From: Parvimonas micra | Lineage (GTDB): Bacteria; Bacillota; Clostridia; Tissierellales; Peptoniphilaceae | Direction of reading: 5' to 3' | Assembly (NCBI RefSeq): GCF_021300775.1 | Contig: NZ_JAJTJP010000001.1 | Coordinates: 186,001 to 250,000, forward strand | DNA length: 64,000 nt | Shown: positions 1 through 64,000 of the stretch, piece after piece | Layout: each line of letters begins with the position of its first letter | Position numbering within the stretch: position 1 is the stretch's first letter | Position numbers and translations under genes: made by a program | Notes under the pieces: generated by a model | Told to the model about the DNA's origin: nothing | What the model saw: only the letters and a program-made list of their open reading frames with translations | The model's database searches: none

Positions 1-2
1 GA

Positions 3-1853
3 GAACATAAAAGTCTAAAAAGCTATTTTAATTTGTATGTAGAGAATATATTTGATAAAACTTTATCTTCCGAAAATTCTAATATAATGAAGAGGATTTT
101 TCTAGCTAATAGTTATGATACAGATTTTGAAAATGATATTAGAGAGGTAGGACTTTCTCATATTTTAGCCGTAAGTGGTTTACATATTGGGATTATTTAT
201 TTAATATTGACTAGAATTTTAGTTATTTTACCAATAAGAAGAATTTTTAGAGAAATAGTAGCATTACTTTTTATATTTTTATATGCCTGTTTAATAGGTA
301 ATCCCGCAAGTGTTTTAAGGGCTGAAATATTTTTATTTATATCTATTTTTTCATCTCTTTGTGGTAAAGTTAAAGATAAATTAAATGATTTATTATTGAC
401 TATTTTTGTTATTTTATTGATAAATCCATATATGATTTTTGATATAGGTTTATATTTAAGTGCATTTTCAGTTTTTGGAATTATAAAAATTTTACCTTAT
501 TTTTCAAAAAATAGAGATGGATTGGTTAGTAAGTCTTTTAAACTTACCATATCAGTATTAATTGCAATTTTACCGATTATACTTTATGTTTTTGGTAAAA
601 TCTCATTAATGTTATTTATTAGTAATTTAGTACTAACACCAATTTTTGTGATATGCATAGTAATATCTTTTTTTATATTAATTTTTGGGATTATAAGTCT
701 AAAACTTTCATTATTACTTGGATTTTTTGTAAATAATTTTTTAAATTTAATAAGATTAAATGTTGGATTTTTAAAAGAAATTAGTGTCAATTTTACTTTT
801 TATAATTATAATTTTGTATTTTTGGTTTTTACATATTTGTTAATACTAATTTATTTTAAAAGACGAGATATAAAGTATCTAACAATAGACGGATTTAAAT
901 TTTTTATTATATCAATTATGCTAGTTTTTACTTTTACGAATATTTATTATATTTATAAAAATGAAGTAGTGATAAATTTTATAGATATCGGTCAAGGTGA
1001 TGCTTGCTTAATAAGAGGAAATCAAAGCTCTGTTCTTATAGATACAGGAGGAATTACTTTTGGTAAAGTGGATAATGACAAATCTGTATTGATTCCATAT
1101 TTACAAAAAAGTGGAGTGAAGAAACTTGATTTTGTATTTATTTCACATTTAGATGCAGACCATTGTAAAAATTTAAGTAATTTATCTAAAGAAGTGGAGA
1201 TTAAAAACTTATTTTTTAGAAAAAACGGATATGAAGATTTCTTAAAAAAATATGGAGAAGTTAAAGCTAAAAATATTTATAATGTAGAAACTAATTTAAT
1301 TATAAATTCAAAAGATATAGATTTGGAAATAATTAAAGGTAAGGATGCTCTGGAGGAAAATGAAAGATGTATATTAGTTAGAGTAACTACAAATGGTAAG
1401 AAAATTCTTTTTACTGGAGATATTGGATCATTTACTGAAAATCAACTTGTAAAAAATGATATAGATTGTGATTATTTAAAGGTAGCACATCATGGTAGTA
1501 AAAATTCTAGTACGAAGGATTTTTTATTAGCTTCAAGTCCAAAAACTTCTATTATTTCCTGTGGTTATAAAAATAGATATAATCATCCGCATAAAGATGC
1601 GCTTGAGAGAATAAAATCTGTAGGAAGTACTGTTTATAGAACAGACTTACAGGGAAATATAATATTGAGAATAAATAGGTTTGAAGAAAAAATTATTGGA
1701 TTTAGAGATATTGATGATAATTTATTAGTATTTTTAGATTTCTATTTTATGGATATTTTTAATTGTATTATTTACTTATTAGCATTTGTTGTTTTATTTA
1801 TAACAAGAAATGATTTATTAATAGATTTATGTTTTATTAAGGAGGAACTATGA
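3..1853 (+). CDS. comEC: ComEC/Rec2-family DNA uptake channel protein, 5' end cut by window
   Basis: This is the membrane channel that carries single-stranded DNA into the cell during natural competence. The reading frame is open back to base 3, so the true start lies left of the window; the first start-like codon inside (TTG at 33) has no ribosome site and is not the real one. The sequence opens with the Competence-domain signature (SHILAVSGLHIG) and several membrane helices. A metallo-beta-lactamase-like domain follows, with FISHLDADH, GDIG and VAHHGS as metal-site motifs. A last hydrophobic segment close to the C-terminus is followed by a short tail. About 617 residues are visible against roughly 700-800 for full family members, so only the N-terminal part is missing. 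The stop overlaps the next start (ATGA), as often seen for comEC-holA. Confidence 0.93.
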   Translation, partial: EHKSLKSYFNLYVENIFDKTLSSENSNIMKRIFLANSYDTDFENDIREVGLSHILAVSGLHIGIIYLILTRILVILPIRRIFREIVALLFIFLYACLIGNPASVLRAEIFLFISIFSSLCGKVKDKLNDLLLTIFVILLINPYMIFDIGLYLSAFSVFGIIKILPYFSKNRDGLVSKSFKLTISVLIAILPIILYVFGKISLMLFISNLVLTPIFVICIVISFFILIFGIISLKLSLLLGFFVNNFLNLIRLNVGFLKEISVNFTFYNYNFVFLVFTYLLILIYFKRRDIKYLTIDGFKFFIISIMLVFTFTNIYYIYKNEVVINFIDIGQGDACLIRGNQSSVLIDTGGITFGKVDNDKSVLIPYLQKSGVKKLDFVFISHLDADHCKNLSNLSKEVEIKNLFFRKNGYEDFLKKYGEVKAKNIYNVETNLIINSKDIDLEIIKGKDALEENERCILVRVTTNGKKILFTGDIGSFTENQLVKNDIDCDYLKVAHHGSKNSSTKDFLLASSPKTSIISCGYKNRYNHPHKDALERIKSVGSTVYRTDLQGNIILRINRFEEKIIGFRDIDDNLLVFLDFYFMDIFNCIIYLLAFVVLFITRNDLLIDLCFIKEEL

Positions 1854-2905
1854 ATTACATACAAGCTATGAAATTGCTTGAAAATGGAGAGCTTAATGGT
1901 ATATATGTATTAAGTGGTGAAGAAATATTTTTAATAGATAGATTTGTAGATTTGTTTAAAGAGAAAGTAGTATCAAAAGATTTTTTTGATATGAATTATA
2001 TTGAGTACGATTTTTCTAAAGTTGATTTACAAAAACTAAAAATGGATTGTGAAACAGCTCCTTTTTTTAGCAATAAAAGACTTATAATAGTAAATGATGT
2101 GAATCTATCGAAAAATGGAATTTCTACATACAAAAACTTTTTTGAAGAGATGTATGATTATATTGATAAGATACCAAATACTACAGTTCTTCTATTTGTA
2201 ATGAAGGGAAGCTTGGCTTTTCGTGGTAAATTTTACAAACAAATTTCTATTTTAGGACATAATATTGAGCTTATTAGATTTAATGAAAATGAACTTTTTA
2301 AATTTATTAAAAAGAGATTTGTTCAAAAAAATATTGAAATAAAAAATAATGTTTTGATGTATATAATTGATAGAATTGGGTATTTGGATAGTAGTAGAGA
2401 AAAGAATCTCTATGATGTAGAAAATGAAGTTAATAAACTTCTTAACTCTTTTTCTAAAGATATTCTAGATTTTAAAGATGTTGATGAAATTTTAGTAGAT
2501 AAATTTGAAAATAGCATTTTTAAATTATTAGACACAGTTTCTAAAAAAGATTATAAAAATTCAATTAAAGTTTTAGTTGAATTAAAGAAGTCTGGAGAGG
2601 ACTCCTTTTCTACATTTTATATGATTGTTAGATACATAAGAAATCTTTTGGGAGTGAAAGTTTTGAAACAAAAACAAAAGCATATTGATTTTATCTCAAA
2701 AGAATTAAAAATTTCAAATTATGAATGTAAAAAATTATATTCTGTTTGTGATAATTTTTCTTTGAAATCTCTATGCTATTTTATAGATCTTGCTTATTCA
2801 GTAGAAGCAGATTTAAAAAGTAAAAATAGAGATATTGATTTGTTATTAGAACTTTTAATTTCAAAAATGTCGTTAGGGGGCGATTTGAATGAGCAAAAAA
2901 ATTAA
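1850..2905 (+). CDS. holA: DNA polymerase III delta subunit
   Basis: HolA is the clamp-loader subunit that opens the sliding clamp during replication. The 351-residue length fits the family. The N-terminus ([31 protein letters not shown]) is the usual HolA opening, with a degenerate AAA+ fold lacking a Walker A motif. The C-terminal helical part ([22 protein letters not shown], then a region ending [10 protein letters not shown]) matches the collar domain. It starts by ATGA overlap with comEC, preceded by AAGGAGG. Its last 17 bases overlap the copper ATPase gene, so the three genes are probably one transcript. Confidence 0.93.
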
Positions 2906-5213
2906 TATTTTTGTAGATGGAATGTCTTGTCAAGCGTGTGCAATGAAAGTTGAAAAAGGTCTTGCAAAGTTAAATGTTGTAGAAGATGTATCAGTAAATC
3001 TTATGAGTAAAACTGTTACAATTTCAGTTGCAGATGATGCAAAGGTTGAGGGTCTAATTGGGGTTATAAAAAGACTTGGATATAAGCCGAAAAGAGATGA
3101 ACTAATTATAGAAAAGAGCAGTATTAAAGCAGAAGATATAGAGAAAATAGTTTCTGAACTTAAAGAAAAAGATACAGTTCTTGTTAAAGATGAAGATAAT
3201 ATTTTAAAAATTGAATATTTAAAAGATGTAGTTTCAGTTGAAGAAATAAATTCTGTTTTAGAAAAATATAAAATTTCTGTTAAAAAAGAAAAAGCAGAAA
3301 AACAAAATATTTATGAAGATGAAATTAAAAATTTAAGAAAAGATTTAATTATATCTTTAGTATTTAGTGTTCCGCTTATGGTTTCAATGTTTTTCCATAT
3401 GTTTCATATGCATAAGTTTATGCTTAATGGTTATATTCAATGGGCATTTGCAAGTGTTGTTCAATTTTATGTAGGGAAAAGATATTATATAAGTGCTTAC
3501 AAAAATTTAAAAAACAAAAGTACTAATATGGATGTATTAATTGCTTTTGGTACTTCAATGGCTTATTTTTATTCAGTATATAAAGTTTTAATCGGTAGTG
3601 TTGATGTTTATTTCGATAGTTCAGCAATGATTATAACTTTAATTTTACTAGGTAAATATTTTGAAACAAATGCAAAGTCAAATACTTTTGGAGCCATTAT
3701 GAAATTGATGGATTTAAAAGCTGATTATGCAATTGTTATTGAAGGAGATAAAGAAGTAAAAAAGAATATTGAAGATGTAAAAATTGGAGATATTGTTCTA
3801 GTTAAACCTTATGAAAAAATTCCAGTAGATGGGCTAATTATTTCAGGTAACAGTTCTGTAAATCAAGCTATGATTACAGGAGAATCTGTTCCAGTTGAGA
3901 AGAGTATTGGTGATTCTGTAATAGGAGCAACAAATAATATTGAAGGTATTTTAAAAATCGAAGTAAAGAGTACTGTTGAAAATTCAGTGCTATCTAAGAT
4001 TCTTGATTTAGTACAAAATGCTCAAACAAAAAAAGCTCCAGTACAAAGACTTGCAGATAAAATTTCAAGTTATTTTGTGCCTGGGGTAATCTTATCTTCA
4101 TTCGCCACACTTGTAATAACATATATTATTACAAAAGATTTTACTACAAGTTTATTAAATAGTTGTGCGGTAATGGTTATAGCTTGTCCATGTTCACTTG
4201 GTTTAGCAACACCAACTGCAATCATGGCAGGAACAGGGGTTGCGGCACAAAATGGTATTTTAATAAAGAGTGGAGAAGTTTTAGAAAAAATTCATAAAAT
4301 GGATAGTATTATTTTTGATAAGACCGGAACACTAACTACTGGAAAGTTAAAAGTTGTTGAAATAAAAAATAATACTAATTTATCAGAAGATGAATTTCTA
4401 AGTGTAATATGTTCTCTAGAAAAAAATACTGATCATCCAATAGCAAAATCAATAGTAAGTTATTGTAACGAAAAAAATGTTAAAGAATTAGATGTTTCAG
4501 ATTTAAAAGTTATTGCAGGAATGGGTATTCAAGCTACTTATAATGGTGAAGAAGTATTTATAGGTAAGAGAAAATACATTGAAGAAAAAATAGGACAATT
4601 AGAAATAAATATAGAAAATGAATTGTTGACTATCTTTATTTCAATAGGAAATAAATTTGCTGGTTATGTAGTATTAGAAGATGAAATTTCACATAATGCT
4701 TATGAAATAATCAACAAATTAAAAGAAAAGAATATTGATGTATTTATGATTACTGGTGATAGTGAAGTTGTAGCTAGAAAAGTTGCTAATAAACTAGGTA
4801 TCAATAATGTTCTATATGAAGTAATGCCGAATGAAAAATCACAAAAAGTTGTTGAATTGCAAAAACAAGGAAAAGTTGTTGCAATGGTAGGAGATGGAAT
4901 TAATGATGCACCTGCTCTTGCAAGTGCAGATATTAGTTTTGCAATGGGAACTGGAACTGATATAGCTATGGAAACTTCAGATATTACTTTGATGAATGGA
5001 AATCTAAGTACACTTTTAAATTCAATTAATATTAGTGAACAAACTTTAAAAGTTATAAAGCAAAATTTATTCTGGGCATTTTTCTATAATGTTATTGCAA
5101 TTCCATTTGCAGCATTTGGCTATTTAAATCCAATGTTAGCTGGATTTACTATGAGTTTTAGCTCAGTAAGTGTTGTTTTAAACAGTTTAAGATTAAAAAG
5201 ATATAAATTTTAA
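2889..5213 (+). CDS. copA: Copper-translocating P1B-type ATPase
   Basis: This is a membrane pump that exports Cu(I) using ATP. An N-terminal heavy-metal-associated domain carries GMSCQACAM (Cys14, Cys17). A second HMA-like stretch at about residues 75-135 has no CxxC pair and looks degenerate. The core has a Met/His-rich first membrane region ([13 protein letters not shown]), the CPC ion motif at about 430, the phosphorylation motif DKTGTLTTG at about 477 and GDGINDAP at about 668. The CPC motif and HMA type indicate copper rather than zinc or cadmium. The gene starts inside the holA coding end with an AGGGGGC ribosome site; no copper-repressor gene or own promoter is evident. It ends at a strong terminator facing pepA. 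Confidence 0.93.
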
Positions 5214-5246
5214 AAAATGGTATGCCTTAATTGGCATACCATTTTT
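5213..5246. terminator. Bidirectional intrinsic terminator between copA and pepA
   Basis: A perfect hairpin (ATGGTATGCC paired with GGCATACCAT, loop TTAATT) has A-runs on the left and T-runs on the right. It can end transcription of copA on the plus strand and pepA on the minus strand. Confidence 0.9.
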
Positions 5247-5257
5247 AATTATTACAA

Positions 5258-6700
5258 TTATTTTTTATTATATTTTTTTACAAAATTGTAAAGTGTTTTT
5301 ACTGGAGTTCCACTTGCACCTTCAGGATTTGTTCCCCAAGCTGAACTAGAATATGAAGGACCTGCTATATCTAGATGAACCCATGGAGTATTTTCAACAA
5401 AGTGTTCTAAGAATATACCAGCAGTTATTGCTCCACCTGATCCTGGACCAGTAGAATTTAATAAGTCTGCAATTTTTCCTTTAACACTTTCTCTATGTTC
5501 TTCAAAAACAGGGAATCTCCATAAGTATTCTCCCATGAAATCTGCTGATTCTTGAATTTTTGCATATACTTCATCGTTATTACTTACAGCACCAATTACT
5601 CTTGAACCTAATGCATAAATACAAGCGCCTGTTAAAGTTGCTACATCAACTATACATTCAGGATTTAATTTTGATGCTCCATAATAAAGAGCATCTGCTA
5701 ATGTTAATCTTCCTTCAGCATCAGTATTTATTACTTCAATAGTTGAACCTTTCATAGAAGAAATTATATCTCCATTTCTATACGCGCTACCATTTATCAT
5801 GTTTTCGCAAGATGCTACAAGAGCAATTACATTTCTTTGAACATTCATTTTACCAACTGCATACATTGTTGAAATAACTGCTGCACTACCGCCCATATCA
5901 GTTTTCATATCAACCATTCCAGTTGCAGGTTTTATTGCATAACCACCAGAATCATAAGTTAGACCTTTGCCAACTAATACAATTGGTTTTTCATCTTTGT
6001 TTGGTAAGTGTTTCATAATAATAAATTTAGGTGGTAAATCACTACCTCTAGCAACAGAAAGGAAAGCTTCCATTTTTAAAGATTCAATTTGTTTCTTTTC
6101 TAAAACTTCAACTTCAACTCCAACTTTTTCAAGTTCTTCTTTAGCAAAGTTTGCTAATGTTTCTGGATAAATATCATTTGCAGGTCTGTTTACAAGATCT
6201 CTACACATAAATACAGCTTCCATTAGTGCGTTGATTTCTCTGATTCCATCTTCAACATGATCTAATTTGTTTTCTAGAACTTCAAAGAATACTTCGCAGT
6301 CATAAGCGTCTTTTTTATCTTTTAAGAAATTGTCAAAATTGTAAGTAACATTTATAATACCTTCGATTATTGCTTCAGCAGTTAACTTGTAACAAAGTCC
6401 ATCAAAATTTTTGATTTCTATATTGCAAGATTTTACCTTATTAGCTTTTAAACATTTACCTAGTGAAAGGAAAGCTCTTCTAATATTTTCAAGAGAAACT
6501 TCAGATTCTTTTCCTAATCCTAATAAAATTATATTTTCAGTATTTGGTCCTAGATTAGAAAAAATTTCTCCTCTTTTACCATTGAATAATTTGTTTTCAT
6601 TAACATATTCTTTTAACTCTTTACTAATTCCTAAAATGTCATTTCCTTCAAAAAAATAAAGTACTTTAACTAATCCAGAATTACCAATTTTAAATTCCAT
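5258..6700 (-). CDS. pepA: Leucyl aminopeptidase, M17 family
   Basis: A cytosolic metallo-aminopeptidase that releases N-terminal residues from peptides. The C-terminal catalytic domain carries the family motifs VGKGLTYDSGGYAIKP and MKTDMGGSAAV (metal-binding Lys/Asp) and the signature NTDAEGRLTLADAL. The N-terminal macro-like domain is more diverged. At 480 residues it has the normal length. The start is supported by a GGAGG site 8 bases upstream on the minus strand. It is monocistronic by appearance, with a shared terminator at its 3' end. It belongs with the several other peptidases of this window (PepC, M3 oligopeptidase), in keeping with a peptide-using lifestyle. Confidence 0.95.
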   Translation of the reverse strand: MEFKIGNSGLVKVLYFFEGNDILGISKELKEYVNENKLFNGKRGEIFSNLGPNTENIILLGLGKESEVSLENIRRAFLSLGKCLKANKVKSCNIEIKNFDGLCYKLTAEAIIEGIINVTYNFDNFLKDKKDAYDCEVFFEVLENKLDHVEDGIREINALMEAVFMCRDLVNRPANDIYPETLANFAKEELEKVGVEVEVLEKKQIESLKMEAFLSVARGSDLPPKFIIMKHLPNKDEKPIVLVGKGLTYDSGGYAIKPATGMVDMKTDMGGSAAVISTMYAVGKMNVQRNVIALVASCENMINGSAYRNGDIISSMKGSTIEVINTDAEGRLTLADALYYGASKLNPECIVDVATLTGACIYALGSRVIGAVSNNDEVYAKIQESADFMGEYLWRFPVFEEHRESVKGKIADLLNSTGPGSGGAITAGIFLEHFVENTPWVHLDIAGPSYSSSAWGTNPEGASGTPVKTLYNFVKKYNKK

Positions 6701-6775
6701 ATATTACCTCCATAGTTAAATTAGATATAAATATCTTACTTATATAATAACCAAAAATTGAATTTTTTGCAATAG

Positions 6776-6801
6776 AAAAGGACAACGTTGTTGTCCTTTT
6801 T
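6776..6801 (-). terminator. Intrinsic terminator after the COG2426 gene
   Basis: Hairpin GGACAAC/GTTGTCC with a three-base loop, flanked by A/T runs, begins right at the stop codon of the minus-strand gene and precedes pepA. Confidence 0.8.
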
Positions 6802-7255
6802 AAAAAACATGAAAACTAATAGTTGCCATAATTATTCCTGAAAGAATTAATCCTAAAATTGCAGAAAAAATACTTGTTTTAAAATCTATATCTAAAATAC
6901 TTGCAGCTAACATACCGGTATATGCACCAGTTCCAGGAAATGGGATTCCAATAAAAATTGCAAGAGCAATTAAAATTCCACTTTTTCCAGATTTTTTTAA
7001 GATTTTTTCTCCTGCTTTATGTCCTTTTAATAAGATTTTTTTACAAAATTTTCCAATAAATCTTTTATCTTCTCCCCAGTGGAGAAACTTCTTTGCAAGA
7101 AAGTAAACAAATGGCACAGGAATTAAATTCCCTAAAATAGCAACTATGTATGAATTTAGAATTGGAAGTCCCATTGCTTGAGAATATGGAATTGCACCTC
7201 TAAGTTCAATAATAGGTACCATTGAAATTAATAACACATAAATATATTTTAACAT
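6800..7255 (-). CDS. Small membrane protein of the COG2426 'small multidrug export' family
   Basis: A 151-residue integral membrane protein. The N-terminal MVPIIELRGAIPYS motif and the later GIPFPGTGAYTG segment are the conserved marks of the COG2426/Sm_multidrug_ex family. Despite the family name, transport of drugs has little direct support, so the substrate is unknown. Four or so hydrophobic segments are visible, separated by a Lys-rich cytoplasmic loop (KKILLKGHKAGEKILKKSGKSG). A minus-strand ribosome site (AGGTGAG) lies just upstream of the ATG. It is transcribed alone, divergent from the rplJ leader. Confidence 0.8.
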   Translation of the reverse strand: MLKYIYVLLISMVPIIELRGAIPYSQAMGLPILNSYIVAILGNLIPVPFVYFLAKKFLHWGEDKRFIGKFCKKILLKGHKAGEKILKKSGKSGILIALAIFIGIPFPGTGAYTGMLAASILDIDFKTSIFSAILGLILSGIIMATISFHVF

Positions 7256-7342
7256 AACTCACCTTAAACTAATTAATAATGTATATATTCTACCATAAAA
7301 ATAAGATAAAAGATATATTAAAAATTTTTTTAAAAAAAGTAT

Positions 7343-7370
7343 TGCATTATTTTTGAAATATGATATAATA
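7343..7370 (+). promoter_or_regulatory. Promoter of the rplJ-rplL leader
   Basis: TTGCAT at 7343 and TATAAT at 7365, with TG one base before the -10 box (extended -10). The -35 region lies in a 21-base block (7332-7352) that recurs exactly at 63828-63848 before the other structured leader. Confidence 0.8.
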
Positions 7371-7384
7371 TATATGTTAATTTT

Positions 7385-7500
7385 ATAGGCTACCCAAGAC
7401 CGTAGGGACTATTGTTTAAAAATCCTACATAGGTGGAAATACTTTATTATGTATTTTTTTCTCTACTCTTGGTAGAGATTTTTTTATATGTAGCCTTTAA
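7385..7500 (+). ncRNA. Ribosomal protein L10 leader with intrinsic attenuator
   Basis: The leader opens with the L10-leader-like run AGGCTACCCAAGACCGTAGG. Its closing stem is AGGCTAC (7387-7393) with GTAGCCT (7490-7496). An internal GTAGG/CCTAC stem (7402-7406 with 7424-7428) fits the L10-binding arm. Inside it, TCTCTAC/GTAGAGA (7460-7478) followed by seven T forms an intrinsic terminator. Known biology: the L10(L12)4 complex binds such leaders and represses rplJL, in Bacillus partly by promoting termination. Confidence 0.85.
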
Positions 7501-7513
7501 TGGAGGTGAAACG

Positions 7514-8014
7514 ATGAAAGATTTTGTTTTAGAACAAAAACAAGCTGTTGTATCAGAAATTAGAGAAAAAATTGAAAATTCAGGTTCTTTAGTTTTAGTT
7601 GATTACAGAGGTTTAACTGTTGAACAAGTTACTAACTTAAGAAATAAGTATAGAGAAGCTGGAGTTCAATACAAGGTTTATAAAAATACTATGATGAAAT
7701 TAGCTTTTAAAGAATTAGGTTTAGAAGATTTCAATCAATATTTAGAAGGACCTAGCGCAGTTGCATTCTCAGGAGAAGACTTAACAGCAGCAGCAAGAAT
7801 TACTAATGAATTTGCAAAGTCAAATGAAAAATTAGTTATAAAAGCAGGTATTTTAGAAGGTAAAATTTTAGATAACAATGGTGTTAAAGCTATTGCAAAC
7901 ATTCCTTCAAGAGAAGTACTTATTGCGAAATTACTTGGCAGCCTAAAGGCACCAGTATCAAATTTTGTGTATATGTTAGATGCACTAAGAAAAAAGAAAG
8001 AAGAAGCAGCTTAA
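7514..8014 (+). CDS. rplJ: 50S ribosomal protein L10
   Basis: L10 forms the base of the ribosomal stalk and binds L7/L12 dimers through its C-terminal helix. I place the start at ATG 7514, with GGAGGTG seven bases upstream; a longer in-frame reading from GTG 7433 runs through the structured leader and is not real. The 166-residue product opens with KDFVLEQKQAVVSEIREKIENSGSLVLVDYRGLTV, the usual L10 N-terminus. It sits directly after the L10 leader and 29 bases before rplL, the standard rplJL operon. Confidence 0.96.
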   Translation: MKDFVLEQKQAVVSEIREKIENSGSLVLVDYRGLTVEQVTNLRNKYREAGVQYKVYKNTMMKLAFKELGLEDFNQYLEGPSAVAFSGEDLTAAARITNEFAKSNEKLVIKAGILEGKILDNNGVKAIANIPSREVLIAKLLGSLKAPVSNFVYMLDALRKKKEEAA

Positions 8015-8043
8015 TGGTTGCGTAAAATTTTAGGAGGTATATT

Positions 8044-8415
8044 ATGGATTTCGAACAAATATTAGAAGCAATTGAAAAATTATCAGTTCTTGAATTAAAT
8101 GAATTAGTTAAAGCAGCAGAAGAAAAATTTGGAGTTTCTGCATCTGCACCTGTAGTAGTTGGAGCAGTAGCTGGTGGAGAAGCAGCTGCAGCTGTTGAAG
8201 AAAAATCAGAATTTGATGTTATTTTAGCATCAGTTGGAGCAGAAAAAATGAAAGTTGTTAAAGCAGTTAAAGATTTAAGCGGATTAGGCTTAAAAGAAGC
8301 TAAAGACATCGTTGATAACGCTCCAAAAGCTATCAAAGAAGGAGTTTCTAAAGAAGAAGCTGAACAAATGAAAGCTAAATTAGAAGAAGTAGGAGCTACT
8401 ATTGAATTAAAGTAG
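8044..8415 (+). CDS. rplL: 50S ribosomal protein L7/L12
   Basis: This is the acidic stalk protein that recruits translation GTPases. Its 123 residues show the N-terminal dimerisation helix ([26 protein letters not shown]), the Ala/Gly-rich hinge and the C-terminal domain ([35 protein letters not shown]), all as expected. It is preceded by AGGAGGT and followed by a strong terminator, so the operon ends here. Confidence 0.97.
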
Positions 8416-8442
8416 GAATTACTTCAAATTAAATTTGAAATT

Positions 8443-8468
8443 AAAGTGGATTTATATCCACTTTTTTT
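8443..8468 (+). terminator. Intrinsic terminator of rplJ-rplL
   Basis: AAAGTGGAT pairs with ATCCACTTT around a four-base loop and is followed by a T run. Confidence 0.9.
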
Positions 8469-8561
8469 ATTGTAAAAAAAATAACTTAATATAATAAATA
8501 TGTATAATTTAATAAAATTATTCTGTATTTCTAAAAATATTTCGATAACAATTATTAAGTA

Positions 8562-8590
8562 TTGATTTATTTTCCTTAAAAATATATAAT
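8562..8590 (+). promoter_or_regulatory. Promoter of the mazF operon
   Basis: TTGATT and TATAAT are spaced by 17 bases. Predicted transcription start near 8597 leaves a leader of about 50 bases, which holds the Shine-Dalgarno and hairpin described below. Confidence 0.6.
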
Positions 8591-8610
8591 AATAAAATAA
8601 GACTAATTAA

Positions 8611-8646
8611 GAGGGAGTACTTTTAGTTTACTAAAAGAAATAAGAT
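8611..8646 (+). promoter_or_regulatory. Displaced ribosome site and hairpin before mazF
   Basis: The only good Shine-Dalgarno (GAGGGAG, 8611-8617) is about 30 bases before the ATG. Between them lies a hairpin, CTTTTAGT/ACTAAAAG at 8620-8637. If the hairpin forms, the effective spacing falls to about 11 bases, so folding could gate translation. Confidence 0.5.
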
Positions 8647-8985
8647 ATGAAGGTAAAAAGAGGAGATATTTTTTATGCTGATTTAAGCCCAGTTGTCGGC
8701 TCTGAACAAGGTGGAGTGAGGCCGGTCCTAGTTGTTCAAAATGATGTAGGAAATAAATATAGCCCAACAGTTATTATTGCTGCCATTACTTCTCAGATGA
8801 ACAAAGTTAAGCTTCCAACTCACGTTGAAGTTTCAGCAGAATTTGGTCTTCCGAAAAATTCTGTTGTATTGTTAGAACAAATAAGAACAATAGATAAAAA
8901 GAGGCTGAGAGAAAAGGTTGGATATACAGATGAGTTCTTTATGAAAAAAGTTAATGAAGCACTTTTAAGATCTGTTGGAGTTTAG
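8647..8985 (+). CDS. mazF: MazF/PemK-family endoribonuclease toxin, no antitoxin visible
   Basis: This is an mRNA-cleaving toxin of the MazF/EndoA type. The 112-residue sequence follows the family from its first residue: [34 protein letters not shown], then [24 protein letters not shown] and [13 protein letters not shown]. The conserved start supports ATG 8647 despite the poorly placed ribosome site. In related bacteria a MazE/EndoAI antitoxin gene normally lies just upstream. Here there are only 178 bases between the rplL terminator and mazF, with no credible ORF. Two genes follow closely in the same direction (a kinase-fold protein and apbE), suggesting an operon. An antitoxin could be encoded elsewhere. 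Confidence 0.93.
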
Positions 8986-9001
8986 TACATAGAGGGAAAA
9001 T

Positions 9002-9874
9002 ATGCTTGAATTGGTAAAAAACATAGAATTTGTGAAGAATAAAAAATTAAAAATAAATAAAATAAGTGAAAAACAGTTTATTTTAGAAAATGATGATGAA
9101 AAGTTTATTTTGAGTTTATTTCCATATGGTAAATTTTCAAAGATAAGTAAAATTTTTGAGTGTTTAAATGATTTTTCTAATGAATTCTCTAATATTACTT
9201 ATTCGGATATTGGGGTTTTAAATGATAAGTTTTGTTATAGAATTATTCCATATATTGTTGATAAAAAACATAATTTATCTGATGAAGAAGCATATTCTAT
9301 GGGATTTAAAATTGGGAAATTTATTTTTGAATACCATAAAAGATTTCAAGGTTGCGATTGTGGAAGATGGAATAAACATTATAATTATAGAATAAATAAA
9401 TTTCTTCATAGATATGGACTTGGTAAATATAGAGGAAATTTAGACTATGTTCTTTTTGATTTTTTAGAGAGAAATAGATATTGTTTAAATGATAGAATTT
9501 GTACTACTATTATAGGTATTAATGGACTAGATGATATTAGAGTTTCTAAAGATGGTAAATTTCAAATAATAGAAGAATATAAAATTTTAAGGTCAGATGC
9601 TTATTTTGAGTTTAGAAATTTAAATTTAGATTATGATAATAATGCTAGTTTATTGACCGGAATAGTTGATGGCTACTTTAACAATAATGTACCAAGAATA
9701 TTTTTTAAACTATTGGGAGTATATACTATAATTGAAAATTTATATGAATTTTTTGTTGAAAACAAAGATTTAGATGATGAAGTCATTAATGATAAGATAG
9801 AAAAAATTAACTATGTTTATGATGGATTTTCAAGTATTTATCCTATTTGGTATTTAAGTCATAAAAGAAATTAG
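9002..9874 (+). CDS. Aminoglycoside-phosphotransferase-like kinase-fold protein, catalytic motifs apparently lost
   Basis: I recognise this only by its architecture. The 290-residue product resembles the APH/choline kinase fold: an N-lobe ending in a hinge (CYRIIPYIVDKKH), a helix GFKIGKFIFEYHKRFQG and a C-lobe. Where active kinases show a Brenner motif like HGDxxxxN followed by IDxE/D, this protein reads TTIIGINGLDDIRVS and FQIIEEYKIL, so the catalytic Asp and the metal-binding positions are not evident. It may be a pseudokinase or a highly diverged enzyme. It starts 17 bases after mazF and ends 25 bases before apbE, so it is likely in their operon. Function is unknown. Confidence 0.6.
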   Translation: MLELVKNIEFVKNKKLKINKISEKQFILENDDEKFILSLFPYGKFSKISKIFECLNDFSNEFSNITYSDIGVLNDKFCYRIIPYIVDKKHNLSDEEAYSMGFKIGKFIFEYHKRFQGCDCGRWNKHYNYRINKFLHRYGLGKYRGNLDYVLFDFLERNRYCLNDRICTTIIGINGLDDIRVSKDGKFQIIEEYKILRSDAYFEFRNLNLDYDNNASLLTGIVDGYFNNNVPRIFFKLLGVYTIIENLYEFFVENKDLDDEVINDKIEKINYVYDGFSSIYPIWYLSHKRN

Positions 9875-9898
9875 TAGAGGGCGGAGAAATATATAAAT

Positions 9899-11008
9899 AT
9901 GAAGAAATTTAATAGAAGTATTATTTTATTGTTATTATCTTGTTTAATTTTTGTTGCTTGTTCAAAGAAAGAAGAAAATGTTGAAACAAAAAAAGAGAAT
10001 AAAAATAAGGAAAGTGCAAGCTTTAAGAAATTCTCAAAATCTTTTTTTGGAGTTTTTGATACAGATGTAGTTTTTACTGCTTATTGTGAAAATGAAGATG
10101 AGTTTAATAAGTATTTTAAAGTTCTAGAAGATGATTTAAACAGATATCACAATCTTTACAATTCTTTTGAAAATGCTAATGAAAATAATATAAAAACTAT
10201 AAATGATAATGCGGGAAAAGAACCTGTTAAGGTTGATAAAGAAATTATAGAACTTTTGGAATTTTCTATTGAGAGTTATAAAAAACTCTCTGATAAAAAT
10301 AATATTGCAATAGGAAGCGTAACTTCTCTTTGGAAGGCTGAAAAGGATGCAGCTGTTGATCTTAAGGGAAAACTTCCAGATGATAATAGAATAAAAGAGG
10401 GATTAAAACATACTAATATTGACAATATTGTAATTGATAAGAAAAATAGTACGGTTTTTCTTAAGGATAAGGATATGAAACTTGATGTTGGAGCTATTGC
10501 AAAAGGCTATTCAGTAGAAAAAGTTATGAATAAGTTAAAGTCAATGGGTTTAAAATCTGCAATAATTTCAGCAGGTGGAAATGTAAAAGCTATAGGAAGT
10601 CCTTTAGAAAAAGATAAAAATAAATGGGGAATAGGAATTCAAGATCCTAAGTTTGATTCAGAAAAAGTTGATATAAAAGAAGTCATTTATACAGATGAAA
10701 CTAGTGCTGTAACTAGTGGAGATTATCAAAGATTTTATTATGTTGGTGACAAAGCGTATAATCATATAATAGATCCTGAAACAGGTTATCCTAAGGATAA
10801 AATAAAAAGTGTAACTGTATTATGTAAAGATTCGGGACTTGCAGATTTTCTTTCAACAAGTCTATTTTTAATGGATGTAGAAGAAGGAAAAGAGCTTCTA
10901 AAAAAAGTAGATGGTGCAGATGCATATTGGATACTTTCTGATGGAAGTGTTCATTATACAGAAAATATGGAAAAACTTATAAAAAGTAAAGGTGCTACAA
11001 ATAAATAA
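9899..11008 (+). CDS. apbE: FAD:protein FMN transferase lipoprotein (ApbE family)
   Basis: ApbE attaches FMN covalently to threonines of extracytoplasmic flavoproteins such as Na+-pumping Rnf/Nqr subunits. The protein has a lipoprotein signal (KKFNRSIILLLLSCLIFVAC, lipid Cys21), a charged linker, then the ApbE domain: DVGAIAKGYSVEKV, IISAGGNVKAIG, ETSAVTSGDYQRFY and HIIDPETGYP, with the later DxxxTSLFLM-type metal segment (LADFLSTSLFLM). At 369 residues it is a normal length. It ends at its own terminator. No flavinylation target is encoded in this window. Confidence 0.93.
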   Translation: MKKFNRSIILLLLSCLIFVACSKKEENVETKKENKNKESASFKKFSKSFFGVFDTDVVFTAYCENEDEFNKYFKVLEDDLNRYHNLYNSFENANENNIKTINDNAGKEPVKVDKEIIELLEFSIESYKKLSDKNNIAIGSVTSLWKAEKDAAVDLKGKLPDDNRIKEGLKHTNIDNIVIDKKNSTVFLKDKDMKLDVGAIAKGYSVEKVMNKLKSMGLKSAIISAGGNVKAIGSPLEKDKNKWGIGIQDPKFDSEKVDIKEVIYTDETSAVTSGDYQRFYYVGDKAYNHIIDPETGYPKDKIKSVTVLCKDSGLADFLSTSLFLMDVEEGKELLKKVDGADAYWILSDGSVHYTENMEKLIKSKGATNK

Positions 11009-11017
11009 TATATAACT

Positions 11018-11046
11018 AAAAGCTAGGTTTATATCCTAGCTTTTTT
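11018..11046 (+). terminator. Intrinsic terminator after apbE
   Basis: AAAAGCTAGG pairs with CCTAGCTTTT around a seven-base loop, followed by further T. The rest of the 262-base gap to the next gene is AT-rich, with a possible -10 box (TATAAT at 11192) and no gene that I can see. Confidence 0.9.
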
Positions 11047-11270
11047 ATATATAAACTATTAATAAAATTTTTTTATAATATTATTTTAAATCTAGTATTA
11101 TTATATAATCATTTAATATGAAATAATACAAATATTAATTTATATTGTGATAGTTAAATTTTAGTTTTAATAGTATTTTTATAAGATGACTTATAATATT
11201 ATTCAAGTTATATAATAAATTGACAAAGAATATTTACTATGATAAAATTCAATTTAAGGAGGATTTTAAA

Positions 11271-14200
11271 ATGAAAATCAAGAAAATTTTATCTTATGTA
11301 ACATTGCTTTCTATTTTATTTACTGCAATGCCTATTAGTAGTTTTGCTAATGAACGGGTTTCATTTGTAATCAATCATACAGATGAGTCTAAATTTGTAT
11401 TTGATGAAAAAACTAATACAATAACAAAATATACTGGGAATGAAATAGAAGTAACTATTCCAGAAAAAATAAAAGGTGTAGATGTTAAAGTAATTGGAAA
11501 ATCTGCTTTTAAAGGAACAAAAGTAAAGTCTATTGTTTTAAGTGAAGGTATTGAAATTATTGGTAATGGTGCTTTTGCAGGAGTTACAACTTTAGAAAAA
11601 ATAACTTTTCCTTCAACTCTAAAGAAAATAGAAGATATGGCTTTTGTAAAAACAGCACTAAAAGAATTAAATTTTAATGATGGTTTAGAAGTAATAGGTA
11701 AAAGAGCATTTTCAAGTTGCTCTTCTTTGCAAAAAATAAACTTACCTAATACTCTTACTAAAATATCAGATAATGCTTTTGAAAAATGTAAGATATCTAA
11801 TAATATTTTATTTGGTGAAAACTTAGGACATGTAGGGCATAAAATATTTTCTGGTAATGGGAATGATTTAACTCTTAATATTTCAGAAAAAGGTAATAAA
11901 TTATTTTTACATGATGAAGTGTTTTTAAGTAATCAAGAAGAATTGAATATTCCTCAAGATAGAGAAGTTATGCTTTTTGTAAGAGCTTTTTGTGATGGTT
12001 CATGCAGTAGTACTAAAAAAATCACTTTGGATTGTGGAGAAATCGAAGTTAATAAAGATGAGTCAAAAGATGAAGTGATCAAAAAGTTAAACGATAAAAT
12101 TAGATTAACTTCAGGGTTTGTAAAGGTTGGAAGTGCAAATGATGGCTCTTTAGATGAATATTTTGAAACAGGAATTGACTATTCTATAGAAAATAATTTG
12201 ACTGATGGTTCTGTTATTTTAGGAAAGTTTAAAAATTTTAAAGACGAAGATTATAAAAAAGCAAATCAAAATAAAAATTTATTAGAAACTGTACTAAATA
12301 GATATGAAATCAAGGTAAAAGTTAAAGTAATTACAACTAACAAAGAATTTAATTCTGAAGATTTTAAATATGAAGAAGTTAAAAGTAAAATTATTTCTAA
12401 GAGAAGTTACTTTGGAATTTCTGGATTTTCAGAAAAAGGGGTTGAAAAACTAAAGACAAATAAGGATTTAGTAATTCCTAAAACAGTAACTATTACTGAA
12501 AATGGTGCTAATGTTGAAAAAAGGATAGAAGGAATTTGTCCTAAGGCTTTTGAAAATAAAGAGCTTAATTCAGTTAAAATTAATATAGCTGATGGATATA
12601 ATGAGTATATAATTGATACTGGGGCTTTTCAAAAGAATAATTTAAAAGAATTTGAAATCCCTATGGGTGTAAAATTTATTGAATCCTATGCATTTAAGAA
12701 TAATAAAATAAAAAAACTTAATATTCCTCAAACTGTTATTAAAACTGGTAATGAAAGCTTTGCGTATAACGAGATAGAAGAATTAATAGTTTCAGATAGT
12801 GTTTCTTTATTCCAATTTGATTCTTTCAGTTTTGCACATAATAAAATCAAAGAAGTAGATTTACCTTTTAGTATATTTAAACTTCTACAAAATGTATTTT
12901 TTGAAAATGAAGGTAATACTGATGAGAAAGTAGTTTTATATACTAGAAATAAAAAACATCTAGAAACATCTACTTACATAAATCCACATAGTGTTCATCA
13001 CAGTTTTATATTAGTAGGAGAAGATGTTAATCGTAATAAACTACAAAAAGTACTTGAAGTAGTTAAAGAACTAGATAAATCTGATTATGAAAGTAAAAGC
13101 TTTGATAATTTGCAACAGATTTACAAAAAAGCTAAAGCTATTATGTTAAATCATAAGTCAACTCAAAAAGAGATAGATGATATTACAAATAGTTTAAGTA
13201 AAGCAATTGAAAATTTAGTTCCTAATGGAGCTAATAAAAAAGCCTTAATTAAAAATATATCAAGATTAAGTAATATAAATAAAGATTTATATACTGAAGA
13301 TTCTTATAATAATTTTTTAGAAGAACTAGAAAAGGCTAAGTCTGTAGTAAAAGATACTTCTGTTAAACAAGATGATATAGATAGAGTTTTATTAGATTTG
13401 TTAAAAGCAGAAGGAAAACTAATTTTAAGTGAAGAGGCTAAGTATAATATAAATGATTTTATTTTCGATGGAACAAAAATTTTAGGTTTTTCAGAACTTG
13501 GCAAAGAAAAATCGCAGTATAATAAAAATCTAATTATTCCAAGTAAAAACAATAATGGAGAAGATATTACTGAAATTTCTGATAATGCATTTGAATACAC
13601 TGGTGAGTATGAATATACAACAGATACAGGAGAGTCATTAAATGGACTTTTGAGTGTTGAAATACCAAATACGGTTAAGAAGATTGGAAAGAGTGCATTC
13701 CAAAAAAATAAGTTAAAGGAAGTATCCTTGCCAGAGAAATTAGAAGAAATAGGAACACTTGCTTTTAATGGAAATGAATTAATAAGTGTTGATATACCAG
13801 ATTCTGTTGTTAAAATGGGAGAAGGAGTTTTTTCTTTAAATAATATTACTCATGCAAAACTATCTAAAAATATGAAAATAGTACCTAATGGTATCTTTTC
13901 AAGAAATCTAAAATTAAAAAATATCGAAATTCCAGAAGGTGTAGAAGTTATTGGACAATCAGCTTTTTCAGGATGTCCGTTAGAAAGTATAAAAATACCA
14001 AATACTGTTAAAAGAATAGAAAGATATGCTTTCTTATCTCACAGAATTTCAACACTTGAAATCCCTTCATCCGTTGAAACAATTGAAGATCAAGCATTTG
14101 CATCAAATAAAAAATTTAGATATTTAAAAAATTTGATCTTAAATGAAGGTCTAAAAAGCATAGGAAAAGATGCTTTTAAAAGTGGAATAATCGAGGAAGT

Positions 14201-15071
14201 AACTATTCCATCTAGTTTAACAAGTTTAGATAAAAATGCCTTTAATGATAATATGGATAGTGATAAACATGTAATAAAAGTAAAAGTTTTCACATACAAT
14301 AAGTATCATTTAAAATTTGAGCAAAGTAAGCATCATGAAATAATTCTAAAAGATGTAGAACTTGAAAATTTAAAAACAGAAATAGAAAAAGCTAGAGCAA
14401 TTCAAGAAACTGATAAATACACTTATTCAGATGAAAAGAAAAAATCAGATTTTGATAATCTACTTAAATATTCTGTTGAGGCTTTAGAAAATCCAATTAG
14501 TCAAATTTACGTTGATAATTTGGTTAAGTCATTAGAAGATAGTATATCTAAGTTAGATGGAATTAAACCAAATAATCCTAGTGAAAATCTAGAAGAAATA
14601 TTAGTTACAACATTAACAGAAGCAAAAACAAAAATTTCTGTTTCAGGAAAAAATTTAAAAGACTTGGTACTTGTTGTAGAAAAAGTAGAGGTTATGACAT
14701 TAAAATATAAAGATGTTACTGCTTTTGATATTTATTTTATAGATAAGAAGACAAATAAAAAAGTTGAAATTAAACAAGGAGATTATACTGTTTTTATTCC
14801 TAAGGAAAATGGTAAAATCGCAAATATGGTTTACTATATTGATGATAATGGAAATCTTGAGGAAAAGACTTTTTCTCAAAACAGTAAATTTGTAATTTTT
14901 AAGACAAATCATTTTTCTAAATATGCAGTAGAGTATAGAGACTCAAATATTGAAAAAGATACAAATAAGAATCAAAAACTTCCAAAAACAAATGTTTCAA
15001 ATAATTCTGTATATATTCCTGCTATATTAGCAATTACAAGTATAGTTTTAAAAAAGAAAAAATATAAATAG
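11271..15071 (+). CDS. BspA-like leucine-rich-repeat cell-wall surface protein
   Basis: A large secreted protein of 1266 residues. I start it at ATG 11271, which has AAGGAGG upstream and opens a clean signal peptide (KKILSYVTLLSILFTAMPISSFA); the longer frame from 11220 lacks a ribosome site. Three blocks of BspA-type LRR_5 repeats (units like VIGKSAFKGTKVKSIVLSEG) lie at about residues 45-240, 380-580 and 735-1010. FIVAR-like helical stretches (SYNNFLEELEKAKSVV, YSDEKKKSDFDNLLKY) come after the second and third blocks. A C-terminal domain precedes the sorting signal LPKTN (1237-1241), a short hydrophobic segment and KKKKYK. BspA-like proteins bind host matrix proteins or other bacteria in oral species; adhesion here is inferred. 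It is transcribed alone. Confidence 0.9.
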   Translation: MKIKKILSYVTLLSILFTAMPISSFANERVSFVINHTDESKFVFDEKTNTITKYTGNEIEVTIPEKIKGVDVKVIGKSAFKGTKVKSIVLSEGIEIIGNGAFAGVTTLEKITFPSTLKKIEDMAFVKTALKELNFNDGLEVIGKRAFSSCSSLQKINLPNTLTKISDNAFEKCKISNNILFGENLGHVGHKIFSGNGNDLTLNISEKGNKLFLHDEVFLSNQEELNIPQDREVMLFVRAFCDGSCSSTKKITLDCGEIEVNKDESKDEVIKKLNDKIRLTSGFVKVGSANDGSLDEYFETGIDYSIENNLTDGSVILGKFKNFKDEDYKKANQNKNLLETVLNRYEIKVKVKVITTNKEFNSEDFKYEEVKSKIISKRSYFGISGFSEKGVEKLKTNKDLVIPKTVTITENGANVEKRIEGICPKAFENKELNSVKINIADGYNEYIIDTGAFQKNNLKEFEIPMGVKFIESYAFKNNKIKKLNIPQTVIKTGNESFAYNEIEELIVSDSVSLFQFDSFSFAHNKIKEVDLPFSIFKLLQNVFFENEGNTDEKVVLYTRNKKHLETSTYINPHSVHHSFILVGEDVNRNKLQKVLEVVKELDKSDYESKSFDNLQQIYKKAKAIMLNHKSTQKEIDDITNSLSKAIENLVPNGANKKALIKNISRLSNINKDLYTEDSYNNFLEELEKAKSVVKDTSVKQDDIDRVLLDLLKAEGKLILSEEAKYNINDFIFDGTKILGFSELGKEKSQYNKNLIIPSKNNNGEDITEISDNAFEYTGEYEYTTDTGESLNGLLSVEIPNTVKKIGKSAFQKNKLKEVSLPEKLEEIGTLAFNGNELISVDIPDSVVKMGEGVFSLNNITHAKLSKNMKIVPNGIFSRNLKLKNIEIPEGVEVIGQSAFSGCPLESIKIPNTVKRIERYAFLSHRISTLEIPSSVETIEDQAFASNKKFRYLKNLILNEGLKSIGKDAFKSGIIEEVTIPSSLTSLDKNAFNDNMDSDKHVIKVKVFTYNKYHLKFEQSKHHEIILKDVELENLKTEIEKARAIQETDKYTYSDEKKKSDFDNLLKYSVEALENPISQIYVDNLVKSLEDSISKLDGIKPNNPSENLEEILVTTLTEAKTKISVSGKNLKDLVLVVEKVEVMTLKYKDVTAFDIYFIDKKTNKKVEIKQGDYTVFIPKENGKIANMVYYIDDNGNLEEKTFSQNSKFVIFKTNHFSKYAVEYRDSNIEKDTNKNQKLPKTNVSNNSVYIPAILAITSIVLKKKKYK

Positions 15072-15076
15072 TAAGA

Positions 15077-15110
15077 AAAACCTAATCCGTATAATATGGA
15101 TTAGGTTTTT
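15077..15110. terminator. Terminator between the surface protein and the minus-strand zinc-ribbon gene
   Basis: AAAACCTAATCC pairs with GGATTAGGTTTT around a nine-base AT loop, with A and T runs on the two sides, so it may serve both converging genes. Confidence 0.85.
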
Positions 15111-15123
15111 TATATAATATAGT

Positions 15124-15513
15124 TTAGCTTTTTTTGATTTCTTCATGTTTACAATTTGGACAAATAACCTTTATTTTTCCTTTACCTTTTGGAATTCTTA
15201 GTTCTTGTTTGCAATTTTTACATTTAAAGTATATGTAATTTTTTCTATCTTTTGATGAAAATTTTAATAGTTTTGAATAAAATGGAGAAATAAAATTAAA
15301 AAATTTTAATTGTTCCATTGCTCTTTTTCTTTTATTTTTAGATAACATTCTAAAGATTGCAATAGAAAATAAAACTAATGAAGTTATCGTTAAAACATTA
15401 CTGTTTTTAAACAGATTTATTATAGCAAATCCCATTGAAAAGTATAAAATAATAGTGTTCAAGATATCTCCGCCATATCTATCTTTCATAAAATTTAATA
15501 TTTTTTCTTTCAT
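15124..15513 (-). CDS. Membrane protein with C-terminal zinc ribbon, function unknown
   Basis: The 129-residue product has two hydrophobic segments (IILYFSMGFAIINLF and LTITSLVLFSIAIF), a basic stretch (SKNKRKRAMEQL) and a C-terminal zinc ribbon with two Cys pairs, CKNCKQELRIPKGKGK and CPNC. Such small proteins are widespread in Firmicutes with no assigned role. A GGGGAGA ribosome site precedes the ATG on the minus strand. It diverges from the next gene. Confidence 0.75.
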   Translation of the reverse strand: MKEKILNFMKDRYGGDILNTIILYFSMGFAIINLFKNSNVLTITSLVLFSIAIFRMLSKNKRKRAMEQLKFFNFISPFYSKLLKFSSKDRKNYIYFKCKNCKQELRIPKGKGKIKVICPNCKHEEIKKS

Positions 15514-15651
15514 ATTTATCTCCCCTTTTAAATAGTAATTTTTAACTATTTTTTATATACCCATAAAAAATAGTATATTAATCTGTTTGATATTGTTTAA
15601 AATTTGTGATAGAATAAAATTAATATGATGTATTAAATACAGAGGTGGTTT

Positions 15652-16869
15652 ATGAAAAATTTTGGAATAAGTGTTAAATTTCAATATGATATAGATGGTT
15701 TTTTAGAAAAAATTGATGAATTTTCTGAAAATGATAATTATGGTTTTTCTCTTGAAGAGATAGATGGGAATATAGTTTTAAATTTTGAAATGATTCCTTA
15801 TCTTTCATTAAATTTTAATATTGATGAAGAAATAGAAATGAGAGCAGAAACTTGTTATTATGGAGCTGGCTATCATATTATGGTAGTTGATTTTCTTAAT
15901 GAGTTGTTTTCCTTCTTAGGATGCAAGTTTGAAATTAAAGATGATACAGGATATTATATAGATAATAATTTAGAAAAATTAGAAAAACTTTATTTTGATT
16001 GGATTAAAGATAGAGCTGAGTTAATTTTAAATAATAAAAATGATGTTAGAATTAGATCAACTTTAATGGATAATCAAAAAACTTTTCCAATTACTACAGA
16101 AGATTATGTCTGTACTTATTTAGGAATAATATCTTTGACTGAATTTGAAGATTTATTTAAAAATGATTTTGAAACTTTTTGTAAGAGAGTATTTTTATTC
16201 AACGAAAAAGTAGTAGATCCTTTTTCTGATGAGAATTACTTGTTATACCATATTTGGAATAGTTTAAAAGATTTAACATTGGTTGATGATTTTGATGAAA
16301 GATTATCTATGGTAATGTTTATGTTTGAAAATCTTATTGAAAAAAATATAAAGATACACTTGCCTCAAAAGTATGCTAGAGAAATTTATAAGTACTTAGG
16401 CGTTGAAAAATTCTCTTCATCAAATTTTGCGTATAGAAAAGTTAGATATGAAGTAGGATACCATTTTTATGATAAATTTATTAGAAATATAGATTTCTCA
16501 TTAAGAATACCTAGCTGGTTTCAATATAACGAAAAAATTAAAGGTTATTTAACAACAGATAATGCAATATTTTTAAATGAGTATGTAAGCCGTGAAGGAT
16601 TTGAGTTTGATGAAAAATTCTTATCTGAAAACAGTTCAGATGATTATAAAATTTTAATTTTTGATACAATAAATAAAAATAAATACTTCCTTGGATTTGA
16701 AAATACTGACGATGAGTATGGATATGTTTCTACACAAAACAATGTTGATATGAATTGCGAAGAAACAAATTGTCAGATTATTGATGTAAAAAGAAATAAA
16801 ATGTATGAAATTTGTGTTTTAGGAACTGAATCAATGGATATAATAAAACATATGACGGAATTAATATAG
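15652..16869 (+). CDS. Uncharacterised 405-residue protein
   Basis: I do not recognise a family. The product is soluble, acidic and rich in Phe, Tyr, Asn and Asp, with no signal peptide or membrane segment. Possibly notable segments are MRAETCYYGAGYHIMVVDFLNEL near residue 65 and ITTEDYVCTYLGI near 145. The coding case is good: a long uninterrupted frame, AGAGGTGG ribosome site seven bases before ATG, and normal codon use for the window. It lies 14 bases before the GntR gene, so the two are probably co-transcribed. Confidence 0.75.
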   Translation: MKNFGISVKFQYDIDGFLEKIDEFSENDNYGFSLEEIDGNIVLNFEMIPYLSLNFNIDEEIEMRAETCYYGAGYHIMVVDFLNELFSFLGCKFEIKDDTGYYIDNNLEKLEKLYFDWIKDRAELILNNKNDVRIRSTLMDNQKTFPITTEDYVCTYLGIISLTEFEDLFKNDFETFCKRVFLFNEKVVDPFSDENYLLYHIWNSLKDLTLVDDFDERLSMVMFMFENLIEKNIKIHLPQKYAREIYKYLGVEKFSSSNFAYRKVRYEVGYHFYDKFIRNIDFSLRIPSWFQYNEKIKGYLTTDNAIFLNEYVSREGFEFDEKFLSENSSDDYKILIFDTINKNKYFLGFENTDDEYGYVSTQNNVDMNCEETNCQIIDVKRNKMYEICVLGTESMDIIKHMTELI

Positions 16870-16883
16870 GAGATAGATGTTTT

Positions 16884-17525
16884 ATGGATACGCATGGGAG
16901 AACTAAAGAGGAGATTTTTAATATTTTAAAAGAAAGAATTGTAACTTTACAATATGAGCCCGGAAAGATTTTAAATGAAATTGAACTGTCAGAGGAATTT
17001 GAAGTTAGTAGAACTCCTATTAGAACAGTTTTTCAACAGTTGGAAGCGGTTAAATTAGTTTCTATTGTGCCAAGATATGGTGTTCAGGTTGCTACTTTGG
17101 ATTTTTTAAATATAAAAAAATTATTTGAAGTTACTAAGGTGTTAGATCCACTTGCAACAAAACTTGCGGTTACAAGATTAACTGATGATGATAGAAAGAG
17201 ACTTAGAGAAATAGTTTTAACTTTAGAAACTTATGATACAACTAATAATTATCAAGAGGCTATTTTACTTGATGAGAAGTTTCATAAAATAGTAACAAAA
17301 TCTTGTGGAAATCCTTGGCTAATAGATATTTTAACAGATTTACATTGTCAAACAGAAAGATTGTGGCATTATTGTGATTTGTATTTCAGTGATATGGAAA
17401 TTTTTACAAGAACATTTAAAAAAATTGTAGAAGCTTTTGATAAGAAAGATGAACAGATGGCAGAACAATATGCGAAAGAACATATTGAAGACTTTGTAGA
17501 AAAAATAAAATCAGCATTATTATAA
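16884..17525 (+). CDS. GntR-family transcriptional regulator (FadR/FCD subfamily)
   Basis: A DNA-binding repressor or activator of 213 residues. The N-terminal winged helix has the typical form (RTKEEIFNILKERIVTLQYEPGKILNEIELSEEFEVSRTPIRTVFQQLE). The C-terminal all-helical FCD domain (LDEKFHKIVTKSCGNPWL) usually binds a small organic acid or amino acid. It lies upstream of, and in the same direction as, the glycine/sarcosine/betaine reductase cluster, so it is a candidate regulator of that cluster; this is inference from position. It is separated from grdX by terminators and a fresh promoter. Confidence 0.9.
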   Translation: MDTHGRTKEEIFNILKERIVTLQYEPGKILNEIELSEEFEVSRTPIRTVFQQLEAVKLVSIVPRYGVQVATLDFLNIKKLFEVTKVLDPLATKLAVTRLTDDDRKRLREIVLTLETYDTTNNYQEAILLDEKFHKIVTKSCGNPWLIDILTDLHCQTERLWHYCDLYFSDMEIFTRTFKKIVEAFDKKDEQMAEQYAKEHIEDFVEKIKSALL

Positions 17526-17553
17526 AAGTGATTAGTTTACTAATCACTTTTTC
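17524..17553 (+). terminator. Intrinsic terminator after the GntR gene
   Basis: AGTGATTA pairs with TAATCACT and is followed by a T run, directly after the stop codon. Confidence 0.85.
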
Positions 17554-17885
17554 TTATGGATAAAATTAGATAAAATTGGATAAAAAAGTCATTATTGTAA
17601 AAAATATGCAAATTGAAGATAAAATTTGCATATTTTTTTATAAAAAAATACATATATAAAATACTGAAATTTCAATATTAATAAATTTACTTGTTAAAAT
17701 TATCAACAAGAAATTTAGCATTACAGAAAAAACACTAATTATTACATTTTCGAAACTTTTATCATTGTAAAAAATGATTTTCATAAAAAAAATTTATGAA
17801 ATAAAAAATATCTAATAATAGCTACTTAAAGAATAAGATATAACAAATAAACATTTTCCACAATAAAAAAACATATAAAATACAA
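17554..17885. other. AT-rich spacer before the reductase operon
   Basis: No gene is evident. It holds a three-unit direct repeat of GATAAAATT with 10-base period (17559-17588). A second terminator-like hairpin follows (17604-17639: ATATGCAAATT with AATTTGCATAT, then six T) with no gene in front of it. Two related ATTGTAAAAAAT strings occur near 17594 and 17765. No glycine riboswitch-like sequence is visible. Confidence 0.5.
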
Positions 17886-17914
17886 TTGAAAAACCTAAAA
17901 ATATATATTATAAT
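17886..17914 (+). promoter_or_regulatory. Promoter of the grdX operon
   Basis: TTGAAA at 17886 and TATAAT at 17909 with 17-base spacing. The predicted start near 17921 gives a leader of only about 20 bases before the grdX TTG start codon. Confidence 0.75.
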
Positions 17915-17939
17915 ACATTTAACAAAGGAAGTGATTTAT

Positions 17940-18317
17940 TTGAGTTTAAAAATTGTATCGAATAATTCTTTGGTAAAAGAAAAATTTGATAGTGTTGAAT
18001 TTATTGATGGAAGTTATATTGATGTTTTAATAGCTACAAGAGATTTAATACATAAAGGATGCTCTTTAGTAAGTCATCCTTTGCCAGCTAGTATCAGAAT
18101 GGTTTTCTCTTCAATTAGAAGTATTGTTATTGATGATGAAAAAACTTTTGATGAAGATAGCATATTAATAATTGAAGAAGCAATTGACAAGTATAACTTA
18201 ACAATGAAAAATAGGAACATTGATTTTAAAAATGTTAAGGATTATGAAGTTGTTGATTTAATGCTAGTTGAAAGTGCAATAGAAGAGTATAAAGCACTTA
18301 GTAAGCTAGAAAAATAA
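17940..18317 (+). CDS. grdX: GrdX-family protein
   Basis: GrdX is a small protein of unknown function that accompanies glycine, sarcosine and betaine reductase genes. The start is TTG 17940, preceded by AAGGAAGTGA; the longer frame from 17886 covers the promoter and is rejected. The 125-residue product has the GrdX pattern: an N-terminal IVSNNSLV segment, a central VLIATRDLIHKGCSLVSHPLPASIRM motif, and a helical C-terminus. It is followed after 14 bases by the GrdE-type gene. Recognition rests on family pattern plus context. Confidence 0.85.
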   Translation: MSLKIVSNNSLVKEKFDSVEFIDGSYIDVLIATRDLIHKGCSLVSHPLPASIRMVFSSIRSIVIDDEKTFDEDSILIIEEAIDKYNLTMKNRNIDFKNVKDYEVVDLMLVESAIEEYKALSKLEK

Positions 18318-18331
18318 GTGGAGGTGGTATT

Positions 18332-19618
18332 TTGAAACTTCAAATGAACAGAATCTTCATTAAAGATTTGGCGTTTGGTGAAGAAACTAAAGTTGAAAAT
18401 CATACTTTATTTATTAACAAAGAAGCAATTGTTAATGAATTAAAGAAAGAACCAGGGGTTAAAGATATTGATATTGACTTTGCAAAACCTGGTGAAAAAG
18501 CAAGAATTATTCCGGTAAAGGACGTAATTGAGCCAAGAGTTAAAATCCAAGGAGCTAAAGGTTTTGCGGGAGTTACTACTGATGTAGCACAATTAGGAGA
18601 AGGAATTGTTAATGTACTTTATGGAGCAGCAGTAGTTACAATTGGAGACATTGTTGGTTTCCAAGAAGGTGTTATAGATATGTGGGGAGAAGGAGCTAAA
18701 TGGACTCCATTTTCTAAGACATATAATATAGTTGTAGATATTAAAGTTGTTGATGGATTACATCCACATGAACATGAAGAAGTTGTTAGACTTGTTGGAC
18801 TTAAAGCAAGTGAGTTGATTGGAGAAGCTGGAAGAAATGCTGCAATTGATGAAACTGTTGAATACAATATAGGAGATAATGACGAAGAAACTAAAAAATA
18901 TCCTAATTTACCTAAAGTAGTTTATGTTGAAATGTTAATTTCCCAAGGATTACTACATGATGGATATATTTATGGAACATGTACAAGACAAACATTACCT
19001 ACATTAATTCATCCAAATGAAGAATTAGATGGTGCAGTAATAAGCGGAAACTGTGTTGCTGCATGTGATAAGATTACTACTTACCAACATCAAAATAATG
19101 CATGTATCTTAGATCTATATAGTAGACATGGAAAAGATATCAATTTTGTTGGAGTTGTATTAACACCAGAACTTACTACATTAGCTGGAAAATATAGGTG
19201 TTGTGATTATACAGCAAAACTTTGTAAATTATTAGGTGCTGATGGTGTAATAGTAAGTGAAGAAGGATATGGTAATCCAGACTCAGATTTAGTAATGATT
19301 TGTACTAGACTTGAAAAACAAGGTATTAAAACTGTTCTTGTAACAGATGAATGTTCAGGTTGGGATGGTATGAGCCAACCATTAACTGATACATCTAAAG
19401 AATCAGTAGCTGTTATTTCTACAGGAAATGTTAGCCATGTTGTTCATTTAGAAAAAGCTGATAGAGTATTAGGAGATTCAGAAGCAATTGCTAATTTAGC
19501 AGGTGGTTGGGATGGAGCAAATAATCCAGAAACTGGAACTCTTGATTGTGAATTAAATGCTGTTATAGGAGCAACTTCAGAAATAGGTTATCATAACGCA
19601 ACTGTTGAATTATACTAG
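18332..19618 (+). CDS. grdE: Glycine/sarcosine/betaine reductase component B, proprotein (alpha/beta) subunit
   Basis: GrdE-type proteins (GrdE glycine, GrdG sarcosine, GrdI betaine) are made as a precursor that self-cleaves to leave a pyruvoyl group used as substrate-binding carbonyl. The gene starts at TTG 18332, with GGAGGTGG upstream. The 428-residue product shows the expected cleavage region, VISGNCVAACDK, with Cys241; the studied GrdE of Clostridium sticklandii is cut before a Cys at almost the same position. The next gene encodes the selenoprotein partner, 14 bases on. The substrate class cannot be fixed from sequence alone, so the symbol is a family label. Confidence 0.9.
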   Translation: MKLQMNRIFIKDLAFGEETKVENHTLFINKEAIVNELKKEPGVKDIDIDFAKPGEKARIIPVKDVIEPRVKIQGAKGFAGVTTDVAQLGEGIVNVLYGAAVVTIGDIVGFQEGVIDMWGEGAKWTPFSKTYNIVVDIKVVDGLHPHEHEEVVRLVGLKASELIGEAGRNAAIDETVEYNIGDNDEETKKYPNLPKVVYVEMLISQGLLHDGYIYGTCTRQTLPTLIHPNEELDGAVISGNCVAACDKITTYQHQNNACILDLYSRHGKDINFVGVVLTPELTTLAGKYRCCDYTAKLCKLLGADGVIVSEEGYGNPDSDLVMICTRLEKQGIKTVLVTDECSGWDGMSQPLTDTSKESVAVISTGNVSHVVHLEKADRVLGDSEAIANLAGGWDGANNPETGTLDCELNAVIGATSEIGYHNATVELY

Positions 19619-19632
19619 AAGGGGTGAGAGTA

Positions 19633-20928
19633 ATGAGTAAAAAAGTATTATATTATATAAACCAATTCTTTGGACAAATTGGTGGAGAAGAAATGGCTCA
19701 TGTAGCTCCAACTTTTAATGAAAAAGCAGTTGGACCTGCAATGGGATTTGCAAATAATTTAGGTCAAGAAGCAAGTGTTGTTGGAACTATTATTTGTGGT
19801 GATAACTACTTTAATGAAAATTTAGAAGCTTCATTAGAATTTATAAAAGATGTAATGGATAAGGTTAATCCAGACATCGTAGTAGCTGGACCTGCATTTA
19901 ATGCTGGTAGATATGGTATGGCTTGTGCTGGAGTTGCAAAATTTGTAACAGAAAAATATAATATTCCAGTTGTTACAGGAATGTATGAAGAAAATCCAGG
20001 ACTTGATGCTTGTAAATCAATAGCGTATGTTGTACCTACTAGTAATGTTGCTAGTGCAATGGGTAAAGCTCTTCCAGTTATGGCAAAATTAACTTTAAAA
20101 CTATTAAATGGAGAAGTTGTTAAACCTTTAGTTGATGGATATTTTGCTCAAGGTAAAAGACTTACTGTTATATCAGATAAAATTGGAGCTGTTAGAGCAA
20201 CAGATATGTTAATGAAGAGATTAAAAGGTGAAGAATTTGAAACAGAACTTCCAATGCCAGTTTTCGATAAAGTGGAACCTGCAAAAGCTATTGTAGATTT
20301 ATCAAAGGCAACAATTGCTGTTGTTACAAGTGGTGGTATTGTTCCATTAGGAAATCCTGACAAAATTCAATCAGCATCTGCACAAAAGTGGGGTAAATAT
20401 GATATTTCTGCTTTAAGTGAATTAGGCAAAGATTATTGTACAATTCATGGCGGTTATGACCCTGTTTATGCAAATGAAATGCCAGATAGAGTAGCTCCAG
20501 TAGATATTCTTAAAGAAATGGAAAAAGAAGGAAAAATTGGAAAAGTTTATAAGTATTTCTATACTACTACAGGAACAGGTACTGCAGTAGGAAATTCTAT
20601 AAAATTTGGTGTTGAAATTGGTAAAGAATTAAAAGAAGCTGGAGTTGACGGTGTTATACTTACTTCTACTTGAGGTACTTGTACACGTTGCGGTGCAACG
20701 ATCGTTAAAGAAATTGAAAGATATGGTATTCCAATCGTTCATATGGCTACAATTGTAACAATTTCTAAATCAGTAGGAGCAAATAGAATCGTACCTACTG
20801 TTGCAATTCCATATCCAGTAGGGGATGCAAGTTTAGAAAAAGAAAAAGAATATGCTGTAAGAAGAGATTTAGTTGAAAGAGCAGTTGACTCTTTAGCAAC
20901 ATCTATTGAAGAAGCAACATTTTTCTAA
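19633..20928 (+). CDS. grdB: Glycine/sarcosine/betaine reductase component B selenoprotein subunit, UGA read as selenocysteine
   Basis: This subunit removes the amino group of the bound substrate and passes the carboxymethyl group to selenoprotein A. The frame is interrupted only by TGA at 20671-20673, then continues in the same frame to a TAA stop at 20928. The flanking residues read ILTST-U-GTCTRCGATIVKEI, giving the UxxCxxC redox motif of GrdB/GrdF/GrdH. Sec is residue 347 of 431, close to position 350 in known GrdB proteins. The start is ATG 19633, which has AAGGGGTG upstream. A hairpin lies directly after the UGA. The symbol marks the family; glycine, sarcosine or betaine specificity is not decided here. 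Confidence 0.95.
20671..20708 (+). promoter_or_regulatory. Selenocysteine codon with SECIS hairpin
   Basis: UGA at 20671-20673 is followed 12 bases later by a perfect hairpin, CGTTGC/GCAACG (20686-20691 with 20695-20700) around GGT. Distance and GGU-containing tip resemble bacterial SECIS elements recognised by SelB. Confidence 0.85.
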
Positions 20929-20952
20929 AGAAAGATTTGTTTAAGTTATAAT

Positions 20953-20982
20953 ATTCCACTTACATTAATTTGTAAGTGGAAT
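20953..20982 (+). other. Intercistronic hairpin without T-tract
   Basis: ATTCCACTTACA pairs perfectly with TGTAAGTGGAAT around TTAATT. There is no following T run, so it is probably an mRNA-stability or processing element between grdB and the symporter gene, not a terminator. Confidence 0.6.
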
Positions 20983-21013
20983 GTTAACATAAAATTTATA
21001 GGAGGATAAATTT

Positions 21014-22357
21014 ATGGAAGAAAATAGAAGTAATTGGAACAGCCGATTCGGTTATATAATGGCAGCAGCAGGTTTTTCAATAGGATTAGGAAATGTATGG
21101 AGATTTCCTTACTTAGTTGGAACAAATGGTGGTGGAGCATTTGTATTAATTTACTTAGCTATTTGTGTATTAATTGGTGTTCCTCTATTTTATATGGAAG
21201 TTGCTTTAGGTAGAAAAGCAATGTCAAGTCCAATCGTTGGTATGAGAAAACTAACTAAAAAAGGTAGCCCTTGGGTAAGTTTTGGTTGGCTTGGAGTTTT
21301 AAGTGCATTTTTTATTTTAACTTATTACATAAATATTATGGGTTGGATAATGGCTTATATTGTTAAGATGATTACAGGATCCATGAAAGGATTTACTGCA
21401 GAACAATATACAGCTAGTTTCAATGATTTGATGGCTAGCCCAACTCAATTATTATTCTGGACATTTGTTTGTACAGTAATAATAGGTGTAATAGCTGCTA
21501 AAAACTTAAATTCAGGTCTTGAAAAAGCTTGTAAATTTATGATGCCAGCATTATTCATAATGTTGATTACAGTAGTTATTAGATCCGTTACATTACCAGG
21601 AGCAGCAGAAGGTATTAAATGGTATTTAAATGTTGACTTCTCTAAAGTAACACCTCAAACATTCCTTACTGCATTAGGACAATGTTTCTTCTCAGTTGGT
21701 ATAGCAAGTGGTGGAGCATTTGTATATGGTTCATATTTAAAGAAAGATTCTAACATTCCTGAAGACGGATTAATGGTAGTTGGATTTGATACATTAGCAG
21801 CTTTAATTGCTGGTTTTGCAACATTCCCTGCAGTATTTGCATTAGGATTAAAACCAGATTCCGGTTCTAACTTATTATTTGTAACAATGTCAAATGTATT
21901 TATGAATATGCCTTTTGGACAAGTATTCGGATTTATGTTCTTCTTATTAATGTTCTTTGCAGCATTATCAAGTGCATTAGGATATTTAGAACCAATTAGT
22001 GCATCATTCTCAGATATGATGAAATTATCAAGAGCAAAAGGTACAATCTACGCTTTAGTATCAATCTTCGTTGTTGGACTTTCAACAATATTTGGATTAA
22101 ATATAATGAGTGGAGTTAAAGTTTTAGGAAAGAATTTATTTGACTTTGCAGATTATCTATCAGGAAATATTATGATGCCTCTTGGTGCAATAGCATTAAT
22201 TCTTTATGTATTATTTGTTTGGAAATTTGATAACTTTAAAGAAGAAGTTAACGTTGGAGCAAAAGGCTTAAGAGTTCCATCATTCTTTAAACCAATAGCT
22301 TATCTATTACCAATAGTATTAATAATTATATTTGTTACAGGATTAGGAATATTTTAA
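21014..22357 (+). CDS. Neurotransmitter:sodium symporter (NSS/SNF) family transporter
   Basis: A Na+-driven amino-acid importer of the LeuT/MhsT fold. The first helix carries the family signature GFSIGLGNVWRFPYLVGTNGGGAF, where the Na+ and substrate carboxylate bind. About 11-12 hydrophobic helices fit the 447-residue length of bacterial members. AGGAGGA precedes ATG 21014. It follows grdB by 85 bases, across a stable hairpin, with no clear new promoter, so it is likely part of the reductase operon. This suggests it imports the reductase substrate (glycine, or possibly a methylated glycine) or a co-fermented amino acid; the substrate is inferred. Confidence 0.92.
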   Translation: MEENRSNWNSRFGYIMAAAGFSIGLGNVWRFPYLVGTNGGGAFVLIYLAICVLIGVPLFYMEVALGRKAMSSPIVGMRKLTKKGSPWVSFGWLGVLSAFFILTYYINIMGWIMAYIVKMITGSMKGFTAEQYTASFNDLMASPTQLLFWTFVCTVIIGVIAAKNLNSGLEKACKFMMPALFIMLITVVIRSVTLPGAAEGIKWYLNVDFSKVTPQTFLTALGQCFFSVGIASGGAFVYGSYLKKDSNIPEDGLMVVGFDTLAALIAGFATFPAVFALGLKPDSGSNLLFVTMSNVFMNMPFGQVFGFMFFLLMFFAALSSALGYLEPISASFSDMMKLSRAKGTIYALVSIFVVGLSTIFGLNIMSGVKVLGKNLFDFADYLSGNIMMPLGAIALILYVLFVWKFDNFKEEVNVGAKGLRVPSFFKPIAYLLPIVLIIIFVTGLGIF

Positions 22358-22393
22358 TTGAGTACACAGCTCACCTATAAAATTTATAAAAAG

Positions 22394-22420
22394 ACTCAGG
22401 CATACAGCCTGAGTTTTTTA
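22394..22420 (+). terminator. Intrinsic terminator of the grd operon
   Basis: ACTCAGGC pairs with GCCTGAGT around a five-base loop, then a T run. Confidence 0.9.
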
Positions 22421-22429
22421 TCGCAAAAT

Positions 22430-22464
22430 AAAAAAGTTTGTTCAATTTGAACAAACTTTTTTTC
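22430..22464. terminator. Bidirectional terminator next to ansA
   Basis: GTTTGTTCAA and TTGAACAAAC form a perfect inverted repeat with A runs left and T runs right. It ends just before the minus-strand ansA stop codon and can serve both directions. Confidence 0.85.
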
Positions 22465-22465
22465 T

Positions 22466-23467
22466 TTAAATTTCGTTGAAAATCATATCATTATTTATTC
22501 TAGTATAGAATAATTTTTTTACTGTTTCAAAGTCATTGTCAAAATTTCCTAAAATCCACATAATCTTTGTAACTGTGGCTTCAGTTGTCATATTTTGAGA
22601 TTCTAAATATAAGATTGAACTAATTCTTTTACCAACTTCATAAACACTTACATCTGATCCTTCTTGTGGAACTTGAGTTGTCATTATTATTGTTTTTTGA
22701 TTATTATATTCTTCAACTAATTTTTTTAATTCAGTTTCTATTGCCTTAGGAATTCCACCAACACCAAAACTTTCGATTATTATTGCATCATAGTTTTTAA
22801 AGATTTCTGGTAGAATTTTCGCAGTCATTGAAGGTATTAATTTTAATACAAATACATTTGTATTTAATGAATCGTAAAATTTTACTTCTTCATTAGTATC
22901 TTCACTGTTTATATATCTAAATATTTTTTCGTCATGCATAATTGCAAGGAAAGGGAAGTTTACAGATGAAAAAGCATCAAAACTTTTTGTTCTTTCTTTC
23001 CTAGCTCTTGTTCCAGAAATTACTTTACCATCAAATACTATGCTAACACCTTTTGATGTGCTTTTAGATGCATACACTAAGCTATTTAACAAATTGTTCT
23101 TAGCATCAGTTATGTGCATATCTATTGATTTTTGTGAACCTGTTAATACAATAGGTTTTTGACTGTTTTGTATTAAATAAGATAATGCAGAAGCAGTGTA
23201 TGCCATTGTATCGGTTCCATGTGTAATAACAAAACCATCATATTTATCATAATTATTTTTGATTTCGTCTTTTATTTTTAACCAATGTTCAGGTTGCATA
23301 TCTGTTGAATCTACATTTAGTAGGTTCACAGTTTCTATTTCAAAATCAAGTTTTGTAAAGTTTAGGTATTCAAGTAATTTACTTGAATTGATCTGAGGTG
23401 TTAATCCTCCATCTGTTGGCTTTGAAGCTATTGTTCCACCAGTAGAAATTAATAAAATTTTTTTCAT
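22466..23467 (-). CDS. ansA: Type I L-asparaginase
   Basis: Hydrolyses asparagine to aspartate and ammonia. The first catalytic threonine lies in LLISTGGTIASKPTDGG and the second in VITHGTDTMAYTASAL, both signature motifs; PIVLTGSQ and QVPQEGSD segments also match. There is no signal peptide, so the enzyme is cytoplasmic (type I). The 333-residue length is typical. It lies 63 bases downstream of the solute-binding lipoprotein gene on the same strand and may share its transcript, though an extended -10-like TGATATAAT lies in the gap. Confidence 0.94.
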   Translation of the reverse strand: MKKILLISTGGTIASKPTDGGLTPQINSSKLLEYLNFTKLDFEIETVNLLNVDSTDMQPEHWLKIKDEIKNNYDKYDGFVITHGTDTMAYTASALSYLIQNSQKPIVLTGSQKSIDMHITDAKNNLLNSLVYASKSTSKGVSIVFDGKVISGTRARKERTKSFDAFSSVNFPFLAIMHDEKIFRYINSEDTNEEVKFYDSLNTNVFVLKLIPSMTAKILPEIFKNYDAIIIESFGVGGIPKAIETELKKLVEEYNNQKTIIMTTQVPQEGSDVSVYEVGKRISSILYLESQNMTTEATVTKIMWILGNFDNDFETVKKLFYTRINNDMIFNEI

Positions 23468-23530
23468 AAGTTAAGCTCCTATATTATATTTTCAATCAGT
23501 TATATTATATCACAACTGATAAAATAATAA

Positions 23531-24973
23531 TTATTTTTTAATTATATTTTTAATTAATAATAATCCATTTGGACTTACATGTACGCCTTGAACATTTTTG
23601 TGAACGAGAACTGAAAATGAACGTTTATATAATGGAAAAATCAGATTGTCTCTAGAAATATAATAAATGGAAGTATATATCTTTGAAAAATCATCATTTT
23701 GTAAAAAATGATTTATATAGTATTTTATATCTAAATCATCAGTTGTACCCATATTAAATGTCGAATGAATTATTTCGGATTCGCCTTCGTTTTTTATACT
23801 AACTTTAATTTTGTATTTATCAATCCATTCTTTAGATAGTGAAGCTATAATTTTTTCGGATAATTTAGTACCGTTATTGCTTAATGTTAGAACTTCATTT
23901 TCTAAATTTGATTTTTTTATTATCGCTTCGACTTCGTTTGTTAATTTTGAAATTTTTTCTGAATTGAGTTCTTCTTTTTGAATAAATGGTGTTGAACTAT
24001 TATATAATATAAATTCTGCTAAAAACTTAGAATCTATTAATTCATTTAAATTCTTTCTTAAAGTTTGATTATTTAAAAATTTATTATCTGTATTTAACTT
24101 TAAAAATTCAAAGATATTTGTATTGAAGTTTAATAGTTCAGGTTTCTTACTTGAATCAAGTCGTCTTTCATATGGGATTTCATAAAATGGTAGCCCAAAG
24201 AAGTCGACTTGTTCTAAGTCAAATAGTTGATAGGCTAAAATTTCATTTCCTACTAATTTTAGAGTTATTTTTTTTATTTTTGTATTTATATTATCCCAGT
24301 AATTTTCGTTTTGCTCCAAAACTATCTCTTCATCACCATAATTTTTAATTTTAAAAGCACTATTTGTTATAAGATTATTTACATCAATAACACTGTCTTT
24401 TTTAATAGGGAACATAAAAACATTTGAAAGTATTTCATCAAAGTTTCTAACGGGATATTCCATATTTACTTCAATAGTATGTTTATCCAATATTTTTAAT
24501 CCTGAAAAATCTCTAAGCTTTAGTTTTAAGTCGTTTAGTTTTTTAGCATCTTTTATGAAAAATAGCTTATATGCATTTGGATTTTTATTTTCATAATTTA
24601 AGATACTCATCCAAGACTCAACATAATCTTCTGCGGTTATATCCGAACCATCTGACCATTTTAGATTATCTCTAATCGTTATTGTCCACTTCATAAAATC
24701 TTCGCTTTTCTCAATTTTTTCTGCTTGGTTTAATGCTATTTTACCATGGGCAGAATATTCAGTTAGCCCTTCAAAAAGTTGTGATATTAAGGCATTAGTA
24801 TTAATATCGTTTGAAAATCTTGGATCTAAATTATATTCTTGTTTTTTTATTGCCGTTACTATTTCTGTGTTTGGGGTTTTTATATTATCAATATCTTTTT
24901 CTTTTTTGCTAGTTGAACAAGAAACTAATAAAAAAGTGAAAAAAATAAAAAATACTCTTGAAAATTTTCTCAT
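23531..24973 (-). CDS. Family-5 (oligopeptide-type) solute-binding lipoprotein
   Basis: An extracellular binding protein of the OppA/DppA class. The start is ATG at 24973, with AAGGAG upstream; an earlier TTG-started frame lacks a ribosome site. The signal RKFSRVFFIFFTFLLVSC gives lipid Cys19. The mature part has the SBP_bac_5 marks (LDPRFSNDINTNALISQLFEGLTEY; WTITIRDNLKWSDGSDITAEDYVESW). At 480 residues it is slightly short for the family. No permease or ATPase genes are adjacent, so it probably serves a transporter encoded elsewhere. Ligand is presumed to be peptide. Confidence 0.9.
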   Translation of the reverse strand: MRKFSRVFFIFFTFLLVSCSTSKKEKDIDNIKTPNTEIVTAIKKQEYNLDPRFSNDINTNALISQLFEGLTEYSAHGKIALNQAEKIEKSEDFMKWTITIRDNLKWSDGSDITAEDYVESWMSILNYENKNPNAYKLFFIKDAKKLNDLKLKLRDFSGLKILDKHTIEVNMEYPVRNFDEILSNVFMFPIKKDSVIDVNNLITNSAFKIKNYGDEEIVLEQNENYWDNINTKIKKITLKLVGNEILAYQLFDLEQVDFFGLPFYEIPYERRLDSSKKPELLNFNTNIFEFLKLNTDNKFLNNQTLRKNLNELIDSKFLAEFILYNSSTPFIQKEELNSEKISKLTNEVEAIIKKSNLENEVLTLSNNGTKLSEKIIASLSKEWIDKYKIKVSIKNEGESEIIHSTFNMGTTDDLDIKYYINHFLQNDDFSKIYTSIYYISRDNLIFPLYKRSFSVLVHKNVQGVHVSPNGLLLIKNIIKK

Positions 24974-25073
24974 GATTTTCTCCTTAATAAAATTTATATA
25001 CAAATATATTTTATCATAATTGTATAAAAAATTAAATAATTACAAAAAAGTAATAAAAAAATCGAAAGTTATC

Positions 25074-25087
25074 GTGATTTAAATCAC
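25074..25087. promoter_or_regulatory. Perfect 14-base palindrome upstream of the dehydrogenase operon
   Basis: GTGATTTAAATCAC is a perfect inverted repeat, extended as TCGTGA-N6-TCACAA. This resembles both a CRP/FNR-class half-site pair and a Rex (NADH-sensing) operator. It lies about 120 bases before the E1-alpha start. No factor is assigned. Confidence 0.5.
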
Positions 25088-25209
25088 AAATATTACATTT
25101 CTAAAAAAATTTGTTAAAAAAATTAATAAGTTTTGATATTTAATATTAAGAGGGAGGTAAATAGTAAGTACAAAATAATAATTTTGAGATTAAATTATGG
25201 AGGTTTGTA

Positions 25210-26184
25210 GTGAGTAATTCAAAAAAATTAACAAAAAAAGAACTTTTGGAAATGTATGATAAAATGTTACTTATAAGACATTTTGATATGGAACTTAGTA
25301 AATTATATTCAAGAGGATTTATCCACGGAATGACACATTATTCTGTAGGAGAAGAAGCAGCCAATGTTGGTGCAATATACCCAATGAGAAAAGAAGATTT
25401 AATGTATTCAAATCATAGAGGACATGGTCAAACAATTGCAAAAGGTATAGATATAAATAAAATGATGGCCGAAATCTTAGGGAAAGCAACTGGACAATGT
25501 AAAGGTCGTGGAGGTAGTATGCACCTTTACAACTTAGAAGTAAACAATATGGGATGTAATGGTATTGTTGGTGGTGGACACGGTTTAAGTACAGGTGCAG
25601 CTCTTGCTCAAAAAATGAAGAAAACAGGAAATGTTGTAGTTTGTTGTATGGGAGAAAGTGCAACAAATGAAGGAAGTTTTCATGAATGTTTAAATATGGC
25701 GTCAATTTGGAAATTACCATTAGTATTTTATGTAATTAATAATAATTATGGTATTTCAATGTCTCAACAAAGATCAATGACTGTTGATAAAGTTGTTGAA
25801 AGAGCAGATGCTTACAAAATTAAATCAATCTATGTTGAAGATGGAAATAATGTATTAGATGTATACGATGCAATGAGTGAGGCAATTGAATATGCCAGAG
25901 AAGGTAATGGACCTGTTTTAGTAGAAGCTAAAAGTTATAGATGGTTTGGGCACTCTGCTTCAGATGCTGGAAAATATAGAGATAAAGCTGAAGTTGATGC
26001 ATGGAAAGAAAAAGATCCAAATGTTGCATTTAAAAAATATTTAATTGAAAATAAAGTTGCGACTGAAAAAGAACTTGATGATATGGAAGAAAGTGTAAAG
26101 AAAGTAATCGCTGATGCAATAACTTTTGCTAAGGAATCACCTTTAGCAGATGAAAAAGATGCTTGCACAGACAATTATGCTTAA
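25210..26184 (+). CDS. Thiamine-dependent dehydrogenase E1 component, alpha subunit (acetoin/2-oxoacid type)
   Basis: First half of the TPP-dependent E1 enzyme of an acetoin or 2-oxoacid dehydrogenase complex. It starts at GTG 25210, preceded by TGGAGG. Features are the RGHGQTIAKG and GRGGSMHL segments typical of AcoA/PdhA. The TPP-binding segment reads MGESATNEGSFHECLNMA...VINNNY: the usual GDG of the GDG-x-NN motif is GES here. Length is 324 residues. It is the first of four tightly spaced genes. The absence of a separate pyruvate-specific hallmark and the E1 types favour acetoin dehydrogenase-like chemistry, but substrate is not proven. Confidence 0.9.
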   Translation: MSNSKKLTKKELLEMYDKMLLIRHFDMELSKLYSRGFIHGMTHYSVGEEAANVGAIYPMRKEDLMYSNHRGHGQTIAKGIDINKMMAEILGKATGQCKGRGGSMHLYNLEVNNMGCNGIVGGGHGLSTGAALAQKMKKTGNVVVCCMGESATNEGSFHECLNMASIWKLPLVFYVINNNYGISMSQQRSMTVDKVVERADAYKIKSIYVEDGNNVLDVYDAMSEAIEYAREGNGPVLVEAKSYRWFGHSASDAGKYRDKAEVDAWKEKDPNVAFKKYLIENKVATEKELDDMEESVKKVIADAITFAKESPLADEKDACTDNYA

Positions 26185-26206
26185 TATTAATTGATAGGAG
26201 AAGATT

Positions 26207-27196
26207 ATGGCTAGTGAAATAAAGATTATGACTTTGCGTGAAGCAATAAAGGAAGCAATGTCCGAAGAAATGCGTAGAGATGAAAATGTATTTTTAATGG
26301 GAGAAGATGTTGGTATTTTCGGAGGAGATTTCGGAACTACTGTCGGAATGCTTGAAGAATTTGGAGAAGAAAGAGTTAGAGATTGTCCTATAAGTGAAGC
26401 TGCTATAGCAGGAGCTGCTGCAGGAGCTGCATCAGTAGGAATGCGTCCTATTGTTGATTTAACTTTTATGGATTTTGTTACAATAGCAATGGATGCTATA
26501 GTAAATGAAGCTGCTCCAATGAGATATATGTTAGGTGGAGAAGTTAGTGTACCTGTTGTTTATCGTTGTGCATCAGGTTCAGGTACAGGAGCTGCAGCTC
26601 AACACTGTAAAGCTCTTGAAGCATGGTTCTGCCATATTCCTGGACTAAAAGTAGTTGCACCTGGAACAGTAAATGACGCTTATGGAATTTTAAAAGCTTC
26701 TGTAAGAGATAATAACCCAGTTGTTTTCATCGAATCTAAAGCTCTTTTTGGTAGAAAGGGAGAAGTTAAGATTGGAGAAATAGTTGAAATCGGAAAAGGT
26801 GAAGTTAAAGTTGAAGGAAAAGATGTAACTTTAGTTTCTTGGGGAAGAATGTTAGAAAGAGCTTTACAAGCTGCTGAAGAATTAAAAGCTGAAGGAATTA
26901 GTGTAGAAGTTGTTGATCCAATAACATTAGTACCTTTAGATGAAGAATTAATTGTTGAATCTGTTAAGAAAACGGGAAGACTTGTTCTTTGTCATGATTC
27001 ATTTAAAACAGGTGGATTTGGTGGAGAAATTGCAGCAAGAATTGCTGAAAGTGATGCTTTTGATTATTTAGATGCACCAATCTACAGAGTGGCAGGAGCT
27101 GATACAAATATACCTTCTGCTAAAAACTTAGAAGCGGTAATCGTACCAAGTGTTGAAGATATTAAAAATACTTTAAGAAAAGCAGTTAATAGATAG
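26207..27196 (+). CDS. Dehydrogenase E1 component, beta subunit
   Basis: Partner of the upstream alpha subunit. The 329-residue product follows the E1-beta pattern: TLREAIKEAMSEEM, MGEDVGIFGGDFGTT, CPISEAAIAGAAAGAASVGMRPIVD, then AAAQHCKALEAWFCHIPGLKVVAPGT and the C-terminal transketolase domain (SWGRMLERALQAAEEL). AGGAG lies before the ATG, 22 bases after the alpha-subunit stop. The alpha/beta pair together would decarboxylate or cleave the substrate and pass the acyl unit to a lipoyl domain. Confidence 0.93.
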   Translation: MASEIKIMTLREAIKEAMSEEMRRDENVFLMGEDVGIFGGDFGTTVGMLEEFGEERVRDCPISEAAIAGAAAGAASVGMRPIVDLTFMDFVTIAMDAIVNEAAPMRYMLGGEVSVPVVYRCASGSGTGAAAQHCKALEAWFCHIPGLKVVAPGTVNDAYGILKASVRDNNPVVFIESKALFGRKGEVKIGEIVEIGKGEVKVEGKDVTLVSWGRMLERALQAAEELKAEGISVEVVDPITLVPLDEELIVESVKKTGRLVLCHDSFKTGGFGGEIAARIAESDAFDYLDAPIYRVAGADTNIPSAKNLEAVIVPSVEDIKNTLRKAVNR

Positions 27197-27205
27197 GAGG
27201 AAATT

Positions 27206-28243
27206 ATGTCTGATATAAAATTTAGAGCAACACCAGTTGCAAGATTTTTATCTAAGCAAAATAATATCGACTTATCATTGCTAAAAGGAACAGGTCCAAA
27301 GGGAAGAATTCAAAAAGAAGATGTTCTAAACTTTAAAAATTTTGGAATAATAAAAGTTTCATCTCTTGCAAAGAAGATTGCGGAAGTTGAAGGTGTTGAT
27401 TTGACTAATGTAACTGGAACAGGAGTTAACGGAAAAATACTAAAAGATGATATTTTAGAATTCTTAGCAAATAAAGATGTAATTTCTACAGAAAATGCGG
27501 TTGAAGAACAAGTTGTTGAAACTCAAGAAATTAAAAAATCATATGGTGAAGTTGAAGAAGTTCCAATGTCAATGATGAGAAGAACTGTTGCTAAGAGAAT
27601 GAGTGAAAGCTATTTTACAGCACCTGTTTTTGTAGCGAATATTGAAGTTGATATGACTGAAGTTAAAAACTTAAGAGCAAATATTATGCAACAACTTATT
27701 GATGAAACAGGATACAAACTTACAATTACAGATATAATTTCATTAGCAACAGTTAAGAGTTTGGTAAAACATCCATATGTAAATTGTAGCTTATCCGCTG
27801 ATGGAACAAAGATTTTACTTCATAAGTATGTAAATCTTGCTATGGCTGTTGGCCTTGAAAATGGACTTTTAACACCGGTTGTTAAAAATGCTGAAAAAAT
27901 GAGTTTAAGAGAACTTATGATTTCATTAAAAGACTTAACTAAGAAAGCTGTTGAAATGAAATTAGAGTCAGAAGAATTAGAAGATAGTACATTTACTATC
28001 AGTAACTTAGGTATGTTTGGTATAGATTCTTTTGCTCCAATTATAAATCAACCTAATAGTGCTATATTAGGTGTTAGTGCGACTGTTGATAAACCAGTTG
28101 TAGTAAATGGAGAAATAACTGTAAGACCTATTATGAAATTATCAATTACAGTAGATCATAGAGTCGTTGATGGAATGGAAGCTGCGAAGTTTTTAAATAC
28201 ATTGAAAAATTATTTAGAAAATCCTATTTCAATTTTAGTTTAG
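27206..28243 (+). CDS. Dehydrogenase E2 acyltransferase without lipoyl domain, with two peripheral-subunit-binding domains
   Basis: The catalytic E2 core is clear: the C-terminal 2-oxoacid dehydrogenase acyltransferase domain with SITVDHRVVDGMEAAKF. What is missing is the N-terminal lipoyl domain found in normal E2 proteins. Instead, residues 6-40 and about 50-90 each form a peripheral-subunit-binding domain (PVARFLSKQNNIDLSLLKGTG and SSLAKKIAEVEGVDLTNVTGTG). The ATG at 27206 has AGGAGG upstream, and there is no room for a lipoyl domain in the nine-base gap after E1-beta. The lipoyl domain sits on the next gene product. Length is 345 residues. Confidence 0.9.
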   Translation: MSDIKFRATPVARFLSKQNNIDLSLLKGTGPKGRIQKEDVLNFKNFGIIKVSSLAKKIAEVEGVDLTNVTGTGVNGKILKDDILEFLANKDVISTENAVEEQVVETQEIKKSYGEVEEVPMSMMRRTVAKRMSESYFTAPVFVANIEVDMTEVKNLRANIMQQLIDETGYKLTITDIISLATVKSLVKHPYVNCSLSADGTKILLHKYVNLAMAVGLENGLLTPVVKNAEKMSLRELMISLKDLTKKAVEMKLESEELEDSTFTISNLGMFGIDSFAPIINQPNSAILGVSATVDKPVVVNGEITVRPIMKLSITVDHRVVDGMEAAKFLNTLKNYLENPISILV

Positions 28244-28258
28244 TGTGAGGAGAAAATT

Positions 28259-29986
28259 ATGTTAACAGAAATAATAATGCCAAAAGCTGGTAGTGAAATG
28301 GAAGAAGGCCAAATTGTAAAATGGCTTAAAAAAGAGGGAGACAAAGTTGAAGCCGGAGAAATAATTTTAGAAATTATGACTGATAAGGTTAATATGGAAA
28401 TTGAAGCCGAAGCTTCAGGAACTTTGCTTAAAATTTTAAAACATGATGGAGAAATTGTTCCAGTTATAACAACTATTGCCTATATTGGAGATGAAGGAGA
28501 TGTTATTCCTGAAACTGCTTCAGCACCTGTTAAAGAAGAAGTTAAAGAAGTTGCTAAGGAAGAAGTTAAAGCACAACCAGAAGAAAAAACAACTGAAGCT
28601 AAAGCAGAAGCAAAAAAAGAATTAAAAGATGGTGAATATGATGTTGTTGTAATCGGCGCAGGTCCTGCTGGATATTATTCAGCTATTAAAGCTGCCCAAA
28701 AAGGAGCAAAAGTTGCAATAGCAGAAAATAACAAATTTGGTGGTACTTGCTTAAATAGAGGATGTATACCAACTAAAACTTATCTACAAAATGTTGAAGA
28801 TATAGAAAGAATTAAAGCGTCAAGCAAGAGAGGAATCATTTTAGAAAATGATAATGCTACTATTGACGTTGCAAAGGCTTTAAAATTCAAAAATTCTATA
28901 GTTAAGAAACTTACTGCAGGAGTAGAATTTTTATTAAAGAGTAATTCAGTTGAAATGTTTAAAGAAACTGCTTATATTAATTCAAATGGAAATGTTACTT
29001 TAGAAAGTGGAAAAGAACTTGTATGTGGTTCAATAATTTTTGCTGGTGGTTCTAAATGCGTTAATAATATTAAAGGATCAGATAATTCAAATGTTATAGA
29101 TACTGATGAAGCATTAGATTTAAAAGAAGCACCGGAATCATTAGTAATAATTGGAGCAAATTATATTGGAGTTGAAATGGCTCAAATATTTAGTTCATTT
29201 GGAAGTAAGGTAACTGTTGTTGAAAGAAAAGAATCAGCAATTGATGTTGTAGATTCAGAAGTTTCTTCAATATTAATTAAATCATTAGAAAAATCAGGAA
29301 TTAAATTTATCTTTGGTAAAGAAATTACTGAAATTTCTGGAGAAAAAGTATTAGCTGGTTCAGAAGAAGTTGCAAGTGCAAAAGTAATTCTAGTTACAAC
29401 TAGAGAAGCTGATTTAACAGCATTAAAAGATGTAAATCTTGAAGTTTCTGATGGAAATGTAGTTGCTAATGAAAAAATGCAATCAAGTTTAAAGAATGTA
29501 TATGTTCCTGGAGATGTTAATGGTAAAAATCTTCTAGCACATGCTGCATTTAAAATGGGATATATTGCTGCTTCAGAAATTGTTGAAGGTAAATCAGATA
29601 AATATAATAATAATATCATACCTAGAGCTATTTATACTTATCCAGAAATTGGTAGTGTAGGTTTAACTGAAGAAGAAGCGAAGAAATCTTATGATGTAAA
29701 AGTTGGAAAATTCAATTATGGAGCGAATGGTAGAGCTTTAGCTCACGGAGATTCATCAGGAATGGTTAAGATTATTTCTGATGCAAGATATGGCGAAATT
29801 TTAGGAGCTCATATTGTTGGACCAAGAGCATCAGAATTAATTAATGAAGTTTCAATTTTAATGCAATCAGAAGTTATTGTTGAAGAAGCTATTAAAATGG
29901 TATTTGGACATCCAACTTTCTCAGAAGCAATTTATGAAGCAATTGCAGATATTGAAGGAGTTAGTGTACATTTACCTAAAAAGTAA
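28259..29986 (+). CDS. Dihydrolipoyl dehydrogenase (E3) with N-terminal lipoyl domain
   Basis: A flavoprotein that re-oxidises the dihydrolipoyl group with NAD+. Residues 1-77 are a biotinyl/lipoyl domain with lipoylation Lys43 in MTDKVNMEI. A Glu/Lys/Ala-rich linker (about 80-120) leads to the E3 body: FAD motif VVVIGAGPAGYYSA, redox disulfide CLNRGC (Cys164, Cys169), NAD motif VIIGANYIGVEMAQ and the C-terminal GHPTFSEAI with the catalytic His. The 575-residue length reflects the added domain. This lipoyl domain is the only one in the operon and so probably serves E1 and E2 as well. A terminator follows. Confidence 0.94.
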   Translation: MLTEIIMPKAGSEMEEGQIVKWLKKEGDKVEAGEIILEIMTDKVNMEIEAEASGTLLKILKHDGEIVPVITTIAYIGDEGDVIPETASAPVKEEVKEVAKEEVKAQPEEKTTEAKAEAKKELKDGEYDVVVIGAGPAGYYSAIKAAQKGAKVAIAENNKFGGTCLNRGCIPTKTYLQNVEDIERIKASSKRGIILENDNATIDVAKALKFKNSIVKKLTAGVEFLLKSNSVEMFKETAYINSNGNVTLESGKELVCGSIIFAGGSKCVNNIKGSDNSNVIDTDEALDLKEAPESLVIIGANYIGVEMAQIFSSFGSKVTVVERKESAIDVVDSEVSSILIKSLEKSGIKFIFGKEITEISGEKVLAGSEEVASAKVILVTTREADLTALKDVNLEVSDGNVVANEKMQSSLKNVYVPGDVNGKNLLAHAAFKMGYIAASEIVEGKSDKYNNNIIPRAIYTYPEIGSVGLTEEEAKKSYDVKVGKFNYGANGRALAHGDSSGMVKIISDARYGEILGAHIVGPRASELINEVSILMQSEVIVEEAIKMVFGHPTFSEAIYEAIADIEGVSVHLPKK

Positions 29987-30003
29987 AAATAATAAATTTA
30001 TTT

Positions 30004-30033
30004 AAAAAAGGATAGAAATTCTATCCTTTTTTT
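30004..30033 (+). terminator. Intrinsic terminator after the E3 gene
   Basis: AAAAGGATAG pairs with CTATCCTTTT around AAATT, followed by T. lplA beyond it probably has its own promoter or receives read-through. Confidence 0.9.
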
Positions 30034-30082
30034 AATGAATATGATAAAATATTTTTAATACTTTTGGAATTGAGGAGAAATT

Positions 30083-31009
30083 ATGATTTTTATTAAAAAT
30101 AAAATTACAGATGTATATTTTAATTTAGCTTTAGAAGAGTATATCTTTGAAAAATTTAAAGAAGATGAAGTCTTTATGTTATGGATAAATGAACCATCTG
30201 TAGTTATAGGAAAACATCAAAATTTAATTGAAGAATTAAATATGAAATACTGTTTTGAAAATAAAATAAAGATTGCTAGAAGACTCTCCGGTGGTGGAAC
30301 AGTTGTACATGATTTTGGAAATCTTAATTATACTTACATAACGAATACAACTGGAAATACTGCACTTGATTTTAAGGAATTTTTAAAACCTATGTATAAT
30401 GCTCTCTTAAATTTGAATATTGATGTTCATGTTTCTCCGAGAAATGACTTTAGAGTACAGGATAAGAAAATTTGTGGACATTCGGAATTTATGAGAAAGA
30501 AAAGAGTTTTACATCATGGTTGTATTTTGTTTGATAGTAATTTAGATAAACTAAGAAATGCATTGAATGTAAATAATAAAAAAGTTATTTCAAAATCTGC
30601 AAAATCTGTTAAGAGCAGTGTTGCAAATTTAAAAGAAATTTCAAAATTAGATTATGAAATTTCAGATTTTCTAGAAAAATTAAAAAATGAAATTTTACAA
30701 ACTCAAGAGAATTTTGAAATTTACGAATTAACAAAAGAAGATTTTTTAAATGTAGATAAAATAAAATCTGAAAAATATGCCACAAAAGATTGGATATATG
30801 GACAATCTCCTAAATGTACTTTTTTCTTAGATGAAGAAAGAGATTATACTGTTGAAATTGATGGTGGAAAAATAGAAAAAATCAATATGGGAGATGATAA
30901 TAAATTTGACAGTTTAATAGGAATATATTTTGAGTATGAAGAAATAAAGAATAAATTAGATTTATTAGATATAAATGATATTTATTCTAAGATGCTTTGT
31001 GACATATAA
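30083..31009 (+). CDS. lplA: Lipoate-protein ligase A
   Basis: Attaches lipoate to lipoyl domains. The substrate-binding segment reads ARRLSGGGTVVHDFGNLNY and the second motif is KICGHSEFMRKKRVLHHGCILF, with the conserved Lys for lipoyl-AMP. The C-terminal third forms the accessory domain. The 308-residue length fits LplA. Its place right after an operon whose only lipoyl domain is on E3 suggests that this domain is a main client. Start ATG 30083 has GAGGAG upstream. Confidence 0.93.
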   Translation: MIFIKNKITDVYFNLALEEYIFEKFKEDEVFMLWINEPSVVIGKHQNLIEELNMKYCFENKIKIARRLSGGGTVVHDFGNLNYTYITNTTGNTALDFKEFLKPMYNALLNLNIDVHVSPRNDFRVQDKKICGHSEFMRKKRVLHHGCILFDSNLDKLRNALNVNNKKVISKSAKSVKSSVANLKEISKLDYEISDFLEKLKNEILQTQENFEIYELTKEDFLNVDKIKSEKYATKDWIYGQSPKCTFFLDEERDYTVEIDGGKIEKINMGDDNKFDSLIGIYFEYEEIKNKLDLLDINDIYSKMLCDI

Positions 31010-31043
31010 ACAAGTAAATTATAAGTACTAAAATATATAATTG

Positions 31044-31068
31044 AGCAATTCTAGTAGAATTGCTTTTT
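31044..31068 (+). terminator. Intrinsic terminator after lplA
   Basis: AGCAATTCTA pairs with TAGAATTGCT and is followed by TTTT. Confidence 0.8.
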
Positions 31069-31110
31069 ATTTAAAAATATATAAAAAAGTGCATAAAATC
31101 AACTGTTTTA

Positions 31111-31139
31111 TTTACTTTTTTAAGAATATATGCTATAAT
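31111..31139 (+). promoter_or_regulatory. Promoter of typA
   Basis: TTTACT and TATAAT are separated by 17 bases, with TG one base before the -10 box (extended -10). It lies 41 bases before the typA start. Confidence 0.7.
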
Positions 31140-31180
31140 AAATCGTTATGCGTTGGATTTAAATATAGAAAGGAAAGTAT

Positions 31181-33010
31181 ATGAAAAATATTGAAAACAT
31201 AAGAAACGTAGCGATTATTGCTCACGTTGACCATGGAAAGACTACTTTAGTAGATTGTTTATTAAAAAGTAGTGGTGTTTTTAGAGAAAACCAAGATGTA
31301 AAAGAAAGAGTAATGGACTCAAATGATATAGAAAGAGAAAGAGGAATCACAATTCTTTCGAAAAATACTGCTATTGATTATAAAGGAGTTAAAATTAATG
31401 TAATTGACACTCCGGGACATGCCGATTTTGGTGGAGAAGTTGAACGTGTTTTAAAGATGGCAAATGGTGTTATTTTAGTAGTAGATGCGTTTGAAGGGCC
31501 TATGCCTCAAACAAAATTTGTATTAAGAAAAGCATTTGAACTTAAATTACCTACAATAATTTGTATAAATAAAATCGATAGACCAGAAGCTAGATGTGAA
31601 GAAGTTGTAGATGAAGTTTTAGATTTATTCATACAACTAGATGCTTCAGAAGATTATTTAGAAAGTCCTTTTGTTTTTGCGTCTGCAAGAGCAGGATATG
31701 CAACTATGGATTTTAACAATAAAACAGAAGATATGAAAACTCTTTTAGATGTTATTGTTGATTATATTCCAGCACCAGTTGGAGATGAAAATGCTCCTTT
31801 TAAATTACTTATCTCTACAACTGATTATAATGAGTATGTAGGAAGAATAGGTATTGGTAAAATAGAAAGCGGTAGTGTTAAGCTTGGAGATGATGCTGTA
31901 ATTGTAAACTATAATGATAGCAGTATAAACAAAAAAATAAAAATAACAAAAATATATGAGTTTGAAAATTTATCTAGAAAAGAAGTTGAAAGCTCATCTG
32001 TAGGTAATATAATTGCAGTAACAGGTGTAGAAGGAATTAGTATTGGGGATACACTATGTTCAACAGAAGATCCAACACCACTTCCTTTTGTCAAAATTTC
32101 AGAACCGACACTTGCAATGAATTTTATAGTAAATAATTCTCCTTTTGCAGGAAAAGAAGGAAAGTTTGTTACAAGTAGGCAAATAAGAGCAAGACTTTAT
32201 AAAGAGTTAGAAACAGATGTAAGCTTAAGAGTTGAAGATACAGATTCAACTGATAGTTTTAGAGTTTCAGGAAGAGGAGAACTTCATCTTTCAGTTTTAA
32301 TTGAAAATATGAGAAGAGAAGGATATGAATTCCAAGTTTCAAAACCTGAAGTTCTTTACAAAAAAGATGAAAATGGTAAATTGCTAGAACCTATAGAAAC
32401 AGTAACTATTGATGTTGATCAAGAATTCGTTGGATCAGTTATTGAGAAATTAGGACAAAGAAAAGCTGATTTGATAAATATGAATCCTTCACAAGCTGGA
32501 TATACTAGACTTATTTTTAATATACCTGCTAGAGGCCTTATTGGATATCGTTCAGAATTTTTGACTGATACTAGAGGTAGTGGAACATTAAATACAGAAT
32601 TTAAAGCATATGAGCCATTTAAGGGAGAAATTCCAACAAGAAATGTTGGTTCATTGATTTGTTTTGAAACTGGAGTAGCAACTGCTTACGGATTAAATTC
32701 AGCTCAAGAAAGAGGAACCTTATTTATTTCTCCTCAAGCTGAAGTTTATGAAGGAATGGTTGTAGGGTCAAATGCTAAAGGATTAGATATTGAAGTTAAT
32801 GTTTGTAAAAAGAAACAACAAACAAATATTAGATCCTCTGCTTCTGATGATGCATTAAAACTAAGCCCTCCAAAGATTATGAGTTTAGAAGAAATGTTAG
32901 AATTTATTGAAAGTGATGAATATATTGAAGTAACACCTCAAAGTTTAAGAATGAGAAAAAAAATATTAGATTCACAATTAAGATATAAATCTAAGAAAAA
33001 TAATAAGTAG
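31181..33010 (+). CDS. typA: Ribosome-associated GTPase TypA/BipA
   Basis: A translational GTPase related to EF-G/LepA, involved in ribosome assembly and stress adaptation. The G motifs are AHVDHGKTT, the effector region [33 protein letters not shown] and [10 protein letters not shown]. The C-terminal BipA-specific part includes [21 protein letters not shown]. The 609-residue length is standard. AAAGGAAAG lies before ATG 31181. It looks monocistronic. Confidence 0.96.
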
Positions 33011-33141
33011 CTTATAAATATTGTGTAAATGTGGTATAATAAATATAAGTAAATATGTGACAAAATATATTGTTATAAAAGATTGATTTAGTTGTTGGAA
33101 ATAAAAATATTATAAATTATAGATATTTAGGAGGGATTTGT

Positions 33142-34404
33142 TTGCCTAAGATATTAGTAAGAAAAAGTGGCCCTTTAGAGGGAACTGTAAAAATAGATGG
33201 AGCAAAGAATGCGGCACTTCCAATTATTGCTGCCTCACTTTTAGGAACAGAACCAATTGTTCTTGAAGATGTTCCTAATCTAGTAGATGTTAAAATTATT
33301 TTAAAAGTATTAGAAAGTTTAGGGGCAAAAGTTGAATTTTTATCTGAAAATAGAGTTTCTATTGATTCAAGTAAGATAAATTCTTTTGAGACTGATAGAA
33401 GTTTAATGGAAAAGATGAGAGCTTCATTTTTAGTAATGGGTCCATTATTAGCAAGATTTGGAAGAGCAGATGCATTCTTGCCAGGTGGATGTGCAATAGG
33501 TTCTCGTCCTATTGACTTGCATTTAAAAGGATTTAAAATTTTAGGTGCATTAATTGAAGAAGAGCCAGATAAGATTTCTGCTAGATGTGAAAAATTATAT
33601 GGAGATACTATATATTTAGATTTCCCTTCTGTAGGTGCAACTCAAAACATTATGATGGCAGCAACTTTAGCAAAAGGTGAAACTATAATTGAAAACGCAG
33701 CAAAAGAACCTGAAATTGTTGATTTAGGAAACTTTTTAAATAAAATGGGTGCTAAAATTTCAGGAGCTGGAACTTCTACTATAAGAATTATAGGGGTAGA
33801 AAAATTAGGTGGTACAGTTCATACAATTATTCCTGATAGAATTGAAGCTGCTACATTTATGATAGCTGCAGCTATTACAGGGGGAAAAGTTGTAGTTCAA
33901 AATTGTATTTCAAATCATATTAAACCTGTTATTGCTAAATTAAAAGAAACAGGTGCCTATGTTGTTGTAAATGAGGATGAAGATTCGATTTTTGTAAAAG
34001 GCGGAGAAAAGATTAAAGGTACAGACATTAAGACATTACCTTATCCTGGTTTCCCAACAGATGTTCAAGCTCAATTTATGGCTTATTTATGTGTATGTGA
34101 AGATCAATCAAAAGTTACTGAAACTGTATTTGAAAATAGATTTATGCATGTTGACGAACTTAATAAAATGGGTGCCATAATAGCAACTAGCGGTAAAGAA
34201 GCTAGAATAGCTGGTGTAAGAAAACTTGTTGGAGCTGAAGTTAATGCTACTGATTTAAGAGCGGGAGCAGCTTTAGTTTTAGCTGGACTTGTAGCTGAAG
34301 GCACTACAACAATTGGAAATATATATCATATTGATAGAGGATATAATGATTTTGTAGGAAAGATGAAATCATTAGGAGCAAATATCGAAAGAATAGAAGA
34401 TTAA
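33142..34404 (+). CDS. murA: UDP-N-acetylglucosamine 1-carboxyvinyltransferase
   Basis: First committed step of peptidoglycan synthesis: transfer of enolpyruvate to UDP-GlcNAc. The start is TTG 33142, with AGGAGGG upstream, and gives the expected N-terminus PKILVRKSGPLEGTVKIDGAKNAALPIIAA. The catalytic loop PGGCAIGSRPIDLHL contains Cys117, the residue equivalent to Cys115 that fosfomycin alkylates. The 420-residue length is normal. An extended -10 promoter (TGGTATAAT, ending 33040) lies about 100 bases upstream. Confidence 0.95.
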   Translation: MPKILVRKSGPLEGTVKIDGAKNAALPIIAASLLGTEPIVLEDVPNLVDVKIILKVLESLGAKVEFLSENRVSIDSSKINSFETDRSLMEKMRASFLVMGPLLARFGRADAFLPGGCAIGSRPIDLHLKGFKILGALIEEEPDKISARCEKLYGDTIYLDFPSVGATQNIMMAATLAKGETIIENAAKEPEIVDLGNFLNKMGAKISGAGTSTIRIIGVEKLGGTVHTIIPDRIEAATFMIAAAITGGKVVVQNCISNHIKPVIAKLKETGAYVVVNEDEDSIFVKGGEKIKGTDIKTLPYPGFPTDVQAQFMAYLCVCEDQSKVTETVFENRFMHVDELNKMGAIIATSGKEARIAGVRKLVGAEVNATDLRAGAALVLAGLVAEGTTTIGNIYHIDRGYNDFVGKMKSLGANIERIED

Positions 34405-34408
34405 TTAT

Positions 34409-34438
34409 TTTAGGAAACTAGTTTTAGTTTCCTAAATT
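34409..34438 (+). terminator. Hairpin after murA, weak terminator
   Basis: TTTAGGAAACTA pairs with TAGTTTCCTAAA around GTTT, but only a few T follow. It may end murA transcripts partially and let some continue into recD2. Confidence 0.6.
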
Positions 34439-34455
34439 TGTATATAGGAGCAGTT

Positions 34456-36675
34456 ATGAAGTTAACAGGAGAGATTATAAAAGTTAGATATATAAATGAA
34501 GATAATGGCTACTCAGTTTTTGACTTAAATACAAGTGATGGAGAAATAAAAATTGTTGGAATTTTTGATTCTGTTAACATCGGAGAAAGTTTAGAGGTAG
34601 AGGGCGAATTTACATATGATAACAAATATGGTGAACAACTTAATGTAACTTCCTATAAAAAAATGCTTCCAAGTTCTGTAGTTGAAATCGAAAGATATTT
34701 ATCTAGTGGAATTATTGCTACAATAGGACCTAAAAACGCTGGATATATTGTTGAAAAATTTGGAAAGAAAAGTTTAGATATAGTATTTGATGAAACTGAT
34801 AGACTAATTGAAGTAAGAGGTATTGGAAAGAAAAGTATTGAAAAAATAAAAAAATCTGTTGAAGAATTAAGATTTAGTAAGAATATTTTATTTTATTTAA
34901 GTGGATTAGGTATTAGTTTAAGTTTATCAAAAAAAATCTATAGTATTTTTAGGGAAGATACTTTAGAAATTATAAATGAAAATCCATATAAACTAATAAA
35001 AAATGTAAAAGGTATAGGTTTTTTAAAAGCTGATGAAATAGCTTTAAAAAACAATTTAGATAAAACTAGTCCTTATAGAATAGAATCAGCAATTATTTAT
35101 ATTCTAACTCAAAAAGCAATAAATTTTGGACATGTATTCTATCCTAAAGAAAAACTTACAGAAGAAGTTTCATCATTAATAGGAATAGAAAAAAATTTAA
35201 TTGAACCGATATACATGAATTTATTATTGTCTTCGGATATAGTTGTAGATAATTCTTTTGATGAGCCAAATATATATTTAGATTATCTATATATTTCTGA
35301 GAGCTATATAGCTAGCAAACTTGCTAAAATGGCTTTAAATGAGGATTTTAAAATTTTATTTAATATAGATAAAGAAGTAAAAAAATCTATAGAAAACCAG
35401 TCAATTAAATTATCAGAAATTCAAATAGATGCTATAAAATCTTGTTTTGAAGAGAATATTTCAATTATAACTGGTGGACCTGGAACAGGAAAAACTACAA
35501 TTATTAATACTATTTCTAAAATATTTATAGAAAATGGTTATAATATATCACTTTGTGCTCCAACAGGTAGAGCAGCAAAAAGAATAGAAGAAACTACTGG
35601 AATAGAAGCAAAAACAATACATAGAATGTTAGGATATATTCCAAGCAGTTATGATGATATTGGGCATTTTGAATATAATGAGGATAACCCATTAGATACT
35701 GATGTGATAATCATTGATGAGATGAGTATGGTAGATTTAGTTCTTTTTGAAAAATTATTAAGAGGAATAAAAGATAATACAAAGTTAATTATTGTTGGAG
35801 ATGTTGATCAGCTTCCTAGTGTTGGAGCTGGAAATGTATTAAAAGATTTAATTAATTCTAACAAGATAAAATATACAAAGCTTATTGATATTTTTAGACA
35901 ATCAGAAAATAGTAATATAATAGTTAATGCTCATAAAATTAATAATGGTCAAGAACCGATTTTAAATGAAAAAAATAGTGATTTTTTCTTTTTAAATACG
36001 GATGCACCTTCAATTACTAGAAATGTTGTTGTAGATTTAATAAGTAGAAGACTTCCAAAGGCTTATGGTTATGATTATTCTAAAGATATTCAAATTCTTA
36101 CGCAAAGTAGAAAAGGTATTTGTGGTGTATTTGAACTCAATAAGTTATTACAAGATATATTAAATCCAAAAACAGAAACAAGTGATGAAATTTTGGTTGG
36201 AAATAAATTATTTAGAGTTAATGATAAAGTTATGCAAACTAAAAATAATTATAATTTATCTTTCATTGATGATGAAGGAGAAGAAAATTTTGGTGTTTAT
36301 AATGGAGATATGGGACATATAATTTTCATAGATAAATCAAGCAATAAATTGACGGTTGAAATGGATGATAAAAGATTAATTGAGTATAGTTTAGAGGATT
36401 TAGATAATTTAGAATTAGCTTATGCAATAACAATACATAAGTCACAAGGATCGGAGTTTAAATCTGTAATAATTCCAATGTTTGATGGTTATAAACTACT
36501 TCAAACTAGAAATTTATTATATACTGCTATAACAAGGGCAAAGGAAAATATTGTTTTAGTGGGTGATAAAAATGTTATGAATAATATGATTAGAAATAAT
36601 ACTATCAATAGTAGATATTCAAACTTAGAAAAAAGAATTCAACATTTTTATGGGCTTGTAGAGGATTTGTTATAA
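34456..36675 (+). CDS. recD2: ATP-dependent 5'-3' DNA helicase RecD2
   Basis: A superfamily 1B helicase acting in repair and recombination without RecBC. I choose ATG 34456, with AGGAG upstream, over the upstream TTG. The 739-residue product has an OB-like N-terminal region, helix-hairpin-helix segments (EVRGIGKKSIEKIK; LIKNVKGIGFLKADEIA), the Walker A motif IITGGPGTGKTTIIN at about 340, VIIIDEMSMVD as Walker B and the C-terminal AYAITIHKSQGSEFKSVI motif. Its stop overlaps the comFC start by one base, so translation is coupled. Confidence 0.94.
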   Translation: MKLTGEIIKVRYINEDNGYSVFDLNTSDGEIKIVGIFDSVNIGESLEVEGEFTYDNKYGEQLNVTSYKKMLPSSVVEIERYLSSGIIATIGPKNAGYIVEKFGKKSLDIVFDETDRLIEVRGIGKKSIEKIKKSVEELRFSKNILFYLSGLGISLSLSKKIYSIFREDTLEIINENPYKLIKNVKGIGFLKADEIALKNNLDKTSPYRIESAIIYILTQKAINFGHVFYPKEKLTEEVSSLIGIEKNLIEPIYMNLLLSSDIVVDNSFDEPNIYLDYLYISESYIASKLAKMALNEDFKILFNIDKEVKKSIENQSIKLSEIQIDAIKSCFEENISIITGGPGTGKTTIINTISKIFIENGYNISLCAPTGRAAKRIEETTGIEAKTIHRMLGYIPSSYDDIGHFEYNEDNPLDTDVIIIDEMSMVDLVLFEKLLRGIKDNTKLIIVGDVDQLPSVGAGNVLKDLINSNKIKYTKLIDIFRQSENSNIIVNAHKINNGQEPILNEKNSDFFFLNTDAPSITRNVVVDLISRRLPKAYGYDYSKDIQILTQSRKGICGVFELNKLLQDILNPKTETSDEILVGNKLFRVNDKVMQTKNNYNLSFIDDEGEENFGVYNGDMGHIIFIDKSSNKLTVEMDDKRLIEYSLEDLDNLELAYAITIHKSQGSEFKSVIIPMFDGYKLLQTRNLLYTAITRAKENIVLVGDKNVMNNMIRNNTINSRYSNLEKRIQHFYGLVEDLL

Positions 36676-37316
36676 TGATTAAAAATTTTTTAAAAAGTTT
36701 CTTTTTTAATGAAGATTATTGTTTTTTTTGCAAAGAAAATCTAATTAAAACTTCTTTTTTGTGTGATGATTGTATATCTAAGATTAGAAGATATGATAAA
36801 GAAATATTTAATGATTTTGGAGAGGATTGTTTTAAAAAAGATATTTTATTCTATTATTCTGGAATTTTAAAGATTAAAATTAAGGAATTTAAATTTGAAA
36901 ATGGAGTGTATTTGAAAAATCCTTTTGGAAAGTTGATATATGAAAATTTGGAAAAATCTTTGCTTGAAAAGATGGATTATATTGCCTATGTTCCTTCAAG
37001 TAAAAAGAAAATTAGACAAAGAGGGTATAATCATTCAAAACTTCTTGCAGAAGAAATTTCAAAATATTCTAATATAGAGTTGTTTGATAAGCTATACAAA
37101 ATTAAAAATACTAAATCACAACATTTTTTATCTCTTGAAGAAAGGAGTATAAATTTAAAAGATTCTTTTAGTGTAGATGGAGATTTAAGCGGAAAGAGTG
37201 TTTTATTGATTGATGATATACATACAAGCGGTGCAACAGTAGAAGAATGTTATAAAGAATTAAGAAAATCTAATTGTAAATTTGTTTGGATTGTATGTCT
37301 TTGTGGAGTATTTTAA
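36675..37316 (+). CDS. comFC: ComF-family phosphoribosyltransferase-like competence protein
   Basis: ComFC is needed for transformation in Gram-positive bacteria. The N-terminus has a four-Cys zinc finger (CFFCKENLIKTSFLCDDC), and the C-terminal type I phosphoribosyltransferase domain has the PRPP motif VLLIDDIHTSGATVEEC. The 213-residue length is standard. It overlaps recD2 here rather than following comFA, which is not in the window. Together with comEC at the left edge it hints at natural competence, but the uptake pilus genes are not seen. Confidence 0.92.
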   Translation: MIKNFLKSFFFNEDYCFFCKENLIKTSFLCDDCISKIRRYDKEIFNDFGEDCFKKDILFYYSGILKIKIKEFKFENGVYLKNPFGKLIYENLEKSLLEKMDYIAYVPSSKKKIRQRGYNHSKLLAEEISKYSNIELFDKLYKIKNTKSQHFLSLEERSINLKDSFSVDGDLSGKSVLLIDDIHTSGATVEECYKELRKSNCKFVWIVCLCGVF

Positions 37317-37396
37317 TTTTTAGCATTAAGTAACTAATTATTAATTGCTGATTTATTTTTAAAAACATCAAAAAAATTGAATTGAAGTCATAATTT

Positions 37397-37427
37397 AATT
37401 GTCAACAATTATTATAAATGATATAAT
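37397..37427 (+). promoter_or_regulatory. Promoter of the phn-type operon with overlapping palindrome
   Basis: TTGTCA (37399) and TATAAT (37422) have 17-base spacing and a TG extended -10. The palindrome AATTGTCAACAATT (37397-37410) covers the -35 box and would be well placed as a repressor operator. Confidence 0.65.
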
Positions 37428-37474
37428 ATAATGGAAATCATACAATTTATGTTTAACTAATATACGGGGGAATT

Positions 37475-38527
37475 ATGAAAATATTTAAAAGAATTTTAAT
37501 TTCATCTTTAGCACTTGTTTTAAGTGCAGGACTTCTAGTGGGCTGTGGCTCTAAAAAAGAAGCTAATAAAACTGCTGATGGAAAAACTTCAATTGAAAAA
37601 TTAACAATTGGTTTTGTACCTTCAAGAGAACCATCAGAAATAGTTACTGCTACTGAACCTTTAAAACAATTATTAAAGGAACAATTAGCAAAAGAAGGAT
37701 TTGACGTTAAAAATGTAGAAATTACAGTTGGAACAAGCTTTGAAGCTGTAGGTGAAGGACTTAATGCTGGAACATTAGATGTTGGATTTATACCAGCTGG
37801 AACTTATGTACTATATAGAGATGGAGCAGAAGTTCTATTAACAGCAACTAGAAAAGGACTTTCTGTAAATGATGATTCTGCTAAAGTTTGGAATGATCAA
37901 AAACCTACAAAGAAAACAGAAGATCAGGTTACTTCATATAGAGCTTTAATAATTGCTGGACCATCAGAAAAAGGTCAAGCAATTGCTAAAAAAGTAAATG
38001 CAGGAGAAAAATTAACATGGGATGATGTTAAAGACTTAAAATGGAGTGTAATGAATCCAACTTCACCTGCTGGATATATTTATCCAACTTTATGGTTAAA
38101 TGAAAATTTTGGAAAAACAATAAAAGATTTAGGTAATAATGCAATTTTAAGTGATTCATATGGTTCTGCTTTTGCAAGACTTGCTTCAGGACAAGTAGAT
38201 ATACTTTGCACATATGCTGATGCTAGACTTGATCAAGAAAAGAAATGGAATGAAAATTATGGTAGAACAGCATCAATTTGGGAAGAAACAAATTTAATAG
38301 GTGTTACAACTCCTATTTATAATGATACTGTTAGTGTTTCTAAGAAATCTAAAAATATAACACCTGAATTCAAAAAAGCTTTAGAAAAAGCATTGATTGA
38401 AATTGCTAAAACTCCAGAAGGAAAGAAAGTTATAGCGGTTTATAGTCATGAAGGTTATCAACCTGCAAAAGATGCTGATTATGATAATGAAGCTAAAGCT
38501 CAAGAAATAGTAAAAAAATTGAAATAG
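37475..38527 (+). CDS. phnD: Phosphate/phosphonate-type ABC transporter substrate-binding lipoprotein
   Basis: An extracellular binding protein of the PhnD family. The signal KIFKRILISSLALVLSAGLLVGC gives lipid Cys24. The mature part opens with KLTIGFVPSREPSEIVTATEPL and contains TLDVGFIPAGTYVLY and the LSDSYGSAFARLASGQVDI segment, as in PhnD/PtxB-type proteins. The 350-residue length is slightly longer than classical PhnD. The ligand could be phosphonate, phosphite or an organophosphate ester; the sequence alone does not say. It is followed by an internal terminator, probably allowing more binding protein than transporter. Confidence 0.9.
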   Translation: MKIFKRILISSLALVLSAGLLVGCGSKKEANKTADGKTSIEKLTIGFVPSREPSEIVTATEPLKQLLKEQLAKEGFDVKNVEITVGTSFEAVGEGLNAGTLDVGFIPAGTYVLYRDGAEVLLTATRKGLSVNDDSAKVWNDQKPTKKTEDQVTSYRALIIAGPSEKGQAIAKKVNAGEKLTWDDVKDLKWSVMNPTSPAGYIYPTLWLNENFGKTIKDLGNNAILSDSYGSAFARLASGQVDILCTYADARLDQEKKWNENYGRTASIWEETNLIGVTTPIYNDTVSVSKKSKNITPEFKKALEKALIEIAKTPEGKKVIAVYSHEGYQPAKDADYDNEAKAQEIVKKLK

Positions 38528-38558
38528 TGTTTAAATAATTAAATTGTGTGAGAAATAG

Positions 38559-38582
38559 GGAGAGAGAAATCTCTCCTTTTTT
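38559..38582 (+). terminator. Intercistronic terminator between phnD and phnC
   Basis: GGAGAGA pairs with TCTCTCC around GAAA (a GNRA tetraloop) and is followed by six T. It should cause partial termination within the operon. Confidence 0.85.
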
Positions 38583-38593
38583 AAACATATTAA

Positions 38594-39361
38594 ATGGAGA
38601 AAAAAATGATAGAATTTAAAAATGTTAGTAAAGTATATCCAAATGGTACTAAAGGATTAATTGATGTTGATTTAAAAATTGAACAAGGAGAATTTGTTGC
38701 TATAATAGGACTTTCAGGTTCAGGAAAATCAACATTAATAAGATGTGTCAATAAGATGCATGAAATTACATCGGGAGAGTTAATTGTAAATGACGTTGAC
38801 GTTAAGAAATTAAGTGGTTCTGAAATTAGAAAATTTAGAAGAAAAATAGGTATGATTTTTCAATCTTTTAACTTAGTTACAAGAGCTACAGTTATTAAAA
38901 ATGTTTTAACAGCATTTGTTCCTGATTTAACAGGTTTTAGAAAATTCTTTGGAATATTTCCAAAGGAATGTAAGATAAAATCATTAGAAGCTCTTGATAA
39001 AGTAGATATGCTAGAGAAAGCATATGTAAGAGTTGACCAACTTTCTGGTGGACAACAACAAAGAGTTGCATTAGCTAGAGCATTAGGACAAAGTCCTCAA
39101 ATTATATTGGCTGATGAACCTGTTGCAGCACTTGATCCTGTTACATCAAATCAAGTTATGGAAGACTTTAGAAAAATTAATAAAGAAAATAAAATTACGA
39201 TTTTAATTAATATTCATGATGTTGATTTAGCTTTAAAATATTGTGAAAGAGTAGTTGGAATAAACAAAGGTAGAATTGTTTATGATGGAAAATCAAGTGA
39301 TATTACAAAGGAAATTTTAGACAAAATTTACCAAAAAGATTTATTTGTAACTGGAGAATAA
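38594..39361 (+). CDS. phnC: Phosphonate-type ABC transporter ATP-binding protein
   Basis: The ATPase that drives import. Walker A is IGLSGSGKSTLIR, the signature is QLSGGQQQRVALARAL and Walker B is IILADEPVAALD. The segment FFGIFPKECKIKSLEALDKVDM is typical of PhnC. The 255-residue length fits. It starts 11 bases after the internal terminator, with TGGAGA before its ATG, and is followed one base later by the first permease gene. Confidence 0.93.
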   Translation: MEKKMIEFKNVSKVYPNGTKGLIDVDLKIEQGEFVAIIGLSGSGKSTLIRCVNKMHEITSGELIVNDVDVKKLSGSEIRKFRRKIGMIFQSFNLVTRATVIKNVLTAFVPDLTGFRKFFGIFPKECKIKSLEALDKVDMLEKAYVRVDQLSGGQQQRVALARALGQSPQIILADEPVAALDPVTSNQVMEDFRKINKENKITILINIHDVDLALKYCERVVGINKGRIVYDGKSSDITKEILDKIYQKDLFVTGE

Positions 39362-39362
39362 T

Positions 39363-40184
39363 ATGAAAAATATATTTGATACTATATTTCCAAAAGAAAA
39401 AATAACTTTAGATAATGGTAAAGTAGTTTTTAGACCGAGATCAAAAACTCCTTTAATCACAATAATCGTAATTGTATTGATGTATATATCAATAAAAGTA
39501 ACAGATTTTAATTTTGAAGTTTTTAGCAATTTTGGAAACTTTTTTAATATTTTAAAAGGAATGATTCCACCGGATTTTAGTTATACTAAAGAGGTTTTGA
39601 CTCCTCTTTTTGATACTATTAAAATGTCATTGATGGGTTCTTTTTTAGGGGCATTGGTTTCTTTGCCAATTGCAATTTTAGCTTCTAACAATATAACAAA
39701 AAATAAATTTGTAAATGGATTTTTTAAATTGTTTTTAAGTATTTTAAGAACATTACCATCTCTTGTTTGTGCTTTAATTGCAACTTATATATGGGGACTT
39801 GGAACTTTTGCAGGAACTGTTGCAATATTCATTTTCTCATTATCTTATGTTGGAAAATTATTATACGAACAAATTGAAACTGTTGATATGGGAGCATTTG
39901 AATGTATGGAGTCAATGGGTTTTACTAAATTCTATGCTTTTAGATATGCAATATTACCAGTTGTACTGCCATCATATATATCAACTTCGTTATTTAACTT
40001 TGAAGGAAATGTAAGATATGCTGCAATACTAGGTTATGTTGGTGCCGGTGGTATTGGTATGATATTAAATGAAAAATTAGGATGGAGAGAATACTCCAAA
40101 GTTGGTACTATTGTATTTTTATTACTTTTAACTGTGTTTGTAATAGAAATTATAAGTGAACATTTTAGAGAAAGGTTGGAGTAA
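39363..40184 (+). CDS. phnE: Phosphonate-type ABC transporter permease, first copy
   Basis: A 273-residue membrane permease of the PhnE family with about six hydrophobic segments. The family loop appears as LRTLPSLVCALIATYIWGLGTFAG, and the coupling region as GAFECMESMGFTKFYAFRYAILPVVLPSYISTSLFNFEGNVRYAAILGYVGAGGIG. It begins one base after phnC and overlaps the second permease gene by one base, indicating tight translational coupling. Confidence 0.92.
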   Translation: MKNIFDTIFPKEKITLDNGKVVFRPRSKTPLITIIVIVLMYISIKVTDFNFEVFSNFGNFFNILKGMIPPDFSYTKEVLTPLFDTIKMSLMGSFLGALVSLPIAILASNNITKNKFVNGFFKLFLSILRTLPSLVCALIATYIWGLGTFAGTVAIFIFSLSYVGKLLYEQIETVDMGAFECMESMGFTKFYAFRYAILPVVLPSYISTSLFNFEGNVRYAAILGYVGAGGIGMILNEKLGWREYSKVGTIVFLLLLTVFVIEIISEHFRERLE

Positions 40185-41005
40185 TGGAAATGAATAATAC
40201 AAGAGTAGAAGAAAAATTAAAAAAAGAGCCAAAATCATACACATATATTATTGCAGTTGTAGTGATTGTTTTAGGACTATTAGTATGGTCAGCAATGTCA
40301 ATAAAAAAAGGTGAAGATGTTAAAGACTCAATGACTATTGCTAAAAATATTATAGGCGGAATATTACATCCAGATTTAGAATTTCTTTTTAGACTAGACA
40401 ATAAAGGTGTTATATACTTATTGTTTGAAACAATGTGTATTGCATTTTTAGGAACAATAATCGGGGCAATTATATCAATTCCTTTTGCATTTATTTCTGC
40501 AAAGAAAATTGTTTCAAAATATGTAGCTGTTATTGGAAGGTTCTTTACAATGTGTGTTAGAACTGTTCCTGCTTTCATCTATGGACTTATGTTTATAGGT
40601 GTTACTGGTCCTGGTGCTTTGGCAGGGGTATTTACTATGTCAGTTGTTTCAATTGGAATGGTAACTAAGTTATATATAGATGTTATTGAGGACTTGGATT
40701 TTGGTATAATAGAATCTCTATCAGCAATTGGATGTACTAAAATTGAACAAATTAGATATGGTATTTTACCACAAATATATTCAAAGCTAATTTCAATTGT
40801 TATTTATAGATTTGATATGAATTTAAGAGATGCTTCAGTTCTTGGGCTTGTAGGCGCTGGCGGTATTGGTGCACCATTAATATTTGCAATGAACAATTAT
40901 CGTTGGAATGAAGTCGGATCAATTTTAGTTGGAATAATAGTTTTAGTTCTAATAATAGAAGTATTTTCAAATAATGTAAGAAGAAAATTGGCGAGGGGAT
41001 ATTAA
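40184..41005 (+). CDS. phnE2: Phosphonate-type ABC transporter permease, second copy
   Basis: A second PhnE-family permease, also 273 residues. It shows CVRTVPAFIYGLMFIGVTGPGALAG and the coupling loop IIESLSAIGCTKIEQIRYGILPQIYSKLISIVIYRFDMNLRDASVLGLVGAGGIG. The two permeases are diverged paralogues that probably form a heterodimer. Its stop overlaps the metallophosphatase start by one base (TAATG), which ties that enzyme to transport. Confidence 0.92.
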   Translation: MEMNNTRVEEKLKKEPKSYTYIIAVVVIVLGLLVWSAMSIKKGEDVKDSMTIAKNIIGGILHPDLEFLFRLDNKGVIYLLFETMCIAFLGTIIGAIISIPFAFISAKKIVSKYVAVIGRFFTMCVRTVPAFIYGLMFIGVTGPGALAGVFTMSVVSIGMVTKLYIDVIEDLDFGIIESLSAIGCTKIEQIRYGILPQIYSKLISIVIYRFDMNLRDASVLGLVGAGGIGAPLIFAMNNYRWNEVGSILVGIIVLVLIIEVFSNNVRRKLARGY

Positions 41006-42507
41006 TGGCTTTTAAAATTTTATCAACAACTGATGTTCACGGAAATTTATTAGCTTATAATTTCGTGAATTCATCTGTTGCAAACAAAGGACTTTCTAGA
41101 TTTTCAACTTTTTTAAAAGAAGAAAGATTAAAAGGAAAAGTAATTTATGTTGATAATGGAGATATAAACCAAGGAACACCATTGGTAACCTATGCTAATG
41201 CAAATTTAAAAGAGAATTTAGTTGCAAAAGCACTTAATTATCTTAATTGTGATTTTATAAATATTGGAAATCATGATTTTAACTATGGAAATGAATTTTT
41301 ATATAATTATGTTAAAGAAAACAATGCAAAATGTATTACAAATAATGTAAAGTATAAAAATGAAAAACTAGGTAATACAAATATTGTTGAAATTGACAAT
41401 AAAAAAATTGCACTAATTGGAGTTGTAACTGATTATATTGAACATTGGGAAAATCCTAATAATCTTCAAAATCTTGAAATTTTAAATGTTTTTGAGACAG
41501 TTAAAAATTCAGTTGAAAATGTTAGGAATAAAGTTGATTATGTTATTGTATTCTATCATGGTGGTTTTGAGAGAGACTTGGAAAGTGGGGAACCAACTGA
41601 AAACTTAACAGGTGAAAATGTCGGATACGAAATTTGTGATAAAATTTCTGGAATAGATGTTTTGGTAACTGGACATCAACATAGAACTTTAACAGGAAAA
41701 ATAAAAGATACACTTGTAATACAATGTGGTGATGGATGCTCAACTTGTATGGAGATTGTATTTGATGAGAATATATCAGTTAATCTAAAAGATATTTCAA
41801 ATTTTGAAATTGATTTAGATATGGAAGAAAAGTTTAAAAAAGCTTTAAATGAAACTGAAAAATGGTTAGATATTGAAATTGGTAGTTGTAATAAAGAAAT
41901 GTATATTTCAAATACTAAAGCTGCTCAATTAGAAAAGCATTCAATTACAAGTTTTATAAATAAAATTCAAAAGGAAACAATGGATGCTGATATTTCTGCT
42001 TGTTGTCTTTTCGAAGTAATGCCTGGTTTTGGTAAAAAATTAAGATATAGAGATATTATTTTAAATTACCCTTTTCCAAATACTCTAGTTTTAAAAGAGA
42101 TGAGTGGACAAAATATTTTAGATTATCTAACACAACTTTCAACATATTGGATTGTTAAAGATGATGAGATTGATATAAATCCGAAATTCTTATATCCAAA
42201 AAGAGAGATGTATAATTATGATTTACTTGATGGGATAGAATATACAATGAATATTTCAAAGAGTGGAAAAAATTTTATATCCGATGTAAAAGTTGAAGGG
42301 GAAGATATAAATTTAGAAAAGAAATATAAACTTGTATTAAATAATTATAGGGCAACTGGAGGAGGTAATTTTTCACTTTTTCCACAATTAAAGACTCTTA
42401 AAGAAGATACAAGAGATATAGCTGAAGTTTTAATTGATTATGTAAAAGAAAATAATTATGTTGAAATTGAGGATAAAAATAATATAAAATTAAAAATCGT
42501 TGAATAG
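41005..42507 (+). CDS. Cytoplasmic 5'-nucleotidase / 2',3'-cyclic phosphodiesterase-like metallophosphatase
   Basis: A two-domain phosphoesterase of the UshA/CpdB class. The N-terminal calcineurin-like domain has the metal motifs STTDVHGNL, VDNGDINQG, NIGNHDFNYG, YHGG and VTGHQHRT. The C-terminal 5'-nucleotidase domain follows from about residue 285 (NTKAAQLEKHSITSFINKIQ; NYPFPNTLVLKEMSGQNIL). Unlike most family members it has no signal peptide, so it should act in the cytoplasm. It is the last gene of the phn-type operon and overlaps the permease gene, suggesting that it dephosphorylates an imported phosphate ester. Length is 500 residues. Confidence 0.88.
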   Translation: MAFKILSTTDVHGNLLAYNFVNSSVANKGLSRFSTFLKEERLKGKVIYVDNGDINQGTPLVTYANANLKENLVAKALNYLNCDFINIGNHDFNYGNEFLYNYVKENNAKCITNNVKYKNEKLGNTNIVEIDNKKIALIGVVTDYIEHWENPNNLQNLEILNVFETVKNSVENVRNKVDYVIVFYHGGFERDLESGEPTENLTGENVGYEICDKISGIDVLVTGHQHRTLTGKIKDTLVIQCGDGCSTCMEIVFDENISVNLKDISNFEIDLDMEEKFKKALNETEKWLDIEIGSCNKEMYISNTKAAQLEKHSITSFINKIQKETMDADISACCLFEVMPGFGKKLRYRDIILNYPFPNTLVLKEMSGQNILDYLTQLSTYWIVKDDEIDINPKFLYPKREMYNYDLLDGIEYTMNISKSGKNFISDVKVEGEDINLEKKYKLVLNNYRATGGGNFSLFPQLKTLKEDTRDIAEVLIDYVKENNYVEIEDKNNIKLKIVE

Positions 42508-42509
42508 AC

Positions 42510-42542
42510 AAAAGACTATTACATCTTGTAATAGTCTTTTTT
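42510..42542. terminator. Terminator between the metallophosphatase gene and xthA
   Basis: AAAAGACTATTACA pairs with TGTAATAGTCTTTT around a three-base loop, with T following. The flanking A run lets it serve the minus-strand gene as well. Confidence 0.9.
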
Positions 42543-42553
42543 ATTTATTTCAT

Positions 42554-43306
42554 TTATTTAATTTCTAGATATACAGGACAATGATCACTACCTAAAATGC
42601 TTTGATGAATTTGAGCATCAACAAGTCTATCATCCATATCTTTTGAAGTTAAGAAATAATCAATTCTCCAACCTGTATTTTTTTCTCTTGATTTTCCGAA
42701 ATAACTCCACCAACTATATTCATTTTCTTTATCAGGATAGAAGAATCTAAAAGTATCAGTAAATCCACTATCTAAAAGAATTGACATTTTTTCTCTTTCT
42801 TGATCAGTAAATCCAGCATTTTTTCTATTTGTCTTAGGATTTTTTAGGTCTATTTCTTTATGAGCAACATTTAAGTCACCACAAACTATTACTGATTTTG
42901 TTTTATTTAATTCAAGTAAGTAATTTCTAAATGCATCTTCCCAAACCATTCTATAATCAAGTCTTAAAAGTTCTTGTTTTGAATTTGGAGTATAGCAAGT
43001 TACTAGAAAGAAATCGTCATATTCTAAAGTTATAAGTCTTCCTTCATTATCATGTTCTTCTATTCCCATACCATATTTTACACTCAAAGGTTTATGTTTA
43101 GTAAAAATTGCAGTTCCACTATATCCCTTTCTTTGAGCATAATTATAGTAAGTTTCATATCCTTCAAGTTCAAGGTCAAGTTGACCTTCACTCATTTTAA
43201 TTTCCTGTAAACAGAAAAAATCTGCATCAATATCATTAAAATAATCTAAAAATCCTTTTTTAATGCAGGCTCTAAGTCCGTTTACATTCCAAGAAACAAA
43301 TCTCAT
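42554..43306 (-). CDS. xthA: Exodeoxyribonuclease III / AP endonuclease
   Basis: Base-excision repair enzyme that cuts at abasic sites. Motifs are FVSWNVNGLRACI, FFCLQEIKM, YSGTAIFTK, VCGDLNVAHKEIDL, WWSYFGKSREKNTGWRIDYFL and the catalytic LGSDHCPVYLEI at the end. The 250-residue length is standard. A minus-strand AGGTGA site precedes the ATG. It appears to be transcribed alone. Confidence 0.95.
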   Translation of the reverse strand: MRFVSWNVNGLRACIKKGFLDYFNDIDADFFCLQEIKMSEGQLDLELEGYETYYNYAQRKGYSGTAIFTKHKPLSVKYGMGIEEHDNEGRLITLEYDDFFLVTCYTPNSKQELLRLDYRMVWEDAFRNYLLELNKTKSVIVCGDLNVAHKEIDLKNPKTNRKNAGFTDQEREKMSILLDSGFTDTFRFFYPDKENEYSWWSYFGKSREKNTGWRIDYFLTSKDMDDRLVDAQIHQSILGSDHCPVYLEIK

Positions 43307-43460
43307 TTAATCACCTCATTACTAATATTTAATTATACTAATTAATTATACCATAAATTTATAAATACAAACAAATAATTTAAAATCTATTTTAATGTAC
43401 TGTTGAAAAAAAATACCTTTTGCTGTAAAATATAATGTAATATATATTTAGGAGGACTTT

Positions 43461-45158
43461 ATGATAGATTATAGAAAAGTTTATGAAGAATGGTTAAATA
43501 ATGACTTTTTTGATGAAAATACAAAAAAAGATTTAGTTTCTATAAAAGATGATGAAGAAGAAATTAAAGATAGATTTTATAAAGTTTTAGAATTTGGAAC
43601 TGCTGGACTTCGTGGAAAGCTAGGCGCTGGAACAAATAGAATGAATAAATATATGGTTTCAAAAGCGGCTCAGGCTCTAGCAAATACAATAATTGATCAT
43701 GGCAAAGAAGCTATTGAAAGAGGTGTAGCATTAAGTTATGATGTAAGATATGGTTCTAAAGAATTTGCTGAACTTACATGCTCTATAATGGCTGGAAATG
43801 GAATTAAATCATATATCTATAAAGGAATAAGACCTACTCCAATGTGTTCCTATGCTATAAGAAAATTAAATTGTATTGCTGGAGTAATGGTTACTGCAAG
43901 TCATAATCCTCAAGCATATAATGGATATAAAGCATATTGGAAAGAAGGCTCTCAAATTCTTGATGATATAGCAAATCAAATTTCTGATCATATGGAAAAA
44001 ATTGAAAAATTTGAAGAAGTTAAACAAATTCCATTTGAGGAAGCATTAAAAAGTGGAATTACAAAATATATTGATGATTCAGTAGATGAAGATTATAAAA
44101 ATGAAGTTTTAAATTTAACTATAAATGATAATAATATAGACAAAGATATTAAGGTTGTATACACTCCATTAAATGGTGTTGGGAATCTACCTGTAAGAGA
44201 AGTCTTAAAGAGAAGAGGATTTAAAAATATATTTGTTGTTAAAGAACAAGAACTACCAGATCCTGAATTTACAACTGTTGGATATCCAAATCCAGAAGTA
44301 CCTAAAGCTTTTCTATATTCTGAAAAATTAGGTAAAGAAGTTGACGCTGATATTTTAATTGCAACTGATCCAGATTGTGACAGAGTTGCTCTAGAAGTAA
44401 AAGATAAAAATGGGGAGTATGTATTTTTAAATGGTAATAGAATAGGAGCACTATTATCATATTATATTTTCTCACAAAGATATGCTCTTAATAATTTACC
44501 TGAAAATCCAGTGTTAGTTAAGTCAATTGTAACAGGAGATTTATCTAAGACTATTGCCAAAAAATATGGAATTGAAACAGTTGAAACTTTAACAGGTTTT
44601 AAAAATATCTGTGGAAAGACAAATGAATATGATGTTACAAAAGAAAAAAATTATGTTTTTGGATATGAAGAAAGCATAGGTTTCTGCTATGGAACATTTG
44701 TAAGAGATAAAGACGCTGTTGGAGCTTCTATGATGGTTGTAGAAATGGCTGCATATTATAAAAAACAAGGAAAGAGTTTATTAGATGTTTTAAATGATAT
44801 TTACGAAGAATTCGGATATTATAATGAAAGACAAGTTTCTCTAGAACTTGAGGGAATAGAAGGACAACAAAGAATTGGAAGAATGATGGAAGACTTTAGG
44901 GATAATCCTATTAAAGAAATAGGAGAAATTTCTTTAGAAAAAATAATAGATTTTAAAGATGGATATTTAGATTTTCCAAAACAAAATTGTCTTAAATATT
45001 ATTTAAACGATGGATCTTGGTATGCTCTAAGACCATCAGGAACAGAACCAAAAATTAAATTATATATTTATACAATAGGTAAAACTGAAAAAGAAAGCAT
45101 AGATAAATTAGATTTAATAGAAAAAGTATGTAGAGAAAAAATGAATAGTGTTAAATAA
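43461..45158 (+). CDS. Phosphoglucomutase/phosphomannomutase family protein
   Basis: An alpha-D-phosphohexomutase interconverting sugar 1- and 6-phosphates, resembling PgcA-type phosphoglucomutase. The phosphoserine loop is VMVTASHNPQAYNGYK (Ser147), the Mg2+ loop is ATDPDCDRVALEV, the sugar-binding loop is GYEESIGFCYGTF and the phosphate-binding loop is LRPSGTEPKIKLYI. The 565-residue length matches the bacterial PgcA/PGM2-like class. AGGAGG lies before ATG 43461, and a terminator follows. Glucose versus mannose preference is not decided. Confidence 0.93.
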   Translation: MIDYRKVYEEWLNNDFFDENTKKDLVSIKDDEEEIKDRFYKVLEFGTAGLRGKLGAGTNRMNKYMVSKAAQALANTIIDHGKEAIERGVALSYDVRYGSKEFAELTCSIMAGNGIKSYIYKGIRPTPMCSYAIRKLNCIAGVMVTASHNPQAYNGYKAYWKEGSQILDDIANQISDHMEKIEKFEEVKQIPFEEALKSGITKYIDDSVDEDYKNEVLNLTINDNNIDKDIKVVYTPLNGVGNLPVREVLKRRGFKNIFVVKEQELPDPEFTTVGYPNPEVPKAFLYSEKLGKEVDADILIATDPDCDRVALEVKDKNGEYVFLNGNRIGALLSYYIFSQRYALNNLPENPVLVKSIVTGDLSKTIAKKYGIETVETLTGFKNICGKTNEYDVTKEKNYVFGYEESIGFCYGTFVRDKDAVGASMMVVEMAAYYKKQGKSLLDVLNDIYEEFGYYNERQVSLELEGIEGQQRIGRMMEDFRDNPIKEIGEISLEKIIDFKDGYLDFPKQNCLKYYLNDGSWYALRPSGTEPKIKLYIYTIGKTEKESIDKLDLIEKVCREKMNSVK

Positions 45159-45161
45159 AGA

Positions 45162-45189
45162 AAAAAGGTATGATAACTCATACCTTTTT
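45162..45189 (+). terminator. Intrinsic terminator after the phosphohexomutase gene
   Basis: AAAAAGGTATGA pairs with TCATACCTTTTT around TAAC. Confidence 0.9.
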
Positions 45190-45230
45190 CGTTATTTAAA
45201 TTTAAATATAGTATTTGGTAAATTCTATAA

Positions 45231-45626
45231 TTAATTATACTGTTCTAAGATATTTGCCAATCCTTTTTTATGCCAAGAAGCTGCAATAGTAATTTTATTT
45301 ACTCTACATTTTAACTCAAAATTTTCTCCGCTAATAACTAATTGATATGAGAGAAAATTCTTTTTAAAAATTATACTTTTAATTCTATTATTAGTAATTA
45401 AAAAGCTAGATTTAGATTCGATTTTTCCTGTTAAATTATTCAAAAGCATAACAGCAATGCCGTCTTCTCCAAAATGTAAAGCAATATATTTTGTTGTAAA
45501 TATACCACCAGTTCCAAAAAATAAATCTATTTTACTAGGCATAATAACTCCAACTATTGATTTATTATTAGAAAAATTCCAGCCTTTTTTCGTAAGAAAT
45601 TCTTCTATATTCTTTTCTTTTAACAT
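45231..45626 (-). CDS. Uncharacterised 131-residue protein
   Basis: No family recognised. The product is soluble with alternating beta-like hydrophobic strands (FFGTGGIFTTKYIALHF; GIAVMLLNNLTGKI; SYQLVISGENFELKCRV), which would suit a small beta-barrel such as a PH-like fold, though this is only an impression. There is no signal peptide or membrane segment. An AGGAGCA ribosome site lies before the ATG on the minus strand. It lies downstream of tRNA-Leu but is separated from it by a terminator. Confidence 0.6.
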   Translation of the reverse strand: MLKEKNIEEFLTKKGWNFSNNKSIVGVIMPSKIDLFFGTGGIFTTKYIALHFGEDGIAVMLLNNLTGKIESKSSFLITNNRIKSIIFKKNFLSYQLVISGENFELKCRVNKITIAASWHKKGLANILEQYN

Positions 45627-45661
45627 TATATATTGCTCCTTTGTTTAAGTTTTTTGTAATA

Positions 45662-45686
45662 AAAAAACTAACAAAAGTTAGTTTTT
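45662..45686. terminator. Terminator after tRNA-Leu
   Basis: CTAAC pairs with GTTAG around AAAA, extended by A and T runs. On the minus strand it ends the tRNA transcript. Confidence 0.8.
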
Positions 45687-45690
45687 AATA

Positions 45691-45777
45691 TGGTGCCGGC
45701 AGTGGGACTCGAACCCACACACCCTTGCGGATAACAGATTTTGAGTCTGTCTCGTCTGCCAGTTCCGACACGCCGGC
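45691..45777 (-). tRNA. tRNA-Leu, anticodon CAA (reads UUG)
   Basis: Read on the minus strand, the acceptor stem GCCGGCG pairs with TGCCGGC, followed by A and an encoded CCA. The anticodon loop CTCAAAA is closed by ACAGA/TCTGT and gives anticodon CAA. A long variable arm and the GGTTCGAGTCC T-arm confirm a class II leucine tRNA of 87 nt. Confidence 0.95.
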
Positions 45778-45795
45778 GTATTCAATTACTGGAAT

Positions 45796-45824
45796 AGTAT
45801 AACATAAAAGTAGAAAGATTTCAA
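45796..45824 (-). promoter_or_regulatory. Promoter of tRNA-Leu
   Basis: On the minus strand TTGAAA and TATACT are spaced by 17 bases and end about 18 bases before the tRNA 5' end. Confidence 0.75.
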
Positions 45825-45887
45825 TAATTATATTTTAAATTTTTGTATAAAATTTTTATAAATATTATACCGAAATATTCAATAGAC

Positions 45888-45916
45888 TTTACTATTTAAT
45901 AAAAATTTTGTATAAT
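45888..45916 (+). promoter_or_regulatory. Promoter of upp
   Basis: TTTACT and TATAAT have 17-base spacing, about 58 bases before the upp start. Leader sequence is short and AT-rich, with no PyrR-type motif seen. Confidence 0.6.
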
Positions 45917-45938
45917 AGTAAAAATTATAATTTAATAG

Positions 45939-46604
<666 letters not shown>

Positions 46605-46615
46605 TTAATAGATTT

Positions 46616-46645
46616 AAAAAGTTGGACTTTTCTCCAACTTTTTTT
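46616..46645 (+). terminator. Intrinsic terminator after upp
   Basis: AAAAAGTTGGA pairs with TCCAACTTTTT around CTTTTC, then T. Confidence 0.9.
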
Positions 46646-46722
46646 ATTCTATTATTAATATACTTTATATATTTTAATATTTGTGATATAATTATCAAAG
46701 AAGAAAATTAGAGGTGATAGAA

Positions 46723-47445
46723 ATGTTTAAAAATAAGAGAATTTTATTAGTAGCGTTACTATTTGGAATCTTTACTTTTACCGCATGTTCAAAAAAGGAA
46801 ATTAGTGAAGTATTAGAAAATGCTAAAAATGTTAATAATACCGTGAATTCATATTATTTAGTAAATGGAATTAGCAATGAAAGTACAGGAAAGTTAAAAA
46901 CTCAGTTGATGAAAGCTCAGATATTTGTAGACCCTATCAGTAAAAATGTATCTAAAGGGATTGCTGAAATTGATTATAATGGACCTTCGAATGAAGCTGA
47001 AAATAGCTATATAGCTAAAATGGTAGGAGATCAAAATAGAACTCTTATTTTAACTAAAATGGTTGATGGTGTAGAAGATACTTCTGAAAAAACTAATGTT
47101 ACTTATAGTATAAATCCTGATTATTTTAAATTATTAAAAGGAATTTATGCTTTTAATCAAAATGATTTTGAATTAGAAGAAAAAGATGATGAATACCGCA
47201 TAAAATTTAAAGATGGTGCTAATTCATCTGATTTATATAAGTTATTAGAGACAGAATATAAATTAAAACTTGATAAAGTTACTCCAAATGAAGTTAAATT
47301 TTCTTTTGAAGCTGTTTTTATAAAGGATTCATATTATTTAAAAAGAATTCATTGGACAGCAGATTATTCTGGAACTAAAGGTCTTGTAAAAATAGAAAGT
47401 ACAACATCTTATTCAGATTGGAATTCAGTAAATTTAGAAAAATAA
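46723..47445 (+). CDS. Uncharacterised lipoprotein
   Basis: A secreted lipoprotein of 240 residues with signal FKNKRILLVALLFGIFTFTAC (lipid Cys22). I start at ATG 46723, with GAGGTGA upstream; a GTG start inside that ribosome site is unlikely. The mature part alternates beta-strand-like and charged segments and resembles the LppX/DUF6612-type lipoproteins that bind lipophilic molecules, but I am not certain of the family. No transporter genes adjoin it. It is transcribed alone between two terminators. Confidence 0.75.
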   Translation: MFKNKRILLVALLFGIFTFTACSKKEISEVLENAKNVNNTVNSYYLVNGISNESTGKLKTQLMKAQIFVDPISKNVSKGIAEIDYNGPSNEAENSYIAKMVGDQNRTLILTKMVDGVEDTSEKTNVTYSINPDYFKLLKGIYAFNQNDFELEEKDDEYRIKFKDGANSSDLYKLLETEYKLKLDKVTPNEVKFSFEAVFIKDSYYLKRIHWTADYSGTKGLVKIESTTSYSDWNSVNLEK

Positions 47446-47450
47446 TTATT

Positions 47451-47482
47451 AAAATGTTACTCATTTATGAGTAACATTTTTT
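47451..47482 (+). terminator. Intrinsic terminator after the lipoprotein gene
   Basis: AAAATGTTACTCA pairs with TGAGTAACATTTT around TTTA, with T following. Confidence 0.9.
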
Positions 47483-47546
47483 TGTTCAATAATTATTTTG
47501 TATATCTAAAAAAATAAAATGGGTATAATTTAATCAGGTGATAAAT

Positions 47547-48311
47547 ATGAACAATAAAAATGTATTATTTATTGGACATGGCTCACCAATGAACGCAATA
47601 GAAATCAATGAATTTAGTGAAAGTTGGAAATTTTTAAGTCAAAAAATAAAAAAACCAAAGATTATTCTTGCGATTTCTGCTCATTGGTATACTGATGGAC
47701 AATTTGTAAGAACTGCAGAAATTAATGAACAAATTTATGATATGTATGGTTTTCCAAGAGAACTATATGAAATTAAATACGAACCAAAAAATGATGTTGA
47801 TTTTGCAAAAAGAATAATATCTGAACTTGATGTTAAAGAGGATAATTCATGGGGAATAGATCATGGAATTTGGAGTTTATTATGCAAAACTTATCCTCAT
47901 TCAGATATACCTGTTGTAATGTTAAGTGTTGATAAAAATAAAAGTCCAAGAGAACAATATGAGTTTGGAAAAGAATTAAAAAAATTATTGAATGATGATA
48001 TAGTAGTTGTTGCAAGTGGAAATATAGTCCATAATTTACAGTTAATAGATTATAATAAACAAGATGGATTTAACTGGGCCAATAAATTCGATAATTTTAT
48101 TAAAGAAAATATTATTAATAAAAATATTGAAGCAATAGTTAATTTTAATAATAGCATTTTTGATTACAGACATTCTGTCCCGACTCCTGAGCATTTCTAT
48201 CCTTTACTCATTGCGTTAGGTTGTGCAGAAGAATATAAGCAAGTAGAAATATTTAATGAAGGATGTTTCCTAGGATCTATTTCAATGACAAGTTATATTT
48301 TTGAAAGCTAA
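47547..48311 (+). CDS. DODA/YgiD-type extradiol ring-cleavage dioxygenase family protein
   Basis: A 254-residue member of the class III extradiol dioxygenase family typified by E. coli YgiD and plant DODA. Conserved metal-site motifs are visible: FIGHGSPMNAIE, ISAHWY, GIDHGIWSLL, SGNIVHNLQ and the C-terminal SVPTPEHFYPLLIALG. The start is ATG 47547, with AGGTGA upstream. The true substrate in an anaerobe is unclear, since ring cleavage needs oxygen; the family includes proteins of unknown role. It has no clear partner genes. Confidence 0.88.
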   Translation: MNNKNVLFIGHGSPMNAIEINEFSESWKFLSQKIKKPKIILAISAHWYTDGQFVRTAEINEQIYDMYGFPRELYEIKYEPKNDVDFAKRIISELDVKEDNSWGIDHGIWSLLCKTYPHSDIPVVMLSVDKNKSPREQYEFGKELKKLLNDDIVVVASGNIVHNLQLIDYNKQDGFNWANKFDNFIKENIINKNIEAIVNFNNSIFDYRHSVPTPEHFYPLLIALGCAEEYKQVEIFNEGCFLGSISMTSYIFES

Positions 48312-48358
48312 ATAGTGTAATATTCCAATAAAATGTATCTTAAATTTAGCAAAATGTA

Positions 48359-48387
48359 TTGAATTATATGATATTTTATGTTATAAT
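48359..48387 (+). promoter_or_regulatory. Promoter of tig
   Basis: TTGAAT and TATAAT with 17-base spacing and a TG extended -10, about 59 bases before the tig start. No CIRCE element or other heat-shock operator was noticed. Confidence 0.7.
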
Positions 48388-48445
48388 TTTTAGGTATGTA
48401 AATAGAAAATAATATATTTTTATATAGGCATTAGGAGGAATATGT

Positions 48446-49771
48446 ATGAATACTAAATTAGTATCAAGAGATGAAAAGAAAGTTGTTTTCACATCAGAAA
48501 TAAGTCCAGAAGCATTTGAAGCTTCAATTAATAAAGTTTATAACAAAATGAGATCAAGATTTAACATTCCAGGATTTAGAAAAGGAAAAGCTCCAAGAAA
48601 AATTATCGAATTAAACTATGGAGAAGGAATTTTCTTTGAAGATGCTGTTAATGAATTATTACCAGATTTATTTGAAGAAGCTGTTAAAGAATTAGAATTA
48701 AACAAAGACATCTGTGGAATGCCAAAGATTGACATTGAAGAATTTGATAAAAATAAATCTATTGTAATCAAATTTGAACAAGAATTAAAACCGGTTCCAG
48801 AACTAGGTGACTATAAAAATCTAGTTGCTGATGATGTGAAATTTGAAGTAACTGATGAAATGGTTGAAGATAGAATTAATAAAGAACGTGAAAATAACGC
48901 AAGAATAGTTTCAGTAGAAGATAGACCAGTTAAAGATATGGATACTGTAAATATTGATTTTGAAGGAAGCGTTGAAGGTGTTCCTTTTGATGGCGGTAAA
49001 TCAGAAAATTATGATTTAGTAGTTGGATCACATACATTCATTCCAGGATTTGAAGAACAATTACTTGGAAAAAATATTGGAGATAATGTTGATGTTAATG
49101 TTATTTTCCCTGAAGAATACCACTCAGAAGAATTAAAAGGAAAAGAAGCGCTTTTCAAAGTTAAAATAAATTCAATTAAAGAAAAACAACTTCCAGAATT
49201 AGATGACGAATTCGCAAAAGATGTTTCAGAATTTGACACATTGGAAGAATACAGAGCTGATATTAAGAAAAATTTAACTGAAGCAGCAGAAAGAAATGCA
49301 TTAGTTCAAAAACAAAATAATGCGATTGATGCTCTTATAGAAAGTTCAAATGTAGAAGCTCCAGAATCTATGATAAATGAAGAAGTTGATAAAGCTTTTA
49401 GAGATTTTGCAGGTAGAATTAGACAATACAATATGGATTTAGATAATTATTTCAAAATGTTAAATACTACAGAAGAAGCAGTTAGAGAACAATTAAGACC
49501 AGAAGCTACTAAAAGAGCTAATGCTGAACTTGTTATTGACGCTTTTGCAAAATTAGAAAATATTGAAGTATCTGAAGAAGAAATTGATAAAGAAATTGAT
49601 GAATTCGGAAAGAATATGAAAGTAAAAGATTTTGAAGGATTCAAGAAGGAATTAAAATCAGGAGAAGGTCTAGAAGGTATTACTGCAAGTTTAATTAGAA
49701 GAAAAGCGGTTGATCGTTTGGTAAGTCTTGTTAAATTCCAAGAACCTAAAAAAGAAACTGTTGAAGAATAA
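48446..49771 (+). CDS. tig: Trigger factor
   Basis: Ribosome-bound chaperone and prolyl isomerase. The ribosome-binding signature is FNIPGFRKGKAPRKIIE, followed by the FKBP-like domain (DTVNIDFEGSVEGVPFDGGKSENYDLVVGSHTFIPGFEEQLLG) and the long C-terminal helical arms. The 441-residue length is standard. AGGAGG lies before ATG 48446. It heads the tig-clpP-clpX-lon-engB run, a common Firmicutes order. Confidence 0.97.
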   Translation: MNTKLVSRDEKKVVFTSEISPEAFEASINKVYNKMRSRFNIPGFRKGKAPRKIIELNYGEGIFFEDAVNELLPDLFEEAVKELELNKDICGMPKIDIEEFDKNKSIVIKFEQELKPVPELGDYKNLVADDVKFEVTDEMVEDRINKERENNARIVSVEDRPVKDMDTVNIDFEGSVEGVPFDGGKSENYDLVVGSHTFIPGFEEQLLGKNIGDNVDVNVIFPEEYHSEELKGKEALFKVKINSIKEKQLPELDDEFAKDVSEFDTLEEYRADIKKNLTEAAERNALVQKQNNAIDALIESSNVEAPESMINEEVDKAFRDFAGRIRQYNMDLDNYFKMLNTTEEAVREQLRPEATKRANAELVIDAFAKLENIEVSEEEIDKEIDEFGKNMKVKDFEGFKKELKSGEGLEGITASLIRRKAVDRLVSLVKFQEPKKETVEE

Positions 49772-49778
49772 TTAGTTA

Positions 49779-49813
49779 AAATATAGCTTGCGTTTTGTTA
49801 AGCTATATTTTTT
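49779..49813 (+). terminator. Intercistronic terminator between tig and clpP
   Basis: AAATATAGCTT pairs with AAGCTATATTT around a ten-base loop and leads into T-rich sequence, followed at once by the clpP ribosome site. It probably gives partial termination. Confidence 0.75.
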
Positions 49814-49827
49814 ATTAGGAGGTAGTT

Positions 49828-50406
49828 ATGGCACTTATACCTATGGTAGTTGAACAAACTAATAGAGGAGAAAGGTCTTATGATATTTATTCAAGACTTT
49901 TAAAAGAAAGAATTATATTTTTAAGTGGAGAAGTGAATGATCAAATGGCAGATTTGATTGTTGCACAACTTTTATTTTTAGAATCAGAAGATCCTAAAAA
50001 AGATATTCAAATATATATAAATAGTCCAGGTGGTTCTGTTAGCGCGGGACTTGCAATATATGATACAATTCAATACATTAAACCTGATGTAAGTACAATT
50101 TGTATCGGACGCGCTGCAAGTATGGGGGCATTTTTATTAACGTCTGGAGCAAAGGGAAAAAGATTCGCTTTACCAAATGCTGATATTATGATTCACCAAC
50201 CATTAGGAGGAGCTCAAGGACAAGCTGAAGATATTAAAATTCAAGCTGAAAAGATACTTCAAGTAAGAGCAACTTTAAATGAGATATTAGCAAAAAGAAC
50301 AGGACAACCACTTAAAAAGATTGAAAAAGATACAGATAGAGATTTCTATATGACTGCTTATGAAGCAAAAGAATATGGAATTATTGATGAAGTAATTGAA
50401 AGTTAA
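49828..50406 (+). CDS. clpP: ATP-dependent Clp protease proteolytic subunit
   Basis: Serine peptidase chamber of the Clp protease. Catalytic Ser98 lies in [11 protein letters not shown] and His123 in [13 protein letters not shown], matching the usual positions. The N-terminus is [37 protein letters not shown]. The 192-residue length is typical. AGGAGG precedes ATG 49828. clpX follows after 10 bases. Confidence 0.97.
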
Positions 50407-50416
50407 GGAGTTAATT

Positions 50417-51640
50417 TTGGAAAAAAAGATTACAAGATGTTCTTTTTGTGGGAAAGAAGTTGAAGAAGTAGATCAAATTGTAAGCGGGATTAATGCAAAT
50501 ATTTGCAATGAGTGTGTTGAGATTTGTCATTCTATGCTTGAATATCAAGAAAGAACAAAGAAAAGAGAAAGCTTAGAAAAATTACCAACTCCTATAGAAA
50601 TAAAAAATATTTTAGATGAATATATTATTCAACAAGATAATGCTAAGAAAGCATTAAGTGTTGCTGTATACAATCACTATAAGAGAATTAATAGAGATGT
50701 AGAAAGTGAAGTCGAAATTCAAAAGTCTAATATTTTACTTGTTGGACCTACAGGAAGTGGTAAAACTCTTTTAGCTCAAACTCTTGCAAAAGTTTTAGAT
50801 GTACCTTTTGCAATAGCAGATGCTACTACTTTAACAGAAGCGGGTTATGTTGGTGAAGATGTTGAGAATATAATTTTAAAATTAGTTCAAGCAGCTGACT
50901 ATGATATAGAAAGAGCTGAAAAAGGAATAATATATATTGACGAAATTGATAAAATTACAAGAAAGAGTGAAAATCCTTCAATAACTAGAGATGTTAGTGG
51001 AGAGGGTGTTCAACAGTCTCTTTTAAAAATAATAGAAGGTACAGTTGCTAATGTTCCTCCTAAGGGAGGAAGAAAACATCCTGATCAACAATATATTCAA
51101 GTTGATACAACTAATATTTTATTTATTGTTGGAGGAGCATTCCAAGGTATAGATTCGATTTTAAAAGCCAGACTCGAAAAAAAATCAATGGGATTTGGCG
51201 CAGATGTTAAAACAGATAAACTTGATGATTTTTCTGAAATAATTAAGAATTTAAGACCGGAAGATTTACTAAAATATGGATTAATACCTGAATTTGTAGG
51301 TAGAATACCAATGATAGTAACTTTGGAAAGTTTAAATGAAGATTCTTTAATTAGAATTTTGGAAGAACCTAAAAATGCATTAATAAAACAATATAAAGAA
51401 CTTTTATCTATGGATAATATTGAATTAGAGTTTGAAAAAGATGCAATAAAAGAAATAGCTAAAATAGCTCTTGAAAGAAAAACTGGGGCTAGAGGGTTAC
51501 GTGCTGTTATTGAAAGTGCTCTCTTAGATACAATGTTTACATTACCTTCAGAGAAAGATGTAGAAAAATGTATTGTTACAAGAGATGTTGTTTTAGGTAA
51601 AGCAAATCCTGTTTTAATATATAAAGAAAGTAAAAAATAA
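50417..51640 (+). CDS. clpX: ATP-dependent Clp protease ATP-binding subunit ClpX
   Basis: AAA+ unfoldase that feeds ClpP. The start is TTG 50417, with AAGGAG upstream; an earlier TTG overlapping clpP would consume that ribosome site. This gives a 407-residue protein with the N-terminal zinc-binding domain ([14 protein letters not shown]), Walker [26 protein letters not shown], the RKHPDQQY pore-loop region and the C-terminal sensor KTGARGLRA. Confidence 0.96.
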
Positions 51641-51653
51641 AGGAAAAATATTT

Positions 51654-54002
51654 ATGAGCAATATAAAGTTTAATATTGAAGAAAAATTAAATAGACCAGT
51701 AATAGCTCTTAGAGGGCTTTGGATTTATCCATACTCAGTTGTTCATTTTGATGCTGGTAGAAAAAAGTCTATAGATGCAATAGAGTCTGCGTTAAATAAA
51801 GATTCAATTTTAGTTGCTTTTACACAAAAAGATATTAGGACAGAAGATCCTAAGTCTGAAGATTTATATGAAATGGGAACTGTTGTTATCGTTAAACAAA
51901 TTTTAAAAATGAATAATGGAATTACAAGAGTTTTAGCTGAAGGTATATGTAGATGTAAAGCAAAGAAGATATACGATGATGGGAAATTTTTAACAGCAGA
52001 TGTTCAAGAATTCTATTATGATGAAGTTTCTGAAGAAGTTGATTCAGAATTATCAACTTTAAGAAATATGGTAGAAGTAGCATTTCAAGAATATACTGCA
52101 AAGAAAAGACATTTAGATGTTGATACTGAAGTAAGTGTTCAAAATTCTTCAAATATGGACAAGTTTACAAATAATGTAGCTAGTTATATTATGAGATTAA
52201 CAGATGATGAACATTACGAAAACTTTAAGATTTTTGATATGAGAGAAAGACTTGAAAAGTTGTATGAAACTTTACAAAACTCTATTGAATTATCGTTTCT
52301 TGAAGAGAGTTTGTCTAGAAAAGTGTCTTCAAGATTAAATAAAAATCAAAGAGAATATTATTTAAGAGAACAACTTAATATAATAAAAGAAGAACTTGGA
52401 GATGGTGAGGACCTTAGCTCTGAATTGGATGAGTATGCAAATACTATAATGAGTTTTGGATTTGATGAGAACATTGAAGAAATGTTATTTAAAGAAATTA
52501 GAAAACTTTCTGAAATTCCATCAGGTTCTCCTGAGGGGAATGTAATAAGAAGTTATCTTGATAAAATAGTTTCACTACCATGGAAAAAATCAAAAAAAGA
52601 AAAATTAGATGTAGCATATACTAGAAAAGTATTAGACAAAGAACATTTTGGACTTAAAGATGTTAAAGACAGAATTGTTGAGTCAATAGCTTTAAGAAAG
52701 ATATCAAATAATCAAAAGGGTTCAATTATATGTTTAGTAGGGCCTCCAGGAGTAGGTAAAACGTCAATTGCTAGATCAATAGCTAAGTCCTTAAATAGAG
52801 AATTTGTTTCTATGCGTCTAGGAGGACTTCATGATGAAAGTGAAATAAGAGGACATAGAAGAACATATGTAGGAGCAATGCCTGGAAAGATATTAACTCT
52901 TTTAGAACAATGTAAGGTTAATAATCCTGTAATGTTACTTGATGAGATAGATAAAGTTTCTAATGATTTTAGAGGGGATCCTTCTAGTGCGCTACTAGAG
53001 GTTTTAGATCCTGAACAAAATAATAAATTTACAGATAATTATATAAATATTCCATTTGATCTTTCAAAGGTTATGTTTATAACAACTGCAAATACAACTT
53101 CTACAATTCCATCACCTTTACTTGATAGAATGGAAGTTATTCCGGTTTCTAGCTATACTTATGATGAAAAAGAAAAAATAGCTATTAATCATTTAATTCC
53201 AAAGGAATTTAAAACTTTTTCTATTAATAAAAAAATGCTAGATATAAAACCAGAAGCGGTTAGAGATATAATTAGATATTATACTAGAGAATCTGGTGTT
53301 AGAAATTTAGAAAGAATGATAGAAAAAATTATAAGAAAAGCAGCTGTCATTTTGGTTTCTAAGGATAGTAAAAAAGTAACTGTTAATTCAAAAAATCTAG
53401 TTGATTTCTTAGGAAAAAGGAGATTTCATGATGATGTTCTTGAAAAAGAAGATAGAGTTGGATTGGTAAATGGTTTAGCATGGACAGAAGTCGGAGGAGA
53501 ACTTTTAACAATTGAAACTGATATTGTTAATGGTACTGGAAAAATTCAACTAACCGGACAACTTGGTGATGTTATGAAAGAATCTGCTATGACTGCAATT
53601 TCTTTTGTTAGAAGTAAGGCTGAGAAATTTAAAATTGATGAAAATTTCTATAAGGAAAAAGATATTCATATCCATGTTCCAGAAGGAGCTGTTCCTAAAG
53701 ATGGTCCTTCAGCAGGAATAACAATGACAACAGCTATAGTTAGTGCTCTAACAAATAGGAAAGTAAACAGACAGTTTGCAATGACAGGCGAAGTTACTTT
53801 AAGAGGTAGAGTTTTAGCTATAGGAGGTCTTAAGGAAAAAATACTTGCAGCTAATAGATATGGAATAAAAAATATAATAATTCCAAAAGAAAACGAAGTA
53901 GATATTGATGAAATTCCTGAAGAAATTAGAGAAACATTGAATATATATACTGTTTCAGATGTTTGTGAAGTATTAGATTTAGTTTTAGAAAAAGAGGTGT
54001 AA
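51654..54002 (+). CDS. lon: ATP-dependent protease Lon
   Basis: A LonA-type AAA+ protease of 782 residues that degrades misfolded and regulatory proteins. The N-terminal LAN domain (RPVIALRGLWIYPYSVVHFDAGR) is followed by the ATPase, with CLVGPPGVGKTSIARSIA, and by the proteolytic domain with catalytic Ser686 in KDGPSAGITM and Lys729 in GGLKEKI. It lies 13 bases after clpX and one base before engB. Confidence 0.96.
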   Translation: MSNIKFNIEEKLNRPVIALRGLWIYPYSVVHFDAGRKKSIDAIESALNKDSILVAFTQKDIRTEDPKSEDLYEMGTVVIVKQILKMNNGITRVLAEGICRCKAKKIYDDGKFLTADVQEFYYDEVSEEVDSELSTLRNMVEVAFQEYTAKKRHLDVDTEVSVQNSSNMDKFTNNVASYIMRLTDDEHYENFKIFDMRERLEKLYETLQNSIELSFLEESLSRKVSSRLNKNQREYYLREQLNIIKEELGDGEDLSSELDEYANTIMSFGFDENIEEMLFKEIRKLSEIPSGSPEGNVIRSYLDKIVSLPWKKSKKEKLDVAYTRKVLDKEHFGLKDVKDRIVESIALRKISNNQKGSIICLVGPPGVGKTSIARSIAKSLNREFVSMRLGGLHDESEIRGHRRTYVGAMPGKILTLLEQCKVNNPVMLLDEIDKVSNDFRGDPSSALLEVLDPEQNNKFTDNYINIPFDLSKVMFITTANTTSTIPSPLLDRMEVIPVSSYTYDEKEKIAINHLIPKEFKTFSINKKMLDIKPEAVRDIIRYYTRESGVRNLERMIEKIIRKAAVILVSKDSKKVTVNSKNLVDFLGKRRFHDDVLEKEDRVGLVNGLAWTEVGGELLTIETDIVNGTGKIQLTGQLGDVMKESAMTAISFVRSKAEKFKIDENFYKEKDIHIHVPEGAVPKDGPSAGITMTTAIVSALTNRKVNRQFAMTGEVTLRGRVLAIGGLKEKILAANRYGIKNIIIPKENEVDIDEIPEEIRETLNIYTVSDVCEVLDLVLEKEV

Positions 54003-54003
54003 A

Positions 54004-54594
54004 GTGAAAATAATCTCAAGTGAATTAGAGCAAATTGCTGCGATTGTTTCACAGTATCCTAATTCGGATTTAAAGGAAGTTGCCTTTGCTGGTAGAAGTA
54101 ATGTGGGTAAGTCAAGTTTTATAAATGCTTTTATAAATAGAAAAAATCTTGCAAGAACCAGTTCTAAACCGGGAAAAACAAGAACTGTAAATTTCTATAA
54201 AATAAATGATTCATTTAGATTAGTAGATTTACCGGGATATGGATATGCACAAGTTTCAAAAAGTGAAAAAGAAAAATGGGGAGTTATTATAGAAACCTAT
54301 CTTTCAAATAGAGAAAATTTGTGTGAAGTTATACTTGTAGTTGATATTAGGCATGCCCCGAGTAAAGAAGATGTGCTTATGTATAATTGGCTTTTAGAAT
54401 ATGGTTTTACAGGATATGTTATTGCTACAAAAGCTGACAAAATATCTAAAGGTCAATGGAATAAACATATAAAAATAATAAAGGATACACTTAATATAAA
54501 AGATGGTAGTTTGGTTTTACCATTTAGTTCGGATTCTAAAGTTAATTTGGAAATGATTCATCAAAAAATAGAAGAAATTTTAATGGAAGAATAA
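54004..54594 (+). CDS. engB: Ribosome biogenesis GTP-binding protein EngB/YsxC
   Basis: Essential GTPase of large-subunit assembly. The start is GTG 54004, with GAGGTG ending at the lon stop codon. The G motifs are FAGRSNVGKSSFINA, VDLPGYGYAQVSKSEKEKW and ATKADK. The 196-residue length is standard. It closes the tig-to-engB block and is followed by a terminator. Its place after lon is the usual Firmicutes arrangement. Confidence 0.96.
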   Translation: MKIISSELEQIAAIVSQYPNSDLKEVAFAGRSNVGKSSFINAFINRKNLARTSSKPGKTRTVNFYKINDSFRLVDLPGYGYAQVSKSEKEKWGVIIETYLSNRENLCEVILVVDIRHAPSKEDVLMYNWLLEYGFTGYVIATKADKISKGQWNKHIKIIKDTLNIKDGSLVLPFSSDSKVNLEMIHQKIEEILMEE

Positions 54595-54598
54595 AATT

Positions 54599-54636
54599 AA
54601 GGATAGAGATTGCCCAATAGTCTCTATCCTTTTTTA
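54599..54636 (+). terminator. Intrinsic terminator after engB
   Basis: AAGGATAGAGA pairs with TCTCTATCCTT around an 11-base loop, then T. Confidence 0.9.
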
Positions 54637-54726
54637 CAACTAATGTTTGTTTTAAGAAAAAAACAATAAATTATATTTAATAGTTTTATTTACTTAAATC
54701 CAATTAATATAAAACAGTTAAAATTA

Positions 54727-54755
54727 TTGACAAATTAGTCTGTTATATATATAAT
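54727..54755 (+). promoter_or_regulatory. Consensus promoter of the adhesin gene
   Basis: TTGACA and TATAAT match the vegetative sigma consensus exactly, with 17-base spacing. The start near 54762 gives a leader of about 146 bases. Confidence 0.85.
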
Positions 54756-54764
54756 TAGAGTGAC

Positions 54765-54789
54765 TAGCAAAAAAATTATTTTTTTGCTA
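54765..54789 (+). other. 5'-end hairpin in the adhesin leader
   Basis: TAGCAAAAAAA pairs perfectly over 11 bp with TTTTTTTGCTA around TTA, right at the predicted mRNA 5' end. It could protect the mRNA from decay. The remaining leader to 54892 holds no gene that I can see. Confidence 0.6.
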
Positions 54790-54907
54790 CATCTGCATGG
54801 GGAAAACTTAGTTTATTTTTTAAAAGATTGATTTCATTATATTGATACTATTAATTAAACAGAAGCTTACAATGCATTTATTAAAAAATTTTTTAGGAGG
54901 AGATGAA

Positions 54908-56356
54908 ATGAAAAAATTTTTAAGAAATTTTAAAAAACCATTATTAACATTTATGTTAATGTTAGCTGTGTTGGTTCCTATTATTTCTAGTGTATTTATT
55001 AATGCAGAGGATAATATTTATGAAGCTTACACAAAGCCGGGTGAATATCCAGCAACCGATCATATTAAGAATCCAATATATATTAGACCAGAAGGATCAA
55101 ATGAAAAAGGAATTGTTGGCTATTGTTTTAATGATCATAGATCATTCCCAGAAAGTTTGAATTCACCAAGAAGAATTAAGTACACTAAAGAGCTTGGAAC
55201 TGCTGAAAGATTTGAAGAACTTGCTGATACTGAAAGATTTACTGGTGAGGACCTTTATAATGGATTAGTAAGAGTTATTTATAATGGATTTCCAAACAAT
55301 AAATCAGGAATAAAAGAAAAATATGCTTTAACCGATGGACAATTTAGACAAATAACTCAATTTGCTGTTTGGTACTATACAGATAAGTATAATATGCCTA
55401 ATAGAGATACGAGTGGAAATAATTATACTCAAAATGAGAAAGATGCATTTAATGATTTAGTTAATAGTACAACTGAGATACCGGCAGGATTAAAGCTTGA
55501 TATTTATAGAAGTAAAAATGCTGATTATCAAAACTTACTAAGTGGTCATTTTCAAGAATCTGAAAAAGTAGAAGTTGAGTTTAGTAAGGTAAAATTAGGT
55601 GGAACAGAATTAGCTGGAGCAAAGATAGAAATCTATAAAGGAACACAAAAAGTAGAAGAATGGACAAGTGGAGCAACAAGTCATAAAGTTCAACTTGAAC
55701 CAGGAGAATATAGATTCCATGAAGAAGCAGCACCAGAAGGATTTTTAGCAGTTACAGACTTTACATTTACAGTAAAAGCAGACGGAACTGTAACACTTGG
55801 AGCAATAGCTCAAGGAGAAACAGTAGTAGCAGAGAATGGAAAAGTAACAATAACTGACAATGCTAAACCTAACCCACAACCAACAACAAAAGAAGTTGAG
55901 TTTAGTAAGGTAAAATTAGGTGGAACAGAATTAGCTGGAGCAAAGATAGAAATCTATAAGGGAACACAAAAAGTAGAAGAATGGACAAGTGGAGCAACAA
56001 GTCATAAAGTTCAACTTGAACCAGGAGAATATAGATTCCATGAAGAAGCAGCACCAGAAGGATTTTTAGCAGTTACAGACTTTACATTTACAGTAAAAGC
56101 AGACGGAACTGTAACACTTGGAGCAATAGCTCAAGGAGAAACAGTAGTAGCAGAGAATGGAAAAGTAACAGTAACTGATAATGTTAAACCTGACCCACAA
56201 CCAGGTCCACAACCTGCTCCAAAACCAGAACCTAATAAACCTAATGTTGAGAAAAATTCAAAATTACCAAAAACAGGAATTACTCAAGTTAGTTCTATAG
56301 TAGTTGCTATTATATCAGGTATTAGTATTATTACTGTAAAAAGAAGAAATAAATAA
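54908..56356 (+). CDS. LPKTG-anchored thioester-domain adhesin with two SpaA/CnaB repeats
   Basis: A cell-wall adhesin of 482 residues. I start at ATG 54908, with TTAGGAGG upstream; a nearer ATG at 54903 is out of frame. After the signal peptide (KKPLLTFMLMLAVLVPIISS) comes a TQXA/thioester domain: Cys73 in VGYCFND and Gln151 in ITQFAVWYY are placed to form the internal thioester that bonds covalently to host targets in known proteins. Residues 222-328 and 329-435 are two near-identical SpaA-like CnaB domains, each with the Lys (FSKVKLGG), Glu (FHEEAAPEGF) and Asn (TDN) expected for an isopeptide bond. A Pro-rich linker leads to LPKTG (453-457), a membrane helix and KRRNK. Confidence 0.92.
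   Translation: MKKFLRNFKKPLLTFMLMLAVLVPIISSVFINAEDNIYEAYTKPGEYPATDHIKNPIYIRPEGSNEKGIVGYCFNDHRSFPESLNSPRRIKYTKELGTAERFEELADTERFTGEDLYNGLVRVIYNGFPNNKSGIKEKYALTDGQFRQITQFAVWYYTDKYNMPNRDTSGNNYTQNEKDAFNDLVNSTTEIPAGLKLDIYRSKNADYQNLLSGHFQESEKVEVEFSKVKLGGTELAGAKIEIYKGTQKVEEWTSGATSHKVQLEPGEYRFHEEAAPEGFLAVTDFTFTVKADGTVTLGAIAQGETVVAENGKVTITDNAKPNPQPTTKEVEFSKVKLGGTELAGAKIEIYKGTQKVEEWTSGATSHKVQLEPGEYRFHEEAAPEGFLAVTDFTFTVKADGTVTLGAIAQGETVVAENGKVTVTDNVKPDPQPGPQPAPKPEPNKPNVEKNSKLPKTGITQVSSIVVAIISGISIITVKRRNK
55571..56212 (+). repeat. Tandem 321-base repeat encoding the SpaA/CnaB domains
   Basis: Two copies (55571-55891 and 55892-56212), period 321 bases or 107 residues. The first 290 or so bases are almost identical; I found one synonymous change (AAA to AAG near 55639/55960). 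The ends differ at a few positions in the linker. Confidence 0.93.
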
Positions 56357-56361
56357 TTATT

Positions 56362-56392
56362 AAAAAGTTAGGATTTTTTCCTAACTTTTTTT
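56362..56392 (+). terminator. Intrinsic terminator after the adhesin gene
   Basis: AAAAAGTTAGGA pairs with TCCTAACTTTTT around a short T loop, with T following. Confidence 0.9.
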
Positions 56393-56424
56393 GTTAATAA
56401 TCTTTATTATTTTAAAAATATGTA

Positions 56425-56453
56425 TTGAAATATAAATATTATTGTGATACTAT
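56425..56453 (+). promoter_or_regulatory. Promoter of pepC
   Basis: TTGAAA and TACTAT with 17-base spacing and TG extended -10, about 40 bases before the pepC start. Confidence 0.6.
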
Positions 56454-56492
56454 GATTGTGTTATAAATTTTTAATTATGGAGGGAATATTTT

Positions 56493-57824
56493 ATGATTAC
56501 AAACGAAATGATGAAAAATTTTAAAGAAAGATTTGAAAGTGATTTATCAAGTAAAGTTATTTCAAATGCGATTGCAAAAAACGGTATAGAAGCAAGTTCT
56601 TTAAATAATGATGCTTTAAGATTTCATAATTTTAAGTTTTCTAATAGTGTAAAGAAGGCGTCTATTACAAACCAAAAACAATCTGGACGTTGTTGGATGT
56701 TCTCAGGTTTAAATGTATTAAGATTAAAAGTGATTGAAAAACTTAATTTAAGTGATTTTGAATTTTCACAAGTATATTTATTTTTTATGGATAAAATGGA
56801 AAAATCAAATAACTTTTTAGAAGTAATGATTGAACATATTGACGAACCTATAGGTTCTAGACTTATGGATAGTTTATTATATCTTGGTGCAGATGATGGT
56901 AATTATTTTGAGTGTTTTGATGGTTTAATTTCAAAATATGGAATTGTTCCAAAGTCTGTAATGCCTGAAACTTTTAGTTCTTCTAATTCTAATGCTTTTG
57001 TTGAACAAATTAATCTTAGACTAAAAAGGACCGCAATGAATATGAGAAAAGCTCATTCAGATGGAGCATCAATTGAAGATTTAAAGAAAATAAAAGAAGA
57101 AACTCTTTATGAAGTTTATAATATATGTACAAAAACTTTAGGAAAATTACCTGAAACTTTTGATTTTGAGTATACTGATAAAGATAATAACTTCCATAAA
57201 GTTAATAATTTAACTCCTAAAAAATTCTATGAAGAATATGTTGGAGATTATTTTGCGAATAAAGTCGATTTAATTGAAGATCCAAGAGGTAAATATCCAT
57301 ATGGTAAAAAAATAGAATTAAAATATTTTAAATCAGTTAGAGAAGCTAGTCCTGTTGCTTCTTTAAATGTACCACAGGAACAAATCAAAAAGGCAATAAT
57401 AGAATCAATCAAGTCTGGAGAAGCAGTGTGGTTTGCTTGTGATGTTATGAAAAACTGTGATAGAAAACTAGGTATAATGGATAAAGATTTATTCAACTAT
57501 GATGAGACTTTAACAGAACTCGGCGAGTTTTCTAGAGCTGATAGAATTGATTATAGATGTACAGATTTAACTCATGCAATGACATTTGTAGGCGTTGATT
57601 TAGATGAAAATGGTAATCCGATTAAATGGCAAGTTGAAAATTCTTGGGGAGATGAACTAGGAGATAAAGGAATTTTTTCAATGAGTGACTCTTGGTTTAA
57701 TAATGAAAACATCTGTGCAATTGTTGATAAAAAATTTGTTGATGAAAAATGGTTAAAAGGTTTGGAAGAAGAATCTATAAAGATTGAGCCATGGGAACCA
57801 TATGCAATGATGTTAAGAAGATAA
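56493..57824 (+). CDS. pepC: Aminopeptidase C (bleomycin hydrolase family, C1B)
   Basis: A cytosolic cysteine aminopeptidase. Catalytic Cys67 lies in QSGRCWMFSGLNVLR, His in DLTHAMTFVGVD and Asn in VENSWGDELGDKG. The 443-residue length fits PepC of Gram-positive bacteria. The C-terminal tail (EPWEPYAMMLRR) is the part that enters the active site to enforce aminopeptidase action. GGAGGGA precedes ATG 56493. It is followed by another peptidase gene with a separate promoter. Confidence 0.95.
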   Translation: MITNEMMKNFKERFESDLSSKVISNAIAKNGIEASSLNNDALRFHNFKFSNSVKKASITNQKQSGRCWMFSGLNVLRLKVIEKLNLSDFEFSQVYLFFMDKMEKSNNFLEVMIEHIDEPIGSRLMDSLLYLGADDGNYFECFDGLISKYGIVPKSVMPETFSSSNSNAFVEQINLRLKRTAMNMRKAHSDGASIEDLKKIKEETLYEVYNICTKTLGKLPETFDFEYTDKDNNFHKVNNLTPKKFYEEYVGDYFANKVDLIEDPRGKYPYGKKIELKYFKSVREASPVASLNVPQEQIKKAIIESIKSGEAVWFACDVMKNCDRKLGIMDKDLFNYDETLTELGEFSRADRIDYRCTDLTHAMTFVGVDLDENGNPIKWQVENSWGDELGDKGIFSMSDSWFNNENICAIVDKKFVDEKWLKGLEEESIKIEPWEPYAMMLRR

Positions 57825-57935
57825 ATTTAAAAGGAATTACTAAGTTATTTCTTTTTAAAAATTATTATTAAAAAAGTTTTTTATATAATAATTATGTTAT
57901 AATAGTTTTATAAATTGGATTTATAGGAGGTAGTT

Positions 57936-59648
57936 ATGACTAAAGAAAATTTAGATTTAAAATTTGAGGACTATAAATATATTCGTCCTGATTTAGAAAA
58001 ATTAACAGCAGATATTAGAGCCTTAACTGAAAGACTTGTAAATGCTAAAACAGTTGATGAAGCTATTGAAACTTATAATGAGCTTAATGAAGTAATATCA
58101 GATGCAGATAGTATGGTTTCTTTAGCACATATTAAAAATTCAATAGATACTAAAGATGAGTTCTATGATAAAGAAATGCAATTCATACAAGAAAATTTTC
58201 CTAAAGTTGAGGAAGTTTCAGTAGAATATATTAGAGAATTTGTAAATAGCAAATTTAGAAAAGGACTTGAAGAAAAGTTTGGTGTATATTTATTCCAAAA
58301 ATATGAAAATTATTTATTGACATTCAATCCTTCAATTATAGAAGATTTAGTAGAAGAAGCAAAGGTTGTTATGGAATATCAAAAACTTTTATCTTCTTGT
58401 TCAAAAGAATGGAATGGAGAACAATTAAATTTAACTCAACTTTCTAAATATTCTCAAGATAAAGATGCTGATGTTAGAAGAAAAGCTACAAATCTTATTT
58501 CAGAAGTTTATGAAGAACAAACTGAAAAATTAGATGAAATTTATGATAAGATTGTTAAGATAAGAGATAGAATGGCTAAAAAGTTAGGCTATAAAAACTT
58601 TGTTGAACTTGGTTATAAAAAAATGGGTAGAGTTGACTACAATGCAAAAGATGTAGAATCCTATAGAAAACAAATTGTAGAAACAATAGTTCCTATTTGT
58701 AATAAGCTAAGAGAAGAACAAAGAAAGAGAATAGGATTAGATAAACTTACTTTCTATGATGAACCAATTTTCTTTAAGTCAGGAAACCCTGCTCCTCATG
58801 GAGAAAAAGATTGGATGCTTGAAAGAGCTGAAAAAATGTACAGCGAATTATCACCAGAAACTAAAGAATTTTTTGATTTTATGAAAAGAAAAAATCTTTT
58901 TGACTTAGATGCAAAGAGTACAAAAGCTGCTGGTGGATATTGTACTTATTTAAGTAATTGGAGAAGTCCATTTATATTTGCTAATTTTAATGGAACAACT
59001 CATGATGTTGAAGTTTTAACGCATGAAGCTGGACATGCATTTCAAGTTTTCTCATCAAGAGATTATATTCCAGAATACACTTGGCCAGGAATGGAATCAG
59101 CAGAAATTCATTCTATGAGTATGGAGTTTTTCACTTGGCCATGGATGGATTTATTCTTTGAAGAAGAAGCTGATAAATTTAGATACAATCATATTACTCA
59201 TGCATTGATGTTCTTACCTTATGGAGCATTAATAGATGAATTCCAACATGTTGTATACGAAAATCCTGAACTTTCTCCAAAAGAAAGACGTGCAAAATAC
59301 AGAGAATTGGAAAAGAAATATTTGCCACATAGAGATTACGATGGAATTAAAGTTCTAGAGGAAGGTGGATTCTGGTTTAGACAAAGACATGTTTATCAAA
59401 TGCCTTTCTATTATATAGATTATACTTTGGCTCAAGTATGTGCTTTCCAATTTTGGAATAAGGATAGAAAAGATCATAAAACAGCATTTGCTGATTATTT
59501 AAGATTATGTAAGACTGGTGGAACAAAACCTTTCTTACAACTTCTTGACGTAGCAAAATTAGAAAATCCATTTATTAATGGAACAATTAAAAAAGCTGTT
59601 GAACCAATAGAAGAATACCTAAATTCTGTTGATGCAAGTAAATTTTAA
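57936..59648 (+). CDS. pepF: M3-family oligoendopeptidase
   Basis: A cytosolic zinc peptidase cutting short peptides. The zinc site is EVLTHEAGHAFQVF (HExxH), with the downstream Glu in ESAEIHSMSMEFF. The N-terminal helical region (ADIRALTERLVNAKTVDEAIETY) matches the M3 oligoendopeptidase class. The 570-residue length is slightly shorter than classical PepF, so the symbol is approximate. AGGAGG precedes ATG 57936; an extended -10 (TGTTATAAT, ending 57903) lies upstream. A peculiar structured element follows the gene. Confidence 0.9.
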   Translation: MTKENLDLKFEDYKYIRPDLEKLTADIRALTERLVNAKTVDEAIETYNELNEVISDADSMVSLAHIKNSIDTKDEFYDKEMQFIQENFPKVEEVSVEYIREFVNSKFRKGLEEKFGVYLFQKYENYLLTFNPSIIEDLVEEAKVVMEYQKLLSSCSKEWNGEQLNLTQLSKYSQDKDADVRRKATNLISEVYEEQTEKLDEIYDKIVKIRDRMAKKLGYKNFVELGYKKMGRVDYNAKDVESYRKQIVETIVPICNKLREEQRKRIGLDKLTFYDEPIFFKSGNPAPHGEKDWMLERAEKMYSELSPETKEFFDFMKRKNLFDLDAKSTKAAGGYCTYLSNWRSPFIFANFNGTTHDVEVLTHEAGHAFQVFSSRDYIPEYTWPGMESAEIHSMSMEFFTWPWMDLFFEEEADKFRYNHITHALMFLPYGALIDEFQHVVYENPELSPKERRAKYRELEKKYLPHRDYDGIKVLEEGGFWFRQRHVYQMPFYYIDYTLAQVCAFQFWNKDRKDHKTAFADYLRLCKTGGTKPFLQLLDVAKLENPFINGTIKKAVEPIEEYLNSVDASKF

Positions 59649-59654
59649 GTAATA

Positions 59655-59718
59655 AGAACCTCGCTGTTCCACGATGCTCTTCATCGGTCGGGTTCCTGAG
59701 AACCTTGTTGTTTAACAA
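59655..59718 (+). other. GC-rich element with mutually exclusive pairings after pepF
   Basis: Segment GGTTC (59691-59695) can pair either with GAACC upstream (59656-59660), enclosing hairpin CGATG/CATCG (59672-59686), or with GAACC downstream (59700-59704) around CTGA. A weak TTGTT/AACAA stem follows. It is richer in G and C than the surrounding DNA and encodes no protein. Confidence 0.55.
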
Positions 59719-59724
59719 TAAATT

Positions 59725-59752
59725 AAAAAACGCTCCAAATGGAGCGCTTTTT
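59725..59752. terminator. Bidirectional terminator between pepF and purB
   Basis: CGCTCC pairs with GGAGCG around AAAT, flanked by six A and seven T, so it can end both converging transcripts. Confidence 0.9.
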
Positions 59753-61183
59753 TTATACTTGAATTTCTTTTGTCTCTTCAATCAAATTTTTATTTTCTTC
59801 TAAAATAGGATTAACTTCGTTTTCTATAAATTCATCAACTTGAGAAGGACATCTTCCTATATATTTCATAGGGTCTAACACTTCATTAAGTTCCTCTTTA
59901 CTTATATCAAAGAAATCATCATTTACTATTAATTCTAATAAATTATTCTCAAGACCTTCTTCTTTTACATTTTTTCCTGCAATTTGAGAAAGTTCTCTAA
60001 TTCTTTCGTGAAGTTCTTGTCTATCTCCACCTTTTTTTACTTGATTCATCATGATATTTTCACTTGCCATAAATGGTAATTCTGCCATTAAATGTTTTTC
60101 TATTACTTTTTTATATACTACCATTCCATCAACAACATTAGCATAAAGCTCTAATATACCATCTAATGCTAAAAATCCTTGAGATATTGAAAGTCTTTTG
60201 TTTGCACTATCATCTAATGTTCTTTCAAACCATTGAGTAGCAAAAGTTATTGAAGGATTAATAACATTTGCAATTACATAATTAGATAGAGCTCCAATTC
60301 TTTCTGATTTCATAGGATTTCTCTTATAAGGCATTGCAGACGAACCTATTTGGCTTTTTCCAAATGGTTCTTCAATTTCTTTAAGATGTTGTAAAAGTCT
60401 TAAGTCATTAGAAAATTTATGAGCAGATTGTGCTATATTTGATAGTAAGAATAGGACCTTACTATCAATTTTTCTTGAATATGTTTGTCCTGTTACGGCA
60501 TATACACCTTTGAAGTTCATTTCTTGAGCAATATAATTATCGAGCTTTTTAACTTTTTCTTCATCATTATCAAAAAGTTCCATAAATGAAGCTTGACTTC
60601 CAGTTGTACCTTTTGCTCCACGAAGCTTTAAGTTGTCTAAAATAAAATTTAATTCTTCAAGATCTATTAACAAGTCTTGCATATATAGAGTTAATCTTTT
60701 TCCAACAGTTGTAGGTTGTGCTGCTTGAAAATGTGTATATGCGAGAGTAGGAATATTCTTATATTTTAAAGCATTAGTTTTTAATAAATTCAAAACATTT
60801 ATAATTTTTTTCTTAATAACTAGAAGTGCTTCCTTGATAACTATAAGTTCAGTATTATCTCCTACAAAACAACTTGTTGCACCTAAGTGAATAATTCCTT
60901 TTGCATTTGGACATTGAATACCATAGGCGTAAACATGACTCATTACATCATGTTTTACAATTTTTTCTCTTTCTAAAGCAACGTCAAAATTGATGTTATC
61001 TTTAAAAGATTCAAGTTCTTTAATTTGTTCGTCTGTTATATTCAAGCCTAAACTTTGTTCGCCTTTTGCTAGAGTTATCCATAGTTTTCTCCAAGTTTTA
61101 AACTTAAATTCGTCAGAAAAAATATAACTCATTTCTTTGCTTGAATATCTACTTGTTAGTGGATTTGAATAAATGTCTTTCAT
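59753..61183 (-). CDS. purB: Adenylosuccinate lyase
   Basis: Acts twice in purine synthesis, releasing fumarate from SAICAR and from adenylosuccinate. The catalytic Ser loop is GSSAMPYKRNPMKSERIG, the fumarase/ASL signature; THFQAAQPTTVGKRL and GATSCFVGDN are further active-site motifs. The 476-residue length fits the vertebrate-like and clostridial class. A minus-strand GAGG site lies before the ATG. It stands alone, not in a purine operon. Confidence 0.95.
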   Translation of the reverse strand: MKDIYSNPLTSRYSSKEMSYIFSDEFKFKTWRKLWITLAKGEQSLGLNITDEQIKELESFKDNINFDVALEREKIVKHDVMSHVYAYGIQCPNAKGIIHLGATSCFVGDNTELIVIKEALLVIKKKIINVLNLLKTNALKYKNIPTLAYTHFQAAQPTTVGKRLTLYMQDLLIDLEELNFILDNLKLRGAKGTTGSQASFMELFDNDEEKVKKLDNYIAQEMNFKGVYAVTGQTYSRKIDSKVLFLLSNIAQSAHKFSNDLRLLQHLKEIEEPFGKSQIGSSAMPYKRNPMKSERIGALSNYVIANVINPSITFATQWFERTLDDSANKRLSISQGFLALDGILELYANVVDGMVVYKKVIEKHLMAELPFMASENIMMNQVKKGGDRQELHERIRELSQIAGKNVKEEGLENNLLELIVNDDFFDISKEELNEVLDPMKYIGRCPSQVDEFIENEVNPILEENKNLIEETKEIQV

Positions 61184-61509
61184 AAAAACTCCTCAATTGT
61201 ATTTTTAGTTTAAAAATATTTTTATCCATAATTTATAATAAACTATAAAATAGTATGGATAAATTCTCAATATATGTACATCTTTTTTACAAGATATAAT
61301 GTTATATTTATTATATCATAAATTGTTTTATTAAAATAGATACAAAAAAAATAAAAAAATGTTGATATAACTTATATTTCAGTTTACAATCTATTTATAA
61401 ATATGGTATAATAAGCAAAGCGTTAAGCTTTAATTATATGAAAAACAATTAAAATATATTCTAATAGGTAAAGAATATGATGAATATAAACAAGGAGGTC
61501 GTTTTAATA
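61184..61509. other. Divergent intergenic region between purB and the deacetylase gene
   Basis: About 325 AT-rich bases with no gene visible. For the plus strand there is a promoter, TTTACA (61383) and TATAAT (61407), spacing 18, with TG extended -10. A small hairpin (AAAGC/GCTTT near 61417-61431) lies in its leader. The purB promoter must also be here but I could not fix it. Confidence 0.6.
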
Positions 61510-62514
61510 ATGAATAATGAAGAAAAAATTAAAGTAATGAAAAATAGAAGAAAGAAAAGAAGACGAAGAGAAAATTTTATTATAATAACAGCTGTATTCT
61601 TAGCACTTTTTGTGTTTTTAGGTGGGAAATATGCCTTAGGTGTTATTTACCAAAATAAGAAACAAACACAAAACAAGGAAGCTAAGACTGGGAATTCAAA
61701 AGAAAATACTGAAACTAATACAAGTGAAAAACAAACTGAGAATTCGAAAGAAAATGCCGAAAAGAAAACATCTAATGGTTTAGAACTTTCAGAATCAGGA
61801 AGTCATATAAAATCAGCTGATTCATATGCTTATGATACTGCTGAAATAAGAGATTATATAATGAGTAAAAAAGAATATACAGGAAAGAAGATTGTATTTT
61901 TAACTTTTGATGATGGAGTTACGCCAGGAATTACTGATAAAGTTTTGAATATTTTAAAAGAAAAACAAGTTCCTGCAACTTTCTTTATAGTTGGAAAAAC
62001 ATTAAATGATCAAGCTAAACCTTATTTAGAAAGAGAATTAAAAGAAGGTCATGGTATTGCTATTCATAGTTTTTCTCATGATTATAATAAATTATATCCA
62101 AACAGAGTTCCTAATGTTTCTGTTATAAAACAAGAAGCTGAAAAAACAATAAGCAGATTAAAAGAACTATTAGGAGAAAACTTCAATACTGGTGTTTGGA
62201 GATATCCAGGTGGACATATGTCTTGGAAAGGTCTTGATACTGCTGGAAATGGTGATGAAGTTTTAAAAAGTTTAGGTCTTGAATGGATTGATTGGAACAG
62301 TTTATCTGGGGATGCAGAACCTCAAAAGGTTAGACCTACAAATAAAGATGAAATGTTAAAATATGTTAAAACTTCTTTAAGTTATTGGAAACAACAAAAT
62401 GTAGCTGTTGTTTTAATGCATGACTCTCAAGGAAAGAATTTAACAGTAGAAACTTTACCTAGTATAATTGATTACTTTAAATCAAATGGATATGAATTTG
62501 GTATTTTAAAATAG
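61510..62514 (+). CDS. Membrane-anchored polysaccharide deacetylase (NodB domain, CE4)
   Basis: Probably deacetylates peptidoglycan or another cell-surface glycan. The start is ATG 61510, with AAGGAGG upstream. A very basic cytoplasmic N-terminus (KNRRKKRRRREN) precedes one membrane helix (about 22-42). A Lys/Glu/Asn/Thr-rich linker and then the CE4 domain follow: catalytic FLTFDDGVTPG, metal-binding HSFSHDY, the WRYPGGHMSW motif and the C-terminal VVLMHDS. Length is 334 residues. rmuC begins seven bases after its stop. Confidence 0.92.
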   Translation: MNNEEKIKVMKNRRKKRRRRENFIIITAVFLALFVFLGGKYALGVIYQNKKQTQNKEAKTGNSKENTETNTSEKQTENSKENAEKKTSNGLELSESGSHIKSADSYAYDTAEIRDYIMSKKEYTGKKIVFLTFDDGVTPGITDKVLNILKEKQVPATFFIVGKTLNDQAKPYLERELKEGHGIAIHSFSHDYNKLYPNRVPNVSVIKQEAEKTISRLKELLGENFNTGVWRYPGGHMSWKGLDTAGNGDEVLKSLGLEWIDWNSLSGDAEPQKVRPTNKDEMLKYVKTSLSYWKQQNVAVVLMHDSQGKNLTVETLPSIIDYFKSNGYEFGILK

Positions 62515-62521
62515 GTGAATT

Positions 62522-63733
62522 ATGAATTATATATTAATTGGAATTTTACTTTTTTTAGTTATGATTTTAATTGTATTAGTTTTGAAACTTTTAAATAAGT
62601 CTAATAGTGATGTTATAACTGATGAAGATGTTCTAAAATTAAAACTTAGTTTTTCTGATGAATTTAATAAATTAAGTGAAAAATTAAATGGAAATAACGA
62701 AAAAATTTCTAATCAACTACTTGATTTTAAAAATTCCACTAATGATAATATCATAAAAGCGGGAAAAGAAAACATTGATTCTATTTTCAATTTTAACGAC
62801 AAATTAAAATCAGAGTTAAAAAAAGATTTTTTAAATCTTACTGTTGTTGTTGAGGGAAGACTTGATAAAATTAATGAAAGTGTTGAAGTCAAACTTGAAA
62901 AAAGTTTTGAAGACACAAAAAAGACTTTCAGTAATGTTATGCAAAGTTTAGGAAGACTTGATGAAGCTCAGAAGAAAATGGAATTTTTATCTAATAATGT
63001 TCAAAATTTGAATAATGTTTTGACAGATAAAAAAACACGTGGTATTTTTGGAGAAGTACAACTATATCAAGTTTTATCTTCTGCATTTGGAAATAATACA
63101 GAGATTTATCAAAAACAATATAAGCTTTCTAATGGCGCAATGGCTGATGCGGTATTATTTGCTCCAGAACCTGTGGGAACAATATGTATAGATAGTAAAT
63201 TTCCATTGGAAAATTATAGAAGAATTTTTGAAGATGTAGCTGATAATAAGCAAGAAAATGAAAAGAGTTTTGAACAAAACTTAAAGAAACATATTGATGA
63301 TATTTCTACTAAGTATATAATAAAAAATGAAACAACAGATCAAGCTATTTTATTTTTACCTGCTGAAGCTATATTTGCTTACTTGAATGCTTATATGCCA
63401 AAAATAGTAGAATATGCATATTCTAAACGTGTGTGGATAACTTCTCCAACAACTATGATGGCTATACTTACAACTATTCAAGCAGTTTCACAAAATTTAA
63501 AACAATCTCAATATGCTTTAGAAATACAAAAAGAATTAAATTCTCTTTCTGAAGAGTTTGAGAGATATGCTAAGAGATGGGAAACTTTAGAAAAAGATAT
63601 AAATAAAGTAAGTAAGGATGTTAAAGATATTTTTACTACTTCTACAAAGATTACAAGACGTTTTGATAATATAAAAAATGTTGATGTTTTCGATAAAGAT
63701 GAAGCAGAAGAAGTTCTAAAAATTACGGAATAA
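62522..63733 (+). CDS. rmuC: DNA recombination protein RmuC
   Basis: RmuC-family protein linked to limiting recombination at inverted repeats; it has a nuclease-like domain. An N-terminal membrane helix (ILIGILLFLVMILIVLVLKLL) is followed by a long coiled coil (about 40-160) and the conserved RmuC domain: TRGIFGEVQLYQVLSSAFG, DAVLFAPEPVGTICIDSKFPLENY and the C-terminal ISPTTMMAIL-like segment. The 403-residue length is typical. The TAGGTGA ribosome site overlaps the end of the deacetylase gene, so the two are coupled. A terminator follows. Confidence 0.92.
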   Translation: MNYILIGILLFLVMILIVLVLKLLNKSNSDVITDEDVLKLKLSFSDEFNKLSEKLNGNNEKISNQLLDFKNSTNDNIIKAGKENIDSIFNFNDKLKSELKKDFLNLTVVVEGRLDKINESVEVKLEKSFEDTKKTFSNVMQSLGRLDEAQKKMEFLSNNVQNLNNVLTDKKTRGIFGEVQLYQVLSSAFGNNTEIYQKQYKLSNGAMADAVLFAPEPVGTICIDSKFPLENYRRIFEDVADNKQENEKSFEQNLKKHIDDISTKYIIKNETTDQAILFLPAEAIFAYLNAYMPKIVEYAYSKRVWITSPTTMMAILTTIQAVSQNLKQSQYALEIQKELNSLSEEFERYAKRWETLEKDINKVSKDVKDIFTTSTKITRRFDNIKNVDVFDKDEAEEVLKITE

Positions 63734-63742
63734 AGAACAAAA

Positions 63743-63783
63743 TAGGTAGTGTATGACTAATAAAATACACTACCTAATTTTTT
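63743..63783 (+). terminator. Intrinsic terminator after rmuC
   Basis: TAGGTAGTGTAT pairs perfectly with ATACACTACCTA around a ten-base loop, followed by a T run. Confidence 0.9.
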
Positions 63784-63838
63784 GTAAATTTATATTATAA
63801 AAAAATTAAAAAAATTTCAATAAAATCTAAAAAAAGTA

Positions 63839-63867
63839 TTGCATTATTGGATTTGATGTAGTATAAT
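63839..63867 (+). promoter_or_regulatory. Promoter of the right-edge leader
   Basis: TTGCAT and TATAAT with 17-base spacing. The -35 region belongs to a 21-base block identical to that before the rplJ leader. Confidence 0.8.
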
Positions 63868-63871
63868 ATAT

Positions 63872-64000
63872 GGGTGCTCATATGCACATAATAGGCGTTG
63901 ACGAAATAGGTTGCTCAAATAAATGGCTATTTTACGGTCTTTGAGGTAATTATTTCTGAGTATGTCGAACTAGATTTCGGCGACTGGTCGCCGTATTTTT
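63872..64000 (+). ncRNA. Structured leader with intrinsic terminator, family not assigned
   Basis: After the promoter come hairpin GTGC/GCAC (63874-63887), a long hairpin CTCAAA/TTTGAG (63914-63945) holding AAAT/ATTT, and the terminator CGGCGA/TCGCCG (63978-63993) followed by TATTTTT. GTCG (63964-63967) can pair with CGAC inside the terminator, and GGCG (63894-63897) with CGCC, so alternative folds exist. The regulated gene lies past the window edge. Confidence 0.7.

Follow-up and report, generated by a model that had tools for sequence, protein, structure and literature searches.

The 64,000-nucleotide stretch of Parvimonas micra DNA that we analysed, referred to here as the window, encodes a 2-oxoacid dehydrogenase complex whose only E2-type lipoyl domain (LD) is carried by E3, the dihydrolipoyl dehydrogenase. 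Textbooks put the swinging arm of these complexes on E2. A pyruvate dehydrogenase-type complex with its swinging arm on E3 is, with high probability, the best explanation of the locus as a whole. In the open reading frames of the window, the operon runs E1α-E1β-E2-E3-LplA, all on the plus strand; its features, assigned with Pfam, NCBIfam and locally built profiles, are as follows (PSBD, peripheral-subunit-binding domain, Pfam E3_binding).

25210..26184, plus strand: E1 alpha subunit of a thiamine-diphosphate 2-oxoacid dehydrogenase, 324 aa (Pfam E1_dh, E=8.4e-80)
26207..27196, plus strand: E1 beta subunit, 329 aa (Pfam Transket_pyr and Transketolase_C; NCBIfam NF006667)
27206..28243, plus strand: E2 acyltransferase, 345 aa, PSBD-PSBD-catalytic, without an LD (Pfam; local profiles; NF011416)
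27218..27334, plus strand: PSBD1 of E2, residues 5-43 (local profile; best Pfam stretch 7-41)
27350..27463, plus strand: PSBD2 of E2, residues 49-86 (local profile; Pfam counts two stretches)
27560..28240, plus strand: catalytic domain of E2, spanning residues 119-345 and holding DHRVVDG at 317-323 (Pfam, local profile, alignment)
28259..29986, plus strand: E3 dihydrolipoyl dehydrogenase, 575 aa, with an N-terminal LD (Pfam; NCBIfam TIGR01350)
28268..28492, plus strand: LD of E3, residues 4-78, predicted lipoyl lysine Lys43 (Pfam, local profile, alignment)
28493..28636, plus strand: linker from the LD to the E3 core, 48 residues, rich in Ala, Glu, Lys and Pro (sequence)
30083..31009, plus strand: lipoate-protein ligase LplA, 308 aa (Pfam LplA-B_cat; NCBIfam TIGR00545)

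In E2, Pfam recognised two E3_binding stretches followed by the 2-oxoacid_dh domain, and the local profiles agreed, confirming a first-pass annotation of this DNA that had described an E2 with two tandem PSBDs and no LD. Neither the Pfam Biotin_lipoyl model nor the local LD profile matched the protein, which thus departs from the canonical LD-PSBD-catalytic layout. The catalytic domain (PF00198, E=8.9e-81) keeps the DHxxxDG motif of 2-oxoacid dehydrogenase acyltransferases, and residues 1-345 cover positions 1-347 of the 347 in the NCBIfam model NF011416, scoring 469 bits against a cut-off of 429. The first-pass annotation had raised the possibility that a sequencing error masks an N-terminal LD of E2. 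That such an error, a frameshift or a mis-assembly conceals the domain can practically be dismissed: nothing specific speaks for it beyond the fact that errors occur in general, whereas the E1β stop codon and the E2 start are separated by just 9 bases (12 from the last E1β codon, with the stop codon counted), a gap that excludes an LD hidden by a frameshift upstream of E2. The layout also recurs by local profile in three other genomes, whose E2 proteins are 76-96% identical to that of Parvimonas, and in more distant ones; among named relatives, the nearest E2s are those of Parvimonas sp. oral taxon 393, at 96% identity, and of Parvimonas parva, at 89%.

The E3 protein begins with the LD that E2 lacks. 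Pfam placed Biotin_lipoyl (PF00364) at residues 4-76 (E=1.7e-19), in close agreement with the local profile (4-78), followed by Pyr_redox_2 and Pyr_redox_dim, and residues 126-571 passed the NCBIfam model TIGR01350 (444 bits, cut-off 409), so the earlier reading of an LD with Lys43 fused to dihydrolipoyl dehydrogenase holds. Lys43 lies within a DKV motif, of which D42 and K43 are invariant across a five-sequence alignment, and the active-site motifs CLNRGC (164-169) and HPTFSE (551-556) are intact. The 48-residue linker falls within the range of 29-52 residues seen in other LD-bearing E3 proteins. Single-chain structure predictions, given five sequences, were too weak to draw on for both E2 and E3 (mean pLDDT 51 and 47). 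The neighbouring LplA passed TIGR00545 with 304 bits against a cut-off of 280.

We surveyed where this layout occurs, starting from the E2 protein. A search of genome contigs with a single protein gave 5 loci. Of the 150 genomes in the order sample, 85 had an E2 match at E<=1e-10; among these, only G000, G015 and G120 had one that began no later than residue 5 of a 345-351-aa frame, a length that fits an E2 with two PSBDs and no LD. Within family f1, to which Parvimonas belongs, E2 matches occurred in three genomes (G000, G120 and G133), and at least 20 genomes of the family in the order sample had none. The phylum sample contained 14 matches at E<=1e-65 among 398 genomes, two of LD-free size (G000 and G968). 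Around an Erysipelotrichaceae metagenome-assembled genome (MAG; G150), both a class sample (2/395, E<=1e-60) and a phylum sample (2/392, E<=1e-65) yielded two genomes, G202 and the MAG. The layout is thus uncommon in the samples searched, except in genus g284.

That genus, which is probably Streptococcus, an assignment we assume since the E2 of G968 matches that of Streptococcus pneumoniae, supplied 66 of the 117 genomes in a family sample around G968. In 43 of the 66, the E2 match began at residue 1 or 2 of a 350-392-aa frame and is LD-free by size, five of the 43 having been checked by profile and the rest by frame size. Each of these 43 genomes had exactly two PF00364 matches, one biotin-carrier-sized (128-170 aa) and the other beside E2 in a frame of 567-581 aa, i.e. 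an LD-bearing E3. A longer E2 frame (463-529 aa) was present in 20 genomes of the genus and no E2 match in the remaining 3; 18 of the 20 had an E3-sized LD match among the matches listed, and in the other two (G1142 and G1140) the operon regions L159 and L160 carry an LD on both proteins. The generalisation in the first-pass annotation that E2 normally retains its own LD fails in parts of this E2 family, as seen in the LD-free model NF011416 and in 43/66 g284 genomes.

A profile search of the Parvimonas genome (1.476 Mb in 5 contigs, 98.7% complete) returned three PF00364 matches, namely the LD of E3, a 145-aa biotin carrier (NCBIfam TIGR00531) and GcvH, together with a single PF01597 match (GcvH) and a single match to the E2 catalytic domain PF00198. 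The statement that the sole LD resides on E3 is therefore borne out for E2-type LDs, the other two PF00364 proteins being the biotin carrier and GcvH, which were also the only candidates for a second lipoyl carrier. A free lipoyl protein or a second LD-bearing E2 encoded elsewhere, which the earlier reading had allowed for, was found by neither the PF00364 nor the PF00198 search of this genome. The genome encodes two LplA proteins, the second directly upstream of LipA, and a second, plain dihydrolipoyl dehydrogenase of 469 aa beside a Tex gene.

These searches bear on whether a separate carrier, be it a free lipoyl protein, a second E2 or GcvH, arms the LD-free E2 and leaves the LD of E3 in an accessory role, an arrangement that we consider unlikely. 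In its favour, GcvH is encoded and might serve as a lipoate carrier, and a scan of five of its neighbours recognised no glycine-cleavage genes; moreover, G015, which counts among the 14 operon hosts with an LD-free E2, has further PF00364 matches, one of them on the E2 of a second complex with its own LD, a possible source of an arm. Against it stand the lack of a second E2 and of a free E2-type LD in the searched Parvimonas genome and the 43 g284 genomes with nothing but a biotin-carrier-sized match besides the LD of E3. Seven other genomes of the same layout were searched with PF00364, G015 among them: in G150 and G202, the LD of E3 is the only PF00364 match; G120 has one additional match under the cut-off; and G151, G152 and G153 each have one weaker match in a 130-145-aa frame, spanning the same PF00364 model positions as Parvimonas GcvH.

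We return to an arm on E3. If the complex works, the arm must serve it from there because the only E2-type LD is on E3, in line with the earlier proposal of an arm acting on E1 and E2 from that position. Lipoate would be attached to Lys43 by the adjacent LplA, or by the other LplA and LipA, which are encoded together at another locus. One PSBD of E2 would dock E3 dimers onto the E2 core and the other would dock E1; the arm would then be acylated at E1, unloaded at E2, where CoA takes over the acyl group, and re-oxidised at E3, with its reach provided by the flexible-looking 48-residue linker. We infer the lipoylation, docking and substrate of the Parvimonas complex from its sequence.

The substrate is probably pyruvate. 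E1 beta passes the pyruvate dehydrogenase (PDH) E1 beta subfamily model NF006667 (380 bits, cut-off 321) and the model that E2 passes carries the name dihydrolipoamide acetyltransferase, both of which argue against a complex acting on acetoin or another 2-oxoacid. This alternative, which concerns the substrate alone and is compatible with an arm on E3, is possible although the less likely of the two: related operons are often named acetoin dehydrogenase, and E1 alpha scores under the PDH equivalog cut-offs, its best NCBIfam match, PDH E1 alpha, reaching 355 bits with a cut-off of 394.

To place the Parvimonas operon among its relatives, we compared 50 complete operons, chosen mostly as best matches to the Parvimonas E2 rather than at random, leaving out duplicates, regions lacking a gene and E2s with one or no PSBD (L036, L038, L140 and L009). 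By profile, the LD was on E2 only (state A) in 13 operons, on both proteins (state B; for example G134, G058 and G1157) in 23 and on E3 only (state C) in 14; none of the 50 lacked it from both. Four state-C operons with longer E1β-E2 gaps (L133, L157, L158 and L161) showed no LD relics in these gaps (best E 1.8). The first-pass annotation had described the domain as moved from E2 to E3. Its present place on E3 stands, but copying onto E3 followed by loss from E2 is the better description, because 23/50 operons have both copies. The layout would have arisen when the LD was duplicated onto E3, a stage that the both-copy operons still represent, and E2 then lost its own.

On a quick tree built from an alignment of 50 rows and 1317 columns that joins the E1α, E1β, E2-catalytic and E3-core sequences, a tree with long branches (L041, L049, L136, L137, L142 and others), presence of the LD changes at least four times on E2 and at least three times on E3. 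An approximately unbiased (AU) test rejected the 14 LD-free E2s as one group with p=4.8e-36, a value to be read with caution because the group had already been seen on a first tree before the test and because the tree, built quickly, has long branches. As the 14 do not form one group, the layout probably arose repeatedly. LD-free E2s occupy five places on the tree, namely a Clostridioides difficile plasmid operon; G015; Parvimonas with KA00581, G202 and G120; a streptococcus-like LD-free group; and L008, sister of a streptococcus-like LD-bearing group. The Parvimonas, streptococcus-like and L008 places may reflect one loss and then a regain, which is why we keep the number of losses at no fewer than three. 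If an LD on E2 is taken as the older state, the tree points to no fewer than three losses of the E2 copy and one of the E3 copy. Gains and losses look alike on a tree by itself, and in the streptococcus-like LD-bearing clade a loss with later regain would look the same as separate losses. G085 (L050, state A), which lies among state-B operons, seems to have lost its E3 copy instead, and L136 (state B), which lies among state-A operons, may represent a separate gain of the E3 copy.

The tree also bears on whether the Parvimonas complex is decaying and non-functional, with loss of the E2 LD as one step of that decay. The long inner branch (0.43) under the Parvimonas and KA00581 operons would fit such a course, but reading frames and catalytic motifs are intact, identity to four relatives is 54-96% for E2 and 48-95% for E3, and the layout occurs repeatedly, so that we regard decay as very improbable compared with a working complex whose arm is on E3.

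In 12 of the 23 state-B operons, the LDs of E2 and E3 share 0.95-1.00 of their protein sequence, and in the most similar pair at the DNA level (L045) they are alike at 223 of 225 bases. Compared in DNA with all LDs of the 50 operons, the E2 LD is nearest to its own E3 LD in 11/23 (otherwise in 12), and the E3 LD is nearest to its own E2 LD in 13/23 (otherwise in 10); in L148 the two LD proteins are identical and their DNA agrees at 186 of 222 bases. Gene conversion within the operon is likely the simplest reading of the near-identical pairs, although the non-nearest pairs (12 and 10) and L148 indicate that homogenisation has not reached every pair and is not always recent.

The first-pass annotation had viewed the doubled PSBDs as standing in place of the LD. 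They do not, since all 36 LD-bearing E2s among the chosen operons have two PSBDs as well. Two PSBDs were detected by local profile in 50/50 chosen operons, that of PSBD1 in L142 being weak (26 bits); the related E2s set aside from this comparison (L036, L038, L140 and L009) are LD-bearing with one or no PSBD. Mean identity was 0.52 within PSBD1 and 0.47 within PSBD2, compared to 0.39 between PSBD1 and PSBD2 and 0.40 between the two of the same protein. The best split of a PSBD tree separated 42 of the 50 PSBD2 from a group made up of every one of the 50 PSBD1 and the other 8 PSBD2. At the 'GR' position, PSBD1 has Arg in 47/50, and PSBD2 has Lys in 39/50 and Arg in 11/50. PSBD1 and PSBD2 thus form two distinct subtypes, which fits two different partners, without telling which. 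This distinction makes it plausible that, as the earlier reading suggested, one of them binds E1 and the other E3.

Taken together, these observations could describe the LD as a portable part that may sit on E2, on E3 or on both, having been copied to E3, kept uniform by gene conversion between the adjoining E2 and E3 genes and lost repeatedly and independently from either end in a complex indifferent to the anchor of its arm, with the two PSBD subtypes giving E1 and E3 each a docking site of its own on the core; we would give this general picture an even chance of being right.

The layout itself is already known, and Parvimonas is another host of it, as the NF011416 model, the pneumococcal E3 and the precedent of Mycoplasma hyopneumoniae attest. 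NF011416 (PRK14843), dihydrolipoamide acetyltransferase, with 347 positions, describes an LD-free E2 of the same length as that of Parvimonas; the streptococcus-like E2 of L133 is far closer to it (751 bits) than the Parvimonas E2 (469 bits), a more distant member. The E2 of S. pneumoniae, matched by that of G968, is presumably LD-free. Hakansson and Smith reportedly described in 2007 an LD-bearing E3 of S. pneumoniae 'harboring its own substrate'. Their study is in the reference list of PMC10444860. The G968 operon (L133) resembles that of Parvimonas in its PSBD-PSBD-catalytic E2 (53% identical) and its LD-bearing E3, but belongs to another lineage. The G968 genome has no GcvH-like PF00364 match. 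Beyond the operon, Parvimonas encodes GcvH, LipA, another LplA and a plain E3. A C. difficile plasmid operon (NZ_CP149721.1) likewise encodes a 348-aa LD-free E2 and a 576-aa LD-bearing E3; this E2 is 49% identical to that of Parvimonas, scores 355 on NF011416, under the cut-off of 429, and has one E3_binding stretch by Pfam (1e-8 limit) and two by local profile, and the operon has its own separate place on the tree.

In M. hyopneumoniae, the LD of PDH is on E3, the lipoylated band corresponds to PdhD, and lipoate was located on Lys42 of PdhD by mass spectrometry after in vitro ligation, according to passages of PMC7873978, which also list E3-borne LDs in other bacteria and cite Matic et al. 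2003 ('a novel lipoyl domain arrangement') for this organism. Parvimonas shares with it an LD on E3; doubled PSBDs are not described in those passages of PMC7873978. The solved structure 5u25 of an LD-bearing E3 aligns to residues 3-573 of the Parvimonas E3, LD included. What may be new is the repeated, reversible placement of the LD together with gene conversion. A natural complex with its arm on E3 only, which probably evolved more than once, offers a clean test of how far the anchor point matters for transfer between E1, E2 and E3. For this, the both-copy operons of G134, G058 and G1157, homologous to the Parvimonas operon and sharing its two PSBDs and LD-bearing E3 but retaining the LD of E2, form a natural comparison set with the reverse case, G085, in which the arm is on E2 only.

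Where a genome carries one lipoyl domain on E2 and another on E3, this pair is often almost identical at both the protein and the DNA level, as seen at the following loci, together with L043, L044 and others that have both copies:
L045, 3989-7058, E2 and E3 lipoyl-domain pair
L145, 3121-6435, E2 and E3 lipoyl-domain pair
Because of this frequent near-identity, the sequences suggest that the adjacent E2 and E3 genes exchange lipoyl-domain sequence by gene conversion.

Two operons were out of step with their neighbours in the operon tree. The operon of genome G085 (L050, 2220-4893), the reverse case, has a lipoyl domain on E2 and a plain E3, and groups with operons having both domains. That of G1038 (L136, 2148-5211) carries lipoyl domains on both proteins and groups with plain-E3 operons; its E3 domain is perhaps a separate gain. 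Additionally, an entire E1-E2-E3 operon with an E3-borne lipoyl domain is carried by the Clostridioides difficile plasmid NZ_CP149721.1 (L041, 23824-33110), where the gene on one side is annotated as a sugar-binding regulator and that on the other as a sigma-54-interacting regulator.

Among related E2s bearing a lipoyl domain, those of loci L036, L038 and L140 each have a single peripheral-subunit-binding domain, and none was detected by local profile in that of L009. We also observed E2-like frames of about 234-265 aa, matching the catalytic domain only, which could be either stand-alone acyltransferases or fragments:
G078, contig C104, 15615-16298
G098, contig C116, 11-694
G033, contig C52, 2383-3045
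G002, contig C15, 1456-2130
and similar matches.

The P. micra genome itself encodes a second, plain dihydrolipoyl dehydrogenase of 469 aa, above the TIGR01350 cut-off, adjoining a Tex gene (L168, 5278-6687, contig C3), and a second LplA directly followed by the lipoyl synthase LipA (L165, 1474-3325, contig C2). It also encodes GcvH:
L169, 4737-5108, contig C3, GcvH
No glycine-cleavage genes were recognised among the five neighbouring proteins scanned, and this GcvH might act as a lipoyl relay.
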